DNA of 64,000 nt from Rhodohalobacter sp. SW132 (GTDB lineage Bacteria; Bacteroidota; Rhodothermia; Balneolales; Balneolaceae). The DNA lies in NCBI RefSeq assembly GCF_003390325.1, contig NZ_QUOK01000010.1, positions 1 through 64,000 on the forward strand. Reading direction: 5' to 3'. A program made the position numbers and the translations under genes. Positions 1 to 64,000 of the stretch are shown here, piece by piece (position 1 is the stretch's first letter; each line of letters opens with the position of its first letter). The notes under the pieces were generated by a model. It was not told where the DNA came from. It worked only from the letters and a program-made list of their open reading frames with translations, and did not search any database.

Positions 1-282
1 ATTGGTGATTGTAGATTTTCAAATTGAGAGGCTTTAAACCGATACTGTCAGAATACGGAGAAGCACCGTAATGCAGACAGGTCTTTTTCACTTCTGCCTT
101 TTCACTTTTCAGTCCCTCGAAGACTCTGCCAGGAGCTCACTCCGTTCGCACTCTGACAGGTCTTGGATTGCACTACCTCTTGAATTTCGCAGCAATAAAT
201 TCCAAATAAAAAAATATAACTGCATCTGCATTTTTAAACCTTTAAACTTGTCCGGGTGAATGAAAGAATTAATAATGGATGT
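1..282. other. Leader region without a convincing gene
   Basis: I see no supported gene here. A 62-codon open frame at 71-259 has no ribosome-binding site and no recognisable composition. The last ~65 bases are AT-rich and include a stretch at 219-250 (ACTGCATCTGCA, then TTTAAACC and TTTAAACTTG) that closely resembles the leader of the glycosyltransferase gene at 6156, so this is probably promoter or untranslated leader sequence for the gene that follows. Confidence 0.4.
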
Positions 283-1416
283 ATGAAATCACTGAAGGAG
301 AGCCTCGCAAGGCATCATAATAATTACAGGGGGTGGAGAACTTCACGGAAAATTGTGGTGATTGAATCAGACGACTGGGGGAGTGTTTGTATGCCTTCTG
401 CGGAGGTTCGTGATAAATTGCTGAGTAAAAATTACCCGGTCGATCGATGCCCTTACGCAACCTATGATGCTCTCGCTTCCGAGGAGGACCTGGAAAAACT
501 CTTTTCCCTTCTTTCCGGCTACCGGGATAGTAATGGGAATACCCCCGTGATAACGGCGAATACGATCATGGCAAACCCGGATTTTGATAAAATCCGGGAG
601 TCGGGTTTCACGGAGTACCATTATGAGCTATTTACTGAGACTCTCAAGCGATATCCCTCCCACAAAAATTCATTTGAACTGTGGAAGCAAGCAAGAAGTG
701 AAAACCTGATCTTTCCCCAGTTTCACGGACGGGAGCATCTGAATGTGAAAGCGTGGCTTGATGTCTTGTATGTAGAAGACTCCGGTTACCGGGCTGTTTT
801 CCCGGATGAAGTTACCTGGCTTGGGCCGAATCAAAACGGTGATAGTAAAATAAGCATACGGGCCGCATTCGATACCGATACGACAGAGGATATTAAAAAA
901 CAGAGAGAGATCATCCGGGAGGGGCTTGATATGTTTGAAAGCCTGTTTGGATACAGATCAAAAAGCTTTATAGCACCGAATTTTGTTTACCCTTCAGATC
1001 TGAATGAGCCTCTTTTTCAGAAGGGTGTTCGATACATACAAGGCATGAAATATCAAAAACTCCCGATGCTTGACAGGCCTAAAAGGGAGATGGTGCGTCA
1101 TTACCAGGGGGAGAAAAATGAAGCGGGGCAGTATCATACCGTCCGGAATTGTGTGTTTGAACCGTCCCAGTATCCTATTGGACGTGATAATGTTTCGGAA
1201 TGCCTGAAAGGGATAAAAAATGCTTTTTTCTGGCGTAAGCCGGCAGTGATTACCGCCCACCGGCTCAATTTTATCGGTTTTATAGATTCCAAAAACCGGG
1301 ACCGCAACCTGGATCAGTTCCGTGAGCTGCTGGATGCGATCCTGAAAAAGTGGCCCGATGTGGAATTTATGAACAGCAGTCAGCTTGGGGAGTTGATAGA
1401 ACAGGGTCGTGAATAA
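283..1416 (+). CDS. NodB-like polysaccharide deacetylase family protein (paralogue 1)
   Basis: A protein of about 377 residues with a divergent carbohydrate-esterase/NodB-type fold. Near the N-terminus it has IVVIESDDWGSV, where the aspartate pair occupies the usual metal-binding position. It then has FHGREHLN (histidines expected to bind metal or substrate) and a C-terminal ITAHRLNF segment. The same blocks occur in the same order in the gene at 11455, so the two are paralogues. An open frame extends upstream to a GTG at 256, but the ATG at 283 gives the N-terminus that matches the paralogue. Likely role: modification of a glycan in surface-polysaccharide synthesis, inferred from neighbouring glycosyltransferases. 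No signal peptide is visible, so it is probably cytoplasmic. The substrate cannot be read from the sequence. Confidence 0.8.
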   Translation: MKSLKESLARHHNNYRGWRTSRKIVVIESDDWGSVCMPSAEVRDKLLSKNYPVDRCPYATYDALASEEDLEKLFSLLSGYRDSNGNTPVITANTIMANPDFDKIRESGFTEYHYELFTETLKRYPSHKNSFELWKQARSENLIFPQFHGREHLNVKAWLDVLYVEDSGYRAVFPDEVTWLGPNQNGDSKISIRAAFDTDTTEDIKKQREIIREGLDMFESLFGYRSKSFIAPNFVYPSDLNEPLFQKGVRYIQGMKYQKLPMLDRPKREMVRHYQGEKNEAGQYHTVRNCVFEPSQYPIGRDNVSECLKGIKNAFFWRKPAVITAHRLNFIGFIDSKNRDRNLDQFRELLDAILKKWPDVEFMNSSQLGELIEQGRE

Positions 1417-1513
1417 ACGGTAAAAGTAAATATTGTAACCTGAGTTCCAAAATTGGCAGGTAAAACCCGAAAAAGAGCGTTAAATAAGTGATTTCATCAA
1501 GAGACTATAAACC

Positions 1514-1730
1514 AAGCACCGTAGGTGCGAAATATCCGTAGCCTGGCAAGACGACGAACCCATATTTACCCGCAATGTATGTTATTGAAATCAGATTGAA
1601 TTCAGGGTTCATTTGATGCCGCACCTACGGCGCTTCTTATTAATGGGGCCTCCGTATACCCCACGAAAATGCTGCGCATTCCCGTGGGGCTACGGACATG
1701 CCGCCCCGGAACGGGGCTGGTTTCATCCGT
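1514..1730 (+). repeat. IS200-like element copy E1 (no transposase)
   Basis: Non-autonomous copy of the element whose complete version lies at 2513-3309. It begins AAGCACCGTAGGTGCG and ends with the hairpin around GCCCCGGAACGGGGC. It lacks the CCCCAGGCC hairpin of the other copies: the outer GCACC..GGTGC repeat is joined directly to the inner GTAGGTGCG repeat, as expected from a deletion between the two similar repeats. The transposase gene is absent, leaving about 35 bases between the left and right halves. Confidence 0.75.
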
Positions 1731-1740
1731 GAAAAGATGA

Positions 1741-1948
1741 ACGCCATTGAATGAATCGAATAATTTGAACCTTTAAATCTGAGTTCGATTGCTAAATCAT
1801 GAATATAAAAATCCCCTTTGTTACGGGAGACTTCTTCCTGAATGATTTGAAAAGATTATGAATCGAACTGAGGTTCAAAAAATAATGCTGAACGATGTGC
1901 GGCTAAAAAAACGGGTTGTAGATAAATCAGTGTAAGAGGCAATAAACC
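1741..1948 (+). repeat. Spacer type A between elements E1 and E2
   Basis: This inter-element spacer is almost identical to 3865-4092. Both run from a GAATGAATCGAATAATTTG motif, through TTACGGGAGACTTCTTCC-like sequence, to TCAGTGTAAGAGGCAATAAA just before the next GCACC hairpin. A weaker relative precedes the dispersed copy at 27309. Its conservation shows that duplication units included element plus spacer. Confidence 0.7.
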
Positions 1949-2240
1949 GAGCACCATTGGTGCGTCATATCCGTAGCCCCAGGCCACTGCGCAGCGGTGG
2001 TCTGGGGTTAGAGGGGCGAACATCAGACATGGGAGCGCCGTAGTTAGCGATATATCCGTACTCTGGCAAGACGACGAACCCATATTTACCCGCAATGTAT
2101 GTTATTGAAATCAGATTAAATTCAGGGTTCATTTGATGCCGCACCTACGGAGCTTCTTATTAATGGGGCATCGTTATACCCCACGGAAATGCTACGCATT
2201 CCCGTGGGGCTACGGATATGCCGCCCCGGAACGGGGCTGG
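1949..2240 (+). repeat. IS200-like element copy E2 (no transposase)
   Basis: Non-autonomous copy. Features in order: GCACCATTGGTGC hairpin; the long imperfect hairpin with arms CCCCAGGCCACTGC and GCGGTGGTCTGGGG; GGGAGCGCCGTAG; a conserved ACGACGAACCCATATTTACC block; then the right half with GCACCTACGGAGC, the hairpin CCCCACGGAAATG..CATTCCCGTGGGG, and CCGCCCCGGAACGGGGC. The transposase gene is missing between the ACCCATATTTACC block and the right half. Confidence 0.75.
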
Positions 2241-2512
2241 CTTGTAGTTATAAAAAAGGTGAATGCCCTTGATTAAATCGAATAATTTGAATCTAAAATT
2301 CATGTTGATCGATGCGTAACCTAAAAAACTTTGTGTAAATAGATCTGTGTTAATGTGCATAAAGTAGTGCTGTCTCATGCATAAAGCTCCGGAAGAACGC
2401 TGACCAGACACATCGGAATTTCCTTATTTTATTGGCAGCTGATAGAAATTAAAAGCTCCTATGGAAAAAAACTTGCGGGTTTTACCCAACATAATATCGT
2501 TGACACGACATT
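2241..2512 (+). repeat. Spacer type B between elements E2 and E3
   Basis: This spacer is nearly identical to 3310-3580. Shared landmarks are TTGATTAAATCGAATAATTT, GTTGATCGATGCGTAACC, AAGCTCCGGAAGAACGC/CCC, ACTTGCGGGTTTTACCCAAC and TTGACACGACATTA just before the next GCACC hairpin. A diverged relative, in reverse orientation, lies inside the dispersed copy near 23080-23215. Confidence 0.7.
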
Positions 2513-3309
2513 AGCACCATTGGTGCGGCATAACCGTAGCCCCAGGCCATTGCGCAGCGGTGGCCTGGGGTTAATTAGTGGGCATGAAACATGGGAGCGC
2601 CGTAGGTGCGAAATATCCGTACCCTGCATGACGACCAACCCATTTTTACCCAAAATTTATTTTATTGAATTCGAAAACTTAATCAAGAGCTGCTAACTAA
2701 CCTATTAAAATGAACATATCATGCCAAACACCTATTCTAAGCTACATGCACAAATTATATTTGCCGTAAAGGGACGATCCAATTTCATTCACAATGAATG
2801 GAGAGATGAATTCTATAAATACATTTCCGGGATTGTAGGTGGGAAATCTCAAAAGCTATATTCCATCGGGGGTATGCCCGATCACATTCATTTGCTCATA
2901 GGATACAAACCTTCTGTTTCAATCTCTGATCTTGTAAGAGATATCAAATCCAACTCTTCAGCATTTGTTAACCGAAAGATGTTCAGTGATAAGAAATTTC
3001 AGTGGCAATCAGGATTTGGAGCGTTTAGTTACGGACAATCACAGATAGCCGATGTGATTCGATATATCGAAAATCAGCCAGAGCACCACAAACATCGAAC
3101 GTTCAAAGAAGAATATATTCAGTTTCTGAAGAATTTTAATATTGAATACGACTCAGACTATCTGTTTGAATTTTATGACTGAGATTGAATTCAGAGTCCA
3201 AATGATGCCGCGCCTACGGCGCTTATTTCTAATGGGGCATCCTTACACCCCACGGAAATGCTACGCATTCCCGTGGGGCTACGGATATGCCGCCCCGGAA
3301 CGGGGCTGG
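2513..3309 (+). mobile_element. Complete IS200-like element E3 with transposase
   Basis: The only copy in the array that still has its transposase gene (2721-3182). The left end carries the GCACC..GGTGC and CCCCAGGCC..GGCCTGGGG hairpins. The right end, starting just after the transposase stop codon, carries GCGCCTACGGCGC, the CCCCACGG..CCGTGGGG hairpin and GCCCCGGAACGGGGC. There are no terminal inverted repeats in the DDE-transposon sense; subterminal hairpins fit single-strand IS200/IS605-type transposition. Exact cleavage sites cannot be assigned from one window. Confidence 0.75.
2721..3182 (+). CDS. IS200/IS605-type HUH transposase (Y1, TnpA-like)
   Basis: A 153-residue protein, the usual size of IS200 TnpA. 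It has the histidine-hydrophobe-histidine motif as GGMPDHIHLLIGY (H55 and H57) and a candidate nucleophilic tyrosine, Y115, in DVIRYIENQ. The family cuts and joins single-stranded DNA through a covalent tyrosine-DNA intermediate and recognises hairpins near the element ends, which matches the hairpins on both sides of the gene. A REP-associated (RAYT) relative is an alternative, because the flanking hairpins occur in many transposase-free copies. The open frame appears intact. A 54-base piece of its 3' end reappears at 23359-23412. Confidence 0.88.
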   Translation: MPNTYSKLHAQIIFAVKGRSNFIHNEWRDEFYKYISGIVGGKSQKLYSIGGMPDHIHLLIGYKPSVSISDLVRDIKSNSSAFVNRKMFSDKKFQWQSGFGAFSYGQSQIADVIRYIENQPEHHKHRTFKEEYIQFLKNFNIEYDSDYLFEFYD

Positions 3310-3580
3310 CTCGTAGCTATAAAAAGGTGATTGTCCTTGATTAAATCGAATAATTTGAATCTAAAATTCATGTTGATCGATGCGTAACCTAAAAAAATTT
3401 GTGTAAATAGATCTGTGTTAAAGTGCATATAGTAGTGATGTCTTATAGATAAAGCTCCGGAAGAACCCCAACCAGACACATCGGGATTTCCTTATTTAAT
3501 TGGCAGCAGATAAAAATTCAAAGCTCCTATGGAAAAAACTTGCGGGTTTTACCCAACATAATATCATTGACACGACATTA
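3310..3580 (+). repeat. Spacer type B between elements E3 and E4
   Basis: Second copy of the type-B spacer (compare 2241-2512). It differs by scattered substitutions and single-base length changes only. Confidence 0.7.
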
Positions 3581-3864
3581 GCACCTTTGGTGCGTCATAT
3601 CCGTAGCCCCAGGCCACTGCGCAACGGTGGTCTGGGGTTAATTAGCGAGCATGAAACATGGGAGCGCCATAGGTGCGATATATCCTTAGCCTTGCAAGGC
3701 GACCAACCCATCTTTACCCACAATGGATATTATTGGATGAATTCAGGGTTCGAATGATGCCGCGCCTACTACGGCGCTTCTTTTTAATGGGGCATCGTTA
3801 TACCCCACGGAAATGCTGCGCATTCCCGTGGGGCTACGGATATGCCGCCCCGGAACGGGGCTGG
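3581..3864 (+). repeat. IS200-like element copy E4 (no transposase)
   Basis: Transposase-free copy with all hairpins present: GCACCTTTGGTGC, CCCCAGGCCACTGC/GGTGGTCTGGGG, GCGCCATAGGTGCG, CGCGCCTACTACGGCGC (a 3-base insertion relative to the others), CCCCACGG..CCGTGGGG and GCCCCGGAACGGGGC. Frames through it give proline-, tryptophan- and arginine-rich peptides that are artefacts of the hairpins. Confidence 0.75.
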
Positions 3865-4092
3865 TTTCATCCCTGAAAAGGTGAATGCCATTGAATGAAT
3901 CGAATAATTTGAACCTTTAAATCTGAGTTCGATTGTTAAATCATGAATATAAAAATCCCATTTGTAACGGGAGACTTCTTCCTGATTGATTTGAAATGAT
4001 TATGAATCAAACTGAGGTTTAAAAAAATGCTGAACGATGTGCGGCTTAAAAAACGGTTTGTAGATAAATCAGTGTAAGAGGCAATAAACCGA
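3865..4092 (+). repeat. Spacer type A between elements E4 and E5
   Basis: Second copy of the type-A spacer (compare 1741-1948). With it, the array reads E1-A-E2-B-E3(transposase)-B-E4-A-E5. Confidence 0.7.
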
Positions 4093-4329
4093 GCACCATT
4101 GGTGCGTCATATCCGTAGCCCCAGGCCACTGCGTAGCGGTGGCCTGGGGTTAATTAGCGAGCATGAAACATGGGAGCGCCGTAGGTGCGATATATCCGTA
4201 GCCTTGCAATACGAGGGACCCATTTTTATCCGCAATGTATTTTATTGAATTCAAGGTTCAAATGATGCCGAACCTACGGCACTTCTTATTAATGGGGCCT
4301 ACGGACATGCCGCCCCGAAGCGGGGCTGG
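4093..4329 (+). repeat. IS200-like element copy E5 (no transposase, right hairpin deleted)
   Basis: Transposase-free copy with the left hairpins intact. In the right half the CCCCACGG..CCGTGGGG hairpin is missing: AATGGGGCCTACGGACATG joins directly, consistent with a deletion between two GGGGC-type words. It ends at GCCCCGAAGCGGGGC. Confidence 0.7.
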
Positions 4330-4720
4330 TTTCGTCTCTGAAACTTATAATTTAGCCTTTATTGAGGGGGATGCGGTTAAGGTATAAAAAACGCCATCCA
4401 TGAAATACAACATGCAGATCAAAACGGAACAAGTTTTGGTTCATTCAGTTATTAAGCTGTTTAGTTGGATCATTTTAATTTGGAATAGCACATGGTTTAC
4501 AAGTATTATTTCGTATCAAAATTACTGCTGATTGTACAAATTTGTACATATGGGTTTTAAAGAGAGCTTTGCGCCACAGGCATCCATTCAGGGTATTACT
4601 GCCCCGTGTATACGCTGTTTCTGTGGACTGACGGGTTAGTGCCAATGGCGCAAAGTACTCTTAAACAGGTTTCGGTTATTACATAAAAACAGACGTAATA
4701 CTTGGCTAATAGAGATAGTT
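4330..4720. other. Non-coding region upstream of the glycosyltransferase
   Basis: Apart from the MITE-like element at 4556-4666, I see no gene. The last 50 bases are AT-rich leader sequence; no strong Shine-Dalgarno is evident before the ATG at 4721. Confidence 0.4.
4556..4666. repeat. Small MITE-like element with imperfect terminal inverted repeats
   Basis: About 110 bp bounded by AAAGAGAGCTTTGCGCC on the left and the reverse of TAAGAGTACTTTGCGCC on the right; 16 of 20 terminal positions match. The interior has no open frame. The termini share the word GAG.GCTTTGC with the element at 8157-8298, but the interiors differ. It lies directly upstream of the glycosyltransferase gene at 4721. Confidence 0.55.
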
Positions 4721-5872
4721 ATGAATTCAAAGAGAAAAATCCTCTTTCTGCTGCCATCCCTGCGGGGCGGAGGAGCTGAACGAACATTAATTAACCTGCT
4801 GCACAAAATTGACTACGACAGGTATGAGGTTGACCTGGTTGTTGTATCTAAACATGGAGTTTATGTAAATGAGGTGCCGCCGGAAGTAGAGGTCACGTAC
4901 CTGTTTAAAAATCATTTACTGGTGCGGGTTCTGGGCTATCTGAACCGGACATTCAGAGTTTCCTGGTTTTTCAAAAAGAAAATGGCTGCACTTACAAAAG
5001 AGTATGACCTTGGGGTTTCATTCCTGGACAGTAACTATACCGATCTGCTCTTTTTAAATGAAAAAATTGAGAAACGGGTGGCATTCGTTCACGGTTCCTA
5101 TCTGACTCACAGCAATTATGAGAAGTTTTACCGGTATGAAAAACACAGGAAATGGCTAAAAAATAACCGGTATTCAAACCTGGATGGGATCTATTTTGTC
5201 TCCCGGGATTCAATGTCTGATTTTATTGAGCTCTTCGGAGAATTTCCTGAAATGGGTGTTGTTTATAATCTGATTGATAAAAAAGCTGTGATCCAAAAAT
5301 CGGAGGCTGAGACAGGTGGCCTGAAATTTGACAAGTTTACCTTCTCAGCAGTCGGGAGTCTCATGCCGATTAAAGGGTTCGACCGGCTTGTGAGGGCCGC
5401 AAAAATTGTAAAAGATCAGGGGTACGATTTCAGGCTCTATATTGCCGGAACCGGTGAAGAAGAGCAGAATCTGAAGGAGCTGATCCATGAACATAAACTC
5501 GAGGGGACTGTAGAGCTACTCGGTTTTATGAAGAACCCGTATCCGCTTATGAAAAATAGCGACGTATTTCTGATGAGTTCTGTTTCGGAAGCATTGCCCA
5601 CGGTATTGTGTGAATCGATGATACTGGGGGTTCCCGCCCTGGTGACCAACTGCTCCGGTTGCCGCGGGCTTGTGGAAGAAGGGGAATATGGGCTGATGGC
5701 TGAACAGGATGACCGTGACTATGCCGAAAAAATGATGCACTATATGGATCAGCCGGATCTTCTGAGTCACTACAGCCGTAAATCAAGCGAAAGAACAAAG
5801 CTATTCGATGATGAACAGGTTTTAAAGACGTATCAGAATATTTTTGACGGAAAAGAAGCTGTACCGGCCTGA
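4721..5872 (+). CDS. Glycosyltransferase family 4 (GT-B fold)
   Basis: 383 residues. The N-terminal domain starts with KILFLLPSLRGGGAER, whose glycine-rich loop is typical of GT4 enzymes. The C-terminal domain has VGSLMPIKGFDRLV and the retaining-enzyme E-x7-E motif in SEALPTVLCESMILG (E290 and E298), which contacts the nucleotide-sugar donor. Predicted to add a sugar with retention of configuration to a lipid-linked glycan on the cytoplasmic face of the inner membrane. It belongs to the polysaccharide locus but is separated by 283 bp from the next gene. Donor and acceptor cannot be inferred. Confidence 0.9.
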   Translation: MNSKRKILFLLPSLRGGGAERTLINLLHKIDYDRYEVDLVVVSKHGVYVNEVPPEVEVTYLFKNHLLVRVLGYLNRTFRVSWFFKKKMAALTKEYDLGVSFLDSNYTDLLFLNEKIEKRVAFVHGSYLTHSNYEKFYRYEKHRKWLKNNRYSNLDGIYFVSRDSMSDFIELFGEFPEMGVVYNLIDKKAVIQKSEAETGGLKFDKFTFSAVGSLMPIKGFDRLVRAAKIVKDQGYDFRLYIAGTGEEEQNLKELIHEHKLEGTVELLGFMKNPYPLMKNSDVFLMSSVSEALPTVLCESMILGVPALVTNCSGCRGLVEEGEYGLMAEQDDRDYAEKMMHYMDQPDLLSHYSRKSSERTKLFDDEQVLKTYQNIFDGKEAVPA

Positions 5873-5921
5873 TTTTTACCAGCCACTCCGAACACAGAGA
5901 TTCCCCACGCAGCAAAAGCAC

Positions 5922-5960
5922 CGATATTGGGTTAAAGACCGATTTTGCGCCAAACACCCT
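5922..5960. repeat. Remnant of the 8157-type MITE end
   Basis: CGATATTGGG followed by TTAAAGACCGATTTTGC matches, in reverse orientation, the left end of the element at 8157-8298 at about 24 of 27 positions. The neighbouring terminal repeat is degraded. Solo end or decayed copy. Confidence 0.5.
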
Positions 5961-6155
5961 TCTGCGTAGCAAAACGCCTCAAACAATACATTCGATAGGT
6001 CCAGCGCATGCATTATACTTAATTTGTAGTTTAATATTTAATAAAGTGTTAAAATTGAAAATGAGTTAAATATTATGATTTAAAAAGAGACTGCATCTTA
6101 CACTTTAAACATGTAAACTTGATATTCATATTTTTTTAAAATCAGTAACCACAAC

Positions 6156-7256
6156 ATGAAGCGAATTTGTCTGGTGATCCACTCTCTGGGAATTGGAGGC
6201 ATGGAACGAGTGATGTCACTTCTGGCTAACAATTTTTCAGAAAGAAGAGACAGTGAAGTTCACCTGGTGTTGATTGGCAAAAAGCGTCAGATTTCCTACC
6301 CGCTCTCAGAAAACGTTGTGGTTCATCGACCGGAATTTACATTCAATAATTCAAGACGCACGATCGATACTCTCAGGACGATGCGGTTTCTGCGTGCTGA
6401 GGTGAAAGCCATCGACCCGGATACCGTTTTATCGTTTGGTGAGATGTGGAACAACTTGGTACTTTTGTCACTTTTCGGGCTTCAGTATCCCGTGTATGTA
6501 TCGGAGAGAAGTCAGCCGGAGAAAAATTTAGGCAGACTTCATAATTTTCTAAGAGATAAGCTATACCCTGGTGCAGCCGGATATATTGCACAGACCGAAC
6601 AGGCAAAAGAGATCTGCCTGAAACACGGGTGGAACCATAACGTGAAGGTGATTGGGAACCCCGTGAGAAATGTGAAACCGAATCCCGAAATTGAGAAAGA
6701 AAACATTGTGCTGACCGTAGGGCGGCTGATCCGTACAAAACATGTGGATCATTTGATTGAGATTTTTACGTCAATCGACAAACCGGGGTGGAAACTTTTG
6801 ATTGTGGGAGGAGATGCTAAAAAGCAGGATCTTTCTGAAGAGCTTCAAAAACAGATCGATGAGCTGAACATGAACAACCGAATTTTTTTGGAGGGACAGC
6901 AAAAAGATGTGGACCGCTATTATAACCGGAGCAAAATCTTCGCTTTTACCTCCAGTTCAGAAGGGTTTCCCAACGCAATCGGCGAAGCCCTCTCGGCCGG
7001 CCTGCCGGTAGTAGCTTACGACTGTGTGGCCGGTCCATCGGATATGATTGCGGATGGTGAAAACGGGTATCTGGTGCCGCTCTTTGATAAAGAAGAGTTT
7101 AAACGAAAACTGACAAAGCTGATGGACAGTGATACGTTAAGGAAGTCATTCAGCAACAAAAGTGATATAAAGATACAAGCTTTTGGTGAGATGGAAATCG
7201 TTGAGGAGTTCTATGGATTTATAATGCATGAATCGTCAATAAGCAATTATTCTTAA
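6156..7256 (+). CDS. Glycosyltransferase family 4 (GT-B fold)
   Basis: 366 residues. Starts KRICLVIHSLGIGGMERVM, with the conserved G-G-x-E-R loop near residues 15-20. The donor-binding domain begins at LTVGRLIRTKHVDHLI and contains the E-x7-E motif in SEGFPNAIGEALSAGLPVV (E269 and E277). Retaining glycosyl transfer to a growing surface glycan is expected, on the cytoplasmic side. The leader contains a short sequence (6090-6120) also found upstream of the first gene in the window, which hints at shared expression. Acceptor and donor are unknown. Confidence 0.9.
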   Translation: MKRICLVIHSLGIGGMERVMSLLANNFSERRDSEVHLVLIGKKRQISYPLSENVVVHRPEFTFNNSRRTIDTLRTMRFLRAEVKAIDPDTVLSFGEMWNNLVLLSLFGLQYPVYVSERSQPEKNLGRLHNFLRDKLYPGAAGYIAQTEQAKEICLKHGWNHNVKVIGNPVRNVKPNPEIEKENIVLTVGRLIRTKHVDHLIEIFTSIDKPGWKLLIVGGDAKKQDLSEELQKQIDELNMNNRIFLEGQQKDVDRYYNRSKIFAFTSSSEGFPNAIGEALSAGLPVVAYDCVAGPSDMIADGENGYLVPLFDKEEFKRKLTKLMDSDTLRKSFSNKSDIKIQAFGEMEIVEEFYGFIMHESSISNYS

Positions 7257-7377
7257 AAAATTATAACTACCGGGCAGACCGCGGTATTGCACATCGTAAG
7301 AATGTTATAATTTTAGATAAGATAAAATAGCCGCATCTTAAGTCTTTAATTTTTAGGGTGTCAATTCATAGCAACTC

Positions 7378-8151
7378 ATGAATCCAAAAATAAGTATAGT
7401 AACGATAGCATATAATAATGCCGCTGATATTCGGCCAACTTTAGAATCAGTTGTCAATCAAACCTACGATAATATAGAATATGTTGTAGTGGATGGAGAT
7501 TCATCAGATGGTACTGTAGAAATTATTAATGAGTATAAATCCGGGATTGATACTTTTATCTCTGAACCGGATAAGGGCATGTACGACGCTATTAATAAAG
7601 GAATTAAAGCTTCCACAGGAGATATTGTTGGGCTGATTCATGCGGGTGACAGGCTGTTTGATGAACATGTAATCGGAAAAATCGCCAATCATTTTTCTGA
7701 AAATGAAATTGATGCTTCTTATGGCCAAAGCGTACTTGTTGGTGATGATGACCAGCCAGTACGGGTGAACATCAGTCCTGAGTTCAGCAAATCACTTTTT
7801 AAAATTGGGTGGATGCCATCGCATCAAAGTATTTATATCAGGAGGGAAATCTTTGATCAACTGGACTACTACAGAACTGATCTTGGAGGAAGTGGAGATT
7901 ACGAATTTGTTCTGCGATATTTTTACTTCAATGATCTAAGAGTAAAAAGGCTGGATGAATATATCATCAGGTTTTCTATGGGAGGCAGAAGTACAAGCAA
8001 CTATCACAAAATTCTCAAGACACAGATGGTACATGTAAATTGCTGGAAATTGAACGGACAAAGTCCTCCTATTTATATGGTACCATTAAAATTGTTAAGG
8101 AAAGTACCACAATTTTTGAGAGCCTTTAAAATGAAACTTAAGAGTGCTTAA
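7378..8151 (+). CDS. Glycosyltransferase family 2 (GT-A fold)
   Basis: 257 residues. The N-terminal GT-A domain is clear: ISIVTIAYNNAADI at the start, VVDGDSSDGT at residues 37-46 and SEPDKGMYDAINKG at 62-75, a block typical of WcaA/colanic-acid-type GT2 enzymes. The C-terminal part is amphipathic and lysine-rich (ending KMKLKSA) without a clear membrane span. Predicted inverting sugar transferase acting in polysaccharide assembly. Its 3' end lies only a few bases from the MITE-like element at 8157. Base composition is more AT-rich than the genes around 11-12 kb, as is common for variable surface-glycan genes. Confidence 0.9.
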   Translation: MNPKISIVTIAYNNAADIRPTLESVVNQTYDNIEYVVVDGDSSDGTVEIINEYKSGIDTFISEPDKGMYDAINKGIKASTGDIVGLIHAGDRLFDEHVIGKIANHFSENEIDASYGQSVLVGDDDQPVRVNISPEFSKSLFKIGWMPSHQSIYIRREIFDQLDYYRTDLGGSGDYEFVLRYFYFNDLRVKRLDEYIIRFSMGGRSTSNYHKILKTQMVHVNCWKLNGQSPPIYMVPLKLLRKVPQFLRAFKMKLKSA

Positions 8152-8156
8152 TTACA

Positions 8157-8298
8157 AGAGGGCTTTGCAAAACCGGTCTTTTGCCCAATATCGACGTTAT
8201 CGATTGGTTGAAATCTCACCCCGAGCTTTCGGGACTGCGGTTTCAACCTCACTCTGGGTTTGACATTGAACAAAATCCCTGGTATTGCAAAGCCCTCT
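8157..8298. mobile_element. MITE-like element, 142 bp
   Basis: The left terminus AGAGGGCTTTGCAAAACC and the reverse of the right terminus GGTATTGCAAAGCCCTCT match at 17 of 18 positions. The bases ACA flank both ends, a possible 3-bp target duplication. The interior has a nested hairpin with arms GGTTGAAA and TTTCAACC and a small CCCGA..TTCGGG stem. No open frame. Terminal words of this kind are typical of DDE insertion sequences, so a parent IS elsewhere in the genome is expected. Confidence 0.65.
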
Positions 8299-8404
8299 AC
8301 AAATCTGCTAAATGAATAGTTGAATTTTTTTTATACCTTTTAAAAGTACTGCTCCAATCAATTTATAGTGTATTATTTTTCTTAATACGCAAGACAACTG
8401 ATCT

Positions 8405-9391
8405 ATGACCCCGAAAATTCGCCATGCTACTGATGAAGACAAAAAGATGATTCTCGATCTCTTAAATAAAGTCTTCAGTTCGCAACAGCGATCGGAAAAT
8501 CTCAGAGATGACAGATATTGGAAATGGAAATTTATAGATAGTGTATTCGGAGATTCAATATTAACAGTTGCTGATGTTAATGGTGAAATAGTAGGGTTTG
8601 ATCACTTGTGGCCATGGGAATTTTGTTACGGTGATCAGATAGTTAAAGCTGTACAGCCTTGTGATGCTGTTGTTGATGAAAAATACAGGGGAAAGGGATT
8701 ATTCAAGAGAATGAGAAATTTTGGCTTAGCTCAAGCTGAAAAAAAAGGAATTCAGTTTGCTTTTAATTTCCCAAACATGAATAGTTTACCGGGTAATCGT
8801 TCAATCGGAGCAAAATATCTCGGCAAAATCACATGGTGGGTCAAAATATTGCATCCATTGAATATAGTGATGGGAGCTGTAAGCGATAAAAAATCGAAGG
8901 CTCTGGATATGCCAGATCACTATACATTAAAACCAGATTTTCTTGATGAATTAGCATTGAGTACAAGAACGGAAATTAATTCAATTCAAATACACCGTAA
9001 AAAAAGATTTCATCACTGGAGATACCTGGAGCATCCAACTCGATCGTATGGAATGATTCGTGTGAAAGTGAAGAAAAAGAGTACCGCTATTATTTTCACT
9101 GTAAACCAAAAAGGTTCCACCCGTGAAATGGTGGTTGTCGATATTGTGGGTGATAACATTCAGAAATCTGAGATCGTAAAATATATAGTAAAAGCGGGGC
9201 GGGATGTAAAAGCCGATTTCATAGCTGTAATAGATAACCATGAGTACCGATTGGAAAACTTATGGATGAATGGATTTATAAAGAAAAAACTGAAAAACAT
9301 GGTAGTCTTCCCATTAAATTCAAAATATGCAGAGTTGGCAGGCTCCTATAAAAACTGGACCCTTATGGCCGGTATGCATGATTCTATTTAA
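8405..9391 (+). CDS. GNAT-family acyltransferase
   Basis: 328 residues. The first ~150 residues form a GNAT domain: IRHATDEDKKMILDLLNKVF at the start, VVDEKYRGKGLFKRMRNFG as the acetyl-CoA pyrophosphate-binding motif (R-G-K-G-L), and a following strand AFNFPN. The C-terminal half may be a second, degenerate acyltransferase-like domain, as in some polysaccharide-locus GNAT proteins. Probable role: acylation of an amino sugar or another glycan precursor. It is followed by a glycosyltransferase only 17 bp downstream, so both are likely co-transcribed. The acyl donor and acceptor are not predictable. It could stand in for a PglD-type acetyltransferase, but similarity to that family is not evident. 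Confidence 0.75.
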   Translation: MTPKIRHATDEDKKMILDLLNKVFSSQQRSENLRDDRYWKWKFIDSVFGDSILTVADVNGEIVGFDHLWPWEFCYGDQIVKAVQPCDAVVDEKYRGKGLFKRMRNFGLAQAEKKGIQFAFNFPNMNSLPGNRSIGAKYLGKITWWVKILHPLNIVMGAVSDKKSKALDMPDHYTLKPDFLDELALSTRTEINSIQIHRKKRFHHWRYLEHPTRSYGMIRVKVKKKSTAIIFTVNQKGSTREMVVVDIVGDNIQKSEIVKYIVKAGRDVKADFIAVIDNHEYRLENLWMNGFIKKKLKNMVVFPLNSKYAELAGSYKNWTLMAGMHDSI

Positions 9392-9408
9392 AAACTTCCA
9401 GAATAATT

Positions 9409-10584
9409 ATGATAAATGAATCATCACTAAACAGTAAAAATGATAGCAAGAACAGCATAAATCTTGTAATCAACGCCGGGTCAATTTTTAAGGGAGGAGC
9501 AGAACAGGTTGTACTTTCATTTATCCATGAATGCAAAAAATGGAGTGAAAACGAATACCATATTCTTCTTCGTGATAATATCAAATCACAGCTCAATACC
9601 AGTGATTTCCCGAGTAATTTTATTTTTTATGATGTGGAACAAAGACCGGGTTCTGGGCTCGTTCGATACATGAAAGAGATGCGCAGATTTAACCGCCTTG
9701 AAAATAAAATCCGACCGGACTGTGTAATTTCAACAGGGGGGCATGGGTACTGGAGGTCCAGTGCACCGCTGGTTGTGGGTTTTAATATCCCTCATTTTAT
9801 CTATCCCGAATCGCCATATTTTAAACGATTATCTATTTTCAGGCGCATATTCTGGGAAATGAAAAAAAAGATTCATTTCTATTTTTATGGGCGATCCGAT
9901 GCCATGGTGGTTCAAACGGATGATGTAAATAAAAGATTAAAATCCCGGTTTCCTAAAATTCCTATTTATACCGTTTCCAATACGGTAAACAGTTGTTTTC
10001 GTAATCCGGAATTTTTTCCTGAGAAACTGCCGAAGAATAAGGAGGGAGAAATCAGACTGCTTACACTCAGTTCGTGGTATGCTCATAAGAATATTGGTGT
10101 CATCCGAAACCTTATTGAGATTTATAAAAAGAAAGGTATTAATCACATAAAGTTTGTATTAACATTACCAAAGGACATATTTGAACGTGAATTTCCTGCA
10201 AATTACAGGGATATGATTTATAACATTGGCCCCGTACCCATAAATGAGTGTCCCTCACTTTATAAAGAGTGCGATTTTATGTTTTTGCCCACACTTCTGG
10301 AATGTTTTTCTGCATCCTATGCGGAAGCGATGATGATGGAAAAGCCTATTCTGACCTCCGACCTCGGTTTTGCTCATACCGTTTGCGGAGAGGCAGCACA
10401 ATATTTCGATCCTGTAGATCCCGAGGATATATTTTTAAAAATTGATGAACTTGTACATGATCCTGAAAAACAGGAAAAACTTATACAGACCGGAAAGGAG
10501 AGGCTGAACCAGTTTAATACCTCAACTGAAAGAGCCTCTGAATTTATTTCAATCTGTAAGAAACTTGCATCAAGTGGAAGGTAA
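9409..10584 (+). CDS. Glycosyltransferase family 4
   Basis: 391 residues. After a polar N-terminal extension it begins INLVINAGSIFKGGAEQVVLSF, a GT4 N-terminal strand and glycine loop. The C-terminal domain has LTLSSWYAHKNIG and the E-x7-E motif in LLECFSASYAEAMMMEKP (E298 and E306). The motif spacing is correct, so the enzyme is probably active as a retaining transferase. It starts 17 bp after the GNAT gene and ends one base before the deacetylase start, forming a compact run of four co-directional genes. Confidence 0.88.
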   Translation: MINESSLNSKNDSKNSINLVINAGSIFKGGAEQVVLSFIHECKKWSENEYHILLRDNIKSQLNTSDFPSNFIFYDVEQRPGSGLVRYMKEMRRFNRLENKIRPDCVISTGGHGYWRSSAPLVVGFNIPHFIYPESPYFKRLSIFRRIFWEMKKKIHFYFYGRSDAMVVQTDDVNKRLKSRFPKIPIYTVSNTVNSCFRNPEFFPEKLPKNKEGEIRLLTLSSWYAHKNIGVIRNLIEIYKKKGINHIKFVLTLPKDIFEREFPANYRDMIYNIGPVPINECPSLYKECDFMFLPTLLECFSASYAEAMMMEKPILTSDLGFAHTVCGEAAQYFDPVDPEDIFLKIDELVHDPEKQEKLIQTGKERLNQFNTSTERASEFISICKKLASSGR

Positions 10585-10585
10585 T

Positions 10586-11458
10586 ATGAAATCGGCGTTT
10601 ACTGTGGATGTAGAAGACGGAATCAGCATCGCAATGAGAGACGCTTTTTCTGTTGAATCACCGCAGACCGACAGAGTGGTCCATCTGACCGAAAAAATTC
10701 TGGAGCTGTTAAGTCGGCGTGGAGTGAAGGGCACATTTTTTGTATTAGGTGTGGTTGCTGAAGAATTTCCGGAACTGGTGAAGAGAATCGCATCTGAGAA
10801 CCATGAACTGGGTGTTCACGGGTACGACCATTTGCAGTTTTTCAGAATGACCCGGGATGAGGCCTTTCAGGAGTTGAATAGCGCAAAAAAACGGATTGAA
10901 GATATCTCTGGAAAGGCGGTATATGGTCATCGGGCTCCTGCGTTTTCCATTACCCCAGAGACGAAGTGGGGCCTGGATGTTATTGCAGAAACGGGCTTTG
11001 AATATGACAGCAGTATTATGCCAATCAGCGGTATCCGGTATGGCTGGCCGGGGTTTTCTGAGACTATTTGCAAGATAAAAACTCCGGAAGGATATGATCT
11101 TACAGAGGTACCCATGTCAGTTGTGAAGCTTCCGGGCCGCAAAATTCCGGCATGTGGCGGAGGATATCTGCGTCTATTTCCGGAATGGATCACTAAAAAA
11201 GCGTTTGATTTGATTATTAAAGAACGTCCCGCTATTGTTTATATTCATCCCTATGAACTGGACACCGAGAGATACCCGGAATATTATTTTGATGAATTGA
11301 AAAAATCAGGGTTTTTACGGCGGAACAAGATGAAATCGATGTGGATCAACAGAAAGTCAGTCTACCCCAAACTCTCGTCACTTCTTGAAAAATATGAATT
11401 TGAACCGTTGATAAATATAGTAAGGAGCAGAAAACCCGGTGAGGTAATACAGATATGA
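10586..11458 (+). CDS. Polysaccharide deacetylase (NodB-type, DUF3473-like C-terminus)
   Basis: 290 residues from the ATG at 10586, which has GGAAGG just upstream; an in-frame ATG at 10565 lies inside the previous gene. Metal-binding motifs are visible: TVDVEDG at residues 6-12 and H78-x3-H82 in GVHGYDHLQF. RAPAFSIT follows, then VYIHPYELD near the C-terminus, a pattern typical of deacetylases linked to exopolysaccharide export and carrying a DUF3473-type tail. Predicted to remove N-acetyl groups from a glycan or lipid-linked sugar; no signal peptide is seen. It overlaps the following gene by an ATGA junction, which implies translational coupling. Confidence 0.9.
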   Translation: MKSAFTVDVEDGISIAMRDAFSVESPQTDRVVHLTEKILELLSRRGVKGTFFVLGVVAEEFPELVKRIASENHELGVHGYDHLQFFRMTRDEAFQELNSAKKRIEDISGKAVYGHRAPAFSITPETKWGLDVIAETGFEYDSSIMPISGIRYGWPGFSETICKIKTPEGYDLTEVPMSVVKLPGRKIPACGGGYLRLFPEWITKKAFDLIIKERPAIVYIHPYELDTERYPEYYFDELKKSGFLRRNKMKSMWINRKSVYPKLSSLLEKYEFEPLINIVRSRKPGEVIQI

Positions 11459-12585
11459 TTCGAAATCTGAAAAGAACCATTCTTCTAAACGCCAAAAACC
11501 TGGTTGGCTGGCGCACCAAACGGAAGATCGTGGTGATTTCCGTGGATGATTACGGTAATGTGCGGCTCAATTCCAAACAGGCCCGCGAGGCGATGGACCG
11601 GGAGGGCTCGAAGGTGATGAACCGGTTTGACGCACTGGATACGCTGGAAACCCGCGAAGATCTGGAGATGTTATTTGAAGCGCTGCAGTCTGTAAAAGAT
11701 AAAAATGGGCGTCACGCTGTTTTTACACCATTTGCCATGCCGTGTAATATCAATTTTGAAAAAATGGCGGAGACGGGATATAGCGGCTATTACTCAGAAC
11801 TACTTACCGAAACGTATGAAAAATTAGCTGCCCTGCAGCCGGATGCATATCGCGGTACATGGGACCTGTGGAATGAAGGAATAGAATGGGGAATTATGGT
11901 GCCGTTGTTTCACGGACGGGAGCATCTGAACCTGAAGCTGTTTGAAGAAAAGCTGGCGAAAGGTGATAAAGAGCTTCTCACGGCGCTGAAAAACCGTTCC
12001 TATACCAGTATCTCTTCAGGTGAATATGAAACCATCTCCCCGATGGCCGCTTTTGATTTCTGGGAATTTGAAGAGAACGAGCGATTTAAAGAGGTGATCC
12101 GGGACGGACTGAATGCTTTTGAAACCGTGTATGGCTACCGGTCCAATCATTTTAACCCGCCCGGCGGACGGGAGCACCCGGTGATTCATAAAACGCTCAA
12201 AGAGTGTGGAGTAAAATATCTCGATACACCGCTGATTAAGACCGAGCACCAGGGGAAAGGAACCTATAAAAAAGTGGTGAACTACACCGGGAAAACGAAC
12301 GGTGAAGGGCAGACCTACATGGTGAGAAATGTAGTATTTGAACCGACAGATGACCGTGGTGTGAATTGGGTGAATTACACACTCAAGCAGATTGAAGCCG
12401 CATTCCGATGGAACCGGCCGGCGATTATCAGCTCGCACCGCGTAAACTTTTGCGGACATATTGATCCTGAAAACAGGAAAGCGGGGATCGGGGCACTTAC
12501 AAATCTATTGCAGGAAATTGTAAAGCGCTGGCCGGAAACGGAGTTTATGGCTGCAAATGAACTGGGGGATTTGATATCAGGCTGA
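11455..12585 (+). CDS. NodB-like polysaccharide deacetylase family protein (paralogue 2)
   Basis: 376 residues, paralogous to the gene at 283. Shared blocks are GWRTKRKIVVISVDDYGNV (compare GWRTSRKIVVIESDDWGSV), FHGREHLNLK, a YGYRS motif, an H-R-[LV]-N-F block near the C-terminus, and a terminal EFMAANELGDLI. The paired aspartates and conserved histidines argue for metal-dependent deacetylase-type chemistry, although the family is divergent from classical NodB. It starts at an ATG that overlaps the stop of the preceding deacetylase, so the two are probably translated together. Keeping two such proteins in one locus suggests different substrates or positions on the glycan. Confidence 0.82.
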   Translation: MIRNLKRTILLNAKNLVGWRTKRKIVVISVDDYGNVRLNSKQAREAMDREGSKVMNRFDALDTLETREDLEMLFEALQSVKDKNGRHAVFTPFAMPCNINFEKMAETGYSGYYSELLTETYEKLAALQPDAYRGTWDLWNEGIEWGIMVPLFHGREHLNLKLFEEKLAKGDKELLTALKNRSYTSISSGEYETISPMAAFDFWEFEENERFKEVIRDGLNAFETVYGYRSNHFNPPGGREHPVIHKTLKECGVKYLDTPLIKTEHQGKGTYKKVVNYTGKTNGEGQTYMVRNVVFEPTDDRGVNWVNYTLKQIEAAFRWNRPAIISSHRVNFCGHIDPENRKAGIGALTNLLQEIVKRWPETEFMAANELGDLISG

Positions 12586-12769
12586 TGGAAGTTGCCAGAA
12601 ACAGAACTGGTCCTACTGAACTAAGTGGATAATGTAATTGAACATATTACAGATGAGTAACTAATCAAAGTCCGGTATGACAGTACTGATGATAATGTTC
12701 CTTGTTGTACGCCCTTTTTGACAGTATCAGCCGCTTTTTTTGTTCAATTTTAGAATCGAACTCAGGTTT

Positions 12770-13537
12770 TTACTTGAATCGCATTGTTTGAAAATAATCG
12801 AGCGATTCGAAATGAATGAATCCTACCCTGGCAGGCATAGACTCTAAGCCTGCCAGAAGGGCAATGCAAACCCGATGCCTGCCATCCGGCCCCCAGATAA
12901 GTCTGCCGTCTTTAGCCACACTTATTTTTACTAAGTCACTGTGTTTATCACTCATTTTCCGGGTACTTTTTACTTCTTCAAATATTTGATCCAGCTTTTC
13001 ATATCGTTCTTCTAATTCTTTAATTGTATTGAATCTGCAGGGTATTCCATTGTTCAAACACTCAACATAAAATTGGTATAGTTCTGTTTCTTCCCAACTG
13101 CATCCATGAATCCATCTACGTTTACAGCTTTTAAAGAGCTCAAGATTCTGGAAGTTTACATATTCAACATCCTTTGCTTTATCCCATTCATAATGGATTA
13201 CAGCCCCTGAACTATAACCAGTAAAAAATTGAAAGCTTGACGCTGTCTCAACATCCATGTGGCCACAAATTTTTGTTGGGTCTATAGTTATGATTTCGTC
13301 AGGAACAGGTGCTAAATTTCCAATTTTCGAATGAAGAATTTTAGTTTTATATAAATTTATCTTTCTGTTTACTGCTTTAGAAAGAGAGCCATTATAAATA
13401 TGATCAAAGGTTCGTTTTACAAGCATTTTGGCCAAATTCTCCGGATTATTTAATTGATTAACGGTTTTTACTCTGAAAACAGAGTATGCAGGATTAGTAA
13501 TTTGTGAAAATGTCTGATGTTTGTAGAAACTTGTCAT
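12770..13537 (-). CDS. ParB/sulfiredoxin-like domain protein of unknown role
   Basis: 255 residues on the minus strand, facing the deacetylase cluster. The C-terminal ~70 residues (VKISVAKDGRLIWGPDGRHR, followed by VCIALLAGLESMPARVGFIH) resemble the ParB N-terminal-like nuclease/sulfiredoxin fold, where the conserved D-G-x-H-R usually contacts nucleotide. The N-terminal two thirds are not recognised; they contain aromatic-rich segments (FQFFTGYSSGAVIHYEW). Proteins with this C-terminal pattern occur as solitary genes in surface-polysaccharide loci. A role in plasmid partition is unlikely because there is no ParA or helix-turn-helix domain. Function not assigned. Confidence 0.65.
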   Translation of the reverse strand: MTSFYKHQTFSQITNPAYSVFRVKTVNQLNNPENLAKMLVKRTFDHIYNGSLSKAVNRKINLYKTKILHSKIGNLAPVPDEIITIDPTKICGHMDVETASSFQFFTGYSSGAVIHYEWDKAKDVEYVNFQNLELFKSCKRRWIHGCSWEETELYQFYVECLNNGIPCRFNTIKELEERYEKLDQIFEEVKSTRKMSDKHSDLVKISVAKDGRLIWGPDGRHRVCIALLAGLESMPARVGFIHFESLDYFQTMRFK

Positions 13538-14228
13538 TCAATGCTGTATAAAGCACTTTTTTAACATTACTGGTTTTACAGCATAACCAGATTTTATTTT
13601 CGGCTCATTTAACCAAATTATTAGTTTGAAATATCTAAAAATGGTTTCAACCTGAGGTTTTTGTTAAATCAGGAACCCAAAAGTCCCCTTAATCCCCCCT
13701 TTATAGGGGCTGTGAGAATTTTGCATATCATTCGTTAGCATTCATAATTTATTAAGGTATTAAAGCTTGTATTGAAGCTCCCCTCCCTATCAAGTCCCGT
13801 TAGGGCGCGATAGGGAGGGGCCGGGGGTGGGTCAGCAAGCCTGGGAGTTATGATAATGGTAGTAATTTTAACTTATTTAAGTCCATTTTCTATGGAGAAT
13901 AATCTTCTTCTCACAACCATTTTTAGGGGAGACTTGATACCGAATAAATAAAATATATTATGAATTGAATCTCAGGTTCTAAGAATCGAATTCAGGTTAA
14001 CCGCTCTTTTACAGCGAAGAGACCGTATTAACATTAAAACTGCATTCAACTGGGTTAAGTTTTATTGCATTTTTTTTCGATCTTATGAGGCCTTATGTTT
14101 AAGAGATTGGGTTTTTTAAATCGAATTGAATCACAAAACATTAATAGTATTTCTCTGCTTATCGGCTTTAGTTTGTATAAATTCTCCATTTAAAAAATGC
14201 ATTTACATTAAATAATTAATCAGAGCTG
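13538..14228. other. Intergenic region with GC-rich hairpin
   Basis: No supported gene. It holds a pyrimidine-rich segment (AAGTCCCCTTAATCCCCCC at about 13680-13705) and, near 13783-13825, a strong hairpin with arms CCCCTCCCTATC and GATAGGGAGGGG enclosing a nested CCCGTTAGGG stem, followed by GGGGGTGGGTC. The final ~200 bases before the permease are AT-rich and probably contain its promoter. Confidence 0.45.
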
Positions 14229-15995
14229 ATGGGTATTGAGAGCATATTTGTTCTGGGAGTTATCTTTTTCTGCCTCCTGCTTTTGGTTTTTACAAAAATA
14301 TCTCCGGATGTTGTTTTTATTGGTGGCCTTACCCTAATCATTGTCTCTGGCATTATCCCGGTTAACGAGGCTCTTGTCGGGTTTTCGAACGAGGGGATGC
14401 TTACCGTTGCTGCATTGTATATTGTGGCGGCAGGGCTCAGAGAGACCGGTGCCATTCAGTTTGTGATCCAAAACCTGCTGGGATCTCCAAAGGAGATGTG
14501 GAAAACACAGGCGCGGATAATTGCTCCTGTTATGGGAATGAGTGCTTTTCTGAATAACACCCCCATTGTTGCCTCTTTTATACCGGCGCTCCAGGAATGG
14601 GCCCGCACCTATCGCGTGAAAGTATCCAAGCTGATGATTCCGCTCAGTTATGCTGCTATCCTTGGAGGAACCTGCACACTGATCGGAACGAGTACAAACC
14701 TGATCGTAAACGGACTGTTAATTTCGGAAAAAAACGTCTCCCTCGGTCTGTTTGAACCCGCATATGTGGGGGTGCCGATTGCGATTGCAGGTTTTATTTA
14801 CCTGCTAACCATTGGAAATCGCCTGCTTCCTGAAGGCGCGTCTGTCGCCGGAAGTTTTGAAAATACCCGGGAATACACCATTGAGATGATGATTCGGCCC
14901 GAAAGTCCTCTTATTGGAAAATCAATTGAAGATGCGGGGCTTCGTCAGCTTCCGGGCCTCTTTCTTGCGGAAATTGTCAGGAAAGATACGATTCTCGCGG
15001 CTGTAGATCCGGAAGAAGTACTCCAGGAAGGAGACCGGCTTATTTTTACCGGATTGGTGAATTCTATTGTGGATCTTCAGTCAATCAAGGGACTTGAACC
15101 CGCAACGGACCAGGTGTTTAAACTGGACGCCCCGCGTCGCGACCGCCATCTCGTGGAGGCGGTTATCTCCCAAACCCATCCCTTAAATGGGAAAACGGTA
15201 AAAGAGGGGGAGTTTCGGAATCATTATGGTGCTGTGATCCTGGCAGTATCGCGGCACGGGGAACGGATTGATAAAAAAGTCGGGGACATCATCCTGAAAA
15301 CCGGGGATATCTTGCTGATGGAGGCGCCAAGAAATTTTTCCGAGCGGTATAAATCATCGAACGAATATCTCCTGGTGAGCACCCTTGCCAAAAATGGGCA
15401 GCCCGATTATGAAAAAGGGTGGATTTCATGGCTAATACTTGCAGGAATGGTGTTTGTCGTGACGTTCGGGATTCTGAGTATGTTCCAGGCATCTTTTCTG
15501 GCAGCAGGGGCGATGCTTCTGACCGGTTGTACGCGGGCAGCAAATGCACGGTCGAGTATCGACTGGCAGGTTTTGATTGTGATTGCTGCGGCCCTGGGAA
15601 TCGGGAATGCCATGCAGGTTACAGGCGCGGCTGAGGTAGTGGCCGGTGGGTTCCTGGGATTTGCAGGAGATCACCCCTACGTGGCTATTGCCGCAACCTA
15701 TCTGATCACCTGGATGCTGACGGAGATGATCACTAATAACGCAGCAGCCGTACTGATTTTTCCAATAGCCATATCAACGGCGGCCAGCCTGGGTGTGGAT
15801 TTTATGCCTTTTGTGATGACGATCATTTTTGCAGCATCTGCAAGTTTTGCAACACCGATCGGCTATCAGACGAACCTGATGGTCTACGGCCCCGGCGGAT
15901 ACCATTTTTCCGATTTTCTCAAAGTAGGCCTGCCGCTGAATTTTATAGCGGGTGTTATAACGGTATTTTTAGTTCCAATTGTGTGGCCGGTGTGA
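14229..15995 (+). CDS. SLC13-family permease with two RCK_C (TrkA-C) domains
   Basis: 588 residues, the length of the DASS/SLC13 proteins with an inserted cytoplasmic region. The N-terminal membrane half contains FLNNTPIVASF and GTSTNLIVNGLL. A central soluble part (roughly residues 215-385) holds two RCK_C-like repeats (EMMIRPESPLIGKSIEDAGL and AVISQTHPLNGKTVKEGEF). The C-terminal membrane half contains TNNAAAVLIFPIAIS and TPIGYQTNLMVYGPGGY, the symmetric partner of the first ligand-binding hairpin. Members move anions such as sulfate with sodium. The sulfate-activation genes immediately downstream make sulfate the likely substrate. No substrate-defining residue can be read directly. Confidence 0.88.
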   Translation: MGIESIFVLGVIFFCLLLLVFTKISPDVVFIGGLTLIIVSGIIPVNEALVGFSNEGMLTVAALYIVAAGLRETGAIQFVIQNLLGSPKEMWKTQARIIAPVMGMSAFLNNTPIVASFIPALQEWARTYRVKVSKLMIPLSYAAILGGTCTLIGTSTNLIVNGLLISEKNVSLGLFEPAYVGVPIAIAGFIYLLTIGNRLLPEGASVAGSFENTREYTIEMMIRPESPLIGKSIEDAGLRQLPGLFLAEIVRKDTILAAVDPEEVLQEGDRLIFTGLVNSIVDLQSIKGLEPATDQVFKLDAPRRDRHLVEAVISQTHPLNGKTVKEGEFRNHYGAVILAVSRHGERIDKKVGDIILKTGDILLMEAPRNFSERYKSSNEYLLVSTLAKNGQPDYEKGWISWLILAGMVFVVTFGILSMFQASFLAAGAMLLTGCTRAANARSSIDWQVLIVIAAALGIGNAMQVTGAAEVVAGGFLGFAGDHPYVAIAATYLITWMLTEMITNNAAAVLIFPIAISTAASLGVDFMPFVMTIIFAASASFATPIGYQTNLMVYGPGGYHFSDFLKVGLPLNFIAGVITVFLVPIVWPV

Positions 15996-16001
15996 AATGT
16001 A

Positions 16002-16054
16002 CCGCGGCGTCGCCGACCCGCGCAGCTTAAGTAACGCGGCATCGCCGATCCGTG
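16002..16054. repeat. Two related short GC-rich hairpins
   Basis: CGCGGCGTCGCCGACCCGCG and CGCGGCATCGCCGATCCGTG lie 32 bp apart just after the permease stop codon. Each contains a CGGC..GCCG stem. They differ at three positions. Confidence 0.5.
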
Positions 16055-16193
16055 TTTCAAAGGCTGGGGGGATCGTGAACGGATGACGGATAACCGGTGA
16101 CGGATTCGACCTGCAAGATTGCGAACGCAGAGAGCTGCTGGCAGAGTCGAGGATAGGATGCAGGACAATGGATGGGAGTCTTGTGGCAGTTGA

Positions 16194-16355
16194 CTGGAGA
16201 CGGAGGACGGGTGACTAATGACCGAAGACGGAGGACGGAAGACCGACTTCGAAACAGGTTATAGGGCCTTTAGAATATTATATTAAAATTGATTATTGAA
16301 TGGAAACTACGGTCTACGGTCTACGGTCTTCTGTCCCCGGTCTTCCGTCCGAAAC
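16194..16355. repeat. Inverted 'word' repeat locus (GGACGGAAGACCG type)
   Basis: The left arm (16194-16255) is built from degenerate repeats of GACGGAGGACGG and GAAGACCG. The right arm (16306-16355) is the inverse: CGGTCTACGGTCTACGGTC followed by TTCTGTCCCCGGTCTTCCGTCC. The spacer is AT-rich. It forms an imperfect long hairpin directly upstream of cysQ. Confidence 0.6.
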
Positions 16356-16386
16356 AAAATCTAAATCATCAATCAAACGCAAACAC

Positions 16387-17148
16387 ATGAATATCGACAT
16401 CAATATCATCAACAAAATCGCCAGGCAGGCGGGTAGTGAAATTTTAAAATTTTACGACGAAGACCGTGACATAGAGGTGAGCCGAAAATCGGATGATTCT
16501 CCTCTGACTAAAGCTGATATGGCGTCCCATCGTGCAATCGTGAGCGGCCTGGAGAAAGAGTACCCGGAGATTCCCGTACTGTCTGAGGAGTCGGAAATTC
16601 CGGACTACTCCGTGAGAAAAAACTGGAATCGGTATTTTCTGATTGATCCGCTGGATGGCACAAAGGAGTTTATCAAAAAGAATGGGGAGTTTACCGTTAA
16701 TATCGCGTTGATTGATGAAAATGAGCCGGTTTTGGGAGTAGTCTATATACCGGCAGAAGAAGTTCTCTATTTTGCAGATGCAAAAGAGGGCTCGTTTAAG
16801 CAGGTTGGGGATGGACCGGTTCAAAAAATTGAACACGCCAGGTATAGTAAAGATAAACCGGCGCGAATAATGGTCAGCCGTTCGCACCGGGGAAACGATA
16901 CCAAAGAGCGCCTGGCCGGGATGGGAATTGAGGTCGGTGAGGAAATTCCATCCGGCAGTTCTCTCAAAATTTGTTTCGTTGCGGAAGGTAAGGCTGATCT
17001 CTACCCACGTTTCGGACCCACCATGGAGTGGGATACGGCTGCCGCGGATGCAGTCTACCGGTACTCCGGAAAAAATGGACCGGTGAAATCACCGCTGAAG
17101 TATAATAAGGAGGATTTGCATAATCCGGAGTTTATTATTGGGTTGTGA
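16387..17148 (+). CDS. 3'(2'),5'-bisphosphate nucleotidase CysQ
   Basis: 253 residues from the ATG at 16387; an upstream in-frame ATG at 16300 would add a low-complexity tail made of the word repeat and is rejected. Inositol-monophosphatase superfamily motifs are complete: LSEESEIPD (metal ligand E), FLIDPLDGTKEFIKKNGEF (the D-P-L-D-G-T core with CysQ-type K-E-F-I) and MEWDTAAADAVY (C-terminal metal aspartate). The enzyme hydrolyses PAP, formed from PAPS during sulfate reduction, to AMP and phosphate, preventing inhibitory build-up. It sits between the putative sulfate permease and cysD, as expected for the pathway. Confidence 0.93.
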   Translation: MNIDINIINKIARQAGSEILKFYDEDRDIEVSRKSDDSPLTKADMASHRAIVSGLEKEYPEIPVLSEESEIPDYSVRKNWNRYFLIDPLDGTKEFIKKNGEFTVNIALIDENEPVLGVVYIPAEEVLYFADAKEGSFKQVGDGPVQKIEHARYSKDKPARIMVSRSHRGNDTKERLAGMGIEVGEEIPSGSSLKICFVAEGKADLYPRFGPTMEWDTAAADAVYRYSGKNGPVKSPLKYNKEDLHNPEFIIGL

Positions 17149-17156
17149 GCTGTTGT

Positions 17157-17201
17157 GGAGCGGAGCTCCGGTTTGGGGGTTACTGTGCGGAGCACAGTAA
17201 C
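17157..17201. repeat. Triloop hairpin pair, copy 1
   Basis: Two adjacent hairpins share a GGA triloop: stem GGAGC/GCTCC (17157-17169) and stem GTTACTGTGC/GCACAGTAAC (17179-17201, perfect 10 bp). The same pair recurs at 17272-17319 with compensated stem changes. Confidence 0.65.
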
Positions 17202-17271
17202 CAGCACTGAGCCGACGGGGGACTGAAGACCGAGTGTGGAAATAGACCTATGCATTTGGCGAACGGATAAT

Positions 17272-17319
17272 GGAGCGGAGCTCCGGGTTGCTTGTTACAG
17301 TGCAGAGCACTGTAACAAG
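17272..17319. repeat. Triloop hairpin pair, copy 2
   Basis: Stem GGAGC/GCTCC with loop GGA at 17272-17284, then a perfect 13-bp stem CTTGTTACAGTGC/GCACTGTAACAAG with loop AGA at 17291-17319. Compared with copy 1, one stem base pair is exchanged from T-A to A-T. Confidence 0.65.
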
Positions 17320-17327
17320 AAGTGATG

Positions 17328-17365
17328 CTGCACCCTGCACCCTGCACCCTGCACCCTGCACCCTG
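17328..17365. repeat. Heptanucleotide tandem repeat (CTGCACC, 5.4 copies)
   Basis: Five perfect copies of CTGCACC plus a partial sixth copy. It lies about 170 bp upstream of the cysD start, inside a structured intergenic region. Seven-base units can change copy number by slippage. Confidence 0.85.
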
Positions 17366-17535
17366 AAAAAACACCAATTCGATATTTGAACATTATCACC
17401 ATATTTTTTTTACAAACTTTGTCAGGTACAGAATCCGGTCCTCTGTCTTCCGTCTTCCGTCTTTACAACTCGATATTTGAACAAAAACACGGTACTTTAA
17501 TAAATCTACAAACAGCACATTCAGAACCATTGATT

Positions 17536-18441
17536 ATGAAACAGTTTAAGCATTCACATCTCAAAGAGCTGGAAGATGAAGGTATTTACATCATGAGGGA
17601 GGTGGCGGCCCAGTTTGAGCGGCCGGTTCTCTTGTTTTCGGGAGGGAAAGATTCAATCGTGATGGTGCATCTTGCACAAAAAGCATTTTATCCCGGGAAG
17701 ATTCCTTTTCCGCTGATGCACGTGGATACAGGTCACAATTTTCCGGAGACGATCGAATTCCGTAATCGCCTGGTAGAGCGGCTGGACGTGGACCTGATTG
17801 TGGGAAGTGTTCAGGAATCTATTGATGAAGGAAAGGTGAAGGAGGAGACCGGTCCGGATGCCAGCCGGAATGCTCTTCAGACCGTCACGCTGCTGGATAC
17901 GCTCAAAAAACACCAGGTGGATGCGGCTCTTGGCGGCGGCCGGCGAGATGAGGAGAAAGCACGCGCCAAAGAAAGGTTTTTCTCCCACAGGGACAGCTTT
18001 GGCCAGTGGGATCCAAAAAATCAGCGGCCGGAGTTGTGGAACCTCTATAACGGCCGCAAAAATATGGGCGAAAGTTTTCGGGTGTTTCCAATCAGCAACT
18101 GGACAGAAATGGATATCTGGCAGTATATCGACAGGGAAGAGATCGAAATTCCATCGCTCTATTTTGCTCACGAGAGGAAAGTATTTAACCGGCGCGGAGT
18201 CTGGCTGGCGGATACCGATTTTGTAAACCGTATGGATGAAGAAGAGCTGGAAGAACGAACCGTCCGGTTCCGAACCATTGGCGACGCCACCTGCACGGGA
18301 GCTGTTCTTTCAACCGCATCAAATATGGAAGAAATCATCCAGGAAGTGGCATCTGCAAGACAAACCGAACGCGGCAATCGTCACGATGACAAACGAAGCG
18401 AAACGGCGATGGAGGATCGGAAGCGGCAGGGGTACTTTTAA
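17536..18441 (+). CDS. Sulfate adenylyltransferase subunit 2 (CysD)
   Basis: 301 residues, standard CysD length, starting at the ATG at 17536 (MKQFKHSHLKELEDE). The PP-loop SGGKDS in VLLFSGGKDSIVMVHLA binds ATP. HVDTGHNFPETIEFR and GGGRRDEEKARAKERFFSHR are hallmark CysD blocks, and FRTIGDATCTGA lies near the C-terminus. With CysN it forms ATP sulfurylase, making adenosine 5'-phosphosulfate from ATP and sulfate, the first step of sulfate assimilation. The upstream 50-codon extension of the frame is repeat-derived and not part of the protein. Its partner cysNC lies 538 bp downstream, displaced by the four-helix-bundle gene. Confidence 0.95.
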   Translation: MKQFKHSHLKELEDEGIYIMREVAAQFERPVLLFSGGKDSIVMVHLAQKAFYPGKIPFPLMHVDTGHNFPETIEFRNRLVERLDVDLIVGSVQESIDEGKVKEETGPDASRNALQTVTLLDTLKKHQVDAALGGGRRDEEKARAKERFFSHRDSFGQWDPKNQRPELWNLYNGRKNMGESFRVFPISNWTEMDIWQYIDREEIEIPSLYFAHERKVFNRRGVWLADTDFVNRMDEEELEERTVRFRTIGDATCTGAVLSTASNMEEIIQEVASARQTERGNRHDDKRSETAMEDRKRQGYF

Positions 18442-18444
18442 TTT

Positions 18445-18480
18445 ATGAGTTGTGAGTTTTTAGTGGTGAGTGTTTAGTTG
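18445..18480. repeat. Left arm of inverted 'word' repeat around the four-helix-bundle gene
   Basis: Degenerate repeats of GAGT/TTTAGTG words (TGAGTTGTGAGTTTTTAGTG, then GTGAGTGTTTAG) starting just after the cysD stop codon. The arm is matched in inverse orientation by 18916-18968. Confidence 0.6.
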
Positions 18481-18557
18481 TCCTTTTTAATGTGTAAGGG
18501 ATCTTGTGATAATTGATCATATAGATAGATTAAAACCTATAATTAAAATCAATTGTC

Positions 18558-18917
18558 ATGAATGATTACCAGGGTCCGGTTTACGAAAAAAGCTTTGAAT
18601 TTGCACTTGTTATTATTGAACTCTATAAGAAGTTGGTTGATCAAAAAGAGTATGTATTGTCTAAGCAACTTTTAAGATCAGGTACAAGCGTAGGTGCAAA
18701 TGTTGTAGAAGCATCCGCTGCGTACTCGAAAGCTGATTTTGCTTACAGAATGTCAGTTGCTTCCAGAGAAGCGAGAGAAGCAAATTGGTGGTTATTACTA
18801 CTAAAAAAGAGTCAGTTAGTATCAGTTGAATTAAATAATGAAATAGAATCTTGTGGTGAACTAATAAAACTACTGACATCAATCGTCAAAACATCACAGG
18901 CTTCGTTGAAGAAATAA
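18558..18917 (+). CDS. Four-helix-bundle protein (23S rRNA intervening-sequence / S23 type)
   Basis: 119 residues, the usual size of this family. Diagnostic blocks are LLRSGTSVGANVVEASAAYS and FAYRMSVASREAREANWWLL, which form the helices that assemble as a pentameric bundle in solved relatives. Family members are encoded inside 23S rRNA intervening sequences or as solitary genes; related bundles act as accessory proteins of diversity-generating retroelements. The molecular function of the solitary forms is not established. Here it splits the cysD-cysNC pair and is bracketed by inverted arms of degenerate ACTCA-type words (18445-18480 and 18916-18968), suggesting it arrived as a discrete element. 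No reverse transcriptase or rRNA is nearby. Confidence 0.9.
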   Translation: MNDYQGPVYEKSFEFALVIIELYKKLVDQKEYVLSKQLLRSGTSVGANVVEASAAYSKADFAYRMSVASREAREANWWLLLLKKSQLVSVELNNEIESCGELIKLLTSIVKTSQASLKK

Positions 18918-18968
18918 ACTAAAAACTGAGCACTTATAACTCAGCACTAAACACTGAGCACTCAGAAC
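18916..18968. repeat. Right arm of inverted 'word' repeat around the four-helix-bundle gene
   Basis: CTAAAAACTGAGCACTTATAA followed by CTCAGCACTAAACACTGAGC and ACTCAGAAC. It begins at the last base of the four-helix-bundle stop codon and ends shortly before the cysNC start. Inverse of 18445-18480. Confidence 0.6.
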
Positions 18969-18979
18969 TATAAAAAATT

Positions 18980-20968
18980 ATGAGCACAGACAACGGCAAG
19001 AAACACAACCACGAACCCGAAGATAACAAATACCTCGACATGGACCTTCTTCGCTTTACCACGGCGGGGAGTGTGGATGACGGAAAGAGTACGCTGATCG
19101 GGCGTTTACTTTATGATTCGAAATCTATTTTTGAGGATCAGATGGAGGCGATCGAGAAAACGAGCAAGAGCAGCGGGGAGGAGGAGGTGAACCTGGCGCT
19201 TTTGACGGATGGCCTGAAAGCCGAGCGGGAGCAAAAGATTACGATTGATGTTGCCTACCGATATTTTGCAACGCCCAAGCGGAAGTTTATAATCGCCGAT
19301 ACGCCGGGGCACACGCAATACACCCGGAATATGGTAACCGGAGCATCTACGGCAGAACTGGCTATTGTTTTGATTGATGCCTCCAAAGGAGTTCTCACTC
19401 AGTCGAGACGCCACGCGTTTATCTCCTCTCTGCTGCAGATTCCGCACCTTGTTGTGGCGGTAAACAAGATGGACCTGGTAAACTACAGTGAAGATCGCTT
19501 TAACGAAATTGTGAGCGATTTCCGTGATTTTGCTAAAAAACTGGAGGTAGATAACATCACCTATATTCCCATTTCGGCACTGAAAGGGGATAATGTGGTG
19601 AGCAAGACGCGGACGAAAGGGGGCGATGAGTCCAATCACATGCCATGGTATAACGGCCCGACGCTGCTTCACCATCTCGAAACAGTAAAAGTAGATGCGT
19701 CGCATAATGTGATTGATTTCCGCTTTCCGGTGCAGTATGTGATTCGGCCGAATCAAAATTTCCGTGGATTTTCGGGAGCAATAGCATCAGGAAGAATTAA
19801 GCCGGGAGATGAGATTACCGCGCTTCCATCAAAAATATCAAGCCGCGTGAAAGAGATTGTCACCAAAGATGGAAATCTTGAGGAGGCACTGCCAGGAGAT
19901 TCTGTTGTGCTGACAATTGAGGATGAGATTGATATCTCCCGGGGTGATATGATCGTGAGAAAGAATAATGTACCCAAGTTGACGAACACGTTTGAGGCGT
20001 ATCTCTGCTGGATGAGTGACGAGCAGATGGAGACCGGCAAGCAGTACCTGATCATGCACACCACCAAGACGACCCCGGTTTATATCGATAAACTGGTATA
20101 CAAAATGAATGTGGACAGCCTTAGCCGTGAAGATGCTGATCATCTTAAACTGAATGAAATTGGCCGCGCGAAATTTACGACGGCACAGCCTCTTTTTATT
20201 GATGCGTACCAGGTGAACCAGCGAACCGGGAGTTTTATCATTGTGGATCCCGCCACGAATGTAACTCTGGGTGCAGGTATGATTCGTGCAGTCTCAACAG
20301 AATCCAATGGACGGGGTGAAATAACCGACGACGGCAGACAGAAGGCCGGTGGACCTTCGGCCGACAGTCCTCCGACCTCCGTCTCCCCGAACGTCGTTTG
20401 GGAGCCGTGGAACATTCCTCGCGAAGAACGTGAGAAACGGAACGGACATAAAGCAGCAGTGATCTGGCTGACCGGGATTTCGGGTGCAGGGAAAAGCACG
20501 ATCGCCAAAACCCTGGAGAAAAAACTCTGGGAGGATGGGAAACAAACCGTGCTGCTGGATGGCGACCAGGTGCGCCACGGACTGAATGGGGATCTCGGTT
20601 TTAGTCCGGAAGATCGTACGGAAAATATCCGGCGGGTGGGCGAAGCAGCCCGGCTTTTCTTTGAACATGGAAACATTGTTTTATGCACATTTGTGTCGCC
20701 GTATGCGAAAGACAGGAAAAAAGTCCGGTCACTGTTTGGTGAAGAACGGTTTGCTGAAGTGCATATTCACTGTGACCCCAAAACTGCACAGCAACGTGAT
20801 CCGAAAGGACTCTACCAGAAAGCAAAAGAGGGTGAAATCAAAGGACTGACAGGGTATGATGCCGGTTATGAAACTTCAGATGATTGTAAGCTGACCGTGA
20901 ATACCGATGAAACTAATGTTGAAGATGCCGTGAAGGAGATCCGTAAATTGCTGAAAGAGATGATCTGA
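18980..20968 (+). CDS. Bifunctional sulfate adenylyltransferase subunit 1 / APS kinase (CysNC)
   Basis: 662 residues, a natural fusion. Residues ~20-450 are CysN, an EF-Tu-like GTPase: P-loop GSVDDGKST at 30-38, ADTPGHTQYTRNM, and NKMD, followed by two beta-barrel domains. A low-complexity linker (~455-480) leads to CysC with P-loop GISGAGKST at 499-507 and LDGDQVRHGLNGDLGFS. Together with CysD it couples GTP hydrolysis to APS formation, then phosphorylates APS to PAPS. Fusion of these activities is common. No stop or frameshift is seen. The start ATG follows closely after the right arm of the word repeat and has no strong Shine-Dalgarno, so expression may rely on a promoter inside the inserted segment. 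Confidence 0.95.
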   Translation: MSTDNGKKHNHEPEDNKYLDMDLLRFTTAGSVDDGKSTLIGRLLYDSKSIFEDQMEAIEKTSKSSGEEEVNLALLTDGLKAEREQKITIDVAYRYFATPKRKFIIADTPGHTQYTRNMVTGASTAELAIVLIDASKGVLTQSRRHAFISSLLQIPHLVVAVNKMDLVNYSEDRFNEIVSDFRDFAKKLEVDNITYIPISALKGDNVVSKTRTKGGDESNHMPWYNGPTLLHHLETVKVDASHNVIDFRFPVQYVIRPNQNFRGFSGAIASGRIKPGDEITALPSKISSRVKEIVTKDGNLEEALPGDSVVLTIEDEIDISRGDMIVRKNNVPKLTNTFEAYLCWMSDEQMETGKQYLIMHTTKTTPVYIDKLVYKMNVDSLSREDADHLKLNEIGRAKFTTAQPLFIDAYQVNQRTGSFIIVDPATNVTLGAGMIRAVSTESNGRGEITDDGRQKAGGPSADSPPTSVSPNVVWEPWNIPREEREKRNGHKAAVIWLTGISGAGKSTIAKTLEKKLWEDGKQTVLLDGDQVRHGLNGDLGFSPEDRTENIRRVGEAARLFFEHGNIVLCTFVSPYAKDRKKVRSLFGEERFAEVHIHCDPKTAQQRDPKGLYQKAKEGEIKGLTGYDAGYETSDDCKLTVNTDETNVEDAVKEIRKLLKEMI

Positions 20969-21054
20969 TTTAGTCAGCCAGGTGAACATTAAAAAGAGAT
21001 AATTCACCTAAAAGTGCTCAAATCAGTACATTTACATTAAATAAGCAATTGTAT

Positions 21055-22101
21055 ATGAAACCATTACAAACACATACTAAGTTGAAGCCAACCGGAAATA
21101 AGTTTTCAAGAGTGTTCTATCTTGGATACTACCTTAAAGAGCTGGACCGTATCAAGTTTCAGAAATTTCTTGAATTTACATCTGAAAAAACCGGAAAAGG
21201 GAAAACTGAATTATTATCTGACATTCTATCCTCCGTTTTTAAGTACAATATTTCGATCCTGGAATATTTTCAGTTTCATTTTTATGATTTATCCGACAAA
21301 GAGCGCAGGGAGTGGGCAGGTACCGGCCATATGTATGAGTATCAGCTGAGGATGAATCCAAAAGAGAAACGGAAGATTCTGGATGATAAAACGCTCTTTT
21401 ACAGAAACTTTGGGGAATTTTTTGTCCATGCGGTAGCTGATCAAAAAGATTTGGTAGTGAAACCTGAACTTGCAGAAAAGATTCTGTCGAATCCTTCCGG
21501 AAAGATTGTTTTTAAAGCTGCTGCAGGAAAGTGCGGAGCTGAGGTCGAGATTCGAAAAACATCAGAATTTAATCCGAAAAGCCTGGTCGAATTCATGCAA
21601 GATCATGACTATGACTTAGTTGAAGAATTTATTATTCAACATTCTGAAATTAATAGAATGTCCCCCTCAGCGGTGAATACAATCCGAATGATTACCGAAC
21701 TCAATGAAGAGGGTGAAGTTGAACTATTGGGTTGCCGTTTCAGAATATCCGTTGATTCGCACGTCGATAACATGGCTGCAGGGAATCTTGCTGCAACGAT
21801 TGATGAAAAAACCGGCCGGGTAACCGGTAAGGCTGTATATAGTGATATTACAAAGCCAGACGTTGAGTATCATCCCGTTACCAATGTCAGAATTACAGGT
21901 TTTCAAATTCCATATTGGGATGAGATTGTTGAAATGGTTAAAAGGGCAGCCAAAAAACACCCTCAAAACCGTTCTATCGGGTGGGATGTAGTACTTACAG
22001 AAAAAGGTCCGGGTCTCATTGAAGGCAATCACGACTGGTGTAAACTGTTATGGCAGCTTCCTGAGAAAAAAGGGATGAAGTCGAAATTAAAACTCGTTTA
22101 A
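21055..22101 (+). CDS. Sugar-transfer-associated ATP-grasp protein
   Basis: 348 residues from the ATG at 21055; a TTG two codons upstream is a less likely start. The sequence matches the pattern of the ATP-grasp family found beside sugar transferases: GKIVFKAAAGKCGAEVEI in the first ATP-grasp strand region, a VEEFIIQHSEIN switch segment, MSPSAVNTIRMIT, and a C-terminal GWDVVLTEKGPGLIEGNHDWC where acidic and asparagine residues would hold Mg-ATP. ATP-grasp enzymes ligate a carboxylate to an amine or thiol; here ligation of an amino acid or related group to a glycan precursor is plausible. It lies 10 bp upstream of the initiating sugar transferase, supporting a joint role. Confidence 0.82.
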   Translation: MKPLQTHTKLKPTGNKFSRVFYLGYYLKELDRIKFQKFLEFTSEKTGKGKTELLSDILSSVFKYNISILEYFQFHFYDLSDKERREWAGTGHMYEYQLRMNPKEKRKILDDKTLFYRNFGEFFVHAVADQKDLVVKPELAEKILSNPSGKIVFKAAAGKCGAEVEIRKTSEFNPKSLVEFMQDHDYDLVEEFIIQHSEINRMSPSAVNTIRMITELNEEGEVELLGCRFRISVDSHVDNMAAGNLAATIDEKTGRVTGKAVYSDITKPDVEYHPVTNVRITGFQIPYWDEIVEMVKRAAKKHPQNRSIGWDVVLTEKGPGLIEGNHDWCKLLWQLPEKKGMKSKLKLV

Positions 22102-22111
22102 TTCGGATTAC

Positions 22112-22717
22112 ATGTACTCCGGTTTTCTAAAAAGAATTTTCGATTTCTTCGTTGCATTATTGGTTCTGCTACTCATTTCTCCCATTTTTATAATCGTTGC
22201 AATACTTCTTTTCTTTCAAAACAGGGGCAGCGTTTTTTTCTTACAGGAACGGCCGGGTTACCGCGAACAGCCTTTCCGGATCATTAAGTTTAAAACCATG
22301 ACGGATGAAAAGGACGATGAAGGAAACCTGCTTCCCGATGTAGACCGCATTACCGGACTGGGCCAATTTATCCGAAAATATTCGCTTGATGAACTTCCCC
22401 AGCTCATTAATGTTCTGAAGGGAGATATGAGCCTGATTGGTCCCCGGCCGTTACTGTTTAAATATATACCACTCTATTCTGATGAACAGCGCAGAAGGCA
22501 TGAAGTACGCCCGGGAATTACGGGATGGGCCCAGGTAAATGGAAGAAATTCGATCAGCTGGAGTAAAAAATTTAAGCTGGATGTCTATTATGTGGATAAT
22601 GTATCGCTGAGTCTTGATTTCAAAATTTTCTGGCTCACGATTCTTAAAGTCGTCAAAAGAGAGGGGGTTAACCAGTCGGAAGCTCGCCCGATGCAGCCGT
22701 TTGATGGATCGAACTAA
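22112..22717 (+). CDS. Initiating undecaprenyl-phosphate sugar transferase (PglC/WbaP catalytic-type)
   Basis: 201 residues, the size of the short monotopic phosphoglycosyltransferases. One N-terminal hydrophobic helix (residues ~10-34) is followed by the catalytic core: FFLQERPGYREQPFRIIKFKTM, LDELPQLINVLKGDMSLIGPRP (the D-E-L-P-Q and S-L-I-G-P-R-P blocks) and PGITGWAQVNGR. It transfers a sugar phosphate from a UDP-sugar to undecaprenyl phosphate, starting the lipid-linked repeat unit at the inner face of the membrane. The aminotransferase and 4,6-dehydratase downstream are compatible with a diamino-sugar such as diNAcBac as first sugar, but this is inference. Confidence 0.93.
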   Translation: MYSGFLKRIFDFFVALLVLLLISPIFIIVAILLFFQNRGSVFFLQERPGYREQPFRIIKFKTMTDEKDDEGNLLPDVDRITGLGQFIRKYSLDELPQLINVLKGDMSLIGPRPLLFKYIPLYSDEQRRRHEVRPGITGWAQVNGRNSISWSKKFKLDVYYVDNVSLSLDFKIFWLTILKVVKREGVNQSEARPMQPFDGSN

Positions 22718-22929
22718 CATAGAGTTCTAAATCATTCTTAATGAAAGACGATTGCTAACTCAACTTCCGCAACATTTCAAAATCTACTTTAAACCTCTTT
22801 AAACTACGCTCTGTAGTGCTGCATTTATTATTTTTATAGCAGGATAAGCTTTATGCTCAGTCTGTCATTCCAGCCCGTCTTTGGGTGTTATTTTCGGTCC
22901 CTTTGAATTCAATCTGAATTCAATAAATT

Positions 22930-23280
22930 ACATTGGGGTAAAAATGGGTTTGCCGCCTTGCAGGGGTACGGATATATCGCACCTACGGCGCTCCAATTTT
23001 TCCTGCTCGCTCAATAACCCAAGGCCACCGCTGCGCAGTGACTTTGGGCTACGGACATGACGCACCTAAGGTGCTCAGTTTATGCACTTTAACACAGATT
23101 TATTTACACATAATTTTTAGGCTACATATCTGTCACTTTCAGTATTATTTTTGAGGTTTAGATAATTCGATTTAATCAAGGGCATTCACCTTTTTATGAT
23201 TACAAGCCAGCCCCGTTTAGGGGCGTCATGTCCGTGGGGTATAAGGATGCCCCATCAAAAAGAAGCGCCGTAGGTGCGAT
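22930..23280 (-). repeat. Dispersed, rearranged copy of the IS200-like element (E6)
   Basis: In reverse orientation: the left-half hairpins (GCACCTACGGCGC, a degraded CCCAAGGCC..GGGCT stem, GCACCTAAGGTGC), then a type-B-like spacer (TTTATGCACTTTAACACAG to CGATTTAATCAAGGGCATTC), then right-half sequence (AGCCCCGTTTAGGGGC and a truncated GTGGGGTATAAGGATGCCCC). At 23263-23310 a forward-oriented left-half piece (AGCGCCGTAGGTGCGATAT, CAAGGCGACCA) begins, so at least two insertions or rearrangements are superimposed. Confidence 0.65.
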
Positions 23281-23358
23281 ATATCCGCGCCTCTGCAAGG
23301 CGACCACTCATTCATCGGGCACAATCCTTTTACGATAATCTTTGATCTCTTGAGAGGC

Positions 23359-23412
23359 ATTGAATACGACTCAGTCCATCTGTTTGAATTTTATGACTGA
23401 GATTGAATTCAG
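23359..23412 (+). pseudogene. Remnant of the IS200-like transposase 3' end
   Basis: 54 bases match 3141-3194 with about two mismatches, covering the last codons (I-E-Y-D-S-D-Y-L-F-E-F-Y-D region), the TGA stop and the following GATTGAATTCAG. The rest of the gene is absent, so a complete element once occupied this site or recombined through it. Confidence 0.8.
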
Positions 23413-23821
23413 AATCTGAAGGATAACGCCCTTTTTGAACTGATTTTAGTGTTATCCAATAAATAAAAATCGAATTCAGGTTTGAAGTAAGTATCGATTT
23501 ATAATCTTGAAGACAGAAAAACACGAAGGATTTACGCAGTGCTTTAGGTAATTTATTCTCCTGAAAGAATATTTGTATTACCAGTCACTATAGAAAAAAG
23601 AATCCAGTTTGTAAGAATGACTGGAACCTGCAGGAAAGTTTTTGGGTGAAAAATTCCGGTGCGTTTTATGAAGACTTCTGGTCATGCGGCATCTCCCACT
23701 TCTGGTTCGAAATTTTTAACTCCGCCGGTGATGAACTGTTTTATGCGAAGACGTGAGATCACGGAACAGGGTCCGCGATTACTTGTAAAAAGAGTACGCA
23801 CCTGTTGTACCTTCTGGTGGT

Positions 23822-23843
23822 TTCGGTTCAGCGAACCGAGCCA
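23822..23843. repeat. Triloop hairpin CGGTTC-AGC-GAACCG
   Basis: A perfect 6-bp stem with an AGC triloop followed by AGCC. A close relative with triloop GCC and stem CCCGGTTC/GAACCGGG is at 50012-50030. Confidence 0.5.
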
Positions 23844-24001
23844 CGAATGAACATCTGTGGTATCAAAAAAAATGCCTCAGCATGAAGTAGATCTGCGGCC
23901 AGCTGATATATCAAACTGAGTTAAAAAATACTCACAAGCGATAACAGGAAATTGGTGATGGTATTTAATATTATTGGTCTTCTAAATAAAAAAGACAAAT
24001 C

Positions 24002-25066
24002 ATGAAAAATATATTAGTCACTGGTGTTGGCGGCCCGACTCCGAGATCATTTGTGCGTGCCGTAAAAAAGTTTGGCGGAGATGAAGCGAGTAAGTATCGT
24101 TTTATTGGTGTGGACTGTAATTCGTTAGCCTATGGCCTATACGATAACTCCCTGTTTGCAACCAGTTATGTGGTGCCAAGGGCAGATGATGATCGTTACT
24201 GGAATAAAATCAATGAGATCATTGATCAGGAAAAGATAGAAGCAGCAATTGTTCTTCCTGAGGTTGAGGTTCTTGAATGGGCGAAATCTTCGGAAAAAAT
24301 AAAAAGTGAAATTAAAGTTCACCTCCCTGATTATACCCTTGCCAATACATTAGTGAATAAACATCGCTTGCATGAGATACTGGGAGAAACATCATGGGTG
24401 CCAAAGTTCAGAAAAGTAGATCCCGGACAGTATAATTTTAAAAAACTGTCAGATGAAGTGGGGGATGAATTTTGGATCCGAAGTACAGAAGGTTCAAGCG
24501 GACTCGGTTCGCTGAAAATTGAATCCGAATCTTCCCTTGCCCAGTGGATTTCCATTAATGGAGGTGTGAAGGAGTTTATCGCAACAGAATACCTGCCCGG
24601 GCGGAATATGGCGTGCAAGATGCTCTATTTTGATGGGAAACTGGCCAGAACTGCATGCGCAGAGCGGGTCAACTACATTATGGCTAAGGTAGCCCCCTCC
24701 GGAATTACCGGTAATACCTCTTTTGGCCGACTGATCAATGAGCCCGGGCTTGTAGAAATATCTGAACAGACTCTGGATTATATCTCAAAAGAGGCAGGCA
24801 GTGAGCTGAACGGCATTTTTACGGTAGATTTTAAGGAAGATACGAATGGTGTTCCAAAAATTACGGAGATCAATATCCGGCACGTGGCGTTTACGTCATC
24901 TTTTGCAGCTGGCGGCGCAAACCTTCCGATGGATACGTTAACGTACCTGTTTTCCGGATCGTTAACTCCTGAACGTGTTGACTACACATACGAAAAGGGG
25001 CTGATATTTTTGAGAGATGTGGATTCTCTTCCGCTGGTTATGAATGAAAATGATCTGCTCGGGTAA
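24002..25066 (+). CDS. ATP-grasp enzyme (CarB-like)
   Basis: 354 residues. The N-terminal preATP-grasp domain begins NILVTGVGGPTPRSFVRA with a Rossmann-like glycine loop. The central region has EFWIRSTEGSSGLGS (nucleotide-binding glycine loop), KEFIATEYLPGRNMACKML and, near the end, VPKITEINIRHVAF, where E and N would coordinate magnesium and ATP. Family members in glycan loci resemble the carbamoyl-phosphate-synthase large chain and perform carboxylate-amine ligations. Together with the ATP-grasp gene at 21055, it suggests the glycan carries amino-acid or amide substituents. A well-formed ORF with no truncation; the substrate is unknown. Confidence 0.82.
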   Translation: MKNILVTGVGGPTPRSFVRAVKKFGGDEASKYRFIGVDCNSLAYGLYDNSLFATSYVVPRADDDRYWNKINEIIDQEKIEAAIVLPEVEVLEWAKSSEKIKSEIKVHLPDYTLANTLVNKHRLHEILGETSWVPKFRKVDPGQYNFKKLSDEVGDEFWIRSTEGSSGLGSLKIESESSLAQWISINGGVKEFIATEYLPGRNMACKMLYFDGKLARTACAERVNYIMAKVAPSGITGNTSFGRLINEPGLVEISEQTLDYISKEAGSELNGIFTVDFKEDTNGVPKITEINIRHVAFTSSFAAGGANLPMDTLTYLFSGSLTPERVDYTYEKGLIFLRDVDSLPLVMNENDLLG

Positions 25067-25149
25067 TAATATAAAATTGACCGGTTTTGGATGTTCTACT
25101 CATGTACAGATTTAAACCGGCAGTTATCTATATCAATTTTTAGGCAATT

Positions 25150-26187
25150 ATGAAAAAAGTATTAGTTACCGGCGCCGCCGGGTTTATTGGGTATCATCTC
25201 TGCAGACGACTCATCAGCGAGGGATACGATGTGTATGGACTGGATAATCTGAATGATTATTATAGCACCGACCTGAAGTGGGGCCGGCTGGAACAGCTGG
25301 GTACGGGCAGTGAATTTTTTGAAGAGATAAATAACGGGAAATTGGTGAAAAGTGAGAATCATGAAAACTGCTCATTTGTTAAAGCAGACCTTTCCAGCCG
25401 GGAGTCGGTGGAGGATTTGTTTCGTGCTCAATCCTTTGATGTGGTGATTAATCTTGCCGCCCAGGCTGGTGTTCGCTACAGCCTGGAGAATCCTCATGCC
25501 TATACTTCATCAAATGTGGAGGGATTTTTGAATATCCTGGAAGGGTGCAGGCACACAAGTGTAAAGCACCTGATATACGCCTCATCAAGTTCGGTTTACG
25601 GAGCAAATGCCGAAATTCCGTTTCATACTGCCGACAGGGCGGATAGCCCGGTCAGCCTGTATGCCGCCACAAAAAAAGCGAATGAGATGATGGCTTATAC
25701 CTATTCCCATCTCTACGGAATTGCTACAACAGGGCTTCGTTTTTTTACAGTTTATGGCCCCTGGGGGCGTCCCGATATGGCTTATTTTAAATTTGCAAAC
25801 CTGATGCGCAATGGGAAGCAAATTGATGTATACAACAATGGAAACATGTCCCGCGATTTCACATACATTGACGATATTGTAGAGAGCATTAAGAGGCTGA
25901 TTCCGCGTCCACCCAAAAACTCTGATAATGGTGATGAGGCGCCTGCAAACCTGTTTAACATCGGGAATGGGTCACCGGTGAATTTGCTGGAGTTTATTGA
26001 GATTCTTGAAAAAGAACTCGGCATGAAGGCTGAAAAAAACATGATGCCGATGCAGCCTGGTGACGTAGAAAAGACCTGGGCTGATGTGGATGATCTTTTC
26101 GAATACATAGATTACCGTCCGGAAGTGGGGATTGAGGAGGGAATTCAAAGTTTCGTGAAGTGGTATAAGGAATATTACGGGATTTAA
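25150..26187 (+). CDS. NAD-dependent epimerase, UDP-glucuronate 4-epimerase type
   Basis: 345 residues of the extended short-chain dehydrogenase family. NAD-binding GAAGFIG is at 8-14 and DNLNDYYS follows the second strand, a pattern typical of UDP-glucuronate 4-epimerases. The catalytic pair Y171-x3-K175 lies in SLYAATKKANEMMAYTYSHL, and LRFFTVYGPWGRPDMAYFKF is almost diagnostic for this subgroup. It interconverts UDP-glucuronate and UDP-galacturonate through a 4-keto intermediate, supplying acidic sugars for the surface polysaccharide. It lies 83 bp after the ATP-grasp gene and could share its transcript. A UDP-N-acetylglucosamine epimerase is a less likely alternative. Confidence 0.9.
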   Translation: MKKVLVTGAAGFIGYHLCRRLISEGYDVYGLDNLNDYYSTDLKWGRLEQLGTGSEFFEEINNGKLVKSENHENCSFVKADLSSRESVEDLFRAQSFDVVINLAAQAGVRYSLENPHAYTSSNVEGFLNILEGCRHTSVKHLIYASSSSVYGANAEIPFHTADRADSPVSLYAATKKANEMMAYTYSHLYGIATTGLRFFTVYGPWGRPDMAYFKFANLMRNGKQIDVYNNGNMSRDFTYIDDIVESIKRLIPRPPKNSDNGDEAPANLFNIGNGSPVNLLEFIEILEKELGMKAEKNMMPMQPGDVEKTWADVDDLFEYIDYRPEVGIEEGIQSFVKWYKEYYGI

Positions 26188-26208
26188 ATGCAGGGAGAGC
26201 ATAGTTAG

Positions 26209-26343
26209 TATTGGGTAGCAGGTAGCAGGGGGATTTCTCTCAATTTATTTTATATTCATCAAGATATTGCAAATCTTTACCCGATACCCGATACCCGATA
26301 CCCGATACCCGATACCCGATACCCGATACCCGATACCCGATAC
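26209..26343. repeat. Inverted word repeat with ACCCGAT heptamer array (9 copies)
   Basis: The right part (26279-26343) is nine perfect copies of ACCCGAT plus AC. The left arm (26209-26231, TATTGGGTAGCAGGTAGCAG followed by GGG) is a degenerate inverse of it, separated by an AT-rich stretch, so the whole can fold as a long imperfect hairpin. The array ends 8 bp before the ATG at 26352 and occupies the place where a ribosome-binding site is expected. Confidence 0.85.
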
Positions 26344-26351
26344 TACTTCAT

Positions 26352-27092
26352 ATGATTAAATTTTTACTTGACCCTTTCAATATTCTCTGGCTGTTCGTAT
26401 TGACAGGGTTGGTGGCATATCTCTTCAAAAAAAGAGCGATAGCAGGTGCTGTTTTTATCATTTCCGGTGGGTGGTTTCTTTTGATTTCGACCCCGCTGGT
26501 TCCGAGCTTTTTATTAAACTCACTGGAAGATCAGTATGAACCAGTATCTGTGGCTGCTATCGCTGACGTACAAGCTCCGTACCACATTGTTGTGCTTGGC
26601 GGCGGCCACGGTTTTGATGACCGGCTCCCACCCAATTCTCTTCTATCACTGAATGCACTTGGCCGGCTAAATGAAGGGATCCGGCTGCACAGGCAGCTAC
26701 CTAACAGTATGCTGGTACTATCCGGCTACTCTTCCAGCGGGAGGACAACCCAGGCTGAAATGCTTCGTAATGCCGCAATTCTGCTGGGCGTTGAAGAGGA
26801 TAAATTGTTGATCCAGAAAGAACCGGGAAACACCTATGAGGAAGCCGAAGTTTACGCAGAACGGTTTGGAACAGGCCAGCCTGTAATCGTAGTCACAAGT
26901 GCAGCACACATGCCTCGCGCGGTAATTGTTTTTGAGAAATTTGGCATTACGCCACTTCCATCACCCACAAACTACAGACTAAAAGGGAGCTGGAAGAGAA
27001 AAAAGCTCTCACTCCCCGCATTGAATAACATAGACAATTTAAGAATTAGTTTATCTGAGCATGCAGCGATCATCAGAGAAAAATTCAGGTAA
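26352..27092 (+). CDS. YdcF/ElyC-type DUF218 membrane protein
   Basis: 246 residues. Two N-terminal hydrophobic helices (residues ~8-25 and ~30-50) are followed by a DUF218 domain: PYHIVVLGGGHGFDDRLP, LNALGRLNEGIRLHRQLPNS and VIVVTSAAHMPRAVIVFEKF, with conserved G-G-G and the S-A-x-H-M-x-R-A signature. Relatives (ElyC, SanA, YdcF) influence envelope-polysaccharide assembly and lipid-carrier balance, which fits the locus; the chemistry remains poorly defined. The gene lacks a visible Shine-Dalgarno because the heptamer array reaches within 8 bp of the start codon, so expression may depend on array length. Confidence 0.85.
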   Translation: MIKFLLDPFNILWLFVLTGLVAYLFKKRAIAGAVFIISGGWFLLISTPLVPSFLLNSLEDQYEPVSVAAIADVQAPYHIVVLGGGHGFDDRLPPNSLLSLNALGRLNEGIRLHRQLPNSMLVLSGYSSSGRTTQAEMLRNAAILLGVEEDKLLIQKEPGNTYEEAEVYAERFGTGQPVIVVTSAAHMPRAVIVFEKFGITPLPSPTNYRLKGSWKRKKLSLPALNNIDNLRISLSEHAAIIREKFR

Positions 27093-27693
27093 GGATTTAT
27101 CAGTTCTTATGTTGATTTATACACGAAATGAAAATGTACCCGTATAGTCAATAGCTGGTAGATTTGTGTACAGTAGATGATCTTAACTTACGGAATGACC
27201 TGAGTTCTATTGTTAATTCATGAATATAAAAGCCTCCCTTGTTAGGGGAAACTACTTCATTAATTATTTGAAGAAATTACTAATCGTATTATCATTGACG
27301 CGACATTAGCACCATTGGTGCGGCATATCCGTAGCCCCAGGCCACTGCAAAGCAGTGGCCTGGGTTGCGAGCGAGCATGAAACATGGGAGCGCCTAGGTG
27401 CGAAATACCTGTAGCCCAGCATGACGACCAACCCATCTTTACCTACCTACAATGTATATTGTTGAATTCAGAGTTGAAATAATGCCGCCCCGAAATGGGA
27501 CTGGTTTCAAACCCTGCCTGAAAAGGGGAAAGCCGATGTGGCATCTCTGTACTTAAAATGCCGATAAGAATACCTGTAGAACCTATCTTTAGATAAAAAT
27601 TAGATCTTAGAGCTATAGGCTGTTTTACCGGTTTGAAAAGAAGGTCGCCTGGAATAGACTGATTCCAGGCAAAAAGAATTTAGAGCCTAATTT
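27093..27693. other. Intergenic region with degraded IS200-like copy
   Basis: 600 bp between convergent genes. It contains the dispersed element copy E7 (27309-27504), preceded by a diverged type-A spacer (27200-27290). No gene seen. Confidence 0.5.
27309..27504 (+). repeat. Dispersed copy of the IS200-like element (E7)
   Basis: Left-half hairpins are present: GCACCATTGGTGCGG, then the stem CCCAGGCCACTGC/GCAGTGGCCTGGG, which has become perfectly paired around AAA. The block ACGACCAACCCATCTTTACC is intact. The right half is truncated to ATGCCGCCCCGAAATGGGAC, with the CCCCACGG hairpin missing. No transposase sequence remains. Confidence 0.7.
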
Positions 27694-28422
27694 TCAAAGC
27701 ATTAAATAAAAGGAGAAAACTGCACCCATATTGTGAGGCTTGAATGAAATTGCATCCGCTGAACCTGCGTCAAGAACGGAGAGCATCAATCTTGTTTCAA
27801 AGCCAATTCTGTTATTATATCCATGCTCGAGACCGGCACCTATAATCAGGCCGGCATCAAAATCGGAATATTGGTTTTTGACGTCATTTGAAAAATCTCC
27901 TGAGAATTCAATTCCAATCGGGGCTCCGGTATTAGATCCTGAAAATTGAGCAGACATCAGGTAGCCGCCAAATACTCCGCCGGTGAGATGATAGGTAGTG
28001 CTTGAATAGGGGCGGCCATAAACAATTCGCTCTGGCGGTGTTGTCGTCAGCTGAAAGAGAATGGGGACCTGTATATAGAGAAGATCCGTCTCGCTAACCG
28101 TTTGAAAGTTAAATCCCCTGAGCTGAAATCCTTCTTCATAGCTTGCACCCATGGTAATCAATGAAGGCTCAATCTGTAAACGGAGACTTTCACCTAACCA
28201 TTGTCTGAACATCAATCCAGTTTCAATACCTGATGTAGGGTTCGGAGTCAGCGAAAGGTCGATATCACCGGATACAAATCGAAAGTCGTGAAGGTGTGAG
28301 GTCACTGCAGGCCCGACTTTTACGCCAATTCCAACACTTTGTGACTGAGCTTCCTGCACGAAAAAAGGCAATGTTAATATTAAAAAAAGTATAGATGATG
28401 AAAGTAATCGAAATTTGTTCAT
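27694..28422 (-). CDS. Secreted outer-membrane beta-barrel protein (PorT-like)
   Basis: 242 residues on the minus strand. A typical signal peptide (MNKFRLLSSSILFLILTLPF, hydrophobic, ending near EAQSQS) is followed by alternating beta-strand segments: GIGVKVGPAVTSHL, GIETGLMFRQWL, LLYIQVPILFQLTT, TGGVFGGYLM, and a C-terminal strand ending FSFYLML with an aromatic residue near the terminus. This pattern fits the small eight-stranded outer-membrane barrel family (PorT / OMP_b-brl_2) of Bacteroidota. It faces against the polysaccharide genes and probably has its own promoter in the 317-bp divergent gap. Whether it is functionally linked to the glycan locus is unknown. Confidence 0.8.
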   Translation of the reverse strand: MNKFRLLSSSILFLILTLPFFVQEAQSQSVGIGVKVGPAVTSHLHDFRFVSGDIDLSLTPNPTSGIETGLMFRQWLGESLRLQIEPSLITMGASYEEGFQLRGFNFQTVSETDLLYIQVPILFQLTTTPPERIVYGRPYSSTTYHLTGGVFGGYLMSAQFSGSNTGAPIGIEFSGDFSNDVKNQYSDFDAGLIIGAGLEHGYNNRIGFETRLMLSVLDAGSADAISFKPHNMGAVFSFYLML

Positions 28423-28739
28423 TTATATAAATCTTATCTATTCAATAAAATATTGAAACTTCTGCTATGATAACTGGTTGAGTTACATATAGACCAGTAT
28501 GAGCATTCTGTTCCATATTCTGATTCACAAATGCGTATGGGGTTTGTTTTTGCATGTACAAGTATATGAAATATGTATACATTCACAATACCCGGAAAAA
28601 AGTATAAAACAGTATTGTTTTCTCAGTACAAGCAATAATTATTTCTAAGGTAACAATTGCCCGATTAATTGTTAGTTTGAATTAGTTAATTTTTTGAATT
28701 AAGCCAAATTCCTGAAGAACAAATAATTATTTAGTATAC
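28423..28739. promoter_or_regulatory. Divergent promoter region (inferred)
   Basis: An AT-rich 317-bp gap between the minus-strand barrel gene and the plus-strand aminotransferase. It should contain promoters for both genes. No clear operator, terminator or repeat is visible. Confidence 0.4.
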
Positions 28740-30083
28740 ATGCCAGATCAACAGAAACGAATTTATCTCTCATCCCCGCATATGGGTGGCGGAGAGCTTG
28801 ATTACATACACGACGCTTTCGAAAAAAACTGGATTGCACCGCTGGGTGCGAATGTGAACGGATTTGAAGAAGATCTTGCCGGGTATTCAGGAAGAGATCA
28901 GGCGGCGGTGGTAACGTCAGGAACAGCCGGAATCCATCTCGCCCTGATTCTGTGCGGTGTGCAGCCGGGTGATGAAGTTTTCTGTCAGTCGTTTACGTTT
29001 ACAGCAACAGCAAACCCAATCCGTTACCAGGGAGCAGAACCGGTGTTTATCGATTCCGAACCGGAAACCTGGAATATGGATCCCGATCTGCTGGAGGAGG
29101 CTATTACAGATCGTTTGGATAAAACATCATCCCGGCATCAAAAAGAATCCGATAATGCGGACGAAATTGATAAAAACAAAAGTAAATCATCTCTGACCGG
29201 CAAATCCAAAAGTGAAAACAACCGTCCGGGGATGCCTAAGGCGATCATTGTGGTCCACCTGTACGGGATGCCGGCAAAAATGGAACGTATCCTCGAAATT
29301 GGCCGTACATACAATATTCCTGTTATTGAAGATGCGGCTGAAGCACTTGGCTCATCCATTAACGGTAAAAAGTGCGGTTCATTCGGCAAACTCTCCGTCT
29401 ATTCGTTCAACGGGAATAAAATTATTACCACATCTGGCGGCGGTGCCCTGCTGGGTGATGATGAAGAACTGATCAGCCGTTCACGATTTCTGGCCACGCA
29501 GGCGAGGGATGATGCGCCGCACTACCAGCACTCTCAGCTCGGCTACAACTATCGAATGAGCAATATCACGGCAGGAATAGGACGCGGACAGATGCAGGTA
29601 CTGGATCAGCATGTTGAACTTCGCCGATCGAACCACAACTTCTACTTTGAAGCGCTGAACGGGGAGTGGGCAGATACTGATTTTAAAGATTTACGTGAAC
29701 GTTTTGGAAGCAGCTCGAGCAGTTCGTCAAATCAAACGGGTATGAAAAAGTCCGGAATCTATTTTCTAAAAGAGCCTGAAGGGTATTTCAGTAATCGGTG
29801 GCTGACCACGGTACTCATAAACCCAAATGAAACGGGAGGAATCACACGGGAAGATATCAGGCTTAGTCTGGAAAAGGAGAATATCGAGTGCAGACCGCTA
29901 TGGAAGCCAATGCACCGCCAGCCGCTTTACAATAATTCATCATTCTATAGTAAGGGGGGAGATGAAACAAGTGTGAGTGAATTTCTGTTTAAGTATGGAC
30001 TCTGTTTGCCATCCGGCAGTAATATGGCAGATAGCGACAGGCAAAGAATTATTCACGCCATGAACAGGGCTTTACGTAAATGA
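28740..30083 (+). CDS. DegT/DnrJ/EryC1/StrS aminotransferase with hydrophilic insertion
   Basis: 447 residues, about 60-70 more than the usual ~380. Family motifs are clear: TSGTAGIHLALILCGVQPGD, FTFTATANPIRYQGAEPVFID, VIEDAAEALGS (D198 contacts the PLP pyridine nitrogen) and SFNGNKIITTSGGGAL with the PLP lysine at K227. Residues ~126-164 are a Ser/Lys/Asn/Asp-rich insertion between strands, and a second Ser-rich stretch lies near residue 320. The enzyme converts a UDP-4-keto-6-deoxy sugar to a 4-amino sugar (PglE-type). It directly precedes the 4,6-dehydratase that would make its substrate. The insertions are in surface-loop positions, so the active site should be intact. Confidence 0.9.
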   Translation: MPDQQKRIYLSSPHMGGGELDYIHDAFEKNWIAPLGANVNGFEEDLAGYSGRDQAAVVTSGTAGIHLALILCGVQPGDEVFCQSFTFTATANPIRYQGAEPVFIDSEPETWNMDPDLLEEAITDRLDKTSSRHQKESDNADEIDKNKSKSSLTGKSKSENNRPGMPKAIIVVHLYGMPAKMERILEIGRTYNIPVIEDAAEALGSSINGKKCGSFGKLSVYSFNGNKIITTSGGGALLGDDEELISRSRFLATQARDDAPHYQHSQLGYNYRMSNITAGIGRGQMQVLDQHVELRRSNHNFYFEALNGEWADTDFKDLRERFGSSSSSSSNQTGMKKSGIYFLKEPEGYFSNRWLTTVLINPNETGGITREDIRLSLEKENIECRPLWKPMHRQPLYNNSSFYSKGGDETSVSEFLFKYGLCLPSGSNMADSDRQRIIHAMNRALRK

Positions 30084-30334
30084 TGGCGGTGATAATTGTA
30101 AAGGTATAGCCGTTCTGTGGCGGCCAAAGAATATTATGATGGTGTTAAATCGTTCTTAATTATAATATTGTAATTCATTCTGCTGGTATAATTAAATAAA
30201 TTGTTAGCAGTATAATTTTTGATTAGACAATTAATGAAGTTTAGGTATAAACGCTGCAGAGAGTTTTTCAATAAATCGAAAGCACAGCCAATTAAAAACA
30301 GGCATATACAACAACTGACAGTATCACGGCCAGG

Positions 30335-32347
30335 ATGAGCGAGCAAAACATGGAAGTAGAATCATATAAAGTTAAATACAAATACATCAATCGTTTTACG
30401 AGAGGACTGTTTTTTCTTGCGGGAGATACTTTTGCACTCCTGATTTCAGCGGCAATGGCATTTTTAATCCTCTCACCTTTTAGTCTGGCAGCCAGGCCTG
30501 TACCGGTTGAGTTTACCGCGATGATGGTACTCTCGATTTTGGTCGGCCTTGCATTTTTCAGAATGTATGTGGTGAACTGGCGTTACATGAGTCTCCGTGA
30601 ACTTGTGCGGATCTTTTGCGGTGTTTTGTTTGGGGGATTTACGGCTCTCGCAATTTCTGAAATTTTTCTATCACCGGGCAACTTCGAGTATGCATATACG
30701 GCGTTGACGATGCTGAATGCGTTATTACTTGTTGGCGGGTTTCGGATCAGCAAGCGGATGTATATCGAGCTGGTATCGGCACCGAAGAAGCGCAAAAAAC
30801 ATACGATTATTTTTGGCGGAGAAAGTGAGGGTGAGCAGATCCTCAGGGATATCCTGAAAAACGAGCACTGGAATCTTAATGTGCGCGGAATGTTCGATGA
30901 TCGCATTATGCCGGGACTGCTGTTGCACGGAACCCGTTTTCTTGGTGGTAAAAAGAAAATGATGGAGTATATCCGGGAACACGATGTGGATCAGCTGATT
31001 GTAGCCTTTCCTGAAATTCCGAAAAAGGATCTGAAAGAAATTATTGATGAAGTAAAGTCTATCCGTCCGGATATGGATATTAAAGTACTCCCTTCATTTC
31101 ACTCGCTTTCGGATGACCCGGTTGGAGTGAAGCATATTCGTGATATCAGTATTGAAGATATCCTGGGACGGGAGCCGGTAAATATTGATATGGACACGAT
31201 TCGCAATTCAATCACCGGTAAGACCGTGCTGGTTACCGGCGGCGGCGGTTCTATTGGTAGTGAACTGGTTCGGCAATGCGCAAAACTTGATCCCGCCAAA
31301 CTGGTGATGCTGGATGTAGATGAAACCGAACTTTTTCATGTCGAAAATGAACTAAAGAGTTTGAATGCAAACCTTATTCCCTGTGTTGCCAGCGTTGCAG
31401 ATAAAAATAAAATGGATCGCGTGATGCGTGAGTTTGAACCAGATGTGATATTTCACGCTGCAGCCTACAAACATGTGCCGATGATGGAAAGCTTTCCGGA
31501 TGAGGCTATTCGCGTAAATGTGGGCGGAACTCATGTTCTTGCCGAACTTGCATGTAAATACGGTGTGGATAAGTTTGTTATGGTCTCTACCGATAAAGCG
31601 GTAAACCCCACCAATGTAATGGGTGCTACAAAGCGTGTAGCTGAGGAAATTTGCATGTCGTTTAACGACATCTGCAACACGAAGTTTATCTCGGTACGGT
31701 TTGGAAATGTTCTGGGTTCCCGGGGTTCGGTGGTGCCGCTGTTTATGGAGCAGATATCTAATGGCGGACCTATTACGCTAACCGATTCCAGGATGAAGCG
31801 ATATTTTATGACGATACCCGAGGCAGTACTGCTGGTTATGCAGGCCGGGTCGATGGGTGACGGAGGCGAAGTATTTGTTCTGGATATGGGTGAGCCGGTG
31901 AAAATTATTGATATGGCGAGAGATCTCATCCGCTTACATGGTCTTGAGCCCGATAAGGATATCCATATTGAGGTGACCGGTTTACGACCGGGTGAGAAGC
32001 TTTTTGAGGAATTGCTCAACGCTGAAGAGGGCGTGAATGAAACCGATCACAAAGAGATCTTTAAAGCGATCTGTATTCGAAAGCTTGAAAAAGATCAGCT
32101 GGATGAAAAAATCGGCAGAATGTTTGAAATGATTCATAAAGGTGATATTGCGTCTATTCGCGGTATGCTCAAAGAAATTGTTCCTACATTTAATTACAGG
32201 GGTAAAACAAGAAAACTATCAGGTAAAAATCTTTCAGAAAAGGCGAAAGAGTCCGACAAAAATACCCACGGATCTAAAAACGGACACGCTATATCTAAAG
32301 AAAAATCAGCTATAGAAGAGGAAGAAGAGGCCTCGGTTGTACATTAA
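30335..32347 (+). CDS. Membrane-bound UDP-sugar 4,6-dehydratase (PglF/WbpM/CapD family)
   Basis: 670 residues. Several N-terminal transmembrane helices (within ~25-145) precede a first Rossmann-like domain (HTIIFGGESEGEQILRDIL) and the catalytic SDR domain with GKTVLVTGGGGSIGSELVRQ and FHAAAYKHVPMME. The active-site block is STDKAVNPTNVMGATKR, in which methionine replaces the usual SDR tyrosine, as normal for this family. RFGNVLGSRGSVVPLF follows. It converts UDP-GlcNAc to UDP-4-keto-6-deoxy-GlcNAc, providing substrate for the preceding aminotransferase. The tail (residues ~620-670) is charged and low in complexity. Start at 30335; an ATG five codons later is possible. Confidence 0.93.
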   Translation: MSEQNMEVESYKVKYKYINRFTRGLFFLAGDTFALLISAAMAFLILSPFSLAARPVPVEFTAMMVLSILVGLAFFRMYVVNWRYMSLRELVRIFCGVLFGGFTALAISEIFLSPGNFEYAYTALTMLNALLLVGGFRISKRMYIELVSAPKKRKKHTIIFGGESEGEQILRDILKNEHWNLNVRGMFDDRIMPGLLLHGTRFLGGKKKMMEYIREHDVDQLIVAFPEIPKKDLKEIIDEVKSIRPDMDIKVLPSFHSLSDDPVGVKHIRDISIEDILGREPVNIDMDTIRNSITGKTVLVTGGGGSIGSELVRQCAKLDPAKLVMLDVDETELFHVENELKSLNANLIPCVASVADKNKMDRVMREFEPDVIFHAAAYKHVPMMESFPDEAIRVNVGGTHVLAELACKYGVDKFVMVSTDKAVNPTNVMGATKRVAEEICMSFNDICNTKFISVRFGNVLGSRGSVVPLFMEQISNGGPITLTDSRMKRYFMTIPEAVLLVMQAGSMGDGGEVFVLDMGEPVKIIDMARDLIRLHGLEPDKDIHIEVTGLRPGEKLFEELLNAEEGVNETDHKEIFKAICIRKLEKDQLDEKIGRMFEMIHKGDIASIRGMLKEIVPTFNYRGKTRKLSGKNLSEKAKESDKNTHGSKNGHAISKEKSAIEEEEEASVVH

Positions 32348-33103
32348 ATTAAAGCGGTTTTAAACTATTGGTTCTGAGTTTAGAAGTGTCCATTTCTTGT
32401 TGTAAAGCTCAGCAGATCATCCCCCATTGTCTCCTTCGAAGGCAATGAAACTAACTTAGATTTCTTTCAAAGGGAACCAAATTAGCAGATATACCCAAGA
32501 TCTTTTATCAACTTTTAAATAATCCGGCCTTTGATTACTGAAGGAGGTGCTTGGTTTGCGGGGAGTGCATGTGATGTTTGTAAAAACTACCGGCCAAATC
32601 TATGATTACTGACGCTAAGTGATATGGACCTTTGTTTTTACATCGCAAAACGGACCGCAAATCCCGACTGAAGGAATCATCAGCCCGGCGGGTTTTGGGT
32701 ACTTTTGACCGTTCAAAAGTACCAGGAAAAGATTTATAAATTTGGATTTTGTTAGTGTCATTAACTTCGATGGAGGACACTCTATGATAAACTCCATATC
32801 GACCAAAAAGGTATGGTATCCAACTCTTCACTTATTGTTGGCAGGTTCAGTTTCTTACGGCAGCCCGACCCACCTTTTGTTACTCATAACATGAAATTAT
32901 TAGCAAAATTTAATGGTAAAACAGGGGTTATACGCTTTTTTACCTAAGAGTATAATTTTATTTGAATCTAAATATCCTTAACTATAGACAAATAAGACAG
33001 TTTAATCACAGCTGGGAGTCGGTACCACAGGAACAAAGGTAGTGCAAGACAGTAAAGACTACACTGGTAAATCAGGGAATAAGAGCAAATACATCAAACA
33101 ATT
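32348..33103. other. Intergenic region with dispersed repeat D1
   Basis: 756 bp without a supported gene. It contains repeat D1 copy 1 (32524-32726), preceded by CTCCTTCGAAGGCAATG at about 32440. A reverse-strand frame covering D1 (32535-32831) is a by-product of the repeat. The last 150 bases are leader for the phosphotransferase gene. Confidence 0.5.
32524..32726 (+). repeat. Dispersed non-coding repeat D1, copy 1
   Basis: About 203 bp, highly similar to the reverse complement of 48151-48353. Landmarks: CCGGCCTTTGATTACTGAAG, TTTGCGGGGAGTGCATG, TTTGTAAAAACTACCGGCC, AGTGATATGGACCTTTG, CCGCAAATCCCGACTGAAGG and the terminal hairpin TACTTTTGACCG/TTCAAAAGTA. No conserved open frame. Confidence 0.8.
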
Positions 33104-34228
33104 ATGAATCTGTATGATTTAATGCTGATCATACCTGCCGTACTTACGGCGTATGTAATCAGCTACATAGCCATGCCAGCTGTTATACGAGTGGCGAAGC
33201 TGAAAAATCTGATCGATTCCCCGGATGGTATCCGAAAATTACAGGGATCAGTCGTACCGACTTTGGGAGGCGTCGGTATAATATCAGCTTTTATTGTTTC
33301 CTATTCTGTATGGGGACAAGTGGTGAGTATTCAATCATTTCCTTATTTCATCGCAGCTTTGTTTATTCTTTTTCTGCTGGGTGTCAGGGATGATATTGTA
33401 CAATTAACACCGTTTAAGAAACTGGCTGTTCAGCTGGTTGCTGTTCTAATCCTTGTCTATGGAGGCGGAGTTGCACTAACAAGCTATGGAGGGGTACTCG
33501 GCTATCAGGAAGTATCGTGGGGTGCAGGGACCGTCACATCCGTTGTAATTCTGATAGCGATCATTAATGCTTATAACTTGATCGATGGGATAGATGGCCT
33601 GGCCGGCGGGGTGGGGTTAATCGCTTCAGGTATACTCGGGATATGGTTCTGGGGTGCAGGTTTTATCAGTCTGGCGATTTTATCATTTTCACTATCCGGC
33701 GCCCTCGTTGGGTTTCTGGCATACAACATGTTTCCGGCAAAAATCTTCATGGGAGATACCGGAGCTATGTCGATAGGGTTTATTTTAGGGTTTTTATCTC
33801 TAGAATTTTTAATACTCAACCATGGCCTTTCCGGGGAAGCCTGGCATATAGCGAACGGAGAAGTACTGGCCGTTGCGATTCTCATAGTACCGATTGTAGA
33901 TACACTGCGGGTAATAATGATTCGGGTTATTCGCGGGGTAAGTCCTTTTAATGCTGATCGCAGTCATATCCATCACAAGATGATAGATATGGACATTTCT
34001 CATCATCACTCAGCATTTATTCTCTGGCTTGTGAATATCCTTATGATCGGTGTCGCATACCTGACAATGCCGATGGAAGTTCATCTGCAGCTTGGGGTTG
34101 TTATCGGATTGGGGCTGTTGATTCTGCCAATTATTCAATTATCAATGTTTTTTGTTCACAAAGTCTTTCATATCGAAAGTGAAAAAACAAAAACAGATTC
34201 TTCTGCAGCGACGTACGAAACGAATTGA
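33104..34228 (+). CDS. WecA/MraY-family UDP-sugar:undecaprenyl-phosphate phosphotransferase
   Basis: 374 residues, polytopic (about ten hydrophobic segments). Hallmarks of the polyprenyl-phosphate N-acetylhexosamine-1-phosphate transferase family are LLGVRDDIVQLTPFKKLAVQ (the D-D Mg motif), NAYNLIDGIDGLAGGVG, FPAKIFMGDTGAMSIGF and the cytoplasmic DRSHIHHKMID loop typical of WecA/TagO rather than MraY. It transfers GlcNAc-1-phosphate or a similar group to undecaprenyl phosphate. The locus therefore encodes two structurally unrelated initiating enzymes (this one and 22112), which suggests two glycans or alternative primers. The start ATG follows an AT-rich leader. Confidence 0.92.
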   Translation: MNLYDLMLIIPAVLTAYVISYIAMPAVIRVAKLKNLIDSPDGIRKLQGSVVPTLGGVGIISAFIVSYSVWGQVVSIQSFPYFIAALFILFLLGVRDDIVQLTPFKKLAVQLVAVLILVYGGGVALTSYGGVLGYQEVSWGAGTVTSVVILIAIINAYNLIDGIDGLAGGVGLIASGILGIWFWGAGFISLAILSFSLSGALVGFLAYNMFPAKIFMGDTGAMSIGFILGFLSLEFLILNHGLSGEAWHIANGEVLAVAILIVPIVDTLRVIMIRVIRGVSPFNADRSHIHHKMIDMDISHHHSAFILWLVNILMIGVAYLTMPMEVHLQLGVVIGLGLLILPIIQLSMFFVHKVFHIESEKTKTDSSAATYETN

Positions 34229-34347
34229 AGAGATTTTAGTCAAGTATCAAAGAGGGCAGGTTCACAGATGCAGGCATAAATTCGAGGATACGCCGGCATT
34301 AGTATGGTTGTGATTCTTACAAATATCTGCCGTTTTAACAAATAGTA

Positions 34348-34653
34348 CTAAGAATTACTGTTTCGTTCACTGATTTCAGTGTCCGCTTTAAGAGAGTAGA
34401 GCAAATCATCAATCATTCCTTTCTCGAGTGCACCTAAAAAGAGATCTTTGAGTGACCGTGAGAGTATCAGTGAATGAAGAAATAATGCTGAGCCAAGAGC
34501 CAATCCAGCAGGTAAGGGCCAATTCAATAATGAAATTAGCAGGGTAATCAATACGAGGGAGACTACGGATACTGTGCCGTAATAATGAATTTTATACCTG
34601 TTAAATCCTGTCATGCCTATGGGGTATTGTGTTCTTGTAAGGAGAGAATACAC
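34348..34653 (-). CDS. Small two-helix membrane protein, unknown
   Basis: 101 residues on the minus strand. Two hydrophobic helices (GTVSVVSLVLITLLISLL and AGLALGSALFLHSLILS) are separated by a short turn, with charged ends and a polar C-terminus (SLKADTEISERNSNS). A second ATG at residue 14 could be the real start. No family recognised. The helices and the lack of internal repeats make a real gene more likely than chance. Confidence 0.5.
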   Translation of the reverse strand: MYSLLTRTQYPIGMTGFNRYKIHYYGTVSVVSLVLITLLISLLNWPLPAGLALGSALFLHSLILSRSLKDLFLGALEKGMIDDLLYSLKADTEISERNSNS

Positions 34654-35416
34654 GTTATTTCTTAATGGATTCTCTTAAGCTGATTCAATGTTAATAAATT
34701 CTAATGTTAATTAAAAGTGGTAGATTCGATTCTAATATTGTACTGCAATTGACAGGTGCTGCTATTTTTCAATTGCCTGATTTCAATGAGAAAGCTTGCA
34801 GATCTACTCCTTATTGAATGATAAGTGGTTTAGTTCCCCGATTATCTTGGGAAAAAGATAAATAGGCCCATTTCCCATTTGGGAGAAGATAGAAACGATC
34901 CGGACAGCTGTCGAGAGAGCAGGGGGATGCCCATCATAATCAACCATAGTTCAAAACTTGATTCATAAGCAAAAAGATCATCTCCCCATTGCCCCCATCC
35001 CAAAAAAACGTGCCTATGGCAAAACGGGACAATTCATAATCGATAAAAATTTATGGATTATAAGTTGACACATTGAAGGCTCTGTCTTGAGGTGGTTCAT
35101 TGTCTCGTTCGAACTTCTGACAGGAAATTATGTTCAGGTTGGAGGGCGTAAAAATCACATTCATCTTTTGAGCCAGCTTTGGAGAAAGGCTGCTCAGGTG
35201 ACATGGGTTCAGCAAGTCAAACAGGGTGCATCCAGATGAATTATAACAATCGAGGATTTTTTTTAATGAACGATATGTGTGGAATTAAGCTGTCTGCCTT
35301 CGCCCAAGCTGGGTCTGCCAGATGGGGTTATTTACATGTCATGTGGCCTGCCCTCTTGCAATATTTCCCCTTTTAAGATGGTTTCATATTTACACCATAA
35401 CGAAACTTAAAAGATT
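34654..35416. other. Intergenic region upstream of the cassette segment
   Basis: 763 bp without a supported gene. A 65-codon frame at 35179-35376 lacks initiation signals. No attC-like site was found here, so the left boundary of the cassette segment is not defined. ACACCATAACGAAAC at about 35393-35407, just before the toxin-antitoxin gene, weakly recalls an attC terminal word. Confidence 0.4.
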
Positions 35417-36007
35417 ATGCCAAGTATCACAGTCAAAAATATACCAGAGCCTATTTACAAAAAGCTAAAGCAGCAGGCAGAAGCACAACATCGAAGTATG
35501 AACAGCGAGATTATAGCCTGTTTGGAGCGATCCGTCGAGCCGAAACGTGTTTCTTCTGATGAAATTCTCCGTCAAGCACGGATGATGAGAAAAAAAGTCA
35601 GAGGAAGCTTGTCTGCTGAAGAAATTGAAAAGACCATGATTGTTGTTGATACTAACATTCTCGCTCATTTTTGGTTACCATCAGACCATACTGAACTGTG
35701 TGATCAATTATTTCAATGGGATCCGGATTGGGTTGCTCCGGTTTTGTGGAAAAGTGAGTTCAGGAATGTTGTTTTTCTTTACATGAGAAAAAAACTCATT
35801 GATCTGTCTGAAGCATTACAAGTCTCTGAAAAAGCAGAAAATCAGATGAAAGATCGGGAGTTTCATGTAAACTCAATTCAGGTATATAATTTTGCTGAAA
35901 AATCTGATTGTTCTTCCTACGACTGTGAATTCATCAGTCTCGCAGAAGATCTGGATACCAAACTGATAACCATGAACAAGCAGATTCTTCGTTCGTTTCC
36001 TGAGTGA
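35417..36007 (+). CDS. Single-ORF antitoxin-PIN toxin fusion (FitAB/VapBC type)
   Basis: 196 residues in one uninterrupted frame. Residues 1-73 form a ribbon-helix-helix antitoxin: ITVKNIPEPIYKKLKQQAEA, HRSMNSEIIACLERS, then ILRQARMMRKKVRG, as in FitA/VapB. Residues 74-196 are a PIN-domain toxin: MIVVDTNILAHFW with D79, E114 in WKSEFRNVV, and D169 in SSYDCEFISLAEDL. The fourth usual acidic position is N187 (ITMNKQI). Such toxins cleave RNA with bound metal. Normally these are two overlapping genes; here no stop separates them and the toxin's own ATG survives as M74 (35636), with only a weak GAAAAG upstream. It is followed by an attC-like site. Confidence 0.85.
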   Translation: MPSITVKNIPEPIYKKLKQQAEAQHRSMNSEIIACLERSVEPKRVSSDEILRQARMMRKKVRGSLSAEEIEKTMIVVDTNILAHFWLPSDHTELCDQLFQWDPDWVAPVLWKSEFRNVVFLYMRKKLIDLSEALQVSEKAENQMKDREFHVNSIQVYNFAEKSDCSSYDCEFISLAEDLDTKLITMNKQILRSFPE

Positions 36008-36046
36008 TCTGCTAAACCATTGGATGTTCTTAACCCATAATATCGC

Positions 36047-36142
36047 CACATAACACCAAAGCGGCTCAAACGGACGAATTTGCAGTTCGGGGCTTTTGAA
36101 AGTTGGTTGCCCCGCCGCTCATATTTGTCAAACCGTTATGTG
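36047..36142 (+). other. attC-like integron recombination site 1
   Basis: Outer 8-bp arms CACATAAC (36047-36054) and GTTATGTG (36135-36142) are perfectly complementary. Inside lie CGGCTCAAACGGACG, a word typical of attC left halves, and a central GGGGC/GCCCC stem. The site starts 36 bp after the toxin-antitoxin stop codon and precedes the VOC gene. About 96 bp, within the usual attC range. Confidence 0.75.
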
Positions 36143-36202
36143 CTTTTTTGGAAAACAGTGAATTTGTGTAAAAATTAAGTTTTTGAAATCGTGTAAATTG
36201 CT

Positions 36203-36616
36203 ATGCCTCAATTAGTAAAACAGCAAATAGGAATTGTTGCCATAGTCGTAGAAAACTATGACGATGCGATCGAGTTTTATACTCAAAAGCTTCAATTTAC
36301 TTTGGTAGAAGATACCGATTTAGGTGGCGGTAAACGTTGGATTCAAGTTTCTCCGCCAAACTCAAATGGCACAAATCTTCTTCTTGCACAAGCTAGTTCA
36401 GATGAACAAAGACAGGTAATAGGTAATCAAACTGGTGGTCGTGTGTTCTTGTTTCTACAAACCAATGATTTCTGGCGTGATTATGAGGCAATGAAATCAA
36501 AGGGTGTGGTTTTCACCGAGGAACCTCGAGTAGAAGAATATGGCACAGTTGTAGTTTTTCAAGACCTGTATGGCAACAAATGGGACTTATTACAACTAAA
36601 TCGAGCACCCAATTAG
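36203..36616 (+). CDS. VOC-family (glyoxalase/bleomycin-resistance-like) protein
   Basis: 137 residues, one full vicinal-oxygen-chelate unit with paired beta-alpha-beta-beta-beta modules. The N-terminal module is IGIVAIVVENYDDAIEFYTQ (YDDAIEFY is characteristic) and RWIQVSPP; the second is VFLFLQTNDFWRDYEAMKSK, VVFQDLYGNKWDLLQL (D-x-x-G-N-x-W-D-L at the end). Typical His/Glu metal ligands are not obvious, so the chemistry is uncertain; family roles range from lyases to antibiotic sequestration. It is bracketed by two attC-like sites, so it is probably a mobile gene cassette. VOC proteins are frequent cassette cargo. Confidence 0.85.
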   Translation: MPQLVKQQIGIVAIVVENYDDAIEFYTQKLQFTLVEDTDLGGGKRWIQVSPPNSNGTNLLLAQASSDEQRQVIGNQTGGRVFLFLQTNDFWRDYEAMKSKGVVFTEEPRVEEYGTVVVFQDLYGNKWDLLQLNRAPN

Positions 36617-36621
36617 TACGG

Positions 36622-36715
36622 ACATAACAAAACGGCTCAAACGGACGATTTTTGGGTTCGGGGCTTTTGAAAGTTGGTCGCCTCGCCTATTAGCCGCCAA
36701 ACCGTCATCACGCGT
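36622..36715 (+). other. attC-like integron recombination site 2
   Basis: Begins ACATAACAAAACGGCTCAAA and continues CGGACG; the inner block GTTCGGGGCTTTTGAAAGTT is identical to site 1. The right terminal word reads GTCATCAC instead of GTTATGTG, so the outer arms no longer pair well and the site may be inactive or be the end of the segment. It follows the VOC stop codon by a few bases. Confidence 0.7.
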
Positions 36716-37385
36716 TGCACGATGTTGTTGATTGGTGCTCCTTTGGACTGATTTGAAAACCAGGAAAATGATATCACGGGTCAACTTAATTAGAAATTGA
36801 TTAGATCTTCAAAGCTAATACCTGATTGAAAACAAGATCATTCAAAAAGATTGAATCCACACAAAATGCCATCGAGCCGGTAAGTTATTCATGTAGAAAT
36901 ACCTGATATAAAACATCTTTGTTTTAATGCATCTGCTTTAAGCTTACACCATGTTGAACCTCTTTTGAGATGCCTGAAAAAATAAAAATTGAACTATATC
37001 TAATGTTTTATGTTTTAATGCCGATAAAACAGAAAGAAATACGAATTATATGTGATAGTTAGCTTTTTTAGCTGTTTAAGCAATAATTTGGTTTCGGTTT
37101 ACACATGTAGTTGTATGCTTAAATGTGAATTCACGGAACATATAGTTTCAGCATGTATAAAAATCGTTATAATAGTTTTCTAAACGTGTTGAAATGGATG
37201 ATCAGTACAGTTTGCAGAAAGATTTATTCAAACAATAAAAGACAGGCTGTATTGGTTAAAAGTAGGAGATGAGAATAATTTGTAAAATTTCATTATCTTA
37301 TCTTGTACGAATATTCTAAATGTAAGATTGCATTAAGAAGTAACAATATTTTACAATCGTAGTCTGAAAAAATCAAATATTAGTC
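36716..37385. other. AT-rich intergenic region
   Basis: About 670 bp with no supported gene, no further attC-like site and no integrase. Strongly AT-rich in the second half; probably contains the promoter of the small gene at 37386. Confidence 0.4.
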
Positions 37386-37637
37386 ATGAATATTAAATTC
37401 GTTAAACGGTCTCAAATTAAATCGAGTAAAAGAAGGTCATCAAAATTTAAACCGCTGATGGATGCTCTTGATAAGTTAGAACCGGGCGGGCAGGCCGTTG
37501 AAGTTTCTTATTCGAATGATAAAAGCGTAAACTCCATGCGCACTGCTGTTTATCAGTATAATCAGGAGAATAACGTGAAGATTAAAAGCGGTAAAGATGC
37601 TTCAAACAAAAAAATCTACTTTTACCGCGAAAATTAG
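37386..37637 (+). CDS. Small basic protein, unknown
   Basis: 83 residues, lysine/serine-rich at the N-terminus (KRSQIKSSKRRSSKFKPLMD), then a more ordered segment (PGGQAVEVSYSNDKSVNSMR, AVYQYNQENNVKIKS) that could form a small alpha/beta fold. The balanced composition, preceding AT-rich leader and strong terminator 30 bp downstream argue for a real, independently transcribed gene. No family recognised. A nucleic-acid-binding role would fit the charge but is speculation. Confidence 0.6.
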   Translation: MNIKFVKRSQIKSSKRRSSKFKPLMDALDKLEPGGQAVEVSYSNDKSVNSMRTAVYQYNQENNVKIKSGKDASNKKIYFYREN

Positions 37638-37668
37638 GAAGCTGCTTCCTGTTTTTTAATAATTTTAT

Positions 37669-37700
37669 AAAAGCCGCTGCAACAGCGGCTTTTATTTTTT
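37669..37700 (+). terminator. Rho-independent terminator
   Basis: Perfect 11-bp stem AAAAGCCGCTG/CAGCGGCTTTT, loop CAA, followed by ATTTTTT. It lies 32 bp after the small gene's stop codon. The A-rich left side makes it potentially bidirectional for the converging GH13 gene. Confidence 0.9.
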
Positions 37701-37750
37701 GGAGCGTAAATCTTTGACGCTGCACAAAAATATTATCTGGTATAAAACTT

Positions 37751-37887
37751 TTCCTCATTCCGGTGTTCTGAACTGGAATGGTTTTCCATGAAATTTTTCC
37801 TGGTTCCGGTGCTCTGTGCCGAAAGGGTTTCCCATAAAGCTATATCTCGTTCAGGTGCTCTGCACCGAAACGAGAAACCATAAAGCT
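37751..37887. repeat. Three imperfect ~46-bp hairpin repeats in tandem
   Basis: Copies at about 37751-37795, 37797-37841 and 37843-37887. Each has a short stem around GGTGCTCTGCACC (variants GGTGTTCTGAAC and GGTGCTCTGTGCC), an outer stem (for example CATTCC/GGAATG, CTCGTTC/GAAACGAG), then a TTTCCATGAAAT or CCATAAAGCT tail. They lie between converging genes. Confidence 0.7.
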
Positions 37888-37951
37888 TTGCTTTTCAATT
37901 AAGCAAAAATGGCAGATGCCACACCGTGATGCCGCATGAGTTTCATAAACT

Positions 37952-40297
37952 TCAGGAACGTTCAAAGAGTAAACCCTGTGAAATCGATAACCGGATCGGT
38001 TCGGAAATTTCTTTTCTCGTTATTGACGGAGTGGAGCAGGCAACAGACCACTTGTTTGGATTTTTTACCTGGGGAATTAAATCTGCCGGGACGATCTGTC
38101 GCGGCTGCCCTTCCATGTTTGCCACAAAAACAATTTCCTTGCCTGATTCTGGATCACGTCTGTACCCGTAGTAGATCACTGTACCGTGTACGGGTTCAGC
38201 ATAGGTAAGAAAATCATCATCCCGGAAGTTGTACCTAAGCCAGGGGTTTTTTGTCCTGTACTTTCTGATTTCCAGATTAAACGCAGCTTTTTTACTGCTA
38301 ACGTACTCAGCATGGTTATCTACATTGCAGTAACAATTCAGGTCCTGCATCCAGGCATCAACAAATTCATCGAGCATTTCCCGGGTCCACGTCTCTTCGC
38401 AATACACGTTGATCAACTTCAAAATTTGTTCTGGATCATTATCCGTGCATTTTACGAAGGAAAGCAGCGCTTTGGTAAAACTTCTAAGTTCATCAAGTGA
38501 ATGAAATCCCATACCTTTCAGCCTTTTAAAAAAACGGGATTGCCGGAACTCGTTTCCGGTTACCTGCCAGTCAAGGAAATAGGCTTCTTCAGCCGTTACC
38601 TTTAGTGCGTAATTGGAATCCGTATCGCGTATAAAGCTCCAGGGAGCATGTCCCAGTGCGTGGAGAAAGTCCATCGGCACGCCGGGCAGGAATCCGTGCA
38701 TCAACAGTGTGGTAGAAGGATGGTTATAGGCATTATTCATCACCATTTTAAGGGAGTTTCCCAGGTGTGAATTCACGGTAACTGAATTGGGATCTGCCTG
38801 CGTGCCGCGCCGGATTGTATCATGGTTCGCATAACCGCTGATCCACCTTTCCCCATATTTCATAACCTCTTTCAGGCGCCACATCTTTGAAACCCAGTAT
38901 GTGTATGAATAAGGAGTGTTGTATGCAAATATGGTTGGAGCCCATTGAAACGCGTGTTCCTGCTGGTTGTTTACCTCAAGGTAAGATGCTGCAAGCTGCC
39001 AGTCATCGCGCGGCCAGGGACGCCCGTCTTCGAAAATCATCCAGGGGCGGTAGAGTGTACCGCAATTTCTGACAGTGATATCGCTCATCTCCTTCAGAAA
39101 ATCGTTGTCATAGAGATGTTTTTCTTTTTCTTCATCATAATATTTAAAATCGTGTGATGCATCTACACGAATTCCATCAAACCCGTACGCCATTTTACGC
39201 CGGAGCATCTCAAGTACTACTGCGCGTATCATCGGATGTCTAATCCGAATTTCCCGGCCGTAGGTTGAGGGTCCGGTAAAATATAGACTGGGCAGCAGTT
39301 GGGTTGCAATATCATCAGCATGGCCATAAACAACGTCGAGGACCACTTTAACAGGATCGGGGGATGTATGAAGCGTCTCTATCAATTCAAGCAATTCTGA
39401 CGGCCTGCCGGTACCGAGCAGAGAGGGATTAACTGCGGCGGATCCAAATAATGATATATCATATCCCCAGTTGAGAACACCGGGCCGTTTTAGACGTACT
39501 GTAACCTCTTCACCATCTTCATTTGGCTGGTGAATCGGATCCCAGAACGTGTGGTTATCCGGATGTTGTACAACGGGATCGAGCGGCATCAGCTCAACTG
39601 CATCGAAACCGCATAAGTTTTTTTCATCCGGTGTAAGTTCATTGCCGCTTCTTAGTTTACGAGCCACCTGTTTGAACCGGTCGTTCAGGGAATAGAGTGT
39701 ACCCGGTTTGGTTGAGGTTTGAACATGTAGTTCAAGCAGGTTTACGGAGTTGGGAATACGATGGTTATTTTCTTCGGAAAGTTCATCAGAAAGTTGTTCG
39801 TAATATGTTGAATCGGCTCTGTTCTTCAACATTGTGTCAATGTCATACACCTCGGCAGGTGCGAATACGCCATAAGGAAGTGAAGCTGCCATCGGGTCCC
39901 TGATAATCTCTTCCCTTCCCGATTTAAATTTAACTTTAACCTGGTAAAGCGCACCAAAGGATTCTTTGTCGCCGGAAGGAACACCATTTAAAACAGTAAG
40001 CGCAAATTCATCTTCCAGCAGAACCGGAAATGTGCGGTATTGAAATGAAGCATGTTGTTCCGGCTTGTCAAAATTCAGATAACGGGTAGGGAGATATAGC
40101 TGAATTTCTGCAGATTCAGCATCTTGAAAGTCAGGGTTCCAGAACAAAAAATAGGTTTGTAATCCTTTAGGTTTGCAGCCAAGTCTCTCTGCAATTTGGC
40201 GGGCACGATTCAGTGAAACTGGCGGCTGGATGAGAGGTTTCAGGTCAAAGGCGAACTCTCGTGTAGCCGATGGATTATGGGAAATGGGATGTATCAT
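37952..40297 (-). CDS. GH13-family glycoside hydrolase, probable glucosylglycerol hydrolase
   Basis: 781 residues on the minus strand. The (beta/alpha)8 GH13 catalytic barrel is recognisable by conserved regions: DVVYGH at 321-326 (region I), GFDGIRVDASHDF with nucleophile D379 (region II), WMIFEDGRPW with acid/base E423 (region III) and GYANHDT with N491-H492-D493 (region IV). N-terminal residues 1-130 look like a beta-sandwich (IQLYLPTRYLNF), and a long C-terminal part is family-specific. Architecture and length resemble glucosylglycerol hydrolases, which split the compatible solute glucosylglycerol when salt stress eases, but a different alpha-glucosidic substrate cannot be excluded. Cytoplasmic: no signal peptide. 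Confidence 0.75.
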   Translation of the reverse strand: MIHPISHNPSATREFAFDLKPLIQPPVSLNRARQIAERLGCKPKGLQTYFLFWNPDFQDAESAEIQLYLPTRYLNFDKPEQHASFQYRTFPVLLEDEFALTVLNGVPSGDKESFGALYQVKVKFKSGREEIIRDPMAASLPYGVFAPAEVYDIDTMLKNRADSTYYEQLSDELSEENNHRIPNSVNLLELHVQTSTKPGTLYSLNDRFKQVARKLRSGNELTPDEKNLCGFDAVELMPLDPVVQHPDNHTFWDPIHQPNEDGEEVTVRLKRPGVLNWGYDISLFGSAAVNPSLLGTGRPSELLELIETLHTSPDPVKVVLDVVYGHADDIATQLLPSLYFTGPSTYGREIRIRHPMIRAVVLEMLRRKMAYGFDGIRVDASHDFKYYDEEKEKHLYDNDFLKEMSDITVRNCGTLYRPWMIFEDGRPWPRDDWQLAASYLEVNNQQEHAFQWAPTIFAYNTPYSYTYWVSKMWRLKEVMKYGERWISGYANHDTIRRGTQADPNSVTVNSHLGNSLKMVMNNAYNHPSTTLLMHGFLPGVPMDFLHALGHAPWSFIRDTDSNYALKVTAEEAYFLDWQVTGNEFRQSRFFKRLKGMGFHSLDELRSFTKALLSFVKCTDNDPEQILKLINVYCEETWTREMLDEFVDAWMQDLNCYCNVDNHAEYVSSKKAAFNLEIRKYRTKNPWLRYNFRDDDFLTYAEPVHGTVIYYGYRRDPESGKEIVFVANMEGQPRQIVPADLIPQVKNPNKWSVACSTPSITRKEISEPIRLSISQGLLFERS

Positions 40298-40950
40298 GGC
40301 AGATATTAGGCAGATTCCGGTTAACGTTTACACTGCAGCGATAGCTCGGTTCAGGTTCTATTTTAAAATTTTCGATATCGTCCAAAAATGCATCAGGAGA
40401 ATGGAGTTCTCGTTATGCCCTGCTGAACCAGGATTCGCTCACATTTAAATCCTATTTATTGGCAATGTCACCCTACTTTGCAGGATTGCCAATAGGCTGG
40501 TAGTTCAGATCAAGTTCTTTTGTGGACAGTCCTGGAAAATTATACCCATAGACCTTGACCAAGTGGTAGTTTGATTGTTTTAAAAAGCTCCTTATTGACC
40601 TGCATATAGTGGCAGGTTCTAATAACAGTGTGTACAGCATTACCGGATCAAAAAGCAGAATCTGGATGGAATCCGGCAGATGGCAGATAATGACTGCCGG
40701 TATCAAGTAAAGGGTACCAGTCCTAATAGGGTCATCGGATGAGTTATCCCTGATTCATGTACCAATCCGGTGCAACTCGTTTTATTCCAAAATTTTTTTC
40801 GATGACTCATTTTGGGTAACTCACCATTGAGTTCTCACTCAACCCAAACGCCAATATAGGTGCTGAGAATCAGAAAATGAATTAAAAATTAATCTGTCCC
40901 CGAGGGTACCTTCAGGGGAATCAAAATCTTGTTAACAACCTGCTATGAAT
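40298..40950. other. Intergenic region, no gene seen
   Basis: 653 bp between two minus-strand genes. It contains a GTCATCGGATGAGT word (about 40731) also present at about 50221. It should contain the GH13 promoter at its left side. No ORF with convincing features. Confidence 0.4.
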
Positions 40951-41730
40951 TCACCGTTGTTTTGATGTGTCTCCTACAGTTTCTTCGGGCAATTTCAAAT
41001 CTTCAGCCGCCCATGATATGTATTTTGAGCGGACTTCTGCGATTCTCTCTTCAAGTTCCTCCAGTGTCCAGCCAGAGGTATCTATTGGCGGATGGATGTG
41101 TGCTTTTATTGTACCCTTGCGCGTGAAAAGTGATCCTCCATTGCTCAAGGCCTGGTTCCCTTCAAAGTAGATTGGCACAATGGGATAACCGAGATCCATG
41201 GCAGTACGGAACGGCCCTTTTTTGAATTCACCGATTATTCCGGGGTGTTTTCTTGACCCCTCGGGAGCTGCGAATATTGAGAGTTGTTGTTTGCGAACAC
41301 GGGTGTAGGCTTTTTGAAGAGTCTGAACCGCCTCTTCTGAATTTTGTCTTTTGATAAAAACCTGCCCGGTCAGCCTGCCCAGGATGAAGAAAAGCGGGTT
41401 ATACTGAAGCTCCCATTTGGCAATGAATCTGGCCCTGGGCAAACCGAGTGCAAGAATACAGAAGAGGTCGAGTGTAGAGCTGTGATTTGAAATGTACACG
41501 GCCGGCGACGGCAGCGGCCGAATATGTTTTTCGATAGAAAATTGGATTCCAAGAATAAAAAAAACCGGGTATGCCAGCAGGGGGGCAACTTTTTCAATGA
41601 TAAAGTTGGTAAGCCGGCCCAGCGATATCAGCAGAAGGAAAAGCACAAGAGGGGTTACAAGAAGCAAAAGCGTAAAGAAGACAATCATGGAGAGGACTGT
41701 CCTTACCCATTGTTCCGGAGTAGGCTTCAT
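40951..41730 (-). CDS. PlsC-type 1-acyl-glycerol-3-phosphate acyltransferase
   Basis: 259 residues. An N-terminal membrane helix (VRTVLSMIVFFTLLLLVTPL and the following hydrophobic run) anchors the enzyme. The acyltransferase motif H-x4-D is present as SNHSSTLDLF, motif II as FIKRQNSEEAVQ, motif III as APEGSRKHPG, and motif IV as YPIVPIYFEG. It acylates lysophosphatidic acid or a related lysophospholipid at the inner membrane. It heads toward yraN and GbsR-like genes on the same strand with a short gap, so co-transcription is likely. Confidence 0.9.
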   Translation of the reverse strand: MKPTPEQWVRTVLSMIVFFTLLLLVTPLVLFLLLISLGRLTNFIIEKVAPLLAYPVFFILGIQFSIEKHIRPLPSPAVYISNHSSTLDLFCILALGLPRARFIAKWELQYNPLFFILGRLTGQVFIKRQNSEEAVQTLQKAYTRVRKQQLSIFAAPEGSRKHPGIIGEFKKGPFRTAMDLGYPIVPIYFEGNQALSNGGSLFTRKGTIKAHIHPPIDTSGWTLEELEERIAEVRSKYISWAAEDLKLPEETVGDTSKQR

Positions 41731-41744
41731 AAATACTTGTTAAA

Positions 41745-42107
41745 TTAGCGGAATGCATCCTCAAAATGCGTGATGTCAGGAGCTTCGCTATTTTCCTGAA
41801 CAATGGCAACTACATCAAACCGAATAAGTGCCGTCTCCATTTTACGTTCATAGACCCATGCTTCAGCCGCTTTTTTGATGAGTTTCTCTTTTTGCGGGGT
41901 AACATACTCCTCGGGGCGGCCAAAATATATGCCTGATCGTGATTTAACTTCTACGAAAATTATCTGAGTTCGATCAAACGCAACGATATCCACCTCAGCT
42001 TTTTCAAAATAGTAGTTGCGGTCGAGTATCAGCCATCCTTTTGATTCAAGATAGGCAGCTGCAATATCCTCTCCTTCATCGCCGATTTGTCTGCCGGTTT
42101 TAATCAT
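41745..42107 (-). CDS. YraN-family (UPF0102) predicted endonuclease
   Basis: About 120 residues from the ATG at 42107; an earlier in-frame ATG at 42137 would add ten residues and overlap the upstream gene. Signature of the Holliday-junction-resolvase-like fold: GDEGEDIAAAYLESKGW, ILDRNYYFEKAEVDIVAFDR and IIFVEVKSRSG, which supply the E..D..E-x-K nuclease residues. Family proteins are widespread and often near rnhB or housekeeping genes; the cellular role is unsettled, though nuclease chemistry is expected. Tightly spaced with the regulator upstream. Confidence 0.9.
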   Translation of the reverse strand: MIKTGRQIGDEGEDIAAAYLESKGWLILDRNYYFEKAEVDIVAFDRTQIIFVEVKSRSGIYFGRPEEYVTPQKEKLIKKAAEAWVYERKMETALIRFDVVAIVQENSEAPDITHFEDAFR

Positions 42108-42108
42108 G

Positions 42109-42696
42109 TTATGAATTTGCTGATGTGGGTTCATCACTGCCTTTCAGCGATTGATGGGCTTCTGCGAGTTTAACCAGTTTCTTCAGAAACTTGAGGTTCT
42201 TTTTGTTGATGTAGGGGAGCATCGCTTTGGTAAACCGGTCGAACATCTCAAGAAATTCAACGAAGTTTTCGATGCGTTCTTTAAAATCCGCTTCATCTTC
42301 GGTGAGATCACTGCCGGTTTCAAATAGCTCCAGGCATTCAATAAGATTCTGTTGAATAGGCGCAATTTCGCGCTGTTGCCTTTCGTGAATCAGGATAGCT
42401 ACGATATTCCAGACATCCTTTTCAGCAGTGTAGAAATCTTTTCGTTTCCCCTTAAAATGAACCTTATTGATCAGCTGCCACTGTTTTAAGTTGCGCAGGT
42501 TCATGTTGGCATTCCCCCGGCTGATGTGGAGGCGTTCCATGATGGTATCCGTATCGAGCGGTTCACTTTCAGCGTATAATAGAGCGTGAATCTGGGCCAT
42601 CGTTTTATTGATGCCCCAGGCTGAAGCCATCTCTCCCCAGAGCAGCACGAACTGTTCGGAAGCTTTTTTATAACGTTCAGATCGTTCTTCAGGCAT
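42109..42696 (-). CDS. GbsR/MarR-type transcriptional regulator
   Basis: 195 residues with a winged-helix DNA-binding domain in the first ~100 residues: WGINKTMAQIHALLYAESEP and MERLHISRGNANMNLRNLKQ (recognition helix), then the wing VHFKGKRKDFYTAEKDVW. The C-terminal half is helical and likely dimerises (FVEFLEMFDRFTKAMLPYIN). GbsR-type proteins respond to choline/osmolyte or other small ligands in characterised cases, but the ligand here is unknown. It could repress its own downstream genes (yraN, plsC-like). Confidence 0.85.
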   Translation of the reverse strand: MPEERSERYKKASEQFVLLWGEMASAWGINKTMAQIHALLYAESEPLDTDTIMERLHISRGNANMNLRNLKQWQLINKVHFKGKRKDFYTAEKDVWNIVAILIHERQQREIAPIQQNLIECLELFETGSDLTEDEADFKERIENFVEFLEMFDRFTKAMLPYINKKNLKFLKKLVKLAEAHQSLKGSDEPTSANS

Positions 42697-42705
42697 GCAT
42701 TCAGG

Positions 42706-42990
42706 TTAATCGTTCGACTTGCTGTCGTTACCGGCACCAGCGGGCTTTTCTGCCGTCGATGATGAAGAGGATGATGATTCTTTGGTTTCTGATGAGCCGT
42801 TACCTTTTGAGCCATTATTGTAGTCAGTTACGTAAAAGCCCGACCCTTTGAATACGAGTCCGGTTCCGCCGCTGATCATTCGTTTTACAGGCTGGCCCGT
42901 TGTAGGGCAAACTGTAAGTGCATCATCTGACATGGATTGAAAAACTTCAAAAGTGGTACCATCTTCACGTTTATATTCGTACGTAGGCAT
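42706..42990 (-). CDS. FmdB-like small protein lacking zinc-ribbon cysteines
   Basis: 94 residues. It starts MPTYEYKREDGTTFEVFQSM and continues to GTGLVFKGSGFYVTDYNN, the layout of the FmdB/regulatory zinc-ribbon family. The usual C-x2-C after PTYEY is replaced by K-R-E-D, and the second knuckle keeps a single cysteine (VCPTTGQPVKR), so zinc binding by the canonical site is not possible. The C-terminus is a Ser/Gly/Lys-rich tail. Probably a structural derivative. The 9-bp gap to the regulator downstream indicates an operon. Confidence 0.8.
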   Translation of the reverse strand: MPTYEYKREDGTTFEVFQSMSDDALTVCPTTGQPVKRMISGGTGLVFKGSGFYVTDYNNGSKGNGSSETKESSSSSSSTAEKPAGAGNDSKSND

Positions 42991-43082
42991 AGGAGAATGT
43001 CATGCTTTAAAATTCAGGAATAAGTTACGGAGTACACGCAGCATAAAATGTGCCAAAATTGATTCGCGGAACAAAATGGCGG

Positions 43083-44276
43083 TTATGAAAGTGAATCAAA
43101 CCCGTTTTTAAGGCGTATTACCGCTTCTTTGAGTTGCTCAATAGATGATGCGTAACTCAATCTCAGTCCGCCGGGTTCCCCGAATGCGTCTCCGGGAACG
43201 GCCGCTACACCGTGCTTTTCGAGCAGGTACATGCAGAGATCTGTAGAGGTTTCCATCTTTGTGCCACTTGGTGTTGTTTTGCCGAGAAATGCCTGGATAT
43301 CCGGGAAAATGTAGAATGCACCTGATGGAGTAAAGCAATCGACTCCCTCAATTTCGTTGAGCGCTTTTACCATAAAATCGCGCCGTTCTTTGAAGGCTTC
43401 CCTCATTTTTGCGACGGGTGCCATCGTTCCGGTATACGCGGCAAGACCTGCTTTTTGTGATATAGAGGATGGCGCAGAGGTCTCCTGGCTCTGAATTTTT
43501 GCGAGCGCTGAAATAATGGGTTTGGGGCCGGCAGCATAGCCGAGTCTCCACCCTGTCATGGCAAATCCTTTTGAAAATCCGTTAATCAGAACGGTGCGAT
43601 CTTTCAATTCAGGTGCTGCATTCAAAATGCCCACATGTTCGCCGGAAAAGACAATGTATTCGTAGATCTCATCAGAAAAGATGAGGATGTCCGGATGTTC
43701 TTTTAGCACCTCTGCAATCTCTTTGAGTTCTTTCAGGGTGTAACAGGCTCCGGTTGGATTGCTTGGCGAGCAGAGGATGATTGCCCGGGTTTTAGGTGTG
43801 ATACTGTCGCGAAGCTGTTCAGCTGTTAACTTGAAGTGTGTCCCGTAGGTTGTTCGAATAGGTACGGGTGTTCCCTGCGCCATTTTCACCATTTCGGGAT
43901 ATGAAACCCAATACGGTGCGGGGATGAGTACTTCGTCGCCCGGGTTGATCGTGGCGAGAATTGCAAAACCAACCGACTGCTTGGCACCGTTTGAAAGTAC
44001 AATCTGGTCGGGAGAGTAGTCCAGGCCGTTGTCCCGCTTTAATTTTTCAACGATCGCTTCACGGAGTTCAGGCATTCCGGCATTCATAGTGTAGCCGTGA
44101 AATCCCTCAGTAATGGCTTCGATGGCGGCGTTGCAGATATGAGCTGGTGTTTTGAAGTCGGGTTCTCCAGCGCTCAGGGAGATAATGGAGACACCTTCCC
44201 GGGCAAGCTCTTTGGCACGTCCGGAAATTTTCATCGTTTGAGATTCAGAAAGTTGTTCTGCGCGTGTAGAGATCAT
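43083..44276 (-). CDS. Class I PLP-dependent aminotransferase (AspB-like)
   Basis: 397 residues, typical of aspartate/aromatic aminotransferase subgroup I-gamma. Visible motifs are LSAGEPDFKTPAHICNAA, SPSNPTGACYTLKEL (the N-P-T-G loop), the PLP lysine in NGFSKGFAMTGWRLGYAAGP, and a C-terminal arginine in GGLRLSYASS that binds the substrate carboxylate. It moves an amino group between an amino acid and 2-oxoglutarate or oxaloacetate. Cytoplasmic. Probably aspartate aminotransferase, but specificity cannot be fixed by sight. Confidence 0.92.
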   Translation of the reverse strand: MISTRAEQLSESQTMKISGRAKELAREGVSIISLSAGEPDFKTPAHICNAAIEAITEGFHGYTMNAGMPELREAIVEKLKRDNGLDYSPDQIVLSNGAKQSVGFAILATINPGDEVLIPAPYWVSYPEMVKMAQGTPVPIRTTYGTHFKLTAEQLRDSITPKTRAIILCSPSNPTGACYTLKELKEIAEVLKEHPDILIFSDEIYEYIVFSGEHVGILNAAPELKDRTVLINGFSKGFAMTGWRLGYAAGPKPIISALAKIQSQETSAPSSISQKAGLAAYTGTMAPVAKMREAFKERRDFMVKALNEIEGVDCFTPSGAFYIFPDIQAFLGKTTPSGTKMETSTDLCMYLLEKHGVAAVPGDAFGEPGGLRLSYASSIEQLKEAVIRLKNGFDSLS

Positions 44277-44465
44277 TGGGTATTGGGTTTAATCTTAAAA
44301 GGTACGTTTAGGTGATGCAATCCAGACATGCTGTGCATTTTTACCATTTAGGGTCCACAGTCCCGAAGTTTCGGGGTTGCGGGTGATTTTTTTTCAGGCT
44401 AATAAAATATGCTTGCATAATAATTGGAATAAAGCAGAGAATCTGAAATATTGGAAATTATGTTT

Positions 44466-44533
44466 GCCACGAAGTGTATGAAAATCAGTTAGCTAACCTT
44501 CGTGAAATCTTTGTGTTTTCGAGCCTTTGTGGT
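44466..44533. repeat. Inverted word repeat (CCACGAAG type)
   Basis: The left arm GCCACGAAGTGTATGAAAAT is opposed to the right arm CCTTCGTGAAATCTTTGTG followed by TTTTCGAGCCTTTGTGG. The words CACGAAG and CACAAAG recur with variation. Same class as 50507-50599. Confidence 0.6.
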
Positions 44534-44538
44534 AAAAT

Positions 44539-44652
44539 ACTTGATGGTTTGATGCCCATAATTCTATCAATTTTGTCAGATCTCTCATAGAAATACAATG
44601 CTATGATCTTCGTTTACTTTCAGTTCCAAAACTTCGGGGTTGCAGAACCACC
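44539..44652 (+). repeat. Dispersed repeat D2, copy 1
   Basis: About 114 bp, roughly three-quarters identical to 59376-59492. Shared landmarks: GGTTTGATGCCCATAATTCT, ATCAATTTT, CTCATAGAAATACAA, CTATGATCTTCGTTT and CGGGGTTGCAGAACCA. Confidence 0.65.
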
Positions 44653-44728
44653 ATTTATTTCTAAAATCACATCAGATTGATCCGCATAAAGAACTGTATG
44701 ATAGGGAAAATTCAGCATACAGCGCAGA

Positions 44729-45232
44729 TCACTTCGATTTATATTTTTCAAGAATTTTGGTATGGATATTTGGCGGAACAAAGCTGCTGACGTCGCCTCC
44801 CCATTTCGCTACCTCTTTCACAATAGAGGATGAGGTGATGGCGTGGTTTTCATCGGGCATCATAAAAACGGTATCGAGTTCTGGAGATAGTCGCCGGTTG
44901 GTGAGTGCCATCTGAAATTCGTACTCAAAATCAGAAATCTGACGAACACCCCGCAGCAGAACAGACGCCTTTTTTTTGGCGGCAAAATCGATCAGCAGCC
45001 CGGTAAACTGTTCCACAACGATTTGACTGCTCCAGGGTTGATCTTTCACAGCGTTCAGAATTTGTTGCTCCCGCTCCTCACCCGTAAACAGAGTCTCCTT
45101 TTTGCTGTTTACCGCAATAGTAATAATCACACGATCAAATATTTTTGATGCGCGCTGAACAAGATCGAGGTGCCCGTTGGTAAAGGGATCAAAAGAGCCG
45201 GGATAAAGTGCAATTTTCAGGTCGTCAGACAT
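44729..45232 (-). CDS. Pantetheine-phosphate adenylyltransferase (CoaD)
   Basis: 167 residues, standard length. The nucleotidyltransferase motif is ALYPGSFDPFTNGHLDLVQR, with T/H-x-G-H represented by T-N-G-H. LLRGVRQISDFEYEFQMALT is the family block around the phosphopantetheine site, and AITSSSIVKEVAKWGGDV corresponds to the C-terminal I-S-S-T/S-x-(V/I)-R/K-like motif. It adenylates 4'-phosphopantetheine to dephospho-CoA. Located 9 bp downstream of rsmD on the same strand, a pairing conserved in many bacteria. Confidence 0.96.
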   Translation of the reverse strand: MSDDLKIALYPGSFDPFTNGHLDLVQRASKIFDRVIITIAVNSKKETLFTGEEREQQILNAVKDQPWSSQIVVEQFTGLLIDFAAKKKASVLLRGVRQISDFEYEFQMALTNRRLSPELDTVFMMPDENHAITSSSIVKEVAKWGGDVSSFVPPNIHTKILEKYKSK

Positions 45233-45241
45233 GTTTCCGCG

Positions 45242-45793
45242 TTAAGTGATGGATTCATCCCGTGTGAAAAACGAGGCGATGGTTCTCCCATACGGTTTTA
45301 CATACGCACACAGTGGATGTTCTGAAAAATCGTGCCGCTTATCGTGTTCAAGAATAAACCAACCGTCATCTTCCAACACGTTTCCGTTAAGCACCAGGTC
45401 AATGATACCTTCCATGTAAAAATAGTCGTAGGGCGGATCAGCAAAGATAAAATCAAACGTTTCCTGCGGCTGTTCAAGGTACTCTTCAACGGCCATAACA
45501 CGGGTAGAGATTTTATCGGCCACTCCAAATGACTCTGCAATTTTTTCGATATGCCGAATGTGCTCATGTTCCCTGTCTAAAAACAGAACCTGAGAGGAGC
45601 CACGGGAGATCGCTTCAAATCCAAGATTTCCGCTGCCGGCAAAAAGATCAAGAACGCGGGTAGATTCAAAATACCTGCGTGCGGATATCGTGGAGAAAAT
45701 GCCCTCTTTCGTTCGATCGGATGTAGGGCGGAGCAGGTCGGTATTTGGAGCCGGTATATTTCGGCCTTTAAGAGTTCCGGTGATGATTCGCAT
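45242..45793 (-). CDS. 16S rRNA (guanine966-N2)-methyltransferase (RsmD)
   Basis: 183 residues. MRIITGTLKGRNIPAP at the start, RPTSDRTKEGIFSTI, the SAM-binding VLDLFAGSGNLGFEAISRG and the catalytic FIFADPPYDYFYME (D-P-P-Y) are all present. It methylates G966 (E. coli numbering) in 16S rRNA during small-subunit assembly. It overlaps the DUF3822 gene upstream by 26 bp and is followed by coaD, so all three are likely one transcript. Confidence 0.96.
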   Translation of the reverse strand: MRIITGTLKGRNIPAPNTDLLRPTSDRTKEGIFSTISARRYFESTRVLDLFAGSGNLGFEAISRGSSQVLFLDREHEHIRHIEKIAESFGVADKISTRVMAVEEYLEQPQETFDFIFADPPYDYFYMEGIIDLVLNGNVLEDDGWFILEHDKRHDFSEHPLCAYVKPYGRTIASFFTRDESIT

Positions 45794-46673
45794 GATCAGG
45801 TCCGCTTTGTTCGTCCTTATAGTTTAAACTTAACAAAATTGCAGGAAAGGCGCGTTCTAACCGGAATCCGTATGTTTTTTCCGGTGCGGTAACCTGCATC
45901 TGGCTGAGCGTGCTCATTACATACTGTTCCCCTGTTTCATCACGATAGGGTGTGATGATATCGCGAATTTCAGGAGCGTTAAATCCAAAATAGTAAACCT
46001 GCTCGTGAATTCCGCGCATCCACGACTGCCGGCTGGCATAAAGTTTCCAAAGATATGGCAGGTCTGCGGCATCATCAAACGGAATGAGCGTACAGCCGCG
46101 CAGTTTGCCCAGCAGGAATGAAGAGATAGAGATAAATTTTCTTCCGCAATGCATCATCAGGAAAGAACCGTTGATATTTGTGTGCTGCTGCCATTCGCTT
46201 CCCAGTTCAAAATCGGATACGTATTCGGTTTGCTCAATACTGCCCAGCAGATTCCTGAACCCTTTTAAGGTATCTGAGTTTCGGATCAGCAGCAGGCGAA
46301 AATCAACGTTGCTGAGTGAATACCAGGTTATCTCGAGTTTGTTGCGGTCTGTATCAGGTACCAGGGTGCGGATGTGTGATTCCCGTTCACTGGTGTCTTC
46401 ATAAACGAAACGCGGCAGAAGTGTGCGGCACTCTTCGGTTGCGGGGGATAAAATACGGACAGAGCGGCAATTAAACCGCTCTTTGAGCTCCCGTATTGAA
46501 TTTTTTATTCCGGAGAACGATTCACCGTCTCCATGCACAACAGCCTGCTGCACATCAAAATTGAAATCAAATGCACCAATGTGCCTGACTGAAGAGATGG
46601 TGCCCGGCTGGTTTACCGAATAGAAAAGCTGATTATCGGAAAAACAGATTCCCAGGCATACATCATCGGTCAT
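45768..46673 (-). CDS. DUF3822 family protein
   Basis: 301 residues. Resembles the Bacteroidota DUF3822 proteins that usually sit next to rsmD and coaD. N-terminal LGICFSDNQLFYSV and a second module around FLMMHCGRKFISISSFLLG suggest an actin/hexokinase-like ATPase fold with two halves, but a full nucleotide-binding set is not evident. Function unknown. The conserved neighbourhood (rsmD overlap of 26 bp) suggests a link to ribosome or CoA-related housekeeping by location only. Confidence 0.8.
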   Translation of the reverse strand: MTDDVCLGICFSDNQLFYSVNQPGTISSVRHIGAFDFNFDVQQAVVHGDGESFSGIKNSIRELKERFNCRSVRILSPATEECRTLLPRFVYEDTSERESHIRTLVPDTDRNKLEITWYSLSNVDFRLLLIRNSDTLKGFRNLLGSIEQTEYVSDFELGSEWQQHTNINGSFLMMHCGRKFISISSFLLGKLRGCTLIPFDDAADLPYLWKLYASRQSWMRGIHEQVYYFGFNAPEIRDIITPYRDETGEQYVMSTLSQMQVTAPEKTYGFRLERAFPAILLSLNYKDEQSGPDHANHHRNS

Positions 46674-46675
46674 TA

Positions 46676-47152
46676 TTAATTCCAGTTTGGAGCATTCAGC
46701 ATGGTTGTACTTTGCAGATCTCCAATACGATCGTCTGTGCCGGGGTTTTCGAGAAGGTACAGGCGCGGACGAATTGTGTCGTTCAGCGTGTACTCAAATC
46801 GATTGTGCGGCGGTCTCGGAGAGTAAACAACAGAATCGGGATCGTATGTAGAAGGAGGCCGGAATGCAAACATTTCGGGACCGTTGGCAACCATTACAGA
46901 ATCATTCTTCAGAAATGCAACCAGGCTGTCAAGTCCTCCATCTGTTGGCGGGAAGTTTCCACGGCGATTTCTGTACTGTACAAGGGCATCGCGGGTGACT
47001 TCCATACGGTGACGTTCACGTTCAACCATCTCACGTTCATCCAGAACTTCCTGGTAGGGATCCATGAGTGACCTGTAGAGGAAATAACTCATTCCAATAA
47101 TAATAACGCCGAGAAGAATTGTTAACAGCTGGTTACGCTTGTCTATATCCAT
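46676..47152 (-). CDS. Membrane-anchored protein with pseudopilin-like segment, unknown
   Basis: 158 residues. One N-terminal transmembrane helix (LLTILLGVIIIGMSYFLY) is followed by a charged alpha-helix (DEREMVERERHRMEVTRDAL) and YRNRRGNFPPTDGGLDSLVA, which recalls the residues after the long helix in GspG-type pseudopilins (Y-x4-G-x-Y-P-x-T-x2-G-L-x-A-L). There is no prepilin-peptidase cleavage motif before the helix. It lies 2 bp upstream of the DUF3822 gene, so both are probably expressed together. Function unassigned. Confidence 0.65.
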   Translation of the reverse strand: MDIDKRNQLLTILLGVIIIGMSYFLYRSLMDPYQEVLDEREMVERERHRMEVTRDALVQYRNRRGNFPPTDGGLDSLVAFLKNDSVMVANGPEMFAFRPPSTYDPDSVVYSPRPPHNRFEYTLNDTIRPRLYLLENPGTDDRIGDLQSTTMLNAPNWN

Positions 47153-47279
47153 GAGATAGTGTATTACGTTTTACGCAGTTTGTGAAATTGAAAAGGAAAA
47201 TAAATGCAGGTAGGCTTACATGCAACTTTCAAGAAGATAACAGGCAAAAAAGAAATAAAAAGATAAAAGTTGTTGTCAA

Positions 47280-47951
47280 TCACATGTTTTGCAGGGGATT
47301 GAGCAAAAGAAGTTGTTCTTTTAGGTTAGATTTCAGGCCTCTTCTTACAAAAGGGATGGAATTTTTTGAAGGGATTGTGTTTTCTTCCAGTAATGTGAAG
47401 GTGTAGCGTGCGGCAAAATAGGTTTGCAACTCTTCCATCGGCACACTGAAAGGCGGACCGGGCATCTGCTCCTGAGGATAGATAAAGTGATGCAGCAGAA
47501 TGGGGGTGGTGTCGCCGGCGATGGTTAGAACTTTCTCAGCATAACGTTGTCTCATCGGCTTTGGGAGGGCCACCAGGGCGGCTTTGTCATAAATCAGGTC
47601 AAATTTTCCATTCTTTTTTTCCGGAAACTTAAAGAAATCGCCTTCCCAGATAGTGATCCGCCCGGAACGGAAAAGGGTAAATCCTGCGAATTGATCCATT
47701 GTATAGTCCCGGTTGTTCTCAATCATAAAATCATCAATGGCCACTCGCGATATTTCAACGCCGGTTACGGTGGCTCCAAGATGTTCGAGTATAATCAAGT
47801 CGAGACTTTTTCCGCTTAGCGGCACGAGAACGGAGGGATGTTCGGGCAAGCCAAGATTTGGCCATTGCTTTTCAAGAGAGGGATAACCATCGGGCATGTG
47901 GAATCCGGTTTTCCCCTTTTTCCATCTGCTTTGCCAGTAACTCAGTTCCAT
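47280..47951 (-). CDS. Thiopurine S-methyltransferase family (Tpm)
   Basis: 223 residues, the family's usual size. Characteristic opening SYWQSRWKKGKTGFHMPDGY, then VLVPLSGKSLDLIILEHLGA (SAM-binding loop), VTGVEISRVAIDDF, IWEGDFFKFPEKKNGKFDLI and YDKAALVALPKPMRQRYAEK. Bacterial members methylate thiol or selenium/tellurium compounds; the native substrate is unknown. A monocistronic gene on the minus strand with a 600-bp upstream gap. Confidence 0.92.
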   Translation of the reverse strand: MELSYWQSRWKKGKTGFHMPDGYPSLEKQWPNLGLPEHPSVLVPLSGKSLDLIILEHLGATVTGVEISRVAIDDFMIENNRDYTMDQFAGFTLFRSGRITIWEGDFFKFPEKKNGKFDLIYDKAALVALPKPMRQRYAEKVLTIAGDTTPILLHHFIYPQEQMPGPPFSVPMEELQTYFAARYTFTLLEENTIPSKNSIPFVRRGLKSNLKEQLLLLNPLQNM

Positions 47952-48677
47952 ATTTCTGGTTTTAATGATGCAGATTTAAGGGTATTTTTGTCAGCTTTAG
48001 AATGCATTTATACAATTGAACTAACACGATACAGAGCCCACGAGGTATCAACTTGAAGCCAATAACTTTATAAGTTAAGTATGAATTTTTTAAGGAGTGT
48101 GCCTCCTTCGAAGGTAATGTCACTAACAATAGCCAAATATGGTTTATTCTCCTGATACTTTTGAACGGTCAAAAGTATCCAAAACCCGCCGGGCTGGTGA
48201 CTCCTTCAGTCGGGATTTGCGGTACGTTTTGCGATGTAAAAACAAAGGTCCATATCACTTATTGATAGTAATCTAAGATTTGGCCGGTAGTTTTTACAAA
48301 CATCGCATGCACTCCCCGCAAATCAATCACCTCCTTCAGTAATCAAAGGCCGGTGAATCTTGGGCAAACAATTGGATCATGAGTCACAATAAAACTGAAA
48401 TGTATAATTACAATGTAAGTGACATTGCAATTGAGGGGAGAATCGGGGATGATCAACTGTGCTCCAGAAAAAGTATTTGGACTGTTTTGAACTTAAAAAT
48501 CATCTTACTGCTCTTTCCGTTCACTTTTCCCCTTCCCCAGAATGGATACTCTTCATTATTTCCGATCCATAGGGGCAGGGAATTAAATCAATTAAGATTA
48601 AATTAGTCCGCAAAGTAAAGTGAATCTACGCATAACAAGAACCGGGTTTGATCTGATTTCTGCAACCGAGGCGACTG
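47952..48677. other. Intergenic region with dispersed repeat D1
   Basis: 726 bp between divergent genes tpm and the MATE exporter. It contains D1 copy 2 (48151-48353) with CCTCCTTCGAAGGTAATG at about 48107. A 75-codon frame at 48379-48606 is unconvincing. The promoter for the exporter should be in the last 200 bp. Confidence 0.5.
48151..48353 (-). repeat. Dispersed non-coding repeat D1, copy 2
   Basis: Reverse-complement partner of 32524-32726. It shows the same hairpin with arms TACTTTTGAACGG and CAAAAGTA and the same internal blocks. Confidence 0.8.
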
Positions 48678-49991
48678 TTGAATAAAAAAATATTACACCT
48701 GGCTGTACCCAATGTGATCAGCAACCTGTCCGTACCTCTGCTTGGGGTTGTGGATACGGCCCTTGTGGGTCACCTGGATGAGGTGTACTATCTTGGAGCA
48801 CTTGCGGTTGGTGGGATGATATTTAACTTCCTGTTCTGGGGATTCGGGTTTTTGAGAATGGGCACAACGGGGCTGACGGCCCAGGAATACGGCAGCAGAA
48901 ACCGCACCGGAATGATGATGATGCTTGCAAGGGTTCAGTTCATAGCCTTGATAATTGGCATTTGTTTGATTCTGTTACGTGAGCCCATCGCACTGCTTAG
49001 TTTTATAATTATTGAGAGTGGCCCTGAAGTGCAGCAGTATGCACTTGAGTATTACGACATCCGCATCTTTACAGCCCCTGCTGTGCTGGCACTTTACGGA
49101 ATCAACGGGTGGTTCCTGGGCATGCAGAATGCCCGTTTTCCGATGATCATCACCATCGTGCTGAATCTGCTGAACCTCGGCCTTAATATTTATTTTATAC
49201 AGGTCCTGGGAATGCATGTGGATGGTGTGGCGTGGGGTACGGTGATCTCTACCTACCTGGCATTGGCACTTGCCATCAGCCTGTTTCTTTACCAGTACCG
49301 GCGCTATATCAGCCATTATGTGAAAAGTAAACTGATTGATGCAGATGAAATCCGAAAATTTTTCTCCGTTAACCGAGATATTTTTATACGCACTTTATGC
49401 CTGATATTCACCTTTTCCTTTTTTACGGCTAAATCCGCTGAGCAGGGAGATCTGATTCTTGCTGCCAACACTATTCTGCTTCAGCTCTGGATGGTGGCAT
49501 CATATGGAATTGACGGATTTGCGTATGCTGCCGAAAGCCTGATCGGAAAGTACAAAGGAGCGGGTAACAAGGCACTCCTGAAAAAAGCGGTAAACTATAA
49601 CCTGGTATGGGGGCTGTCGATTGGAGTTGCCGGATCTTTGATTTACGGCTTGTTTGATCAGCAGATACTCAACCTGTTTACGGATAAGCAGGAGGTGATT
49701 GCACTCGCTCTCAGCGTGGTCTTCTGGACCATTCTGGCCCCGTTTATATCCAGTATTTGCTACATACTGGACGGCGTATTTATCGGAGCTACAGAAACCG
49801 GACCGATGCGGAATACAATGGTTGCAGCCACCACACTTTTCTTTTTGCCGACATATTACATCGGAACATGGGCTTTTGGAGTTCATGGCCTGTGGCTGGC
49901 AATGGTGCTATTTATGGCTGTCCGCGGAGCAGCGCTGGCCCTATACCTCCCCCGCACGATCTACAGAAAGATCGAGGAAATGAATAACTAA
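48678..49991 (+). CDS. MATE-family multidrug/toxin exporter (DinF-like)
   Basis: 437 residues with about twelve transmembrane helices. Family signatures are AVPNVISNLSVPLLGVVDTALVGHL, a LGALAVGGMIFNFLFWGF first-half segment and GIDGFAYAAESLIGKYKGAG in the second half. MATE proteins expel cationic drugs or metabolites using sodium or proton gradients; the DinF branch is common in Bacteroidota. The likely start is a TTG at 48678 (N-terminal L-N-K-K-I-L), preceded by GAGGCG; no ATG lies nearby in frame upstream. Confidence 0.9.
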   Translation: MNKKILHLAVPNVISNLSVPLLGVVDTALVGHLDEVYYLGALAVGGMIFNFLFWGFGFLRMGTTGLTAQEYGSRNRTGMMMMLARVQFIALIIGICLILLREPIALLSFIIIESGPEVQQYALEYYDIRIFTAPAVLALYGINGWFLGMQNARFPMIITIVLNLLNLGLNIYFIQVLGMHVDGVAWGTVISTYLALALAISLFLYQYRRYISHYVKSKLIDADEIRKFFSVNRDIFIRTLCLIFTFSFFTAKSAEQGDLILAANTILLQLWMVASYGIDGFAYAAESLIGKYKGAGNKALLKKAVNYNLVWGLSIGVAGSLIYGLFDQQILNLFTDKQEVIALALSVVFWTILAPFISSICYILDGVFIGATETGPMRNTMVAATTLFFLPTYYIGTWAFGVHGLWLAMVLFMAVRGAALALYLPRTIYRKIEEMNN

Positions 49992-50011
49992 AAATCCCAG
50001 ATGGGCACGTA

Positions 50012-50030
50012 CCCCGGTTCGCCGAACCGG
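50012..50030. repeat. Triloop hairpin CCCGGTTC-GCC-GAACCGGG
   Basis: A perfect 8-bp stem with a GCC triloop about 20 bp after the MATE stop codon. No T-tract follows, so it is not a typical terminator. Related to the hairpin at 23822-23843. Confidence 0.6.
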
Positions 50031-50292
50031 GACGACTCATCACCCAAACAACGAATCATCATCCAAATCGATTCGGAAACAATCATAACCATGAAATTTT
50101 TTGGACTCCAATAAACGTTTGGGTATCGTTGTAGAATGAATTAAGCAGTTTCAAAACAGTTACATTAGTAGTGATTTTGATTTGTCGGGTTAAGGAAATT
50201 GCCTCATACGCTGACTTCCCGTCATCGGATGAGTGAATCGGGCTACATATTACTCTGTCATCTTATGCGATGGATAATGTACAGGCCGGACA

Positions 50293-50323
50293 ATTCACCG
50301 GATGAAGCGAATTCATCCGGTGA
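50293..50323. repeat. Perfect 13-bp hairpin
   Basis: TTCACCGGATGAA and TTCATCCGGTGAA flank the loop GCGAA. No T-tract follows. Possible protein-binding palindrome, REP-like element or mRNA structure. Confidence 0.6.
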
Positions 50324-50506
50324 AGATTTGAAGCAAACATACCCGTCGATACATCAATGACACGATAATTGTGTACTGAGAAAATTAATTTATCTGTATT
50401 AAGTCATCAGATGAGTTTTTTGAGAACCACTTTGAATAATTATTTATCCAACTTTTCTAGAGGGTGTGAGCAAATACTTAATCAAAGATATCAGCCATTT
50501 ATTTTT

Positions 50507-50599
50507 ACCGCGAAGACGCAAAGCCACGAGGGTACACGAAGTATTACAAAATCAAATTACTATCCTTCGTGAATCTTTGTGTCATCGTGAGTTCGTGGT
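50507..50599. repeat. Inverted word repeat (CGCAAAGCCACGAGG type)
   Basis: Left arm ACCGCGAAGACGCAAAGCCA followed by CGAGGGTACACGAAG; right arm CCTTCGTGAATCTTTGTGTC followed by ATCGTGAGTTCGTGGT. The arms are imperfect inverses around an AT-rich centre. Confidence 0.65.
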
Positions 50600-50715
50600 G
50601 AATTTATAATTCTCAATAAGTATTGATACATTATTTTCTCACATCCTTTCTAAGGGGGGCACTTTTGATGTCATTATTTAAGATTCGAACTAAGGCTTAA
50701 ACCAAATATTTCAAG

Positions 50716-51222
50716 ATGTCAGAAAAGAAAACCATTCTGTTTATGCGTCACGCCAAGTCATCATGGGCTGATTCCGCGCAGAAAGATTTTGATCGACCGC
50801 TGAATAAACGCGGTAAACGCGACGCTCCGGCAATGGGGCGTTATTTGAAGGAACAGGGGGTTGTGCCGGATTATATTGTAAGTTCAGCCGCGCAGCGCGC
50901 GAGGGAAACCGTGCTTCTGCTTGCGTACGCACAAGGGCAGGGTGAAAATATTATAAGCTGGAACGAAGATCTTTACTATGAAGGAGCGGATGCCTATCTG
51001 CAGGCAGTTCGGAGGGCTCCGGAAAGTGCTTTGACTATACTGGTGGCTGGTCACAATCCATCGGTAGAACGAGTGGTTGCGCGCCTGGTTGACAAACGTA
51101 CTAACCTGACATTCACAACGGCAAATATTGCATGTTTTGAAACATCAGCAGAAAGGTGGAAAGATACCGGCCCGGAAAACTGCACATTCAAATGGCTCGT
51201 AACACCAAATGATATTGAGTGA
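50716..51222 (+). CDS. SixA-like histidine phosphatase
   Basis: 168 residues of the phosphoglycerate-mutase/histidine-phosphatase superfamily. The catalytic R-H motif is in ILFMRHAKSSWAD (phospho-histidine acceptor H), followed by FDRPLNKRGKRDA, SSAAQRARETV (arginine) and VAGHNPSVER (second histidine). SixA-type enzymes remove phosphate from phosphohistidine proteins such as phosphorelay HPt domains, but the substrate here is not established. Compact single-domain protein, cytoplasmic. Confidence 0.9.
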   Translation: MSEKKTILFMRHAKSSWADSAQKDFDRPLNKRGKRDAPAMGRYLKEQGVVPDYIVSSAAQRARETVLLLAYAQGQGENIISWNEDLYYEGADAYLQAVRRAPESALTILVAGHNPSVERVVARLVDKRTNLTFTTANIACFETSAERWKDTGPENCTFKWLVTPNDIE

Positions 51223-51338
51223 GTCAGACCGGCACCCTGTTGAAAATATACCGGCAGGTTTACGGGTTTAATGTGTGATGATCTGCAAAATACGTTATAT
51301 TACAGAATTGGAATTTGTAACCGAATTGAATTGAGAAG

Positions 51339-51689
51339 ATGATTTATAAGCAAAAGTTTTTTTATCTCTGTAAAACTCCGCTGAGTGCCGAGGGTCCTGC
51401 TGACGTAGAAGTCCTGGACCGAGCGGATGACAGTCTCCAGTTTCCTGAACTGTTTAAGAAATTTGAAGAATTTCGCTCTCACGCATTTAATGAAGATAAT
51501 CTCTACAGTATCGTCAGGGCGGATGACATTTTCGAGCTGGTTCGAACCGGTACGGAAACGGAAGCCAAAGAGGAAGCTTACGAGAGAGCAGAACAAGAGA
51601 TTGTAACCAATTTGCAGCATCGTGTGGTGCAAAAGAACGATGAAAATGCGCGGGCGATCCTAAAAGAAGTCCATGAAATTGAGGCCTGA
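51339..51689 (+). CDS. Conserved-looking hypothetical protein
   Basis: 116 residues, acidic, soluble and mostly helical (AKEEAYERAEQEIVTNLQHR). No recognised motif. Good coding character and a short gap to dps support a real gene. It may be co-transcribed with its neighbours. Confidence 0.55.
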   Translation: MIYKQKFFYLCKTPLSAEGPADVEVLDRADDSLQFPELFKKFEEFRSHAFNEDNLYSIVRADDIFELVRTGTETEAKEEAYERAEQEIVTNLQHRVVQKNDENARAILKEVHEIEA

Positions 51690-51807
51690 TTTGTAAATGG
51701 CCTGCCCGGTAAATACAGGTGTTCTATTGGAATGATTTTTACGGTTTTTTTGTGATGAGGTAACACGTTAAGATTTAATCTTTCACAAAAAAAATCAGGA
51801 TAGTTTC

Positions 51808-52311
51808 ATGAGTTCAACAACAGTCGTAAACGGACAGAAAGATATGGAAATCAACATCGGTATTTCAGATTCGAACAGGGAGAAAATAGCGATGGGTATC
51901 TCGAAGATACTGGCCGACAGTTATATGGTCTACCTGAAAACGCACAACTACCACTGGAATGTTACGGGCCCCCACTTTCACTCTCTTCACGAGCAATTTG
52001 AAGAGCAGTATACGGAACTGGCTGCGGCGATTGATGACATTGCAGAACGAATTCGTGCTCTCGGCCACCGTGCGCCCGGCTCATTCAGGGAATACCAGGA
52101 GCTGACCTCAATTGAGGAGGATACCGACCAGCCGGATTCGATGGAGATGGTTCGCCGTTTAGCCGTAGATAACGAAACCATACTGCGAACAGCGCGTGAA
52201 GCCCTGCCGGCATGCGAAGAGGCGGGTGACGAAGCTTCCATCGATATGATTACAGAAAGACTGCACGTTCATTCCAAAACGGCCTGGATGCTGAGAAGTC
52301 ATCTGGAGTGA
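51808..52311 (+). CDS. Dps-family ferritin-like DNA-protection protein
   Basis: 167 residues. The ferritin-like four-helix domain begins at ILADSYMVYLKTHNYHWNVT and contains the intersubunit di-iron ligands of the family: H in THNYHW, H and D/E in HFHSLHEQFEEQYTELAAAI. DDIAERIRALGHRAPGSFRE follows. Dps dodecamers oxidise and store iron using hydrogen peroxide and can coat DNA. The N-terminal ~12 residues are variable; an ATG at residue 13 could be the start. A strong terminator follows 30 bp downstream. Confidence 0.93.
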   Translation: MSSTTVVNGQKDMEINIGISDSNREKIAMGISKILADSYMVYLKTHNYHWNVTGPHFHSLHEQFEEQYTELAAAIDDIAERIRALGHRAPGSFREYQELTSIEEDTDQPDSMEMVRRLAVDNETILRTAREALPACEEAGDEASIDMITERLHVHSKTAWMLRSHLE

Positions 52312-52341
52312 TCTTAGCCCACAATAGCTGAATAATATTCC

Positions 52342-52375
52342 AAGCCGGTCCGGATTTCCGGGCCGGCTTTTTTTT
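52342..52375 (+). terminator. Rho-independent terminator after dps
   Basis: Stem AAGCCGGTCCGG pairing with CCGGGCCGGCTT (one G-T mismatch), loop ATTT, followed by a run of eight T. Confidence 0.92.
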
Positions 52376-52602
52376 GTGATTTTGCACCCATCAAACCGAA
52401 ATGGCAATATTTCTCATAAAATCTCAACATCAGTCTAAAACATTGCTGCTCAAAAACGGGTTCAGGTTTTGGCAGAATAAATTTTAAAATGAATAATTTC
52501 ATTCGTTTATTGCCGGAGTTATATCCCAATGACAAACTGAAAAAGTACTGGTTTTCGAATTTGGTTTAACAGCTGCGTTAATTTCAAACAAATAGAACAA
52601 TT

Positions 52603-53415
52603 ATGGATTCAATACAAGATGTGAACTTTACAGAAATTGTGATGACATACGGACCCAATATTCTTTGGGCAATTCTTACGCTTGTTATCGGTTTATGGAT
52701 TGTGAAGCTGATTAGCCAGGGAATCCGGCGAGGTTTGGATAAAGGGGAGACAGATGAGACACTGAAAGGTTTTCTGGTTAGCTTTCTTACCATACTTTTG
52801 AAAATCCTGGTATACATCACTGCACTTGGCATGCTGGGTGTAGAGATGACATCTTTTATTGCCATACTTGGTGCAGCGGGTCTTGCCGTTGGCCTGGCGC
52901 TGTCCGGGACATTGCAAAATTTTGCCGGCGGAGTGATGATTCTCTTTTTCAAGCCTTTCAGAGTAGGGCATTTTATTGAAGCCCAGGGACACATGGGAAC
53001 CGTAAAAGAGATCCAGATTTTTGTTACCATACTCACATCACCCGACAATAAAACCATATTGATCCCCAACGGCCCGCTGGCTACCGGATCGATGACGAAC
53101 TTTTCGCGGCAACCTACAAGGCGTGTTGACTGGACGTTTGGGATCGGTTACGGAGATGATCTCGATAAAGCGTATGAGGTAATTAAGCGGCTCCTGGGAG
53201 GCGATGAGCGGATACTTGAAGATCCTGAGCCGTTTATGGCGCTTAAAGAACTGGGTGACAGTTCTGTGGATATCACCGTTAGGGCATGGGTGAATGCATC
53301 CGATTACTGGCCCGTTTATTTCCGGATGAATGAAGAGGTCTACAAAACGTTTGACAAAGAAGGATTGTCCATTCCGTTTCCGCAGCGCGATGTTCATATT
53401 CATAACCCGGAGTGA
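52603..53415 (+). CDS. MscS-family mechanosensitive channel 1
   Basis: 270 residues: three transmembrane helices, then the MscS pore helix and beta domain. The pore-lining TM3 block is LGAAGLAVGLALSGTLQNFA, with the glycine/alanine pattern required for gating, followed by GGVMILFFKPFRVGHFIEAQ. The C-terminal vestibule ends in SIPFPQRDVHIHN, a family signature. Opens on membrane tension to release solutes during hypo-osmotic shock. The neighbouring channel (53766) is a paralogue. No frameshift or unusual residues. Confidence 0.95.
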   Translation: MDSIQDVNFTEIVMTYGPNILWAILTLVIGLWIVKLISQGIRRGLDKGETDETLKGFLVSFLTILLKILVYITALGMLGVEMTSFIAILGAAGLAVGLALSGTLQNFAGGVMILFFKPFRVGHFIEAQGHMGTVKEIQIFVTILTSPDNKTILIPNGPLATGSMTNFSRQPTRRVDWTFGIGYGDDLDKAYEVIKRLLGGDERILEDPEPFMALKELGDSSVDITVRAWVNASDYWPVYFRMNEEVYKTFDKEGLSIPFPQRDVHIHNPE

Positions 53416-53765
53416 TCTCTGACCGGGAAAGCCCTTATGCAAACGAATGGATCATTCTACAAAATCCGCCGGGGGAAATTCTGGCGGATTTTTACGTTTA
53501 AACACAACAAGGAAGGAGATGCCTCGCCGGGGCATGACATGACATAATTGTTGGCGAACATTCTTAACTAACGCCCTTTTTGGGCTGTTTTTGGTGAAAT
53601 CTGACAAACTTATACATCGAACTCACGTTTTAAACTAAACATAGCCCGTTCATAAAAAATGAACGCTACGATATCTGATTTTGATTATACGTTGGGTTGA
53701 TAATCAGTACAACTCAATAAAAACAGCAATTTTTTAACAGATTTAGGAAAAGAGACATCACATAA
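53416..53765. other. Gap between the two MscS genes
   Basis: 350 bp, holding the terminator and a recurrent motif (53570-53630) shared with 12708-12770 and 23425-23484. It should contain the promoter of the second channel. Confidence 0.45.
53461..53494 (+). terminator. Rho-independent terminator after MscS channel 1
   Basis: Stem AAAATCCGCC with GGCGGATTTTT, loop of about 12 bases, ending in a short T-run. Confidence 0.8.
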
Positions 53766-54596
53766 ATGGATTTATTTGACAGTTTAGGAGATAATTCAGA
53801 AGTCGTAACTGCTTTCTTTTTAACTCACGCGATGAGTGTAATCGGTGCAATCATCATCCTGATCGCGGGCTATATTATTGCCGGATGGGCGGGGAAAAGA
53901 GTAAAAGATGCTACATCAAAGTCAGGGAAATTTGATGATACACTTGTTCCGGTGTTGTCGCAGACCACCCGTGTAGTAATTCTCGTGATAACATTTCTGC
54001 TGGTTCTGGGGCAGTTTGGTGTTCAGACCGCAAGCATCATCGCAGTTTTGGGTGCTGCCGGCCTTGCGGTGGGTCTTGCCCTGCAGGGGACGCTCAGCAA
54101 TGTTGCTGCCGGAATGATGCTGCTGATTTTGCGCCCGTTTAAAGTGGGGGATGCTGTGAATGTGGCTGGAACCTTTGGGATTGTGGATGAAGTGAGGCTT
54201 TTTACGACAGAGATGCACAGTTTCGATAACATCGGGATTACCATGCCGAATTCACGCGTTTGGGGACAGGAGATACAAAACCTTTCCAAATTTGAAAATC
54301 GAAGAGTGGATATGGAATTTGGAATCTCCTACCGCGATGATATGGATAAGGCGATTGCGCTGATTAAAGAAGTTCTGGATGCCGATGAACGTGTGATGGC
54401 GGAACCCGAGCCTTTAATCGCTGTATCTGAGCTGGGTGACAGCTCGGTAATGATCCGTGTGCGGCCATGGACCGAAACCAAAAATGTATGGCCTCTGCGC
54501 TATCATATCACGAAAAGCATCAAAGAGAAATTCGATTCTAATGGTGTAAGTATTCCGTTTCCGCAGCGGGATGTTCACTTATTCAAAAAGAATTAA
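53766..54596 (+). CDS. MscS-family mechanosensitive channel 2
   Basis: 276 residues, paralogue of the preceding channel: pore block LGAAGLAVGLALQGTLSNVA, AAGMMLLILRPFKVGDAVNV, and a C-terminal VSIPFPQRDVHLF. Three N-terminal transmembrane helices. It differs in the first 60 residues and has a more acidic N-terminus (MDLFDSLGDNSEVVTAFF). Separated from channel 1 by a terminator and 350 bp, so expression is probably independent. Two non-identical channels may open at different tensions. Confidence 0.95.
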   Translation: MDLFDSLGDNSEVVTAFFLTHAMSVIGAIIILIAGYIIAGWAGKRVKDATSKSGKFDDTLVPVLSQTTRVVILVITFLLVLGQFGVQTASIIAVLGAAGLAVGLALQGTLSNVAAGMMLLILRPFKVGDAVNVAGTFGIVDEVRLFTTEMHSFDNIGITMPNSRVWGQEIQNLSKFENRRVDMEFGISYRDDMDKAIALIKEVLDADERVMAEPEPLIAVSELGDSSVMIRVRPWTETKNVWPLRYHITKSIKEKFDSNGVSIPFPQRDVHLFKKN

Positions 54597-54803
54597 TTTA
54601 AAGCCGGAGAATGGATCTCCGGAAACTTTGCAATAGTTACAGGGTTTAAATGGTTATAGAGCCGTAAGGTATTTGGTCTGATTTCGAATGGCATAGCAAT
54701 CAAAGGAGGGAAAAGTTGCTTCCATACGGAATGTTGATTAAACTTCTGAACTATAAATGAAGGCGATACGCCGTAATGTGCAACCTTAAAAGACGCTTCT
54801 ATT

Positions 54804-57194
54804 TTGTCTGAAGAAAAACAAAGTACAAACACCGAAACCACCCCACTGTTTGAAAACAAATTTGTATTCGTTTCCGAGGATGGTGAGCTAATTCTAAAAA
54901 AAACATCACTTTTCGAGCAGCGGGTACTTGCACAGGCTGATCCCGAATCGGTGGAAGCACAGGTTGAAGCGTTCGAAAATGCGTTTGAAAATTTGCAGAC
55001 GAAAGTTGACGGTTTTTTCGAAAATGTATCGAAAGAAGACGCTCCGGATGCAGATGAGTTGAAAGCATCATTCGATAAATTGACAGGCGAACTGCTCGAA
55101 GCTGAAGCTGTTGGTGATTTTGAATCGCTTATCAATAGTTCTAAAGAGCGTCTCGAAAGCTTGCTTGCACCTGCAGAAAAAGAAACTGCCGATAAAGAAG
55201 AAGATGAATCGGCTGATGATGAACCTGAAGATGCGGCCGATACGGAGACGATTGAGATTGAAGTTGAAAAGGAAACAAAACCGTCTGAAGCTGATGATAC
55301 TGCTCAGTCTGACAAGAAAGATTCAGAGAAAGAAAAAGAAGTAGATAAAGCGGCTGCCGATGAACCTGAAGATGCTGGTGATACGCAGACAGTTGAGCGC
55401 GAAACAGAAATGGATGAGGTCGAAGAGGAAACAAAACCGGCTGAAACCGATGAGTCTGCTGAGGCTGAAAAAGAAGTTGCTGAAGAGAAAAAAGATCTCT
55501 CAGAAACAGAAACGTATTATAAAGAGCTTGCCGATAAAGCCGAACAGCTCGTGGAAGTGAGCGATTGGGCCTATGTATCGATGGAGTTCGATAACATCGA
55601 TAACGCTTGGGGAGAAGGGCCCGATCCTGCCGGTGAAGAGGAAGATGAGGCTATTGATATCTCCGGCTATCGCGAAAAAATTGACCAGCTGCGTGAAGAT
55701 TTCGAACAGAAAAAAAAGGCTCACTACGAGGAGCAGAAAAGGAAGCGCGAAGAAAATCTTGAGAAGAAAAAACAGATTCTTGCCTCACTTAAGAAAATTG
55801 TAGATGACGAAGAGTGGACAGCTACCAGGGAAGTTGGGAAATTGAAAGGACGGTGGGATCGCATTAAAGCTGTGCCCGCAGATGCCGCTGAAGATCTGGA
55901 AAAGAAATTTTCATCACTGCTCAGCACTTTCGATGATCATAAAGTCGACCGGCTTGTGAAAAAGAAGCAGCAGGAAGAAGATAACCTTACCGGAAAGCTG
56001 GTTATACTTGAAAAGATGGAAAAGTTTGTGAAGGAGCTCGACGAAACATCCGACTGGGATGAAATGGAGAAGAGCTTCGAACAGCTTGCAAAGCAGTTCA
56101 GGAAAATCGGCCGTGTTCCGGTTGAGAAAAATCAGGAGGTCTGGAGCCAGTATCACCGTCTGCAGGATACGTTTCACTCCATGCGGTTTAAGCACGATAA
56201 GAGTTACCGCAATAAAATTGAGAAGCATCTTGGCCGCAAGAAGAAATTAATTGACGAAGCAGAGGCCCTGATTGATGCAGAAGACCTTGCAGAGGCCGCA
56301 AGAAAGGTGAATAAGCTGCACCGGCGCTGGAAAAAAGCCGGAAACCTGCCGCAAAAAGATGAGAATGAATTGTGGGATCGTTTTAAAGCGGCAACTGACA
56401 AATTTAATGATAAGAAATCGGATAACCTCGATCTGCTCAGAGAACAGGAGCAGGAAAATCTCGAAGAAAAACACGCCTTAATTGAGAAAGCTGAAAACCT
56501 GAAAGATTCTGAGGATTGGGAGCAGACACACAAAGATCTGCAGAACCTGATGGAGAAGTGGAAGAAAGTCGGCCCGGTACCAAAACGCAGTTCAGGTAAG
56601 ATCTGGAAGAAGTTTAAAGGCGCAATGGATCACTTCTACGATCGCCGCCGTGATCATTTTAAAGAGGTTAAAGAAGAACGAAAAGATAATCTCAAGGAAA
56701 AAGAAGAGGTTCTCGAAAAACTGCGCGAACTGCGGGATCACGAAGATCCGATTGAGGCTGTAAATATTGCAAAACCCCTGCAGACTGAATTTAAGAAAGC
56801 GGGATATGTTCCGATTAAACATAAGAACCGGATGTGGAAAGAGTATCGCGAAATATGCGATGTAATCTACGATCGGTTCCGTGCGGCAAAAGCAGCAGTT
56901 CAGGTCGTTGGCCAGGAAAATGTAGAAAATTTTTCTGTGGATGATATTGCTGACATCAGGAAACTAAATAGTCAGGCTTCATCTTTGCGCAAGCAGATTA
57001 CCAAGATGGAGCAGGAACTGATACAGAAAAAAGAGTCTTTAAGCTATTTCAAACCTTCGGGTGGCAGTAATCCGCTTCTGGATGATGTGAAGAAAAAAAT
57101 CGAAAAATCTGAAGAAGAAATTGCTGAAAAGGAAGATAAACTGGCAGAAATTGAGAAAAAAATTGACCTCATAAAAAAAGAGGGCGAGGAATAA
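54804..57194 (+). CDS. Large DUF349 coiled-coil protein with acidic repeat
   Basis: 796 residues from a TTG at 54804 (L-S-E-E-K-Q); an in-frame stop at 54774 and the absence of an ATG in between support this start. At least five DUF349 units are marked by LKGRWDRIKAVP, LAKQFRKIGRVP, LHRRWKKAGNLP, LMEKWKKVGPVP and LQTEFKKAGYVP. Residues ~130-230 are highly acidic and contain a duplication (DEPEDAADTETIE / DEPEDAGDTQTVE). The C-terminus is a long coiled coil ending KKIDLIKKEGEE. DUF349 proteins are large, cytoplasmic and of unknown function; a scaffolding or nucleic-acid-associated role is speculation. Followed 45 bp later by the MBL-fold gene. Confidence 0.85.
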   Translation: MSEEKQSTNTETTPLFENKFVFVSEDGELILKKTSLFEQRVLAQADPESVEAQVEAFENAFENLQTKVDGFFENVSKEDAPDADELKASFDKLTGELLEAEAVGDFESLINSSKERLESLLAPAEKETADKEEDESADDEPEDAADTETIEIEVEKETKPSEADDTAQSDKKDSEKEKEVDKAAADEPEDAGDTQTVERETEMDEVEEETKPAETDESAEAEKEVAEEKKDLSETETYYKELADKAEQLVEVSDWAYVSMEFDNIDNAWGEGPDPAGEEEDEAIDISGYREKIDQLREDFEQKKKAHYEEQKRKREENLEKKKQILASLKKIVDDEEWTATREVGKLKGRWDRIKAVPADAAEDLEKKFSSLLSTFDDHKVDRLVKKKQQEEDNLTGKLVILEKMEKFVKELDETSDWDEMEKSFEQLAKQFRKIGRVPVEKNQEVWSQYHRLQDTFHSMRFKHDKSYRNKIEKHLGRKKKLIDEAEALIDAEDLAEAARKVNKLHRRWKKAGNLPQKDENELWDRFKAATDKFNDKKSDNLDLLREQEQENLEEKHALIEKAENLKDSEDWEQTHKDLQNLMEKWKKVGPVPKRSSGKIWKKFKGAMDHFYDRRRDHFKEVKEERKDNLKEKEEVLEKLRELRDHEDPIEAVNIAKPLQTEFKKAGYVPIKHKNRMWKEYREICDVIYDRFRAAKAAVQVVGQENVENFSVDDIADIRKLNSQASSLRKQITKMEQELIQKKESLSYFKPSGGSNPLLDDVKKKIEKSEEEIAEKEDKLAEIEKKIDLIKKEGEE

Positions 57195-57239
57195 CCTGCA
57201 TTGGCAAAGCGCAGGGCCCTCTTCCTAATGGAGATGTGA

Positions 57240-58496
57240 TTGGCTAAGGAAAATGCGCAGAATGTTTATCTGACAAAAGTACATCAGCGGGATAGCTTTG
57301 AAAAGCTTGAAAAGGCGATTGGAGCCGGTAAAATGGAATATTTTGCAACCGGTGAAAGACTGGCAAAAAAACTTGAAAGCGAACTTCCCTCCGCTGTCAT
57401 TATCGATGAAGACCACATCCGTAACCTCCCGGAATTTGTAGAGATTGTATTTACTCAAAAACCGGGAAGGCGATTTATCCCCGCTGCTGTTCTGACTGAT
57501 GACCCGAAAATCTCCAAGTCCAGATTCAGTAAATGCCATTTCCCGATTACGCTGATCCAAAGAGATTCTTACCAGGAGCTGCTGGAATTCATCCGCAGGG
57601 CTCTAAAGCCTTCCGTAAAAGTGAAGTTTTGGGGAGTGCGCGGCTCAACGCCTTGTGCAAACAGTGAAAATATTTTTTACGGTGGAAATACAAGCTGTGT
57701 TCAGATTGAAATACCGGGCTACGACAAACTGCTGATTCTCGACTCGGGTACGGGCATCCGAAACCTTGGGAATTTTCTTGAGAACTACTCTTCCGGCCCG
57801 ATTCACGGCGACCTTTTTATCACCCACCCGCACTGGGATCACATCCAGGGGTTTCCATTTTTTACTCCATTCTACGAAAAAGAGAACAGTTTCAGAATTC
57901 ATCTGCCTGAGCAATATCGCGGCGGGGCAGAAGAGATTTTATCAGGACATCTCACGAAAACCTTTTTCCCGGTAACGCTCGATATGCTTGCTTCGGACCT
58001 GACCTATGTTACACAAAAAGAAGAACCTGAGCGAATGGATGCATTTAGTGTGGACTACCTGGTAGCAAATCATCCGACTAAAACAGCCATCTACCGGTTC
58101 AGGATTAAGGACTATACTATTATTTATGCACCTGATAACGAGTTACCGCTCACCGCATCCCCGCTGAGATATATTGATAAGTTCTGCGATTTTATAAAAG
58201 ATTGCGATCTGCTGATCCACGATGGGCAGTTCAATCTCGAAACGTTTAAAACACGTGAGGGGTGGGGCCACTCTGCCTGGGAACGGGTGCTGGAACTGGC
58301 AAAATCAAGCGGAGTAAAGCGGCTGATCCTTACCCATCACGATCCAAATTCTGATGATGAATACCTGAACAGACTGTCAGGTATCGTAGACTCGTACCGC
58401 GGCAATCCGTTTGAGATGATCGAGTTTGCAAGAGAAGGAAAATTTGTTGCCCTGCCCCTGAACGACACGGTTGAAATATCGAATATTGAATCCTGA
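57240..58496 (+). CDS. MBL-fold hydrolase with N-terminal receiver-like domain
   Basis: 418 residues starting at a TTG at 57240 with GGAG upstream. The metallo-beta-lactamase fold begins at VKFWGVRGSTPCANSENIFY; metal motif THPHWDHIQGFP supplies H-x-H-x-D-H, and later D and H ligands lie in YAPDNE, LIHDGQF and LILTHHDPNSD. The first ~120 residues look like a degenerate response-regulator receiver (ESELPSAVIIDEDHI, RRFIPAAVLTDDP, CHFPITLIQRDSYQELLEFI) without an obvious lysine-aspartate pair. Predicted phosphodiesterase or hydrolase acting on a cyclic nucleotide or similar ester. The final codons (V-E-I-S-N-I-E-S) come from an inverted word repeat. Confidence 0.85.
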   Translation: MAKENAQNVYLTKVHQRDSFEKLEKAIGAGKMEYFATGERLAKKLESELPSAVIIDEDHIRNLPEFVEIVFTQKPGRRFIPAAVLTDDPKISKSRFSKCHFPITLIQRDSYQELLEFIRRALKPSVKVKFWGVRGSTPCANSENIFYGGNTSCVQIEIPGYDKLLILDSGTGIRNLGNFLENYSSGPIHGDLFITHPHWDHIQGFPFFTPFYEKENSFRIHLPEQYRGGAEEILSGHLTKTFFPVTLDMLASDLTYVTQKEEPERMDAFSVDYLVANHPTKTAIYRFRIKDYTIIYAPDNELPLTASPLRYIDKFCDFIKDCDLLIHDGQFNLETFKTREGWGHSAWERVLELAKSSGVKRLILTHHDPNSDDEYLNRLSGIVDSYRGNPFEMIEFAREGKFVALPLNDTVEISNIES

Positions 58497-58551
58497 ACGC
58501 CGAATTTCGAACACTTCGATATTCAAAATTCATTGTTCAGCGTTCGATATT
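58476..58551. repeat. Inverted word repeat (GAATATTGAACGC type), probable bidirectional terminator
   Basis: Left arm ATATCGAATATTGAATCCTG, then AACGCCGAATTTCGAAC; right arm TTCGATATTCAAAATTCATTG, then TTCAGCGTTCGATATT. The arms are about 37 bp each with a 2-3 bp gap, and the right arm ends in a TTTTTT run. The left arm overlaps the last codons of the MBL gene, and the structure lies between converging genes. Confidence 0.65.
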
Positions 58552-58553
58552 TT

Positions 58554-59018
58554 TTAAATAAAGATCCGAATACCGAGCCCGCCATTCACATCAAACGTAG
58601 TTTCCGGGATCAGATCGAGAAGCGGAGCTACTTCGAAAAATGTTGCTAACCGAGTATCAGGAATATTGAATTGCAGGCCTACCGGAATCCTGACGCCAAG
58701 CCTGGCGTCATCAGCGAGTCGTACACGCGCCCCAAGCCCATAGTAGAGAGCGAGGCCGCCGGTTTCGGAATCAAGCCAGTTGTGGCGCAGGTAATCGGAA
58801 TGAATATGTACAGAGCCGCTTCCGCCGAATGACCATGCGAAGCCTGCATCGAATGCCGTTTGGTCTGATTGCCACATCTTCAGGCTGATACCGGTGGGTT
58901 CACCTAAAATAATACCCAGTTCCGTATTGCTGTAACGGTCTTGTGCATGGGATTGTCCGGAGAAAGCCAGGAGCAAAAAAGCTGAGGAGAGAACAGAGAT
59001 AATGAGGGATTTTTTCAT
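58554..59018 (-). CDS. Small secreted outer-membrane-type protein
   Basis: 154 residues on the minus strand. Signal peptide MKKSLIISVLSSAFLLLAFS with likely cleavage after SHAQ. The mature part has repeated beta-strand patterns (ELGIILGEPTGISLKMW, ALYYGLGARVRLAD, LGVRIPVGLQFNIP) and ends in GLGIRIFI, as in small beta-barrel outer-membrane proteins. No specific function recognised. Confidence 0.75.
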   Translation of the reverse strand: MKKSLIISVLSSAFLLLAFSGQSHAQDRYSNTELGIILGEPTGISLKMWQSDQTAFDAGFAWSFGGSGSVHIHSDYLRHNWLDSETGGLALYYGLGARVRLADDARLGVRIPVGLQFNIPDTRLATFFEVAPLLDLIPETTFDVNGGLGIRIFI

Positions 59019-59375
59019 GGATACGAAATTACGATGTAGTTATTTATGGTAGCTTTGATTGATAGTTTTATAGAGATGCCGGATTCAGATGTTCCCCGAT
59101 GTTCAGGCATCGTTGAATAATCTGAAAGATACAGTTTTAAATTAGAGTATATCTGCTAAATAGAAGGTTCTGCAGCGAAATTTCGGAGTTATGGGTGAAA
59201 TTTGTTCAGCTTTAAAAAAAGCATTTGAGAATGATGGAGAGATATAGAGAATCTTAAAATACCGAGAATAGGTTTCATCACGAGGGCATCAAGAATCGAA
59301 GTAGGACGAAGTGCATGAAAATAAGACGACTAAACTCGGTGAAATCTAAGCGGTTTCATGCTTTCGCAGTTAATT

Positions 59376-59492
59376 ACTTGTTGGTTTGATACTCATAATT
59401 CTATCAATTTTCACAGGATTCTCATATAAATCACAAAACCATGATCTTTGTTTTACAACGTCCCCGAACCTCTGGGGCTGTAGAACCATACC
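59376..59492 (+). repeat. Dispersed repeat D2, copy 2
   Basis: Partner of 44539-44652. Shared blocks: GGTTTGATACTCATAATTCT, ATCAATTTTCACAGG, CTCATATAAATCACAAA, CCATGATCTTTGTTTTAC and CTGGGGCTGTAGAACCATA. Confidence 0.65.
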
Positions 59493-59759
59493 GCTTTCAT
59501 TCAATGAGTGCATCAAAAACTATGTGAAATTTGTAGACTGAGTCTTAAAATTGGTATGAATTTTTTCAGATCGAAAGTAATAAAATAAAAATTGAGTAGA
59601 ATCTGATCGACACTCTCTCTTAGGCGTTGACAAGTTATTTACATCCCCGGAAAATACGCCTGGGTGCTTTGTAAATTCAGTTAGTTAACTGAAACCGATA
59701 AGCAGCTTTTTATGAATAATTGGTTTAAAGCTAATTATTACAAGCATTTATGATTAAAA

Positions 59760-59775
59760 ATGTTATCGATAACAT
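59760..59775. promoter_or_regulatory. Perfect 16-bp palindrome, LacI-type operator candidate
   Basis: ATGTTATCGATAACAT is a perfect palindrome with the central CG typical of LacI/GalR-family operators. It lies about 100 bp upstream of the SusC start, where such sites regulate glycan-uptake genes in related bacteria. The cognate regulator is not in the window. Confidence 0.75.
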
Positions 59776-59860
59776 AATATGTGTCGAACAAAGAAATCGC
59801 TTCATATCGGAGAGCTTTGCAAACTATTTCAAATTTTGAAAATCTAATTTATATCTATTT

Positions 59861-59866
59861 GAGGAG
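59861..59866 (+). promoter_or_regulatory. Strong Shine-Dalgarno before the SusC-like gene
   Basis: GAGGAG seven bases before the ATG at 59873. Most other genes in the window lack a comparable site, so efficient translation of this outer-membrane protein is implied. Confidence 0.8.
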
Positions 59867-59872
59867 CAATTT

Positions 59873-62845
59873 ATGATACAGAAGGTACTTTTCAAGTTTA
59901 TTTATGCGTCTGTTTTAGTGCTATTTCTGTTTGGTATGGCACATGCACAGACTGAAGTTTCTGGTACGGTAACGGAGGAAGGAACCGGTGAGGCATTACC
60001 CGGAGTTAATATTTTTGTGAAGAGTAGCCCTGGTGTGGGAACTTCAACAAATTTGGATGGATATTTTGAGCTTGAAGTTCCTTCACTTCAGGATACCTTA
60101 GTATTTTCATTTCTTGGCTTTGAGAGGCAGGAAGTAGCAATTGATGGAAGAGAGGTAGTTGATGTAGAGTTAACGAATCAAACATTTGAGGGTGATGAAC
60201 TTATTGTGATAGGTTATGGAACCCAGAGGAGGTCGGATGTTACTGGTGCTGTGTCTTCAGTGCCAAGAGAGCGTTTAGAAAATTTACCCGTTACGAATGT
60301 CACTCAGGCATTGCAGGGAACAACTGCAGGTTTAAACATTACGACAAGATCTTCAGTGCCCGGATCTGTTGGCAATGTGCAGGTGAGAGGTCTTAATTCC
60401 ATAACTGCAGACAACAGCGCATTTATTGTTGTTGATGGAACTCCTTTCTACGGAAGCCTAAATGACATTAATACCAGTGATATAGAATCAATTGAAATCT
60501 TAAAGGATGCATCTGCTACTGCCATTTATGGTAATCGCGGATCTAACGGGGTGGTTCTGATTACAACCAAGCAGGGTAATGTTGGAAAGCCTGTGATTAA
60601 CTATAACGTATCCCAGGGATTTGAAGATTTTTCAAACGTATTAGAGCCGATGGGGCCTGAAGCCTATGTGCAAAAGTATGCTGATTATATGGAGCAAAGA
60701 GGGCTGGAGCAAACCGATGTATTACCTAACACTGCTGAAATTGAAAACTATAATGCAGGCAGGACAAATGACTGGTTAGACACGGTAACACGCAGAGGAC
60801 TCGTAACAGAGCATAATATAAGCCTTTCCGGTGGCACTGAAAATGCCAGGTATTTTGTCTCGGGTGGGTATCTTGATCAAAAAGGGATTATTGAAGGGTA
60901 TCAGTATAACCGGTTTAACCTCAGGGCCAACCTGGATTTGACGGTAACCGATTGGCTGAGGACAGGTTTTAATGCAACGTATGCCAACAATCAATACGAT
61001 GGTGGCCGCGCTAACTTCCTGTTTGCAACGGCTATGAGCCCATATTCGGTGCCAACCAACGAAAGTGGGGAATATATCATATATCCAATGTCCCCAGAGC
61101 AGTTGTTTGTAAATCCAATGCTGGGATTGACCACTGAACGTGTAGACCATGTAAGAAACCTCTCAGGTACGGCATTCGCCGTCGTAGAGCCTTGGCTGGA
61201 AGGTTTACAGTACAGGGTAAATGCCTCATATTATCGCAACCCCCGGTACAACGCCACGTACTCCGGGCGTTTAGCGAATGATAATAATGGAACTGCTTAT
61301 AAATATAACTCTCAAAGAGATCGCTGGGTTTTGGAGAACATCCTTTCCTATAATCATGAAATTGATGCACACAGCTTTGATGTTACAATGTTATACAGTG
61401 CTGAGAAGGAAATATATCAGAATACATCCATAACTGGCGTGGGCTTTTTTAGTGATGCTTTGCTCTACCATCAGATAGGCTCTGCGGATAATATCTCCGG
61501 CGGTTCATCTAAATACGAGCAAACGTGGCTTTCTCAAATGGGCAGGCTAAACTACAGTTATGACAGCCGGTACTTGTTTTCATTTACAGCCCGCAGAGAT
61601 GGTGCTTCTGTCTTTGGATCCAATACCAGTAAATATGGCTTTTTCCCTTCGGTAGCCCTGGGCTGGAATATTGCCAATGAGAGCTTTATGGAAGAATTTG
61701 ATGATGTGGATGAAATAAAGCTGCGTTTCTCTTACGGGACAACAGGAAACCCTGCTATTGGTGTTTATGGTACACAAAGTACGGCCGGTACAATTTTATA
61801 CCCATTTGGCGGATCGCCACAAGTTGGTACATATATTGCTGGAATGGGGAATCCAAATCTAAAATGGGAATCTACCACAACAGCTAATCTCGGGGTGGAC
61901 TTCGGTTTTTTCAGGAACCGGATTACAGGTTCCGTTGAAGTTTATGATAGCAAAACCACAAATCTGATTTTATCCAGAAACATTCCTAACACCACCGGTT
62001 CTGGCTCTATTTTAGACAATATTGGAGAGGTGGGGAATCAGGGAATTGACGTAACGCTGAATACCGAAAATATTAATACGGGTAATTTCAGATGGGAGTC
62101 AACTTTTATTTTTTCAACGTATAAGAATGAAATATTGGCACTCTATGGAAATGATGAAGATGATATTGATAACCGGTGGTTTATCGGGAATTCGTTGGGT
62201 GTGGTTTATGATTATGAAAAAATTGGCATCTGGCAGGAAGATGAAATAGCTGCGAATGAACACTTAAATCATGATCCAACTGCACGCCCCGGTGACATTA
62301 AGTTTGCTGATTTAGATGGAGATGGCCAGATAGATTCAGAAAATGACCGCAGAATACTGGGAAGCAGTCTGCCTAGCTGGACTGGTGGATTAACAAATAC
62401 ATTTCACTACAGAAACTTTACACTAAATCTATTTTTAGAGACAGCTCAGGGGATACTTAGAAATAACTCTGATATCTACTATACCGATGAGGTGGGACGA
62501 CGAAATATACCTGCTGACATGGGGTACTGGACATCTGAAAATGCAAGCAATGAATGGCCATCGTTGATTGCCTACCAAAACAACAAAGGATACGGGCATC
62601 CCAAAGATGCCAGCTACCTAAGGATTAAAGATGTGCGCTTGAGTTATAACATTCCACAATCTCTTCTGCAAAGATACGGCATCCAAAACATGACTGTATA
62701 TTTTGCCGGCAGAAATCTCTACACCTTTACCGATTGGCAAGGCTGGGATCCGGAAAGTAATCAGGCACCCAGGGGATCAGGTGATTGGACAGATAACTAT
62801 CCATTAGTACGTACTCTTTCTTTCGGATTGAATATTTCTCTATAA
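59873..62845 (+). CDS. SusC/RagA-type TonB-dependent outer-membrane transporter
   Basis: 990 residues. Signal peptide (~26 residues, ending AHAQ), then a carboxypeptidase-regulatory-like domain (VSGTVTEEGTGEALPGVNIF to LTNQTFEG, ~27-110), a TonB-box/plug start GDELIVIGYGTQRRSDVTGA, the plug domain with VQVRGLNSITADNSAFIVVD and ILKDASATAIYGNRGSNGVV, and a long beta-barrel ending RTLSFGLNISL. The protein forms the channel part of a SusCD pair and imports oligosaccharides or peptides using TonB-ExbBD energy. The upstream LacI-type palindrome suggests sugar-responsive control, but substrate specificity cannot be read. Full length; no frameshift. Confidence 0.95.
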   Translation: MIQKVLFKFIYASVLVLFLFGMAHAQTEVSGTVTEEGTGEALPGVNIFVKSSPGVGTSTNLDGYFELEVPSLQDTLVFSFLGFERQEVAIDGREVVDVELTNQTFEGDELIVIGYGTQRRSDVTGAVSSVPRERLENLPVTNVTQALQGTTAGLNITTRSSVPGSVGNVQVRGLNSITADNSAFIVVDGTPFYGSLNDINTSDIESIEILKDASATAIYGNRGSNGVVLITTKQGNVGKPVINYNVSQGFEDFSNVLEPMGPEAYVQKYADYMEQRGLEQTDVLPNTAEIENYNAGRTNDWLDTVTRRGLVTEHNISLSGGTENARYFVSGGYLDQKGIIEGYQYNRFNLRANLDLTVTDWLRTGFNATYANNQYDGGRANFLFATAMSPYSVPTNESGEYIIYPMSPEQLFVNPMLGLTTERVDHVRNLSGTAFAVVEPWLEGLQYRVNASYYRNPRYNATYSGRLANDNNGTAYKYNSQRDRWVLENILSYNHEIDAHSFDVTMLYSAEKEIYQNTSITGVGFFSDALLYHQIGSADNISGGSSKYEQTWLSQMGRLNYSYDSRYLFSFTARRDGASVFGSNTSKYGFFPSVALGWNIANESFMEEFDDVDEIKLRFSYGTTGNPAIGVYGTQSTAGTILYPFGGSPQVGTYIAGMGNPNLKWESTTTANLGVDFGFFRNRITGSVEVYDSKTTNLILSRNIPNTTGSGSILDNIGEVGNQGIDVTLNTENINTGNFRWESTFIFSTYKNEILALYGNDEDDIDNRWFIGNSLGVVYDYEKIGIWQEDEIAANEHLNHDPTARPGDIKFADLDGDGQIDSENDRRILGSSLPSWTGGLTNTFHYRNFTLNLFLETAQGILRNNSDIYYTDEVGRRNIPADMGYWTSENASNEWPSLIAYQNNKGYGHPKDASYLRIKDVRLSYNIPQSLLQRYGIQNMTVYFAGRNLYTFTDWQGWDPESNQAPRGSGDWTDNYPLVRTLSFGLNISL

Positions 62846-62857
62846 CTCAAAAAATTT

Positions 62858-64000
62858 ATGACTATGAAACGCCAATTAAGATATTTTGCAGTAGTTTCAG
62901 TTTTACTGATGATGTTCGCCTCTTCTTGCAGCGATAATTTTTTAACTGAAACGGTTGAAGACCAGTACTCCACCGATATAACCGATAGAGAAAGCCTAAG
63001 GGCAGGCCTCATACTGATGTATGAAGCAACCAGTAATTTTTACTCTAAAGCAGACCAGCAGGGATGGCCCGCCTTGTGGAATGTAGGAACCGACGTTGCC
63101 TGGCCCATACAGGCGCAAGGTGTTGAGATTCCTTTTTACAGATATGACAATCTCACATCGGATAATTATGCCGCTTCGTGGATGTGGAATTGGGAATATG
63201 ACATCATAGAAAATGCCAATAATGTCATCAACAATATCGAAAATAATGGTATGGCTATCGAAGGGATGACAGAACAACTTCTGGCTGAATATAATGCGGA
63301 AGCTCGTTTCTTCAGGGCAAAAGCCTATGAAGAATTGGCCACTCTCTTTGGCGGGGTGCCGATTGTTACCGAACCCATTACCGAGCCTAAGTTTGATTTT
63401 GTTAGGGCTGATTTGGCAGAAGTAAATGCCCTGATAGAAGAAGATTTGCTATTTGCCGTTGAAAATTTACCTGATTTAGGTCAAACCGAACATGAGCAGA
63501 GAGTTAGCAATGCAGCTGCTAGCCAGTTGTTGGCCAAATCATACCTTCGAACAGGTAAATATGAAGAAGCTGAAGCACAAGCAGATCGGGTTATTAATAA
63601 CCCAAATATCTCGTTAGTTGACACAAGATATGGAGTGAAAGTTGATCAGCCTGGCGACCCATTTTCTGACATGTTCTGGAAAGGTAATATGCGCCGTTCG
63701 CAAGGCAATACAGAGGCAATCTGGGTTCTGGAGATGGAAAACCCATCTGATGTTCGGGGAGGAAGTACTGGTGCTCCGCAGCAACGAAGAGTTTGGCAAG
63801 GATCCTATCATAGCCGCAATGGCTTGATTCCTGCCGAAGATTTGGGAGGGCGTGGTATTGCAAGATTACGTCTGAATAACTGGGTATTGTATGACCTTTA
63901 TGATGATGATGACATGCGGAACTCAGAACACAACATCCTGAGACGGCATACATATAACGATCCAAATCATGAACTGTTCGGCGAACCTGTGCCATATGAA
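62858..64000 (+). CDS. SusD/RagB-type surface lipoprotein (partial, runs off window)
   Basis: 381 codons are visible with no stop, so the gene continues past the right edge. Start at the ATG at 62858 (M-T-M-K-R-Q-L-R); the ATG two codons later is an alternative. The lipoprotein signal LLMMFASSC places the lipidated cysteine at position 24. SusD features are FLTETVEDQYSTDITDRESL, the helical TPR-like AEARFFRAKAYEELATLFGG, VPIVTEPITEP and SNAAASQLLAKSYLRTGKYE. It caps the SusC barrel on the cell surface and binds the substrate. It begins 12 bp after the SusC stop, forming the usual operon. Confidence 0.93.
   Translation, partial: MTMKRQLRYFAVVSVLLMMFASSCSDNFLTETVEDQYSTDITDRESLRAGLILMYEATSNFYSKADQQGWPALWNVGTDVAWPIQAQGVEIPFYRYDNLTSDNYAASWMWNWEYDIIENANNVINNIENNGMAIEGMTEQLLAEYNAEARFFRAKAYEELATLFGGVPIVTEPITEPKFDFVRADLAEVNALIEEDLLFAVENLPDLGQTEHEQRVSNAAASQLLAKSYLRTGKYEEAEAQADRVINNPNISLVDTRYGVKVDQPGDPFSDMFWKGNMRRSQGNTEAIWVLEMENPSDVRGGSTGAPQQRRVWQGSYHSRNGLIPAEDLGGRGIARLRLNNWVLYDLYDDDDMRNSEHNILRRHTYNDPNHELFGEPVPYE

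Follow-up and report, generated by a model that had tools for sequence, protein, structure and literature searches.

Inverted arms of seven-base repeats around a PF05635 gene between cysD and cysNC: what looks like a widespread, unrecognised element of bacterial genomes

Genes of the PF05635 family lie, in at least four bacterial phyla, between ordinary genes and within inverted arms made of seven-base repeats, and the arrangement looks like a widespread element that has gone unrecognised. The case described here comes from Rhodohalobacter sp. SW132, in which an intact PF05635 open reading frame of 119 amino acids parts cysD from cysNC (a cysN-cysC fusion), all on one strand. It is highly probable that the gene and its arms constitute a real unit. 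The fuller proposal, comprising the architecture of the element, the binding of its arms, copying between hairpins and the joint rewriting of both arms, stands in our judgement at about even chances.

The PF05635 gene has so far been met chiefly in the inserts that interrupt the rRNA genes of bacteria at helix 9, 25 or 45 of the 23S rRNA, and proposals that these intervening sequences (IVS) are mobile are old. To our knowledge, their origin and function have stayed unexplained for over 25 years, and we know of no catalytic residues in the small oligomeric helix bundle that the gene encodes.

The element between cysD and cysNC

In the window, by which is meant the whole stretch of 64,000 nucleotides that was analysed, the locus comprises the following features.

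17536..18441 (ATG 17536), + strand: cysD, sulfate adenylyltransferase subunit 2 (PRK05253, 1.5e-139; TIGR02039, 9.9e-132)
18443..18478, + strand: left arm, GAGT/TTTAGT heptad-type words (inverted repeats; tandem repeat of period 14)
18493..18521, + strand: putative promoter-like motif TGTAAGG-N17-TCATA in the interval from left arm to gene
18558..18917, + strand: PF05635/TIGR02436 four-helix-bundle gene, 23S rRNA intervening-sequence protein family (profile matches, predicted fold)
18918..18969, + strand: right arm, ACTCAGC/ACTAAA heptad-type words (complementary to the left arm; flank score)
18980..20968, + strand: cysNC, bifunctional sulfate adenylyltransferase subunit 1/adenylylsulfate kinase (PRK05506, 4.9e-268)

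The preliminary description of this DNA had claimed that a PF05635 gene splits cysD from cysNC inside inverted arms, and this is borne out (gene at 18558-18917; arms at 18443-18478 and 18918-18969). Its placing of the start of the right arm on the final base of the gene's stop codon also holds, the start being that base or the one after it, while the left arm sets in 2-4 bases past the cysD stop. Two inverted-repeat pairs make up the arms, 18455-18478 with 18946-18969 (83% complementary) and 18443-18464 with 18918-18939 (82%), and tandem heptad-type repeats are present on both sides. The flank-against-flank score of the element is 22; random placements in relatives reach at most 18 (n=1200), and 0.9% of 1216 control placements beside PF05635 loci attain 22 or more. 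PF05635 is the sole coding content between the arms, where no Y1 HUH transposase is encoded. An Rfam search of 15900-21500 gave no match, the element lying between protein genes and outside 23S rRNA, and a search of the Rhodohalobacter sp. SW132 assembly for LSU rRNA was likewise without a match.

The product of the gene matches PF05635 at 1.3e-22 (80.4 bits; curated cut-off 33.8) and TIGR02436 at 4.8e-26 (91.1 bits; cut-off 24). Its predicted fold has four helices (pLDDT 91.5) and is matched best by the chains of 2rld, the structure of the family member BT_0352 (TM 0.81-0.88 on the query, 44-49% identity); the nearest solved structures, 2rld and 2gsc, were each deposited with five chains. The protein is almost neutral in charge (16 K+R, 14 D+E). 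Across 17 pairs of PF05635 genes, dN/dS lies at 0.02-0.18, which reveals strong purifying selection and shows the protein to be functional.

An overall likeness of fold to Avd of the diversity-generating retroelements emerges from weak structural matches to Avd in the complexes of these retroelements (TM 0.6-0.7, E 0.1-0.5). On that likeness one could imagine a retro-type element whose protein acts in the manner of Avd, a reading that we hold to be scarcely credible. Diversity-generating retroelements possess a reverse transcriptase and a template/variable repeat, whereas neither is found at the window element; the reverse transcriptase matches of this genome fall on contigs C1, C3 and C7, and none falls on the window's contig, C10. 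Moreover, PF00078 is absent from three genomes that carry 15, 15 and 12 copies of the gene (G034, G317 and G238). Reverse transcriptase was rejected as the mover on this last ground and, judging from these genome sequences, is probably not needed by the element in general.

The promoter-like motif recurs upstream of many family members. Of 64 loci in the family, 25 have TGTAAGG within 250 bp upstream, where the expectation is 0.008 per 250 bp. The longer form, TGTAAGG-N17-TC(A/T)TA, was observed before many PF05635 genes and likewise ahead of GxxExxY and Y1_Tnp genes (window 18493-18521, L001, L006, L013, L026, L095, L100, L115 and others). The genes so preceded might together form a single sigma-factor regulon of mobile cargo.

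Copies and gene-less hairpins in the same genome

When the whole genome of Rhodohalobacter sp. SW132 was searched, it proved to have nine PF05635 genes, word arms flanking all nine, and at eight of them the score lies beyond the 95th percentile for controls. It had been anticipated that other copies would have the same arms. Inverted word arms are indeed present, but the arm sequence is not common to them, most loci having heptamers of their own. In this genome the words are mostly locus-specific (GTATCAG, CACTTCT, GGTGCAG, GAGTGCT, TCGAATA and others), and for several of the nine loci the same or similar words recur in arrays or hairpins without a gene. A single end sequence shared by every copy was rejected, and since the words differ at most loci, the arms are not fixed transposon ends.

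Five gene-less word hairpins had been reported in the window, a detail that is reproduced only in part: two hairpins are clear (16187-16349 and 58469-58551), and there are one-sided or weak arrays at about 17328-17365 and 26205-26343.

16187..16349, no strand: gene-less word hairpin GACGGAG / CTACGGT, CTTCCGTC (heptad-hairpin scan)
17328..17365, no strand: one-sided heptamer array, CTGCACC x5.4 (word family of the arms of element L003 of this genome)
26205..26343, no strand: array of TACCCGA heptamers (x9.4), its left partner GGGTAGCAGG being short and weak (words similar to element L001)
58469..58551, no strand: gene-less word hairpin TATCGAA / TTCGATA (words of elements L008 and L009 of this genome)

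Hairpins of this kind resemble MITEs in look, and six Y1_Tnp matches are present in the genome, one of them inside the window (2733-3077). Both observations would suit a non-autonomous transposon that is mobilised in trans by an ordinary transposase of the host, for instance a Y1/RAYT enzyme. Such an origin is nonetheless very improbable, since the arms vary by locus and hence offer no common end to one enzyme, and since the RAYT loci of this genome carry repeats of another, REP type. The Y1 (REP-associated) transposase gene at 2733-3077 stands amid inverted REP-like repeats of ~50 bp (window 1500-4270), a system separate from the word hairpins. A further tandem repeat of the window, at 37742-37870, has a 46-bp unit in 2.8 copies.

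Distribution of the arms

PF05635 loci (n=175) were drawn from the family, the remainder of the phylum and the named organisms of a genome collection, and were compared with control placements in the same contigs, the threshold being the 95th percentile of the latter. Inverted arms exceed this threshold at 153 of the 175 loci (median 18 vs 9, p ~1e-84), strong arms being absent at 22; many of these loci are orthologous, so that the effective sample is smaller than 175, and the named ones were picked for their likeness to a single subfamily and over-represent the fadJ-fadA site. Self-matches at lags 7, 14 and 21 are raised only within ~150 bp of the PF05635 gene (lag 7: 0.386 vs 0.25), no other tested lag being raised comparably around these genes. 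Further, a heptad array is found in the 200-bp flank at 86% of loci, as compared with 6% of stretches 700-900 bp away.

The family is present in 232 of 296 genomes of the phylum, with up to ~15 copies per genome. Copies from Nitrospirota, Acidobacteriota and Ignavibacteriota bear the same kind of arms, those outside the phylum having come in part from a search of four genomes behind named loci. Heptad hairpins number 2.3 per 100 kb in genomes with at least nine copies and 0.3 in those with none or one, a comparison confounded by genome compaction and relatedness; the same two factors confound the pooled regions, where 2 of 24 hairpins lie in 600 of 1584 kb (p 0.001), and a firm link between gene-less hairpins and copy number was accordingly rejected.

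In ~1.66 Mb of sampled DNA, the PF05635 gene of the window is the only small gene inside the arms of one heptad hairpin, and the other enclosed genes lie between two separate hairpins or repeat arrays. GxxExxY genes were considered as another cargo and rejected: they too have inverted arms, but the heptad periodicity is weak. These genes (TIGR04256; L095-L102, in three genomes) carry other words, CTTTGCG- and TCTGTG-like.

Comparison of junctions across relatives

Empty cysD-cysN junctions had been proposed as a thing to seek in related genomes, and they exist. Adjacent cysD and cysN occur in 28 genomes, this one included. Ten hold the gene in arms (nine intact, one broken), seven have gene-less word hairpins of 76-165 bp, five have a one-sided heptad and six are plain, at 11-64 bp. 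The occupants belong to several PF05635 subfamilies, with differing words. The junction has thus been occupied repeatedly, and gene-less hairpins stand where other species hold the gene; the suggestion that such hairpins are the counterpart of the gene-bearing form gains from the seven seen at this very junction. The relatives do not all hold an armless gene at this place, and family members elsewhere do have inverted words beside them. In L066, L081 and L086 the word repeats carry on, in frame, into the opening codons of cysN, the arm there being part of the N-terminus.

The largest group of loci at one site is the fadJ-fadA junction, with 45 PF05635 loci in word arms across Bacteroidota (e.g. 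L018, L196 and L222). Over 32 loci at this junction, divergence of the PF05635 protein tracks that of the adjacent thiolase (Mantel r 0.57, p 0.001), and the stable placement between the fatty-acid oxidation genes fadJ and fadA may reflect a function for the operon. Most copies are old residents that have descended mainly vertically, and no gain or loss of the element was seen at the level of strains.

Turnover of the arms and probable movement of the gene

Two copies on contig 12 of this genome, L008 and L009, have genes that are 96% identical. Their similarity covers both arms and ends there, the neighbours being unrelated, and this pair, together with the recurrence of the arms, supports the earlier view of gene plus arms as a discrete unit. 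A third hairpin between the two has identical words and no gene. Only 2.7 kb separates the copies, however, and a local duplication, or conversion from one nearby repeat to the other, would explain them as well; their borders are fuzzy because the ends are repeats, which would mask any target-site duplication. Elsewhere, L214 and L246 have a related gene and shared words at different sites. The twin hairpins of L337 were considered as a fresh hop and rejected, the genes there having been duplicated in tandem.

Species that share a site have different words there, but both arms change together. Own arms out-pair cross-species swaps at the same site in 610 pairs vs 56 (means 18.0 vs 12.9); these pairs are not independent, and the comparison over 22 sites gives p 0.003. 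Change can also be confined to one arm, as in L141/L147, where decay is so confined, and in L196/L198, where a 14-base unit is lost on one side only. Mismatches between arms comprise 174 G.U and 200 A.C.

The better pairing of own arms would be expected of an RNA-processing module, in which the arms form a long stem in the operon transcript, RNase III cuts that stem, the insert is thereby excised or the message severed at the gene junction, and complementarity is selected. The precedent in rRNA makes this a serious rival, given that 23S IVS elements with a PF05635 gene have terminal inverted repeats that RNase III cuts (PMC4990558). Moreover, the arms are placed between stop and start codons, and the region folds better than its shuffles (z -3.46), with the arms partly paired. 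However, selected RNA pairing predicts G.U in excess of A.C, and the counts give no sign of selection for pairing in the sense RNA; RNA-level selection on the arms was rejected on these counts. The entry of words into cysN coding sequence at three loci likewise speaks against the RNA-processing reading, which we regard as rather unlikely.

Template switching within the DNA hairpin would leave the same pattern of joint turnover. Taken further, slippage and template switching might form hairpins in spacers as a mutational by-product, with the gene merely sitting there and no element at all. According to PMC4679880, which cites Mrazek et al. (2007), heptanucleotides outnumber all other long simple repeats in many prokaryotes, with slippage as the proposed cause. 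The whole 14-base unit by which the arms of the close pair L196/L198 differ and the lack of a G.U bias also fit such a by-product. It fails to predict arms on both sides of one gene family in several phyla and few in random genome stretches, as well as the presence of gene and arms together at two unrelated sites, and is in our estimation decidedly unlikely.

A possible mechanism

The reading that we favour is that of an element in which the PF05635 gene, often with a promoter-like motif, sits in the loop of an inverted repeat composed of arrays of seven-base words, an architecture that the sequences show directly. The element would be an equivalent of the 23S rRNA intervening sequences that stands free of rRNA. 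The protein, probably an oligomer to judge by its crystal relatives, may bind the nucleic acid of its own arms. On rare occasions the gene may spread when one hairpin is copied to another of similar words through their homology, be it by ectopic recombination, gene conversion or template switching, and gene-less hairpins would then act as donors and acceptors. Within a hairpin, slippage and template switching would rewrite both arms jointly, copy by copy. Against this reading stand the long residence of most copies, the near-neutral charge of the window protein, the short distance between L008 and L009 and the 22 loci that lack strong arms.

Copying of this kind needs no transposase, and would account for the absence both of such an enzyme and of a common end sequence, for the words common to gene-less and gene-bearing hairpins, and for the change of subfamily at one junction. 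As a specific mechanism it is tentative, and on balance somewhat improbable. The earlier expectation that the mode of movement would be new is unsupported as stated; sequence cannot show it, and ordinary recombination between word hairpins could serve. About as doubtful is the broader idea of a mobile class spanning phyla, in which the hairpin is recognised by the PF05635 protein, which would promote its copying and upkeep and the renewal of its words, the rRNA intervening sequences being those members that landed in rRNA.

Relation to known systems

The element shares the testable features of the 23S IVS except for location in rRNA. The likeness to the IVS of Coxiella, Leptospira and Xanthomonas lies in the protein family, in a gene between terminal inverted repeats and in similar size. 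The Coxiella IVS has 428 nt, with tandem heptamers (GACAGAT) directly before an S23p open reading frame that is decaying (PMC4990558), whereas the PF05635 protein here is under purifying selection. Moreover, the 23S IVS sit in an rRNA helix, whereas the window element lies between protein genes; and the elements described here, unlike the 23S IVS, are many per genome, mostly have their own words and occur in gene-less forms.

Heptamer repeats have themselves been described. In Geobacter metallireducens, the available text of PMC2700814 reads tandem heptamers (MTYCTGA, GGACCGG), present in many copies, as binding sites of a global regulator; its class 3 sites, on opposite strands, and its four-heptamer elements resemble the gene-less hairpins, and that text makes no link to PF05635. 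TAACTGA heptamers of Beggiatoaceae, cyanobacteria and Bacteroidetes are intergenic and near start codons (PMC4679880); these repeats and the cyanobacterial STRRs differ from the present elements in being mostly direct repeats of one word, with no inverted arms and no gene inside. MITEs and REP/RAYT systems are likewise dispersed intergenic hairpins with or without a gene between the arms, whereas the present element is without a conserved arm sequence and without a transposase. As with a transposon or MITE, gene and ends are found at new sites and relatives have empty sites, but the terminal inverted repeats are not conserved among copies.

Text searches confined to open-access papers found none joining PF05635 genes to heptamer arms, and the novelty is for that reason provisional. 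A text search of the literature for the heptamer words themselves returned nothing.

Significance and outlook

The association described here joins two unexplained features of bacterial genomes, namely intergenic heptamer repeats and the proteins annotated as 'four helix bundle proteins'. The series of hairpins with co-changing arms would allow a direct comparison of compensatory change, slippage and template switching. Finally, should heptamer hairpins between ordinary genes prove a common setting for the PF05635 gene, the rRNA insertions would be the unusual case, and culturable Bacteroidota would give access to the element in its principal form.
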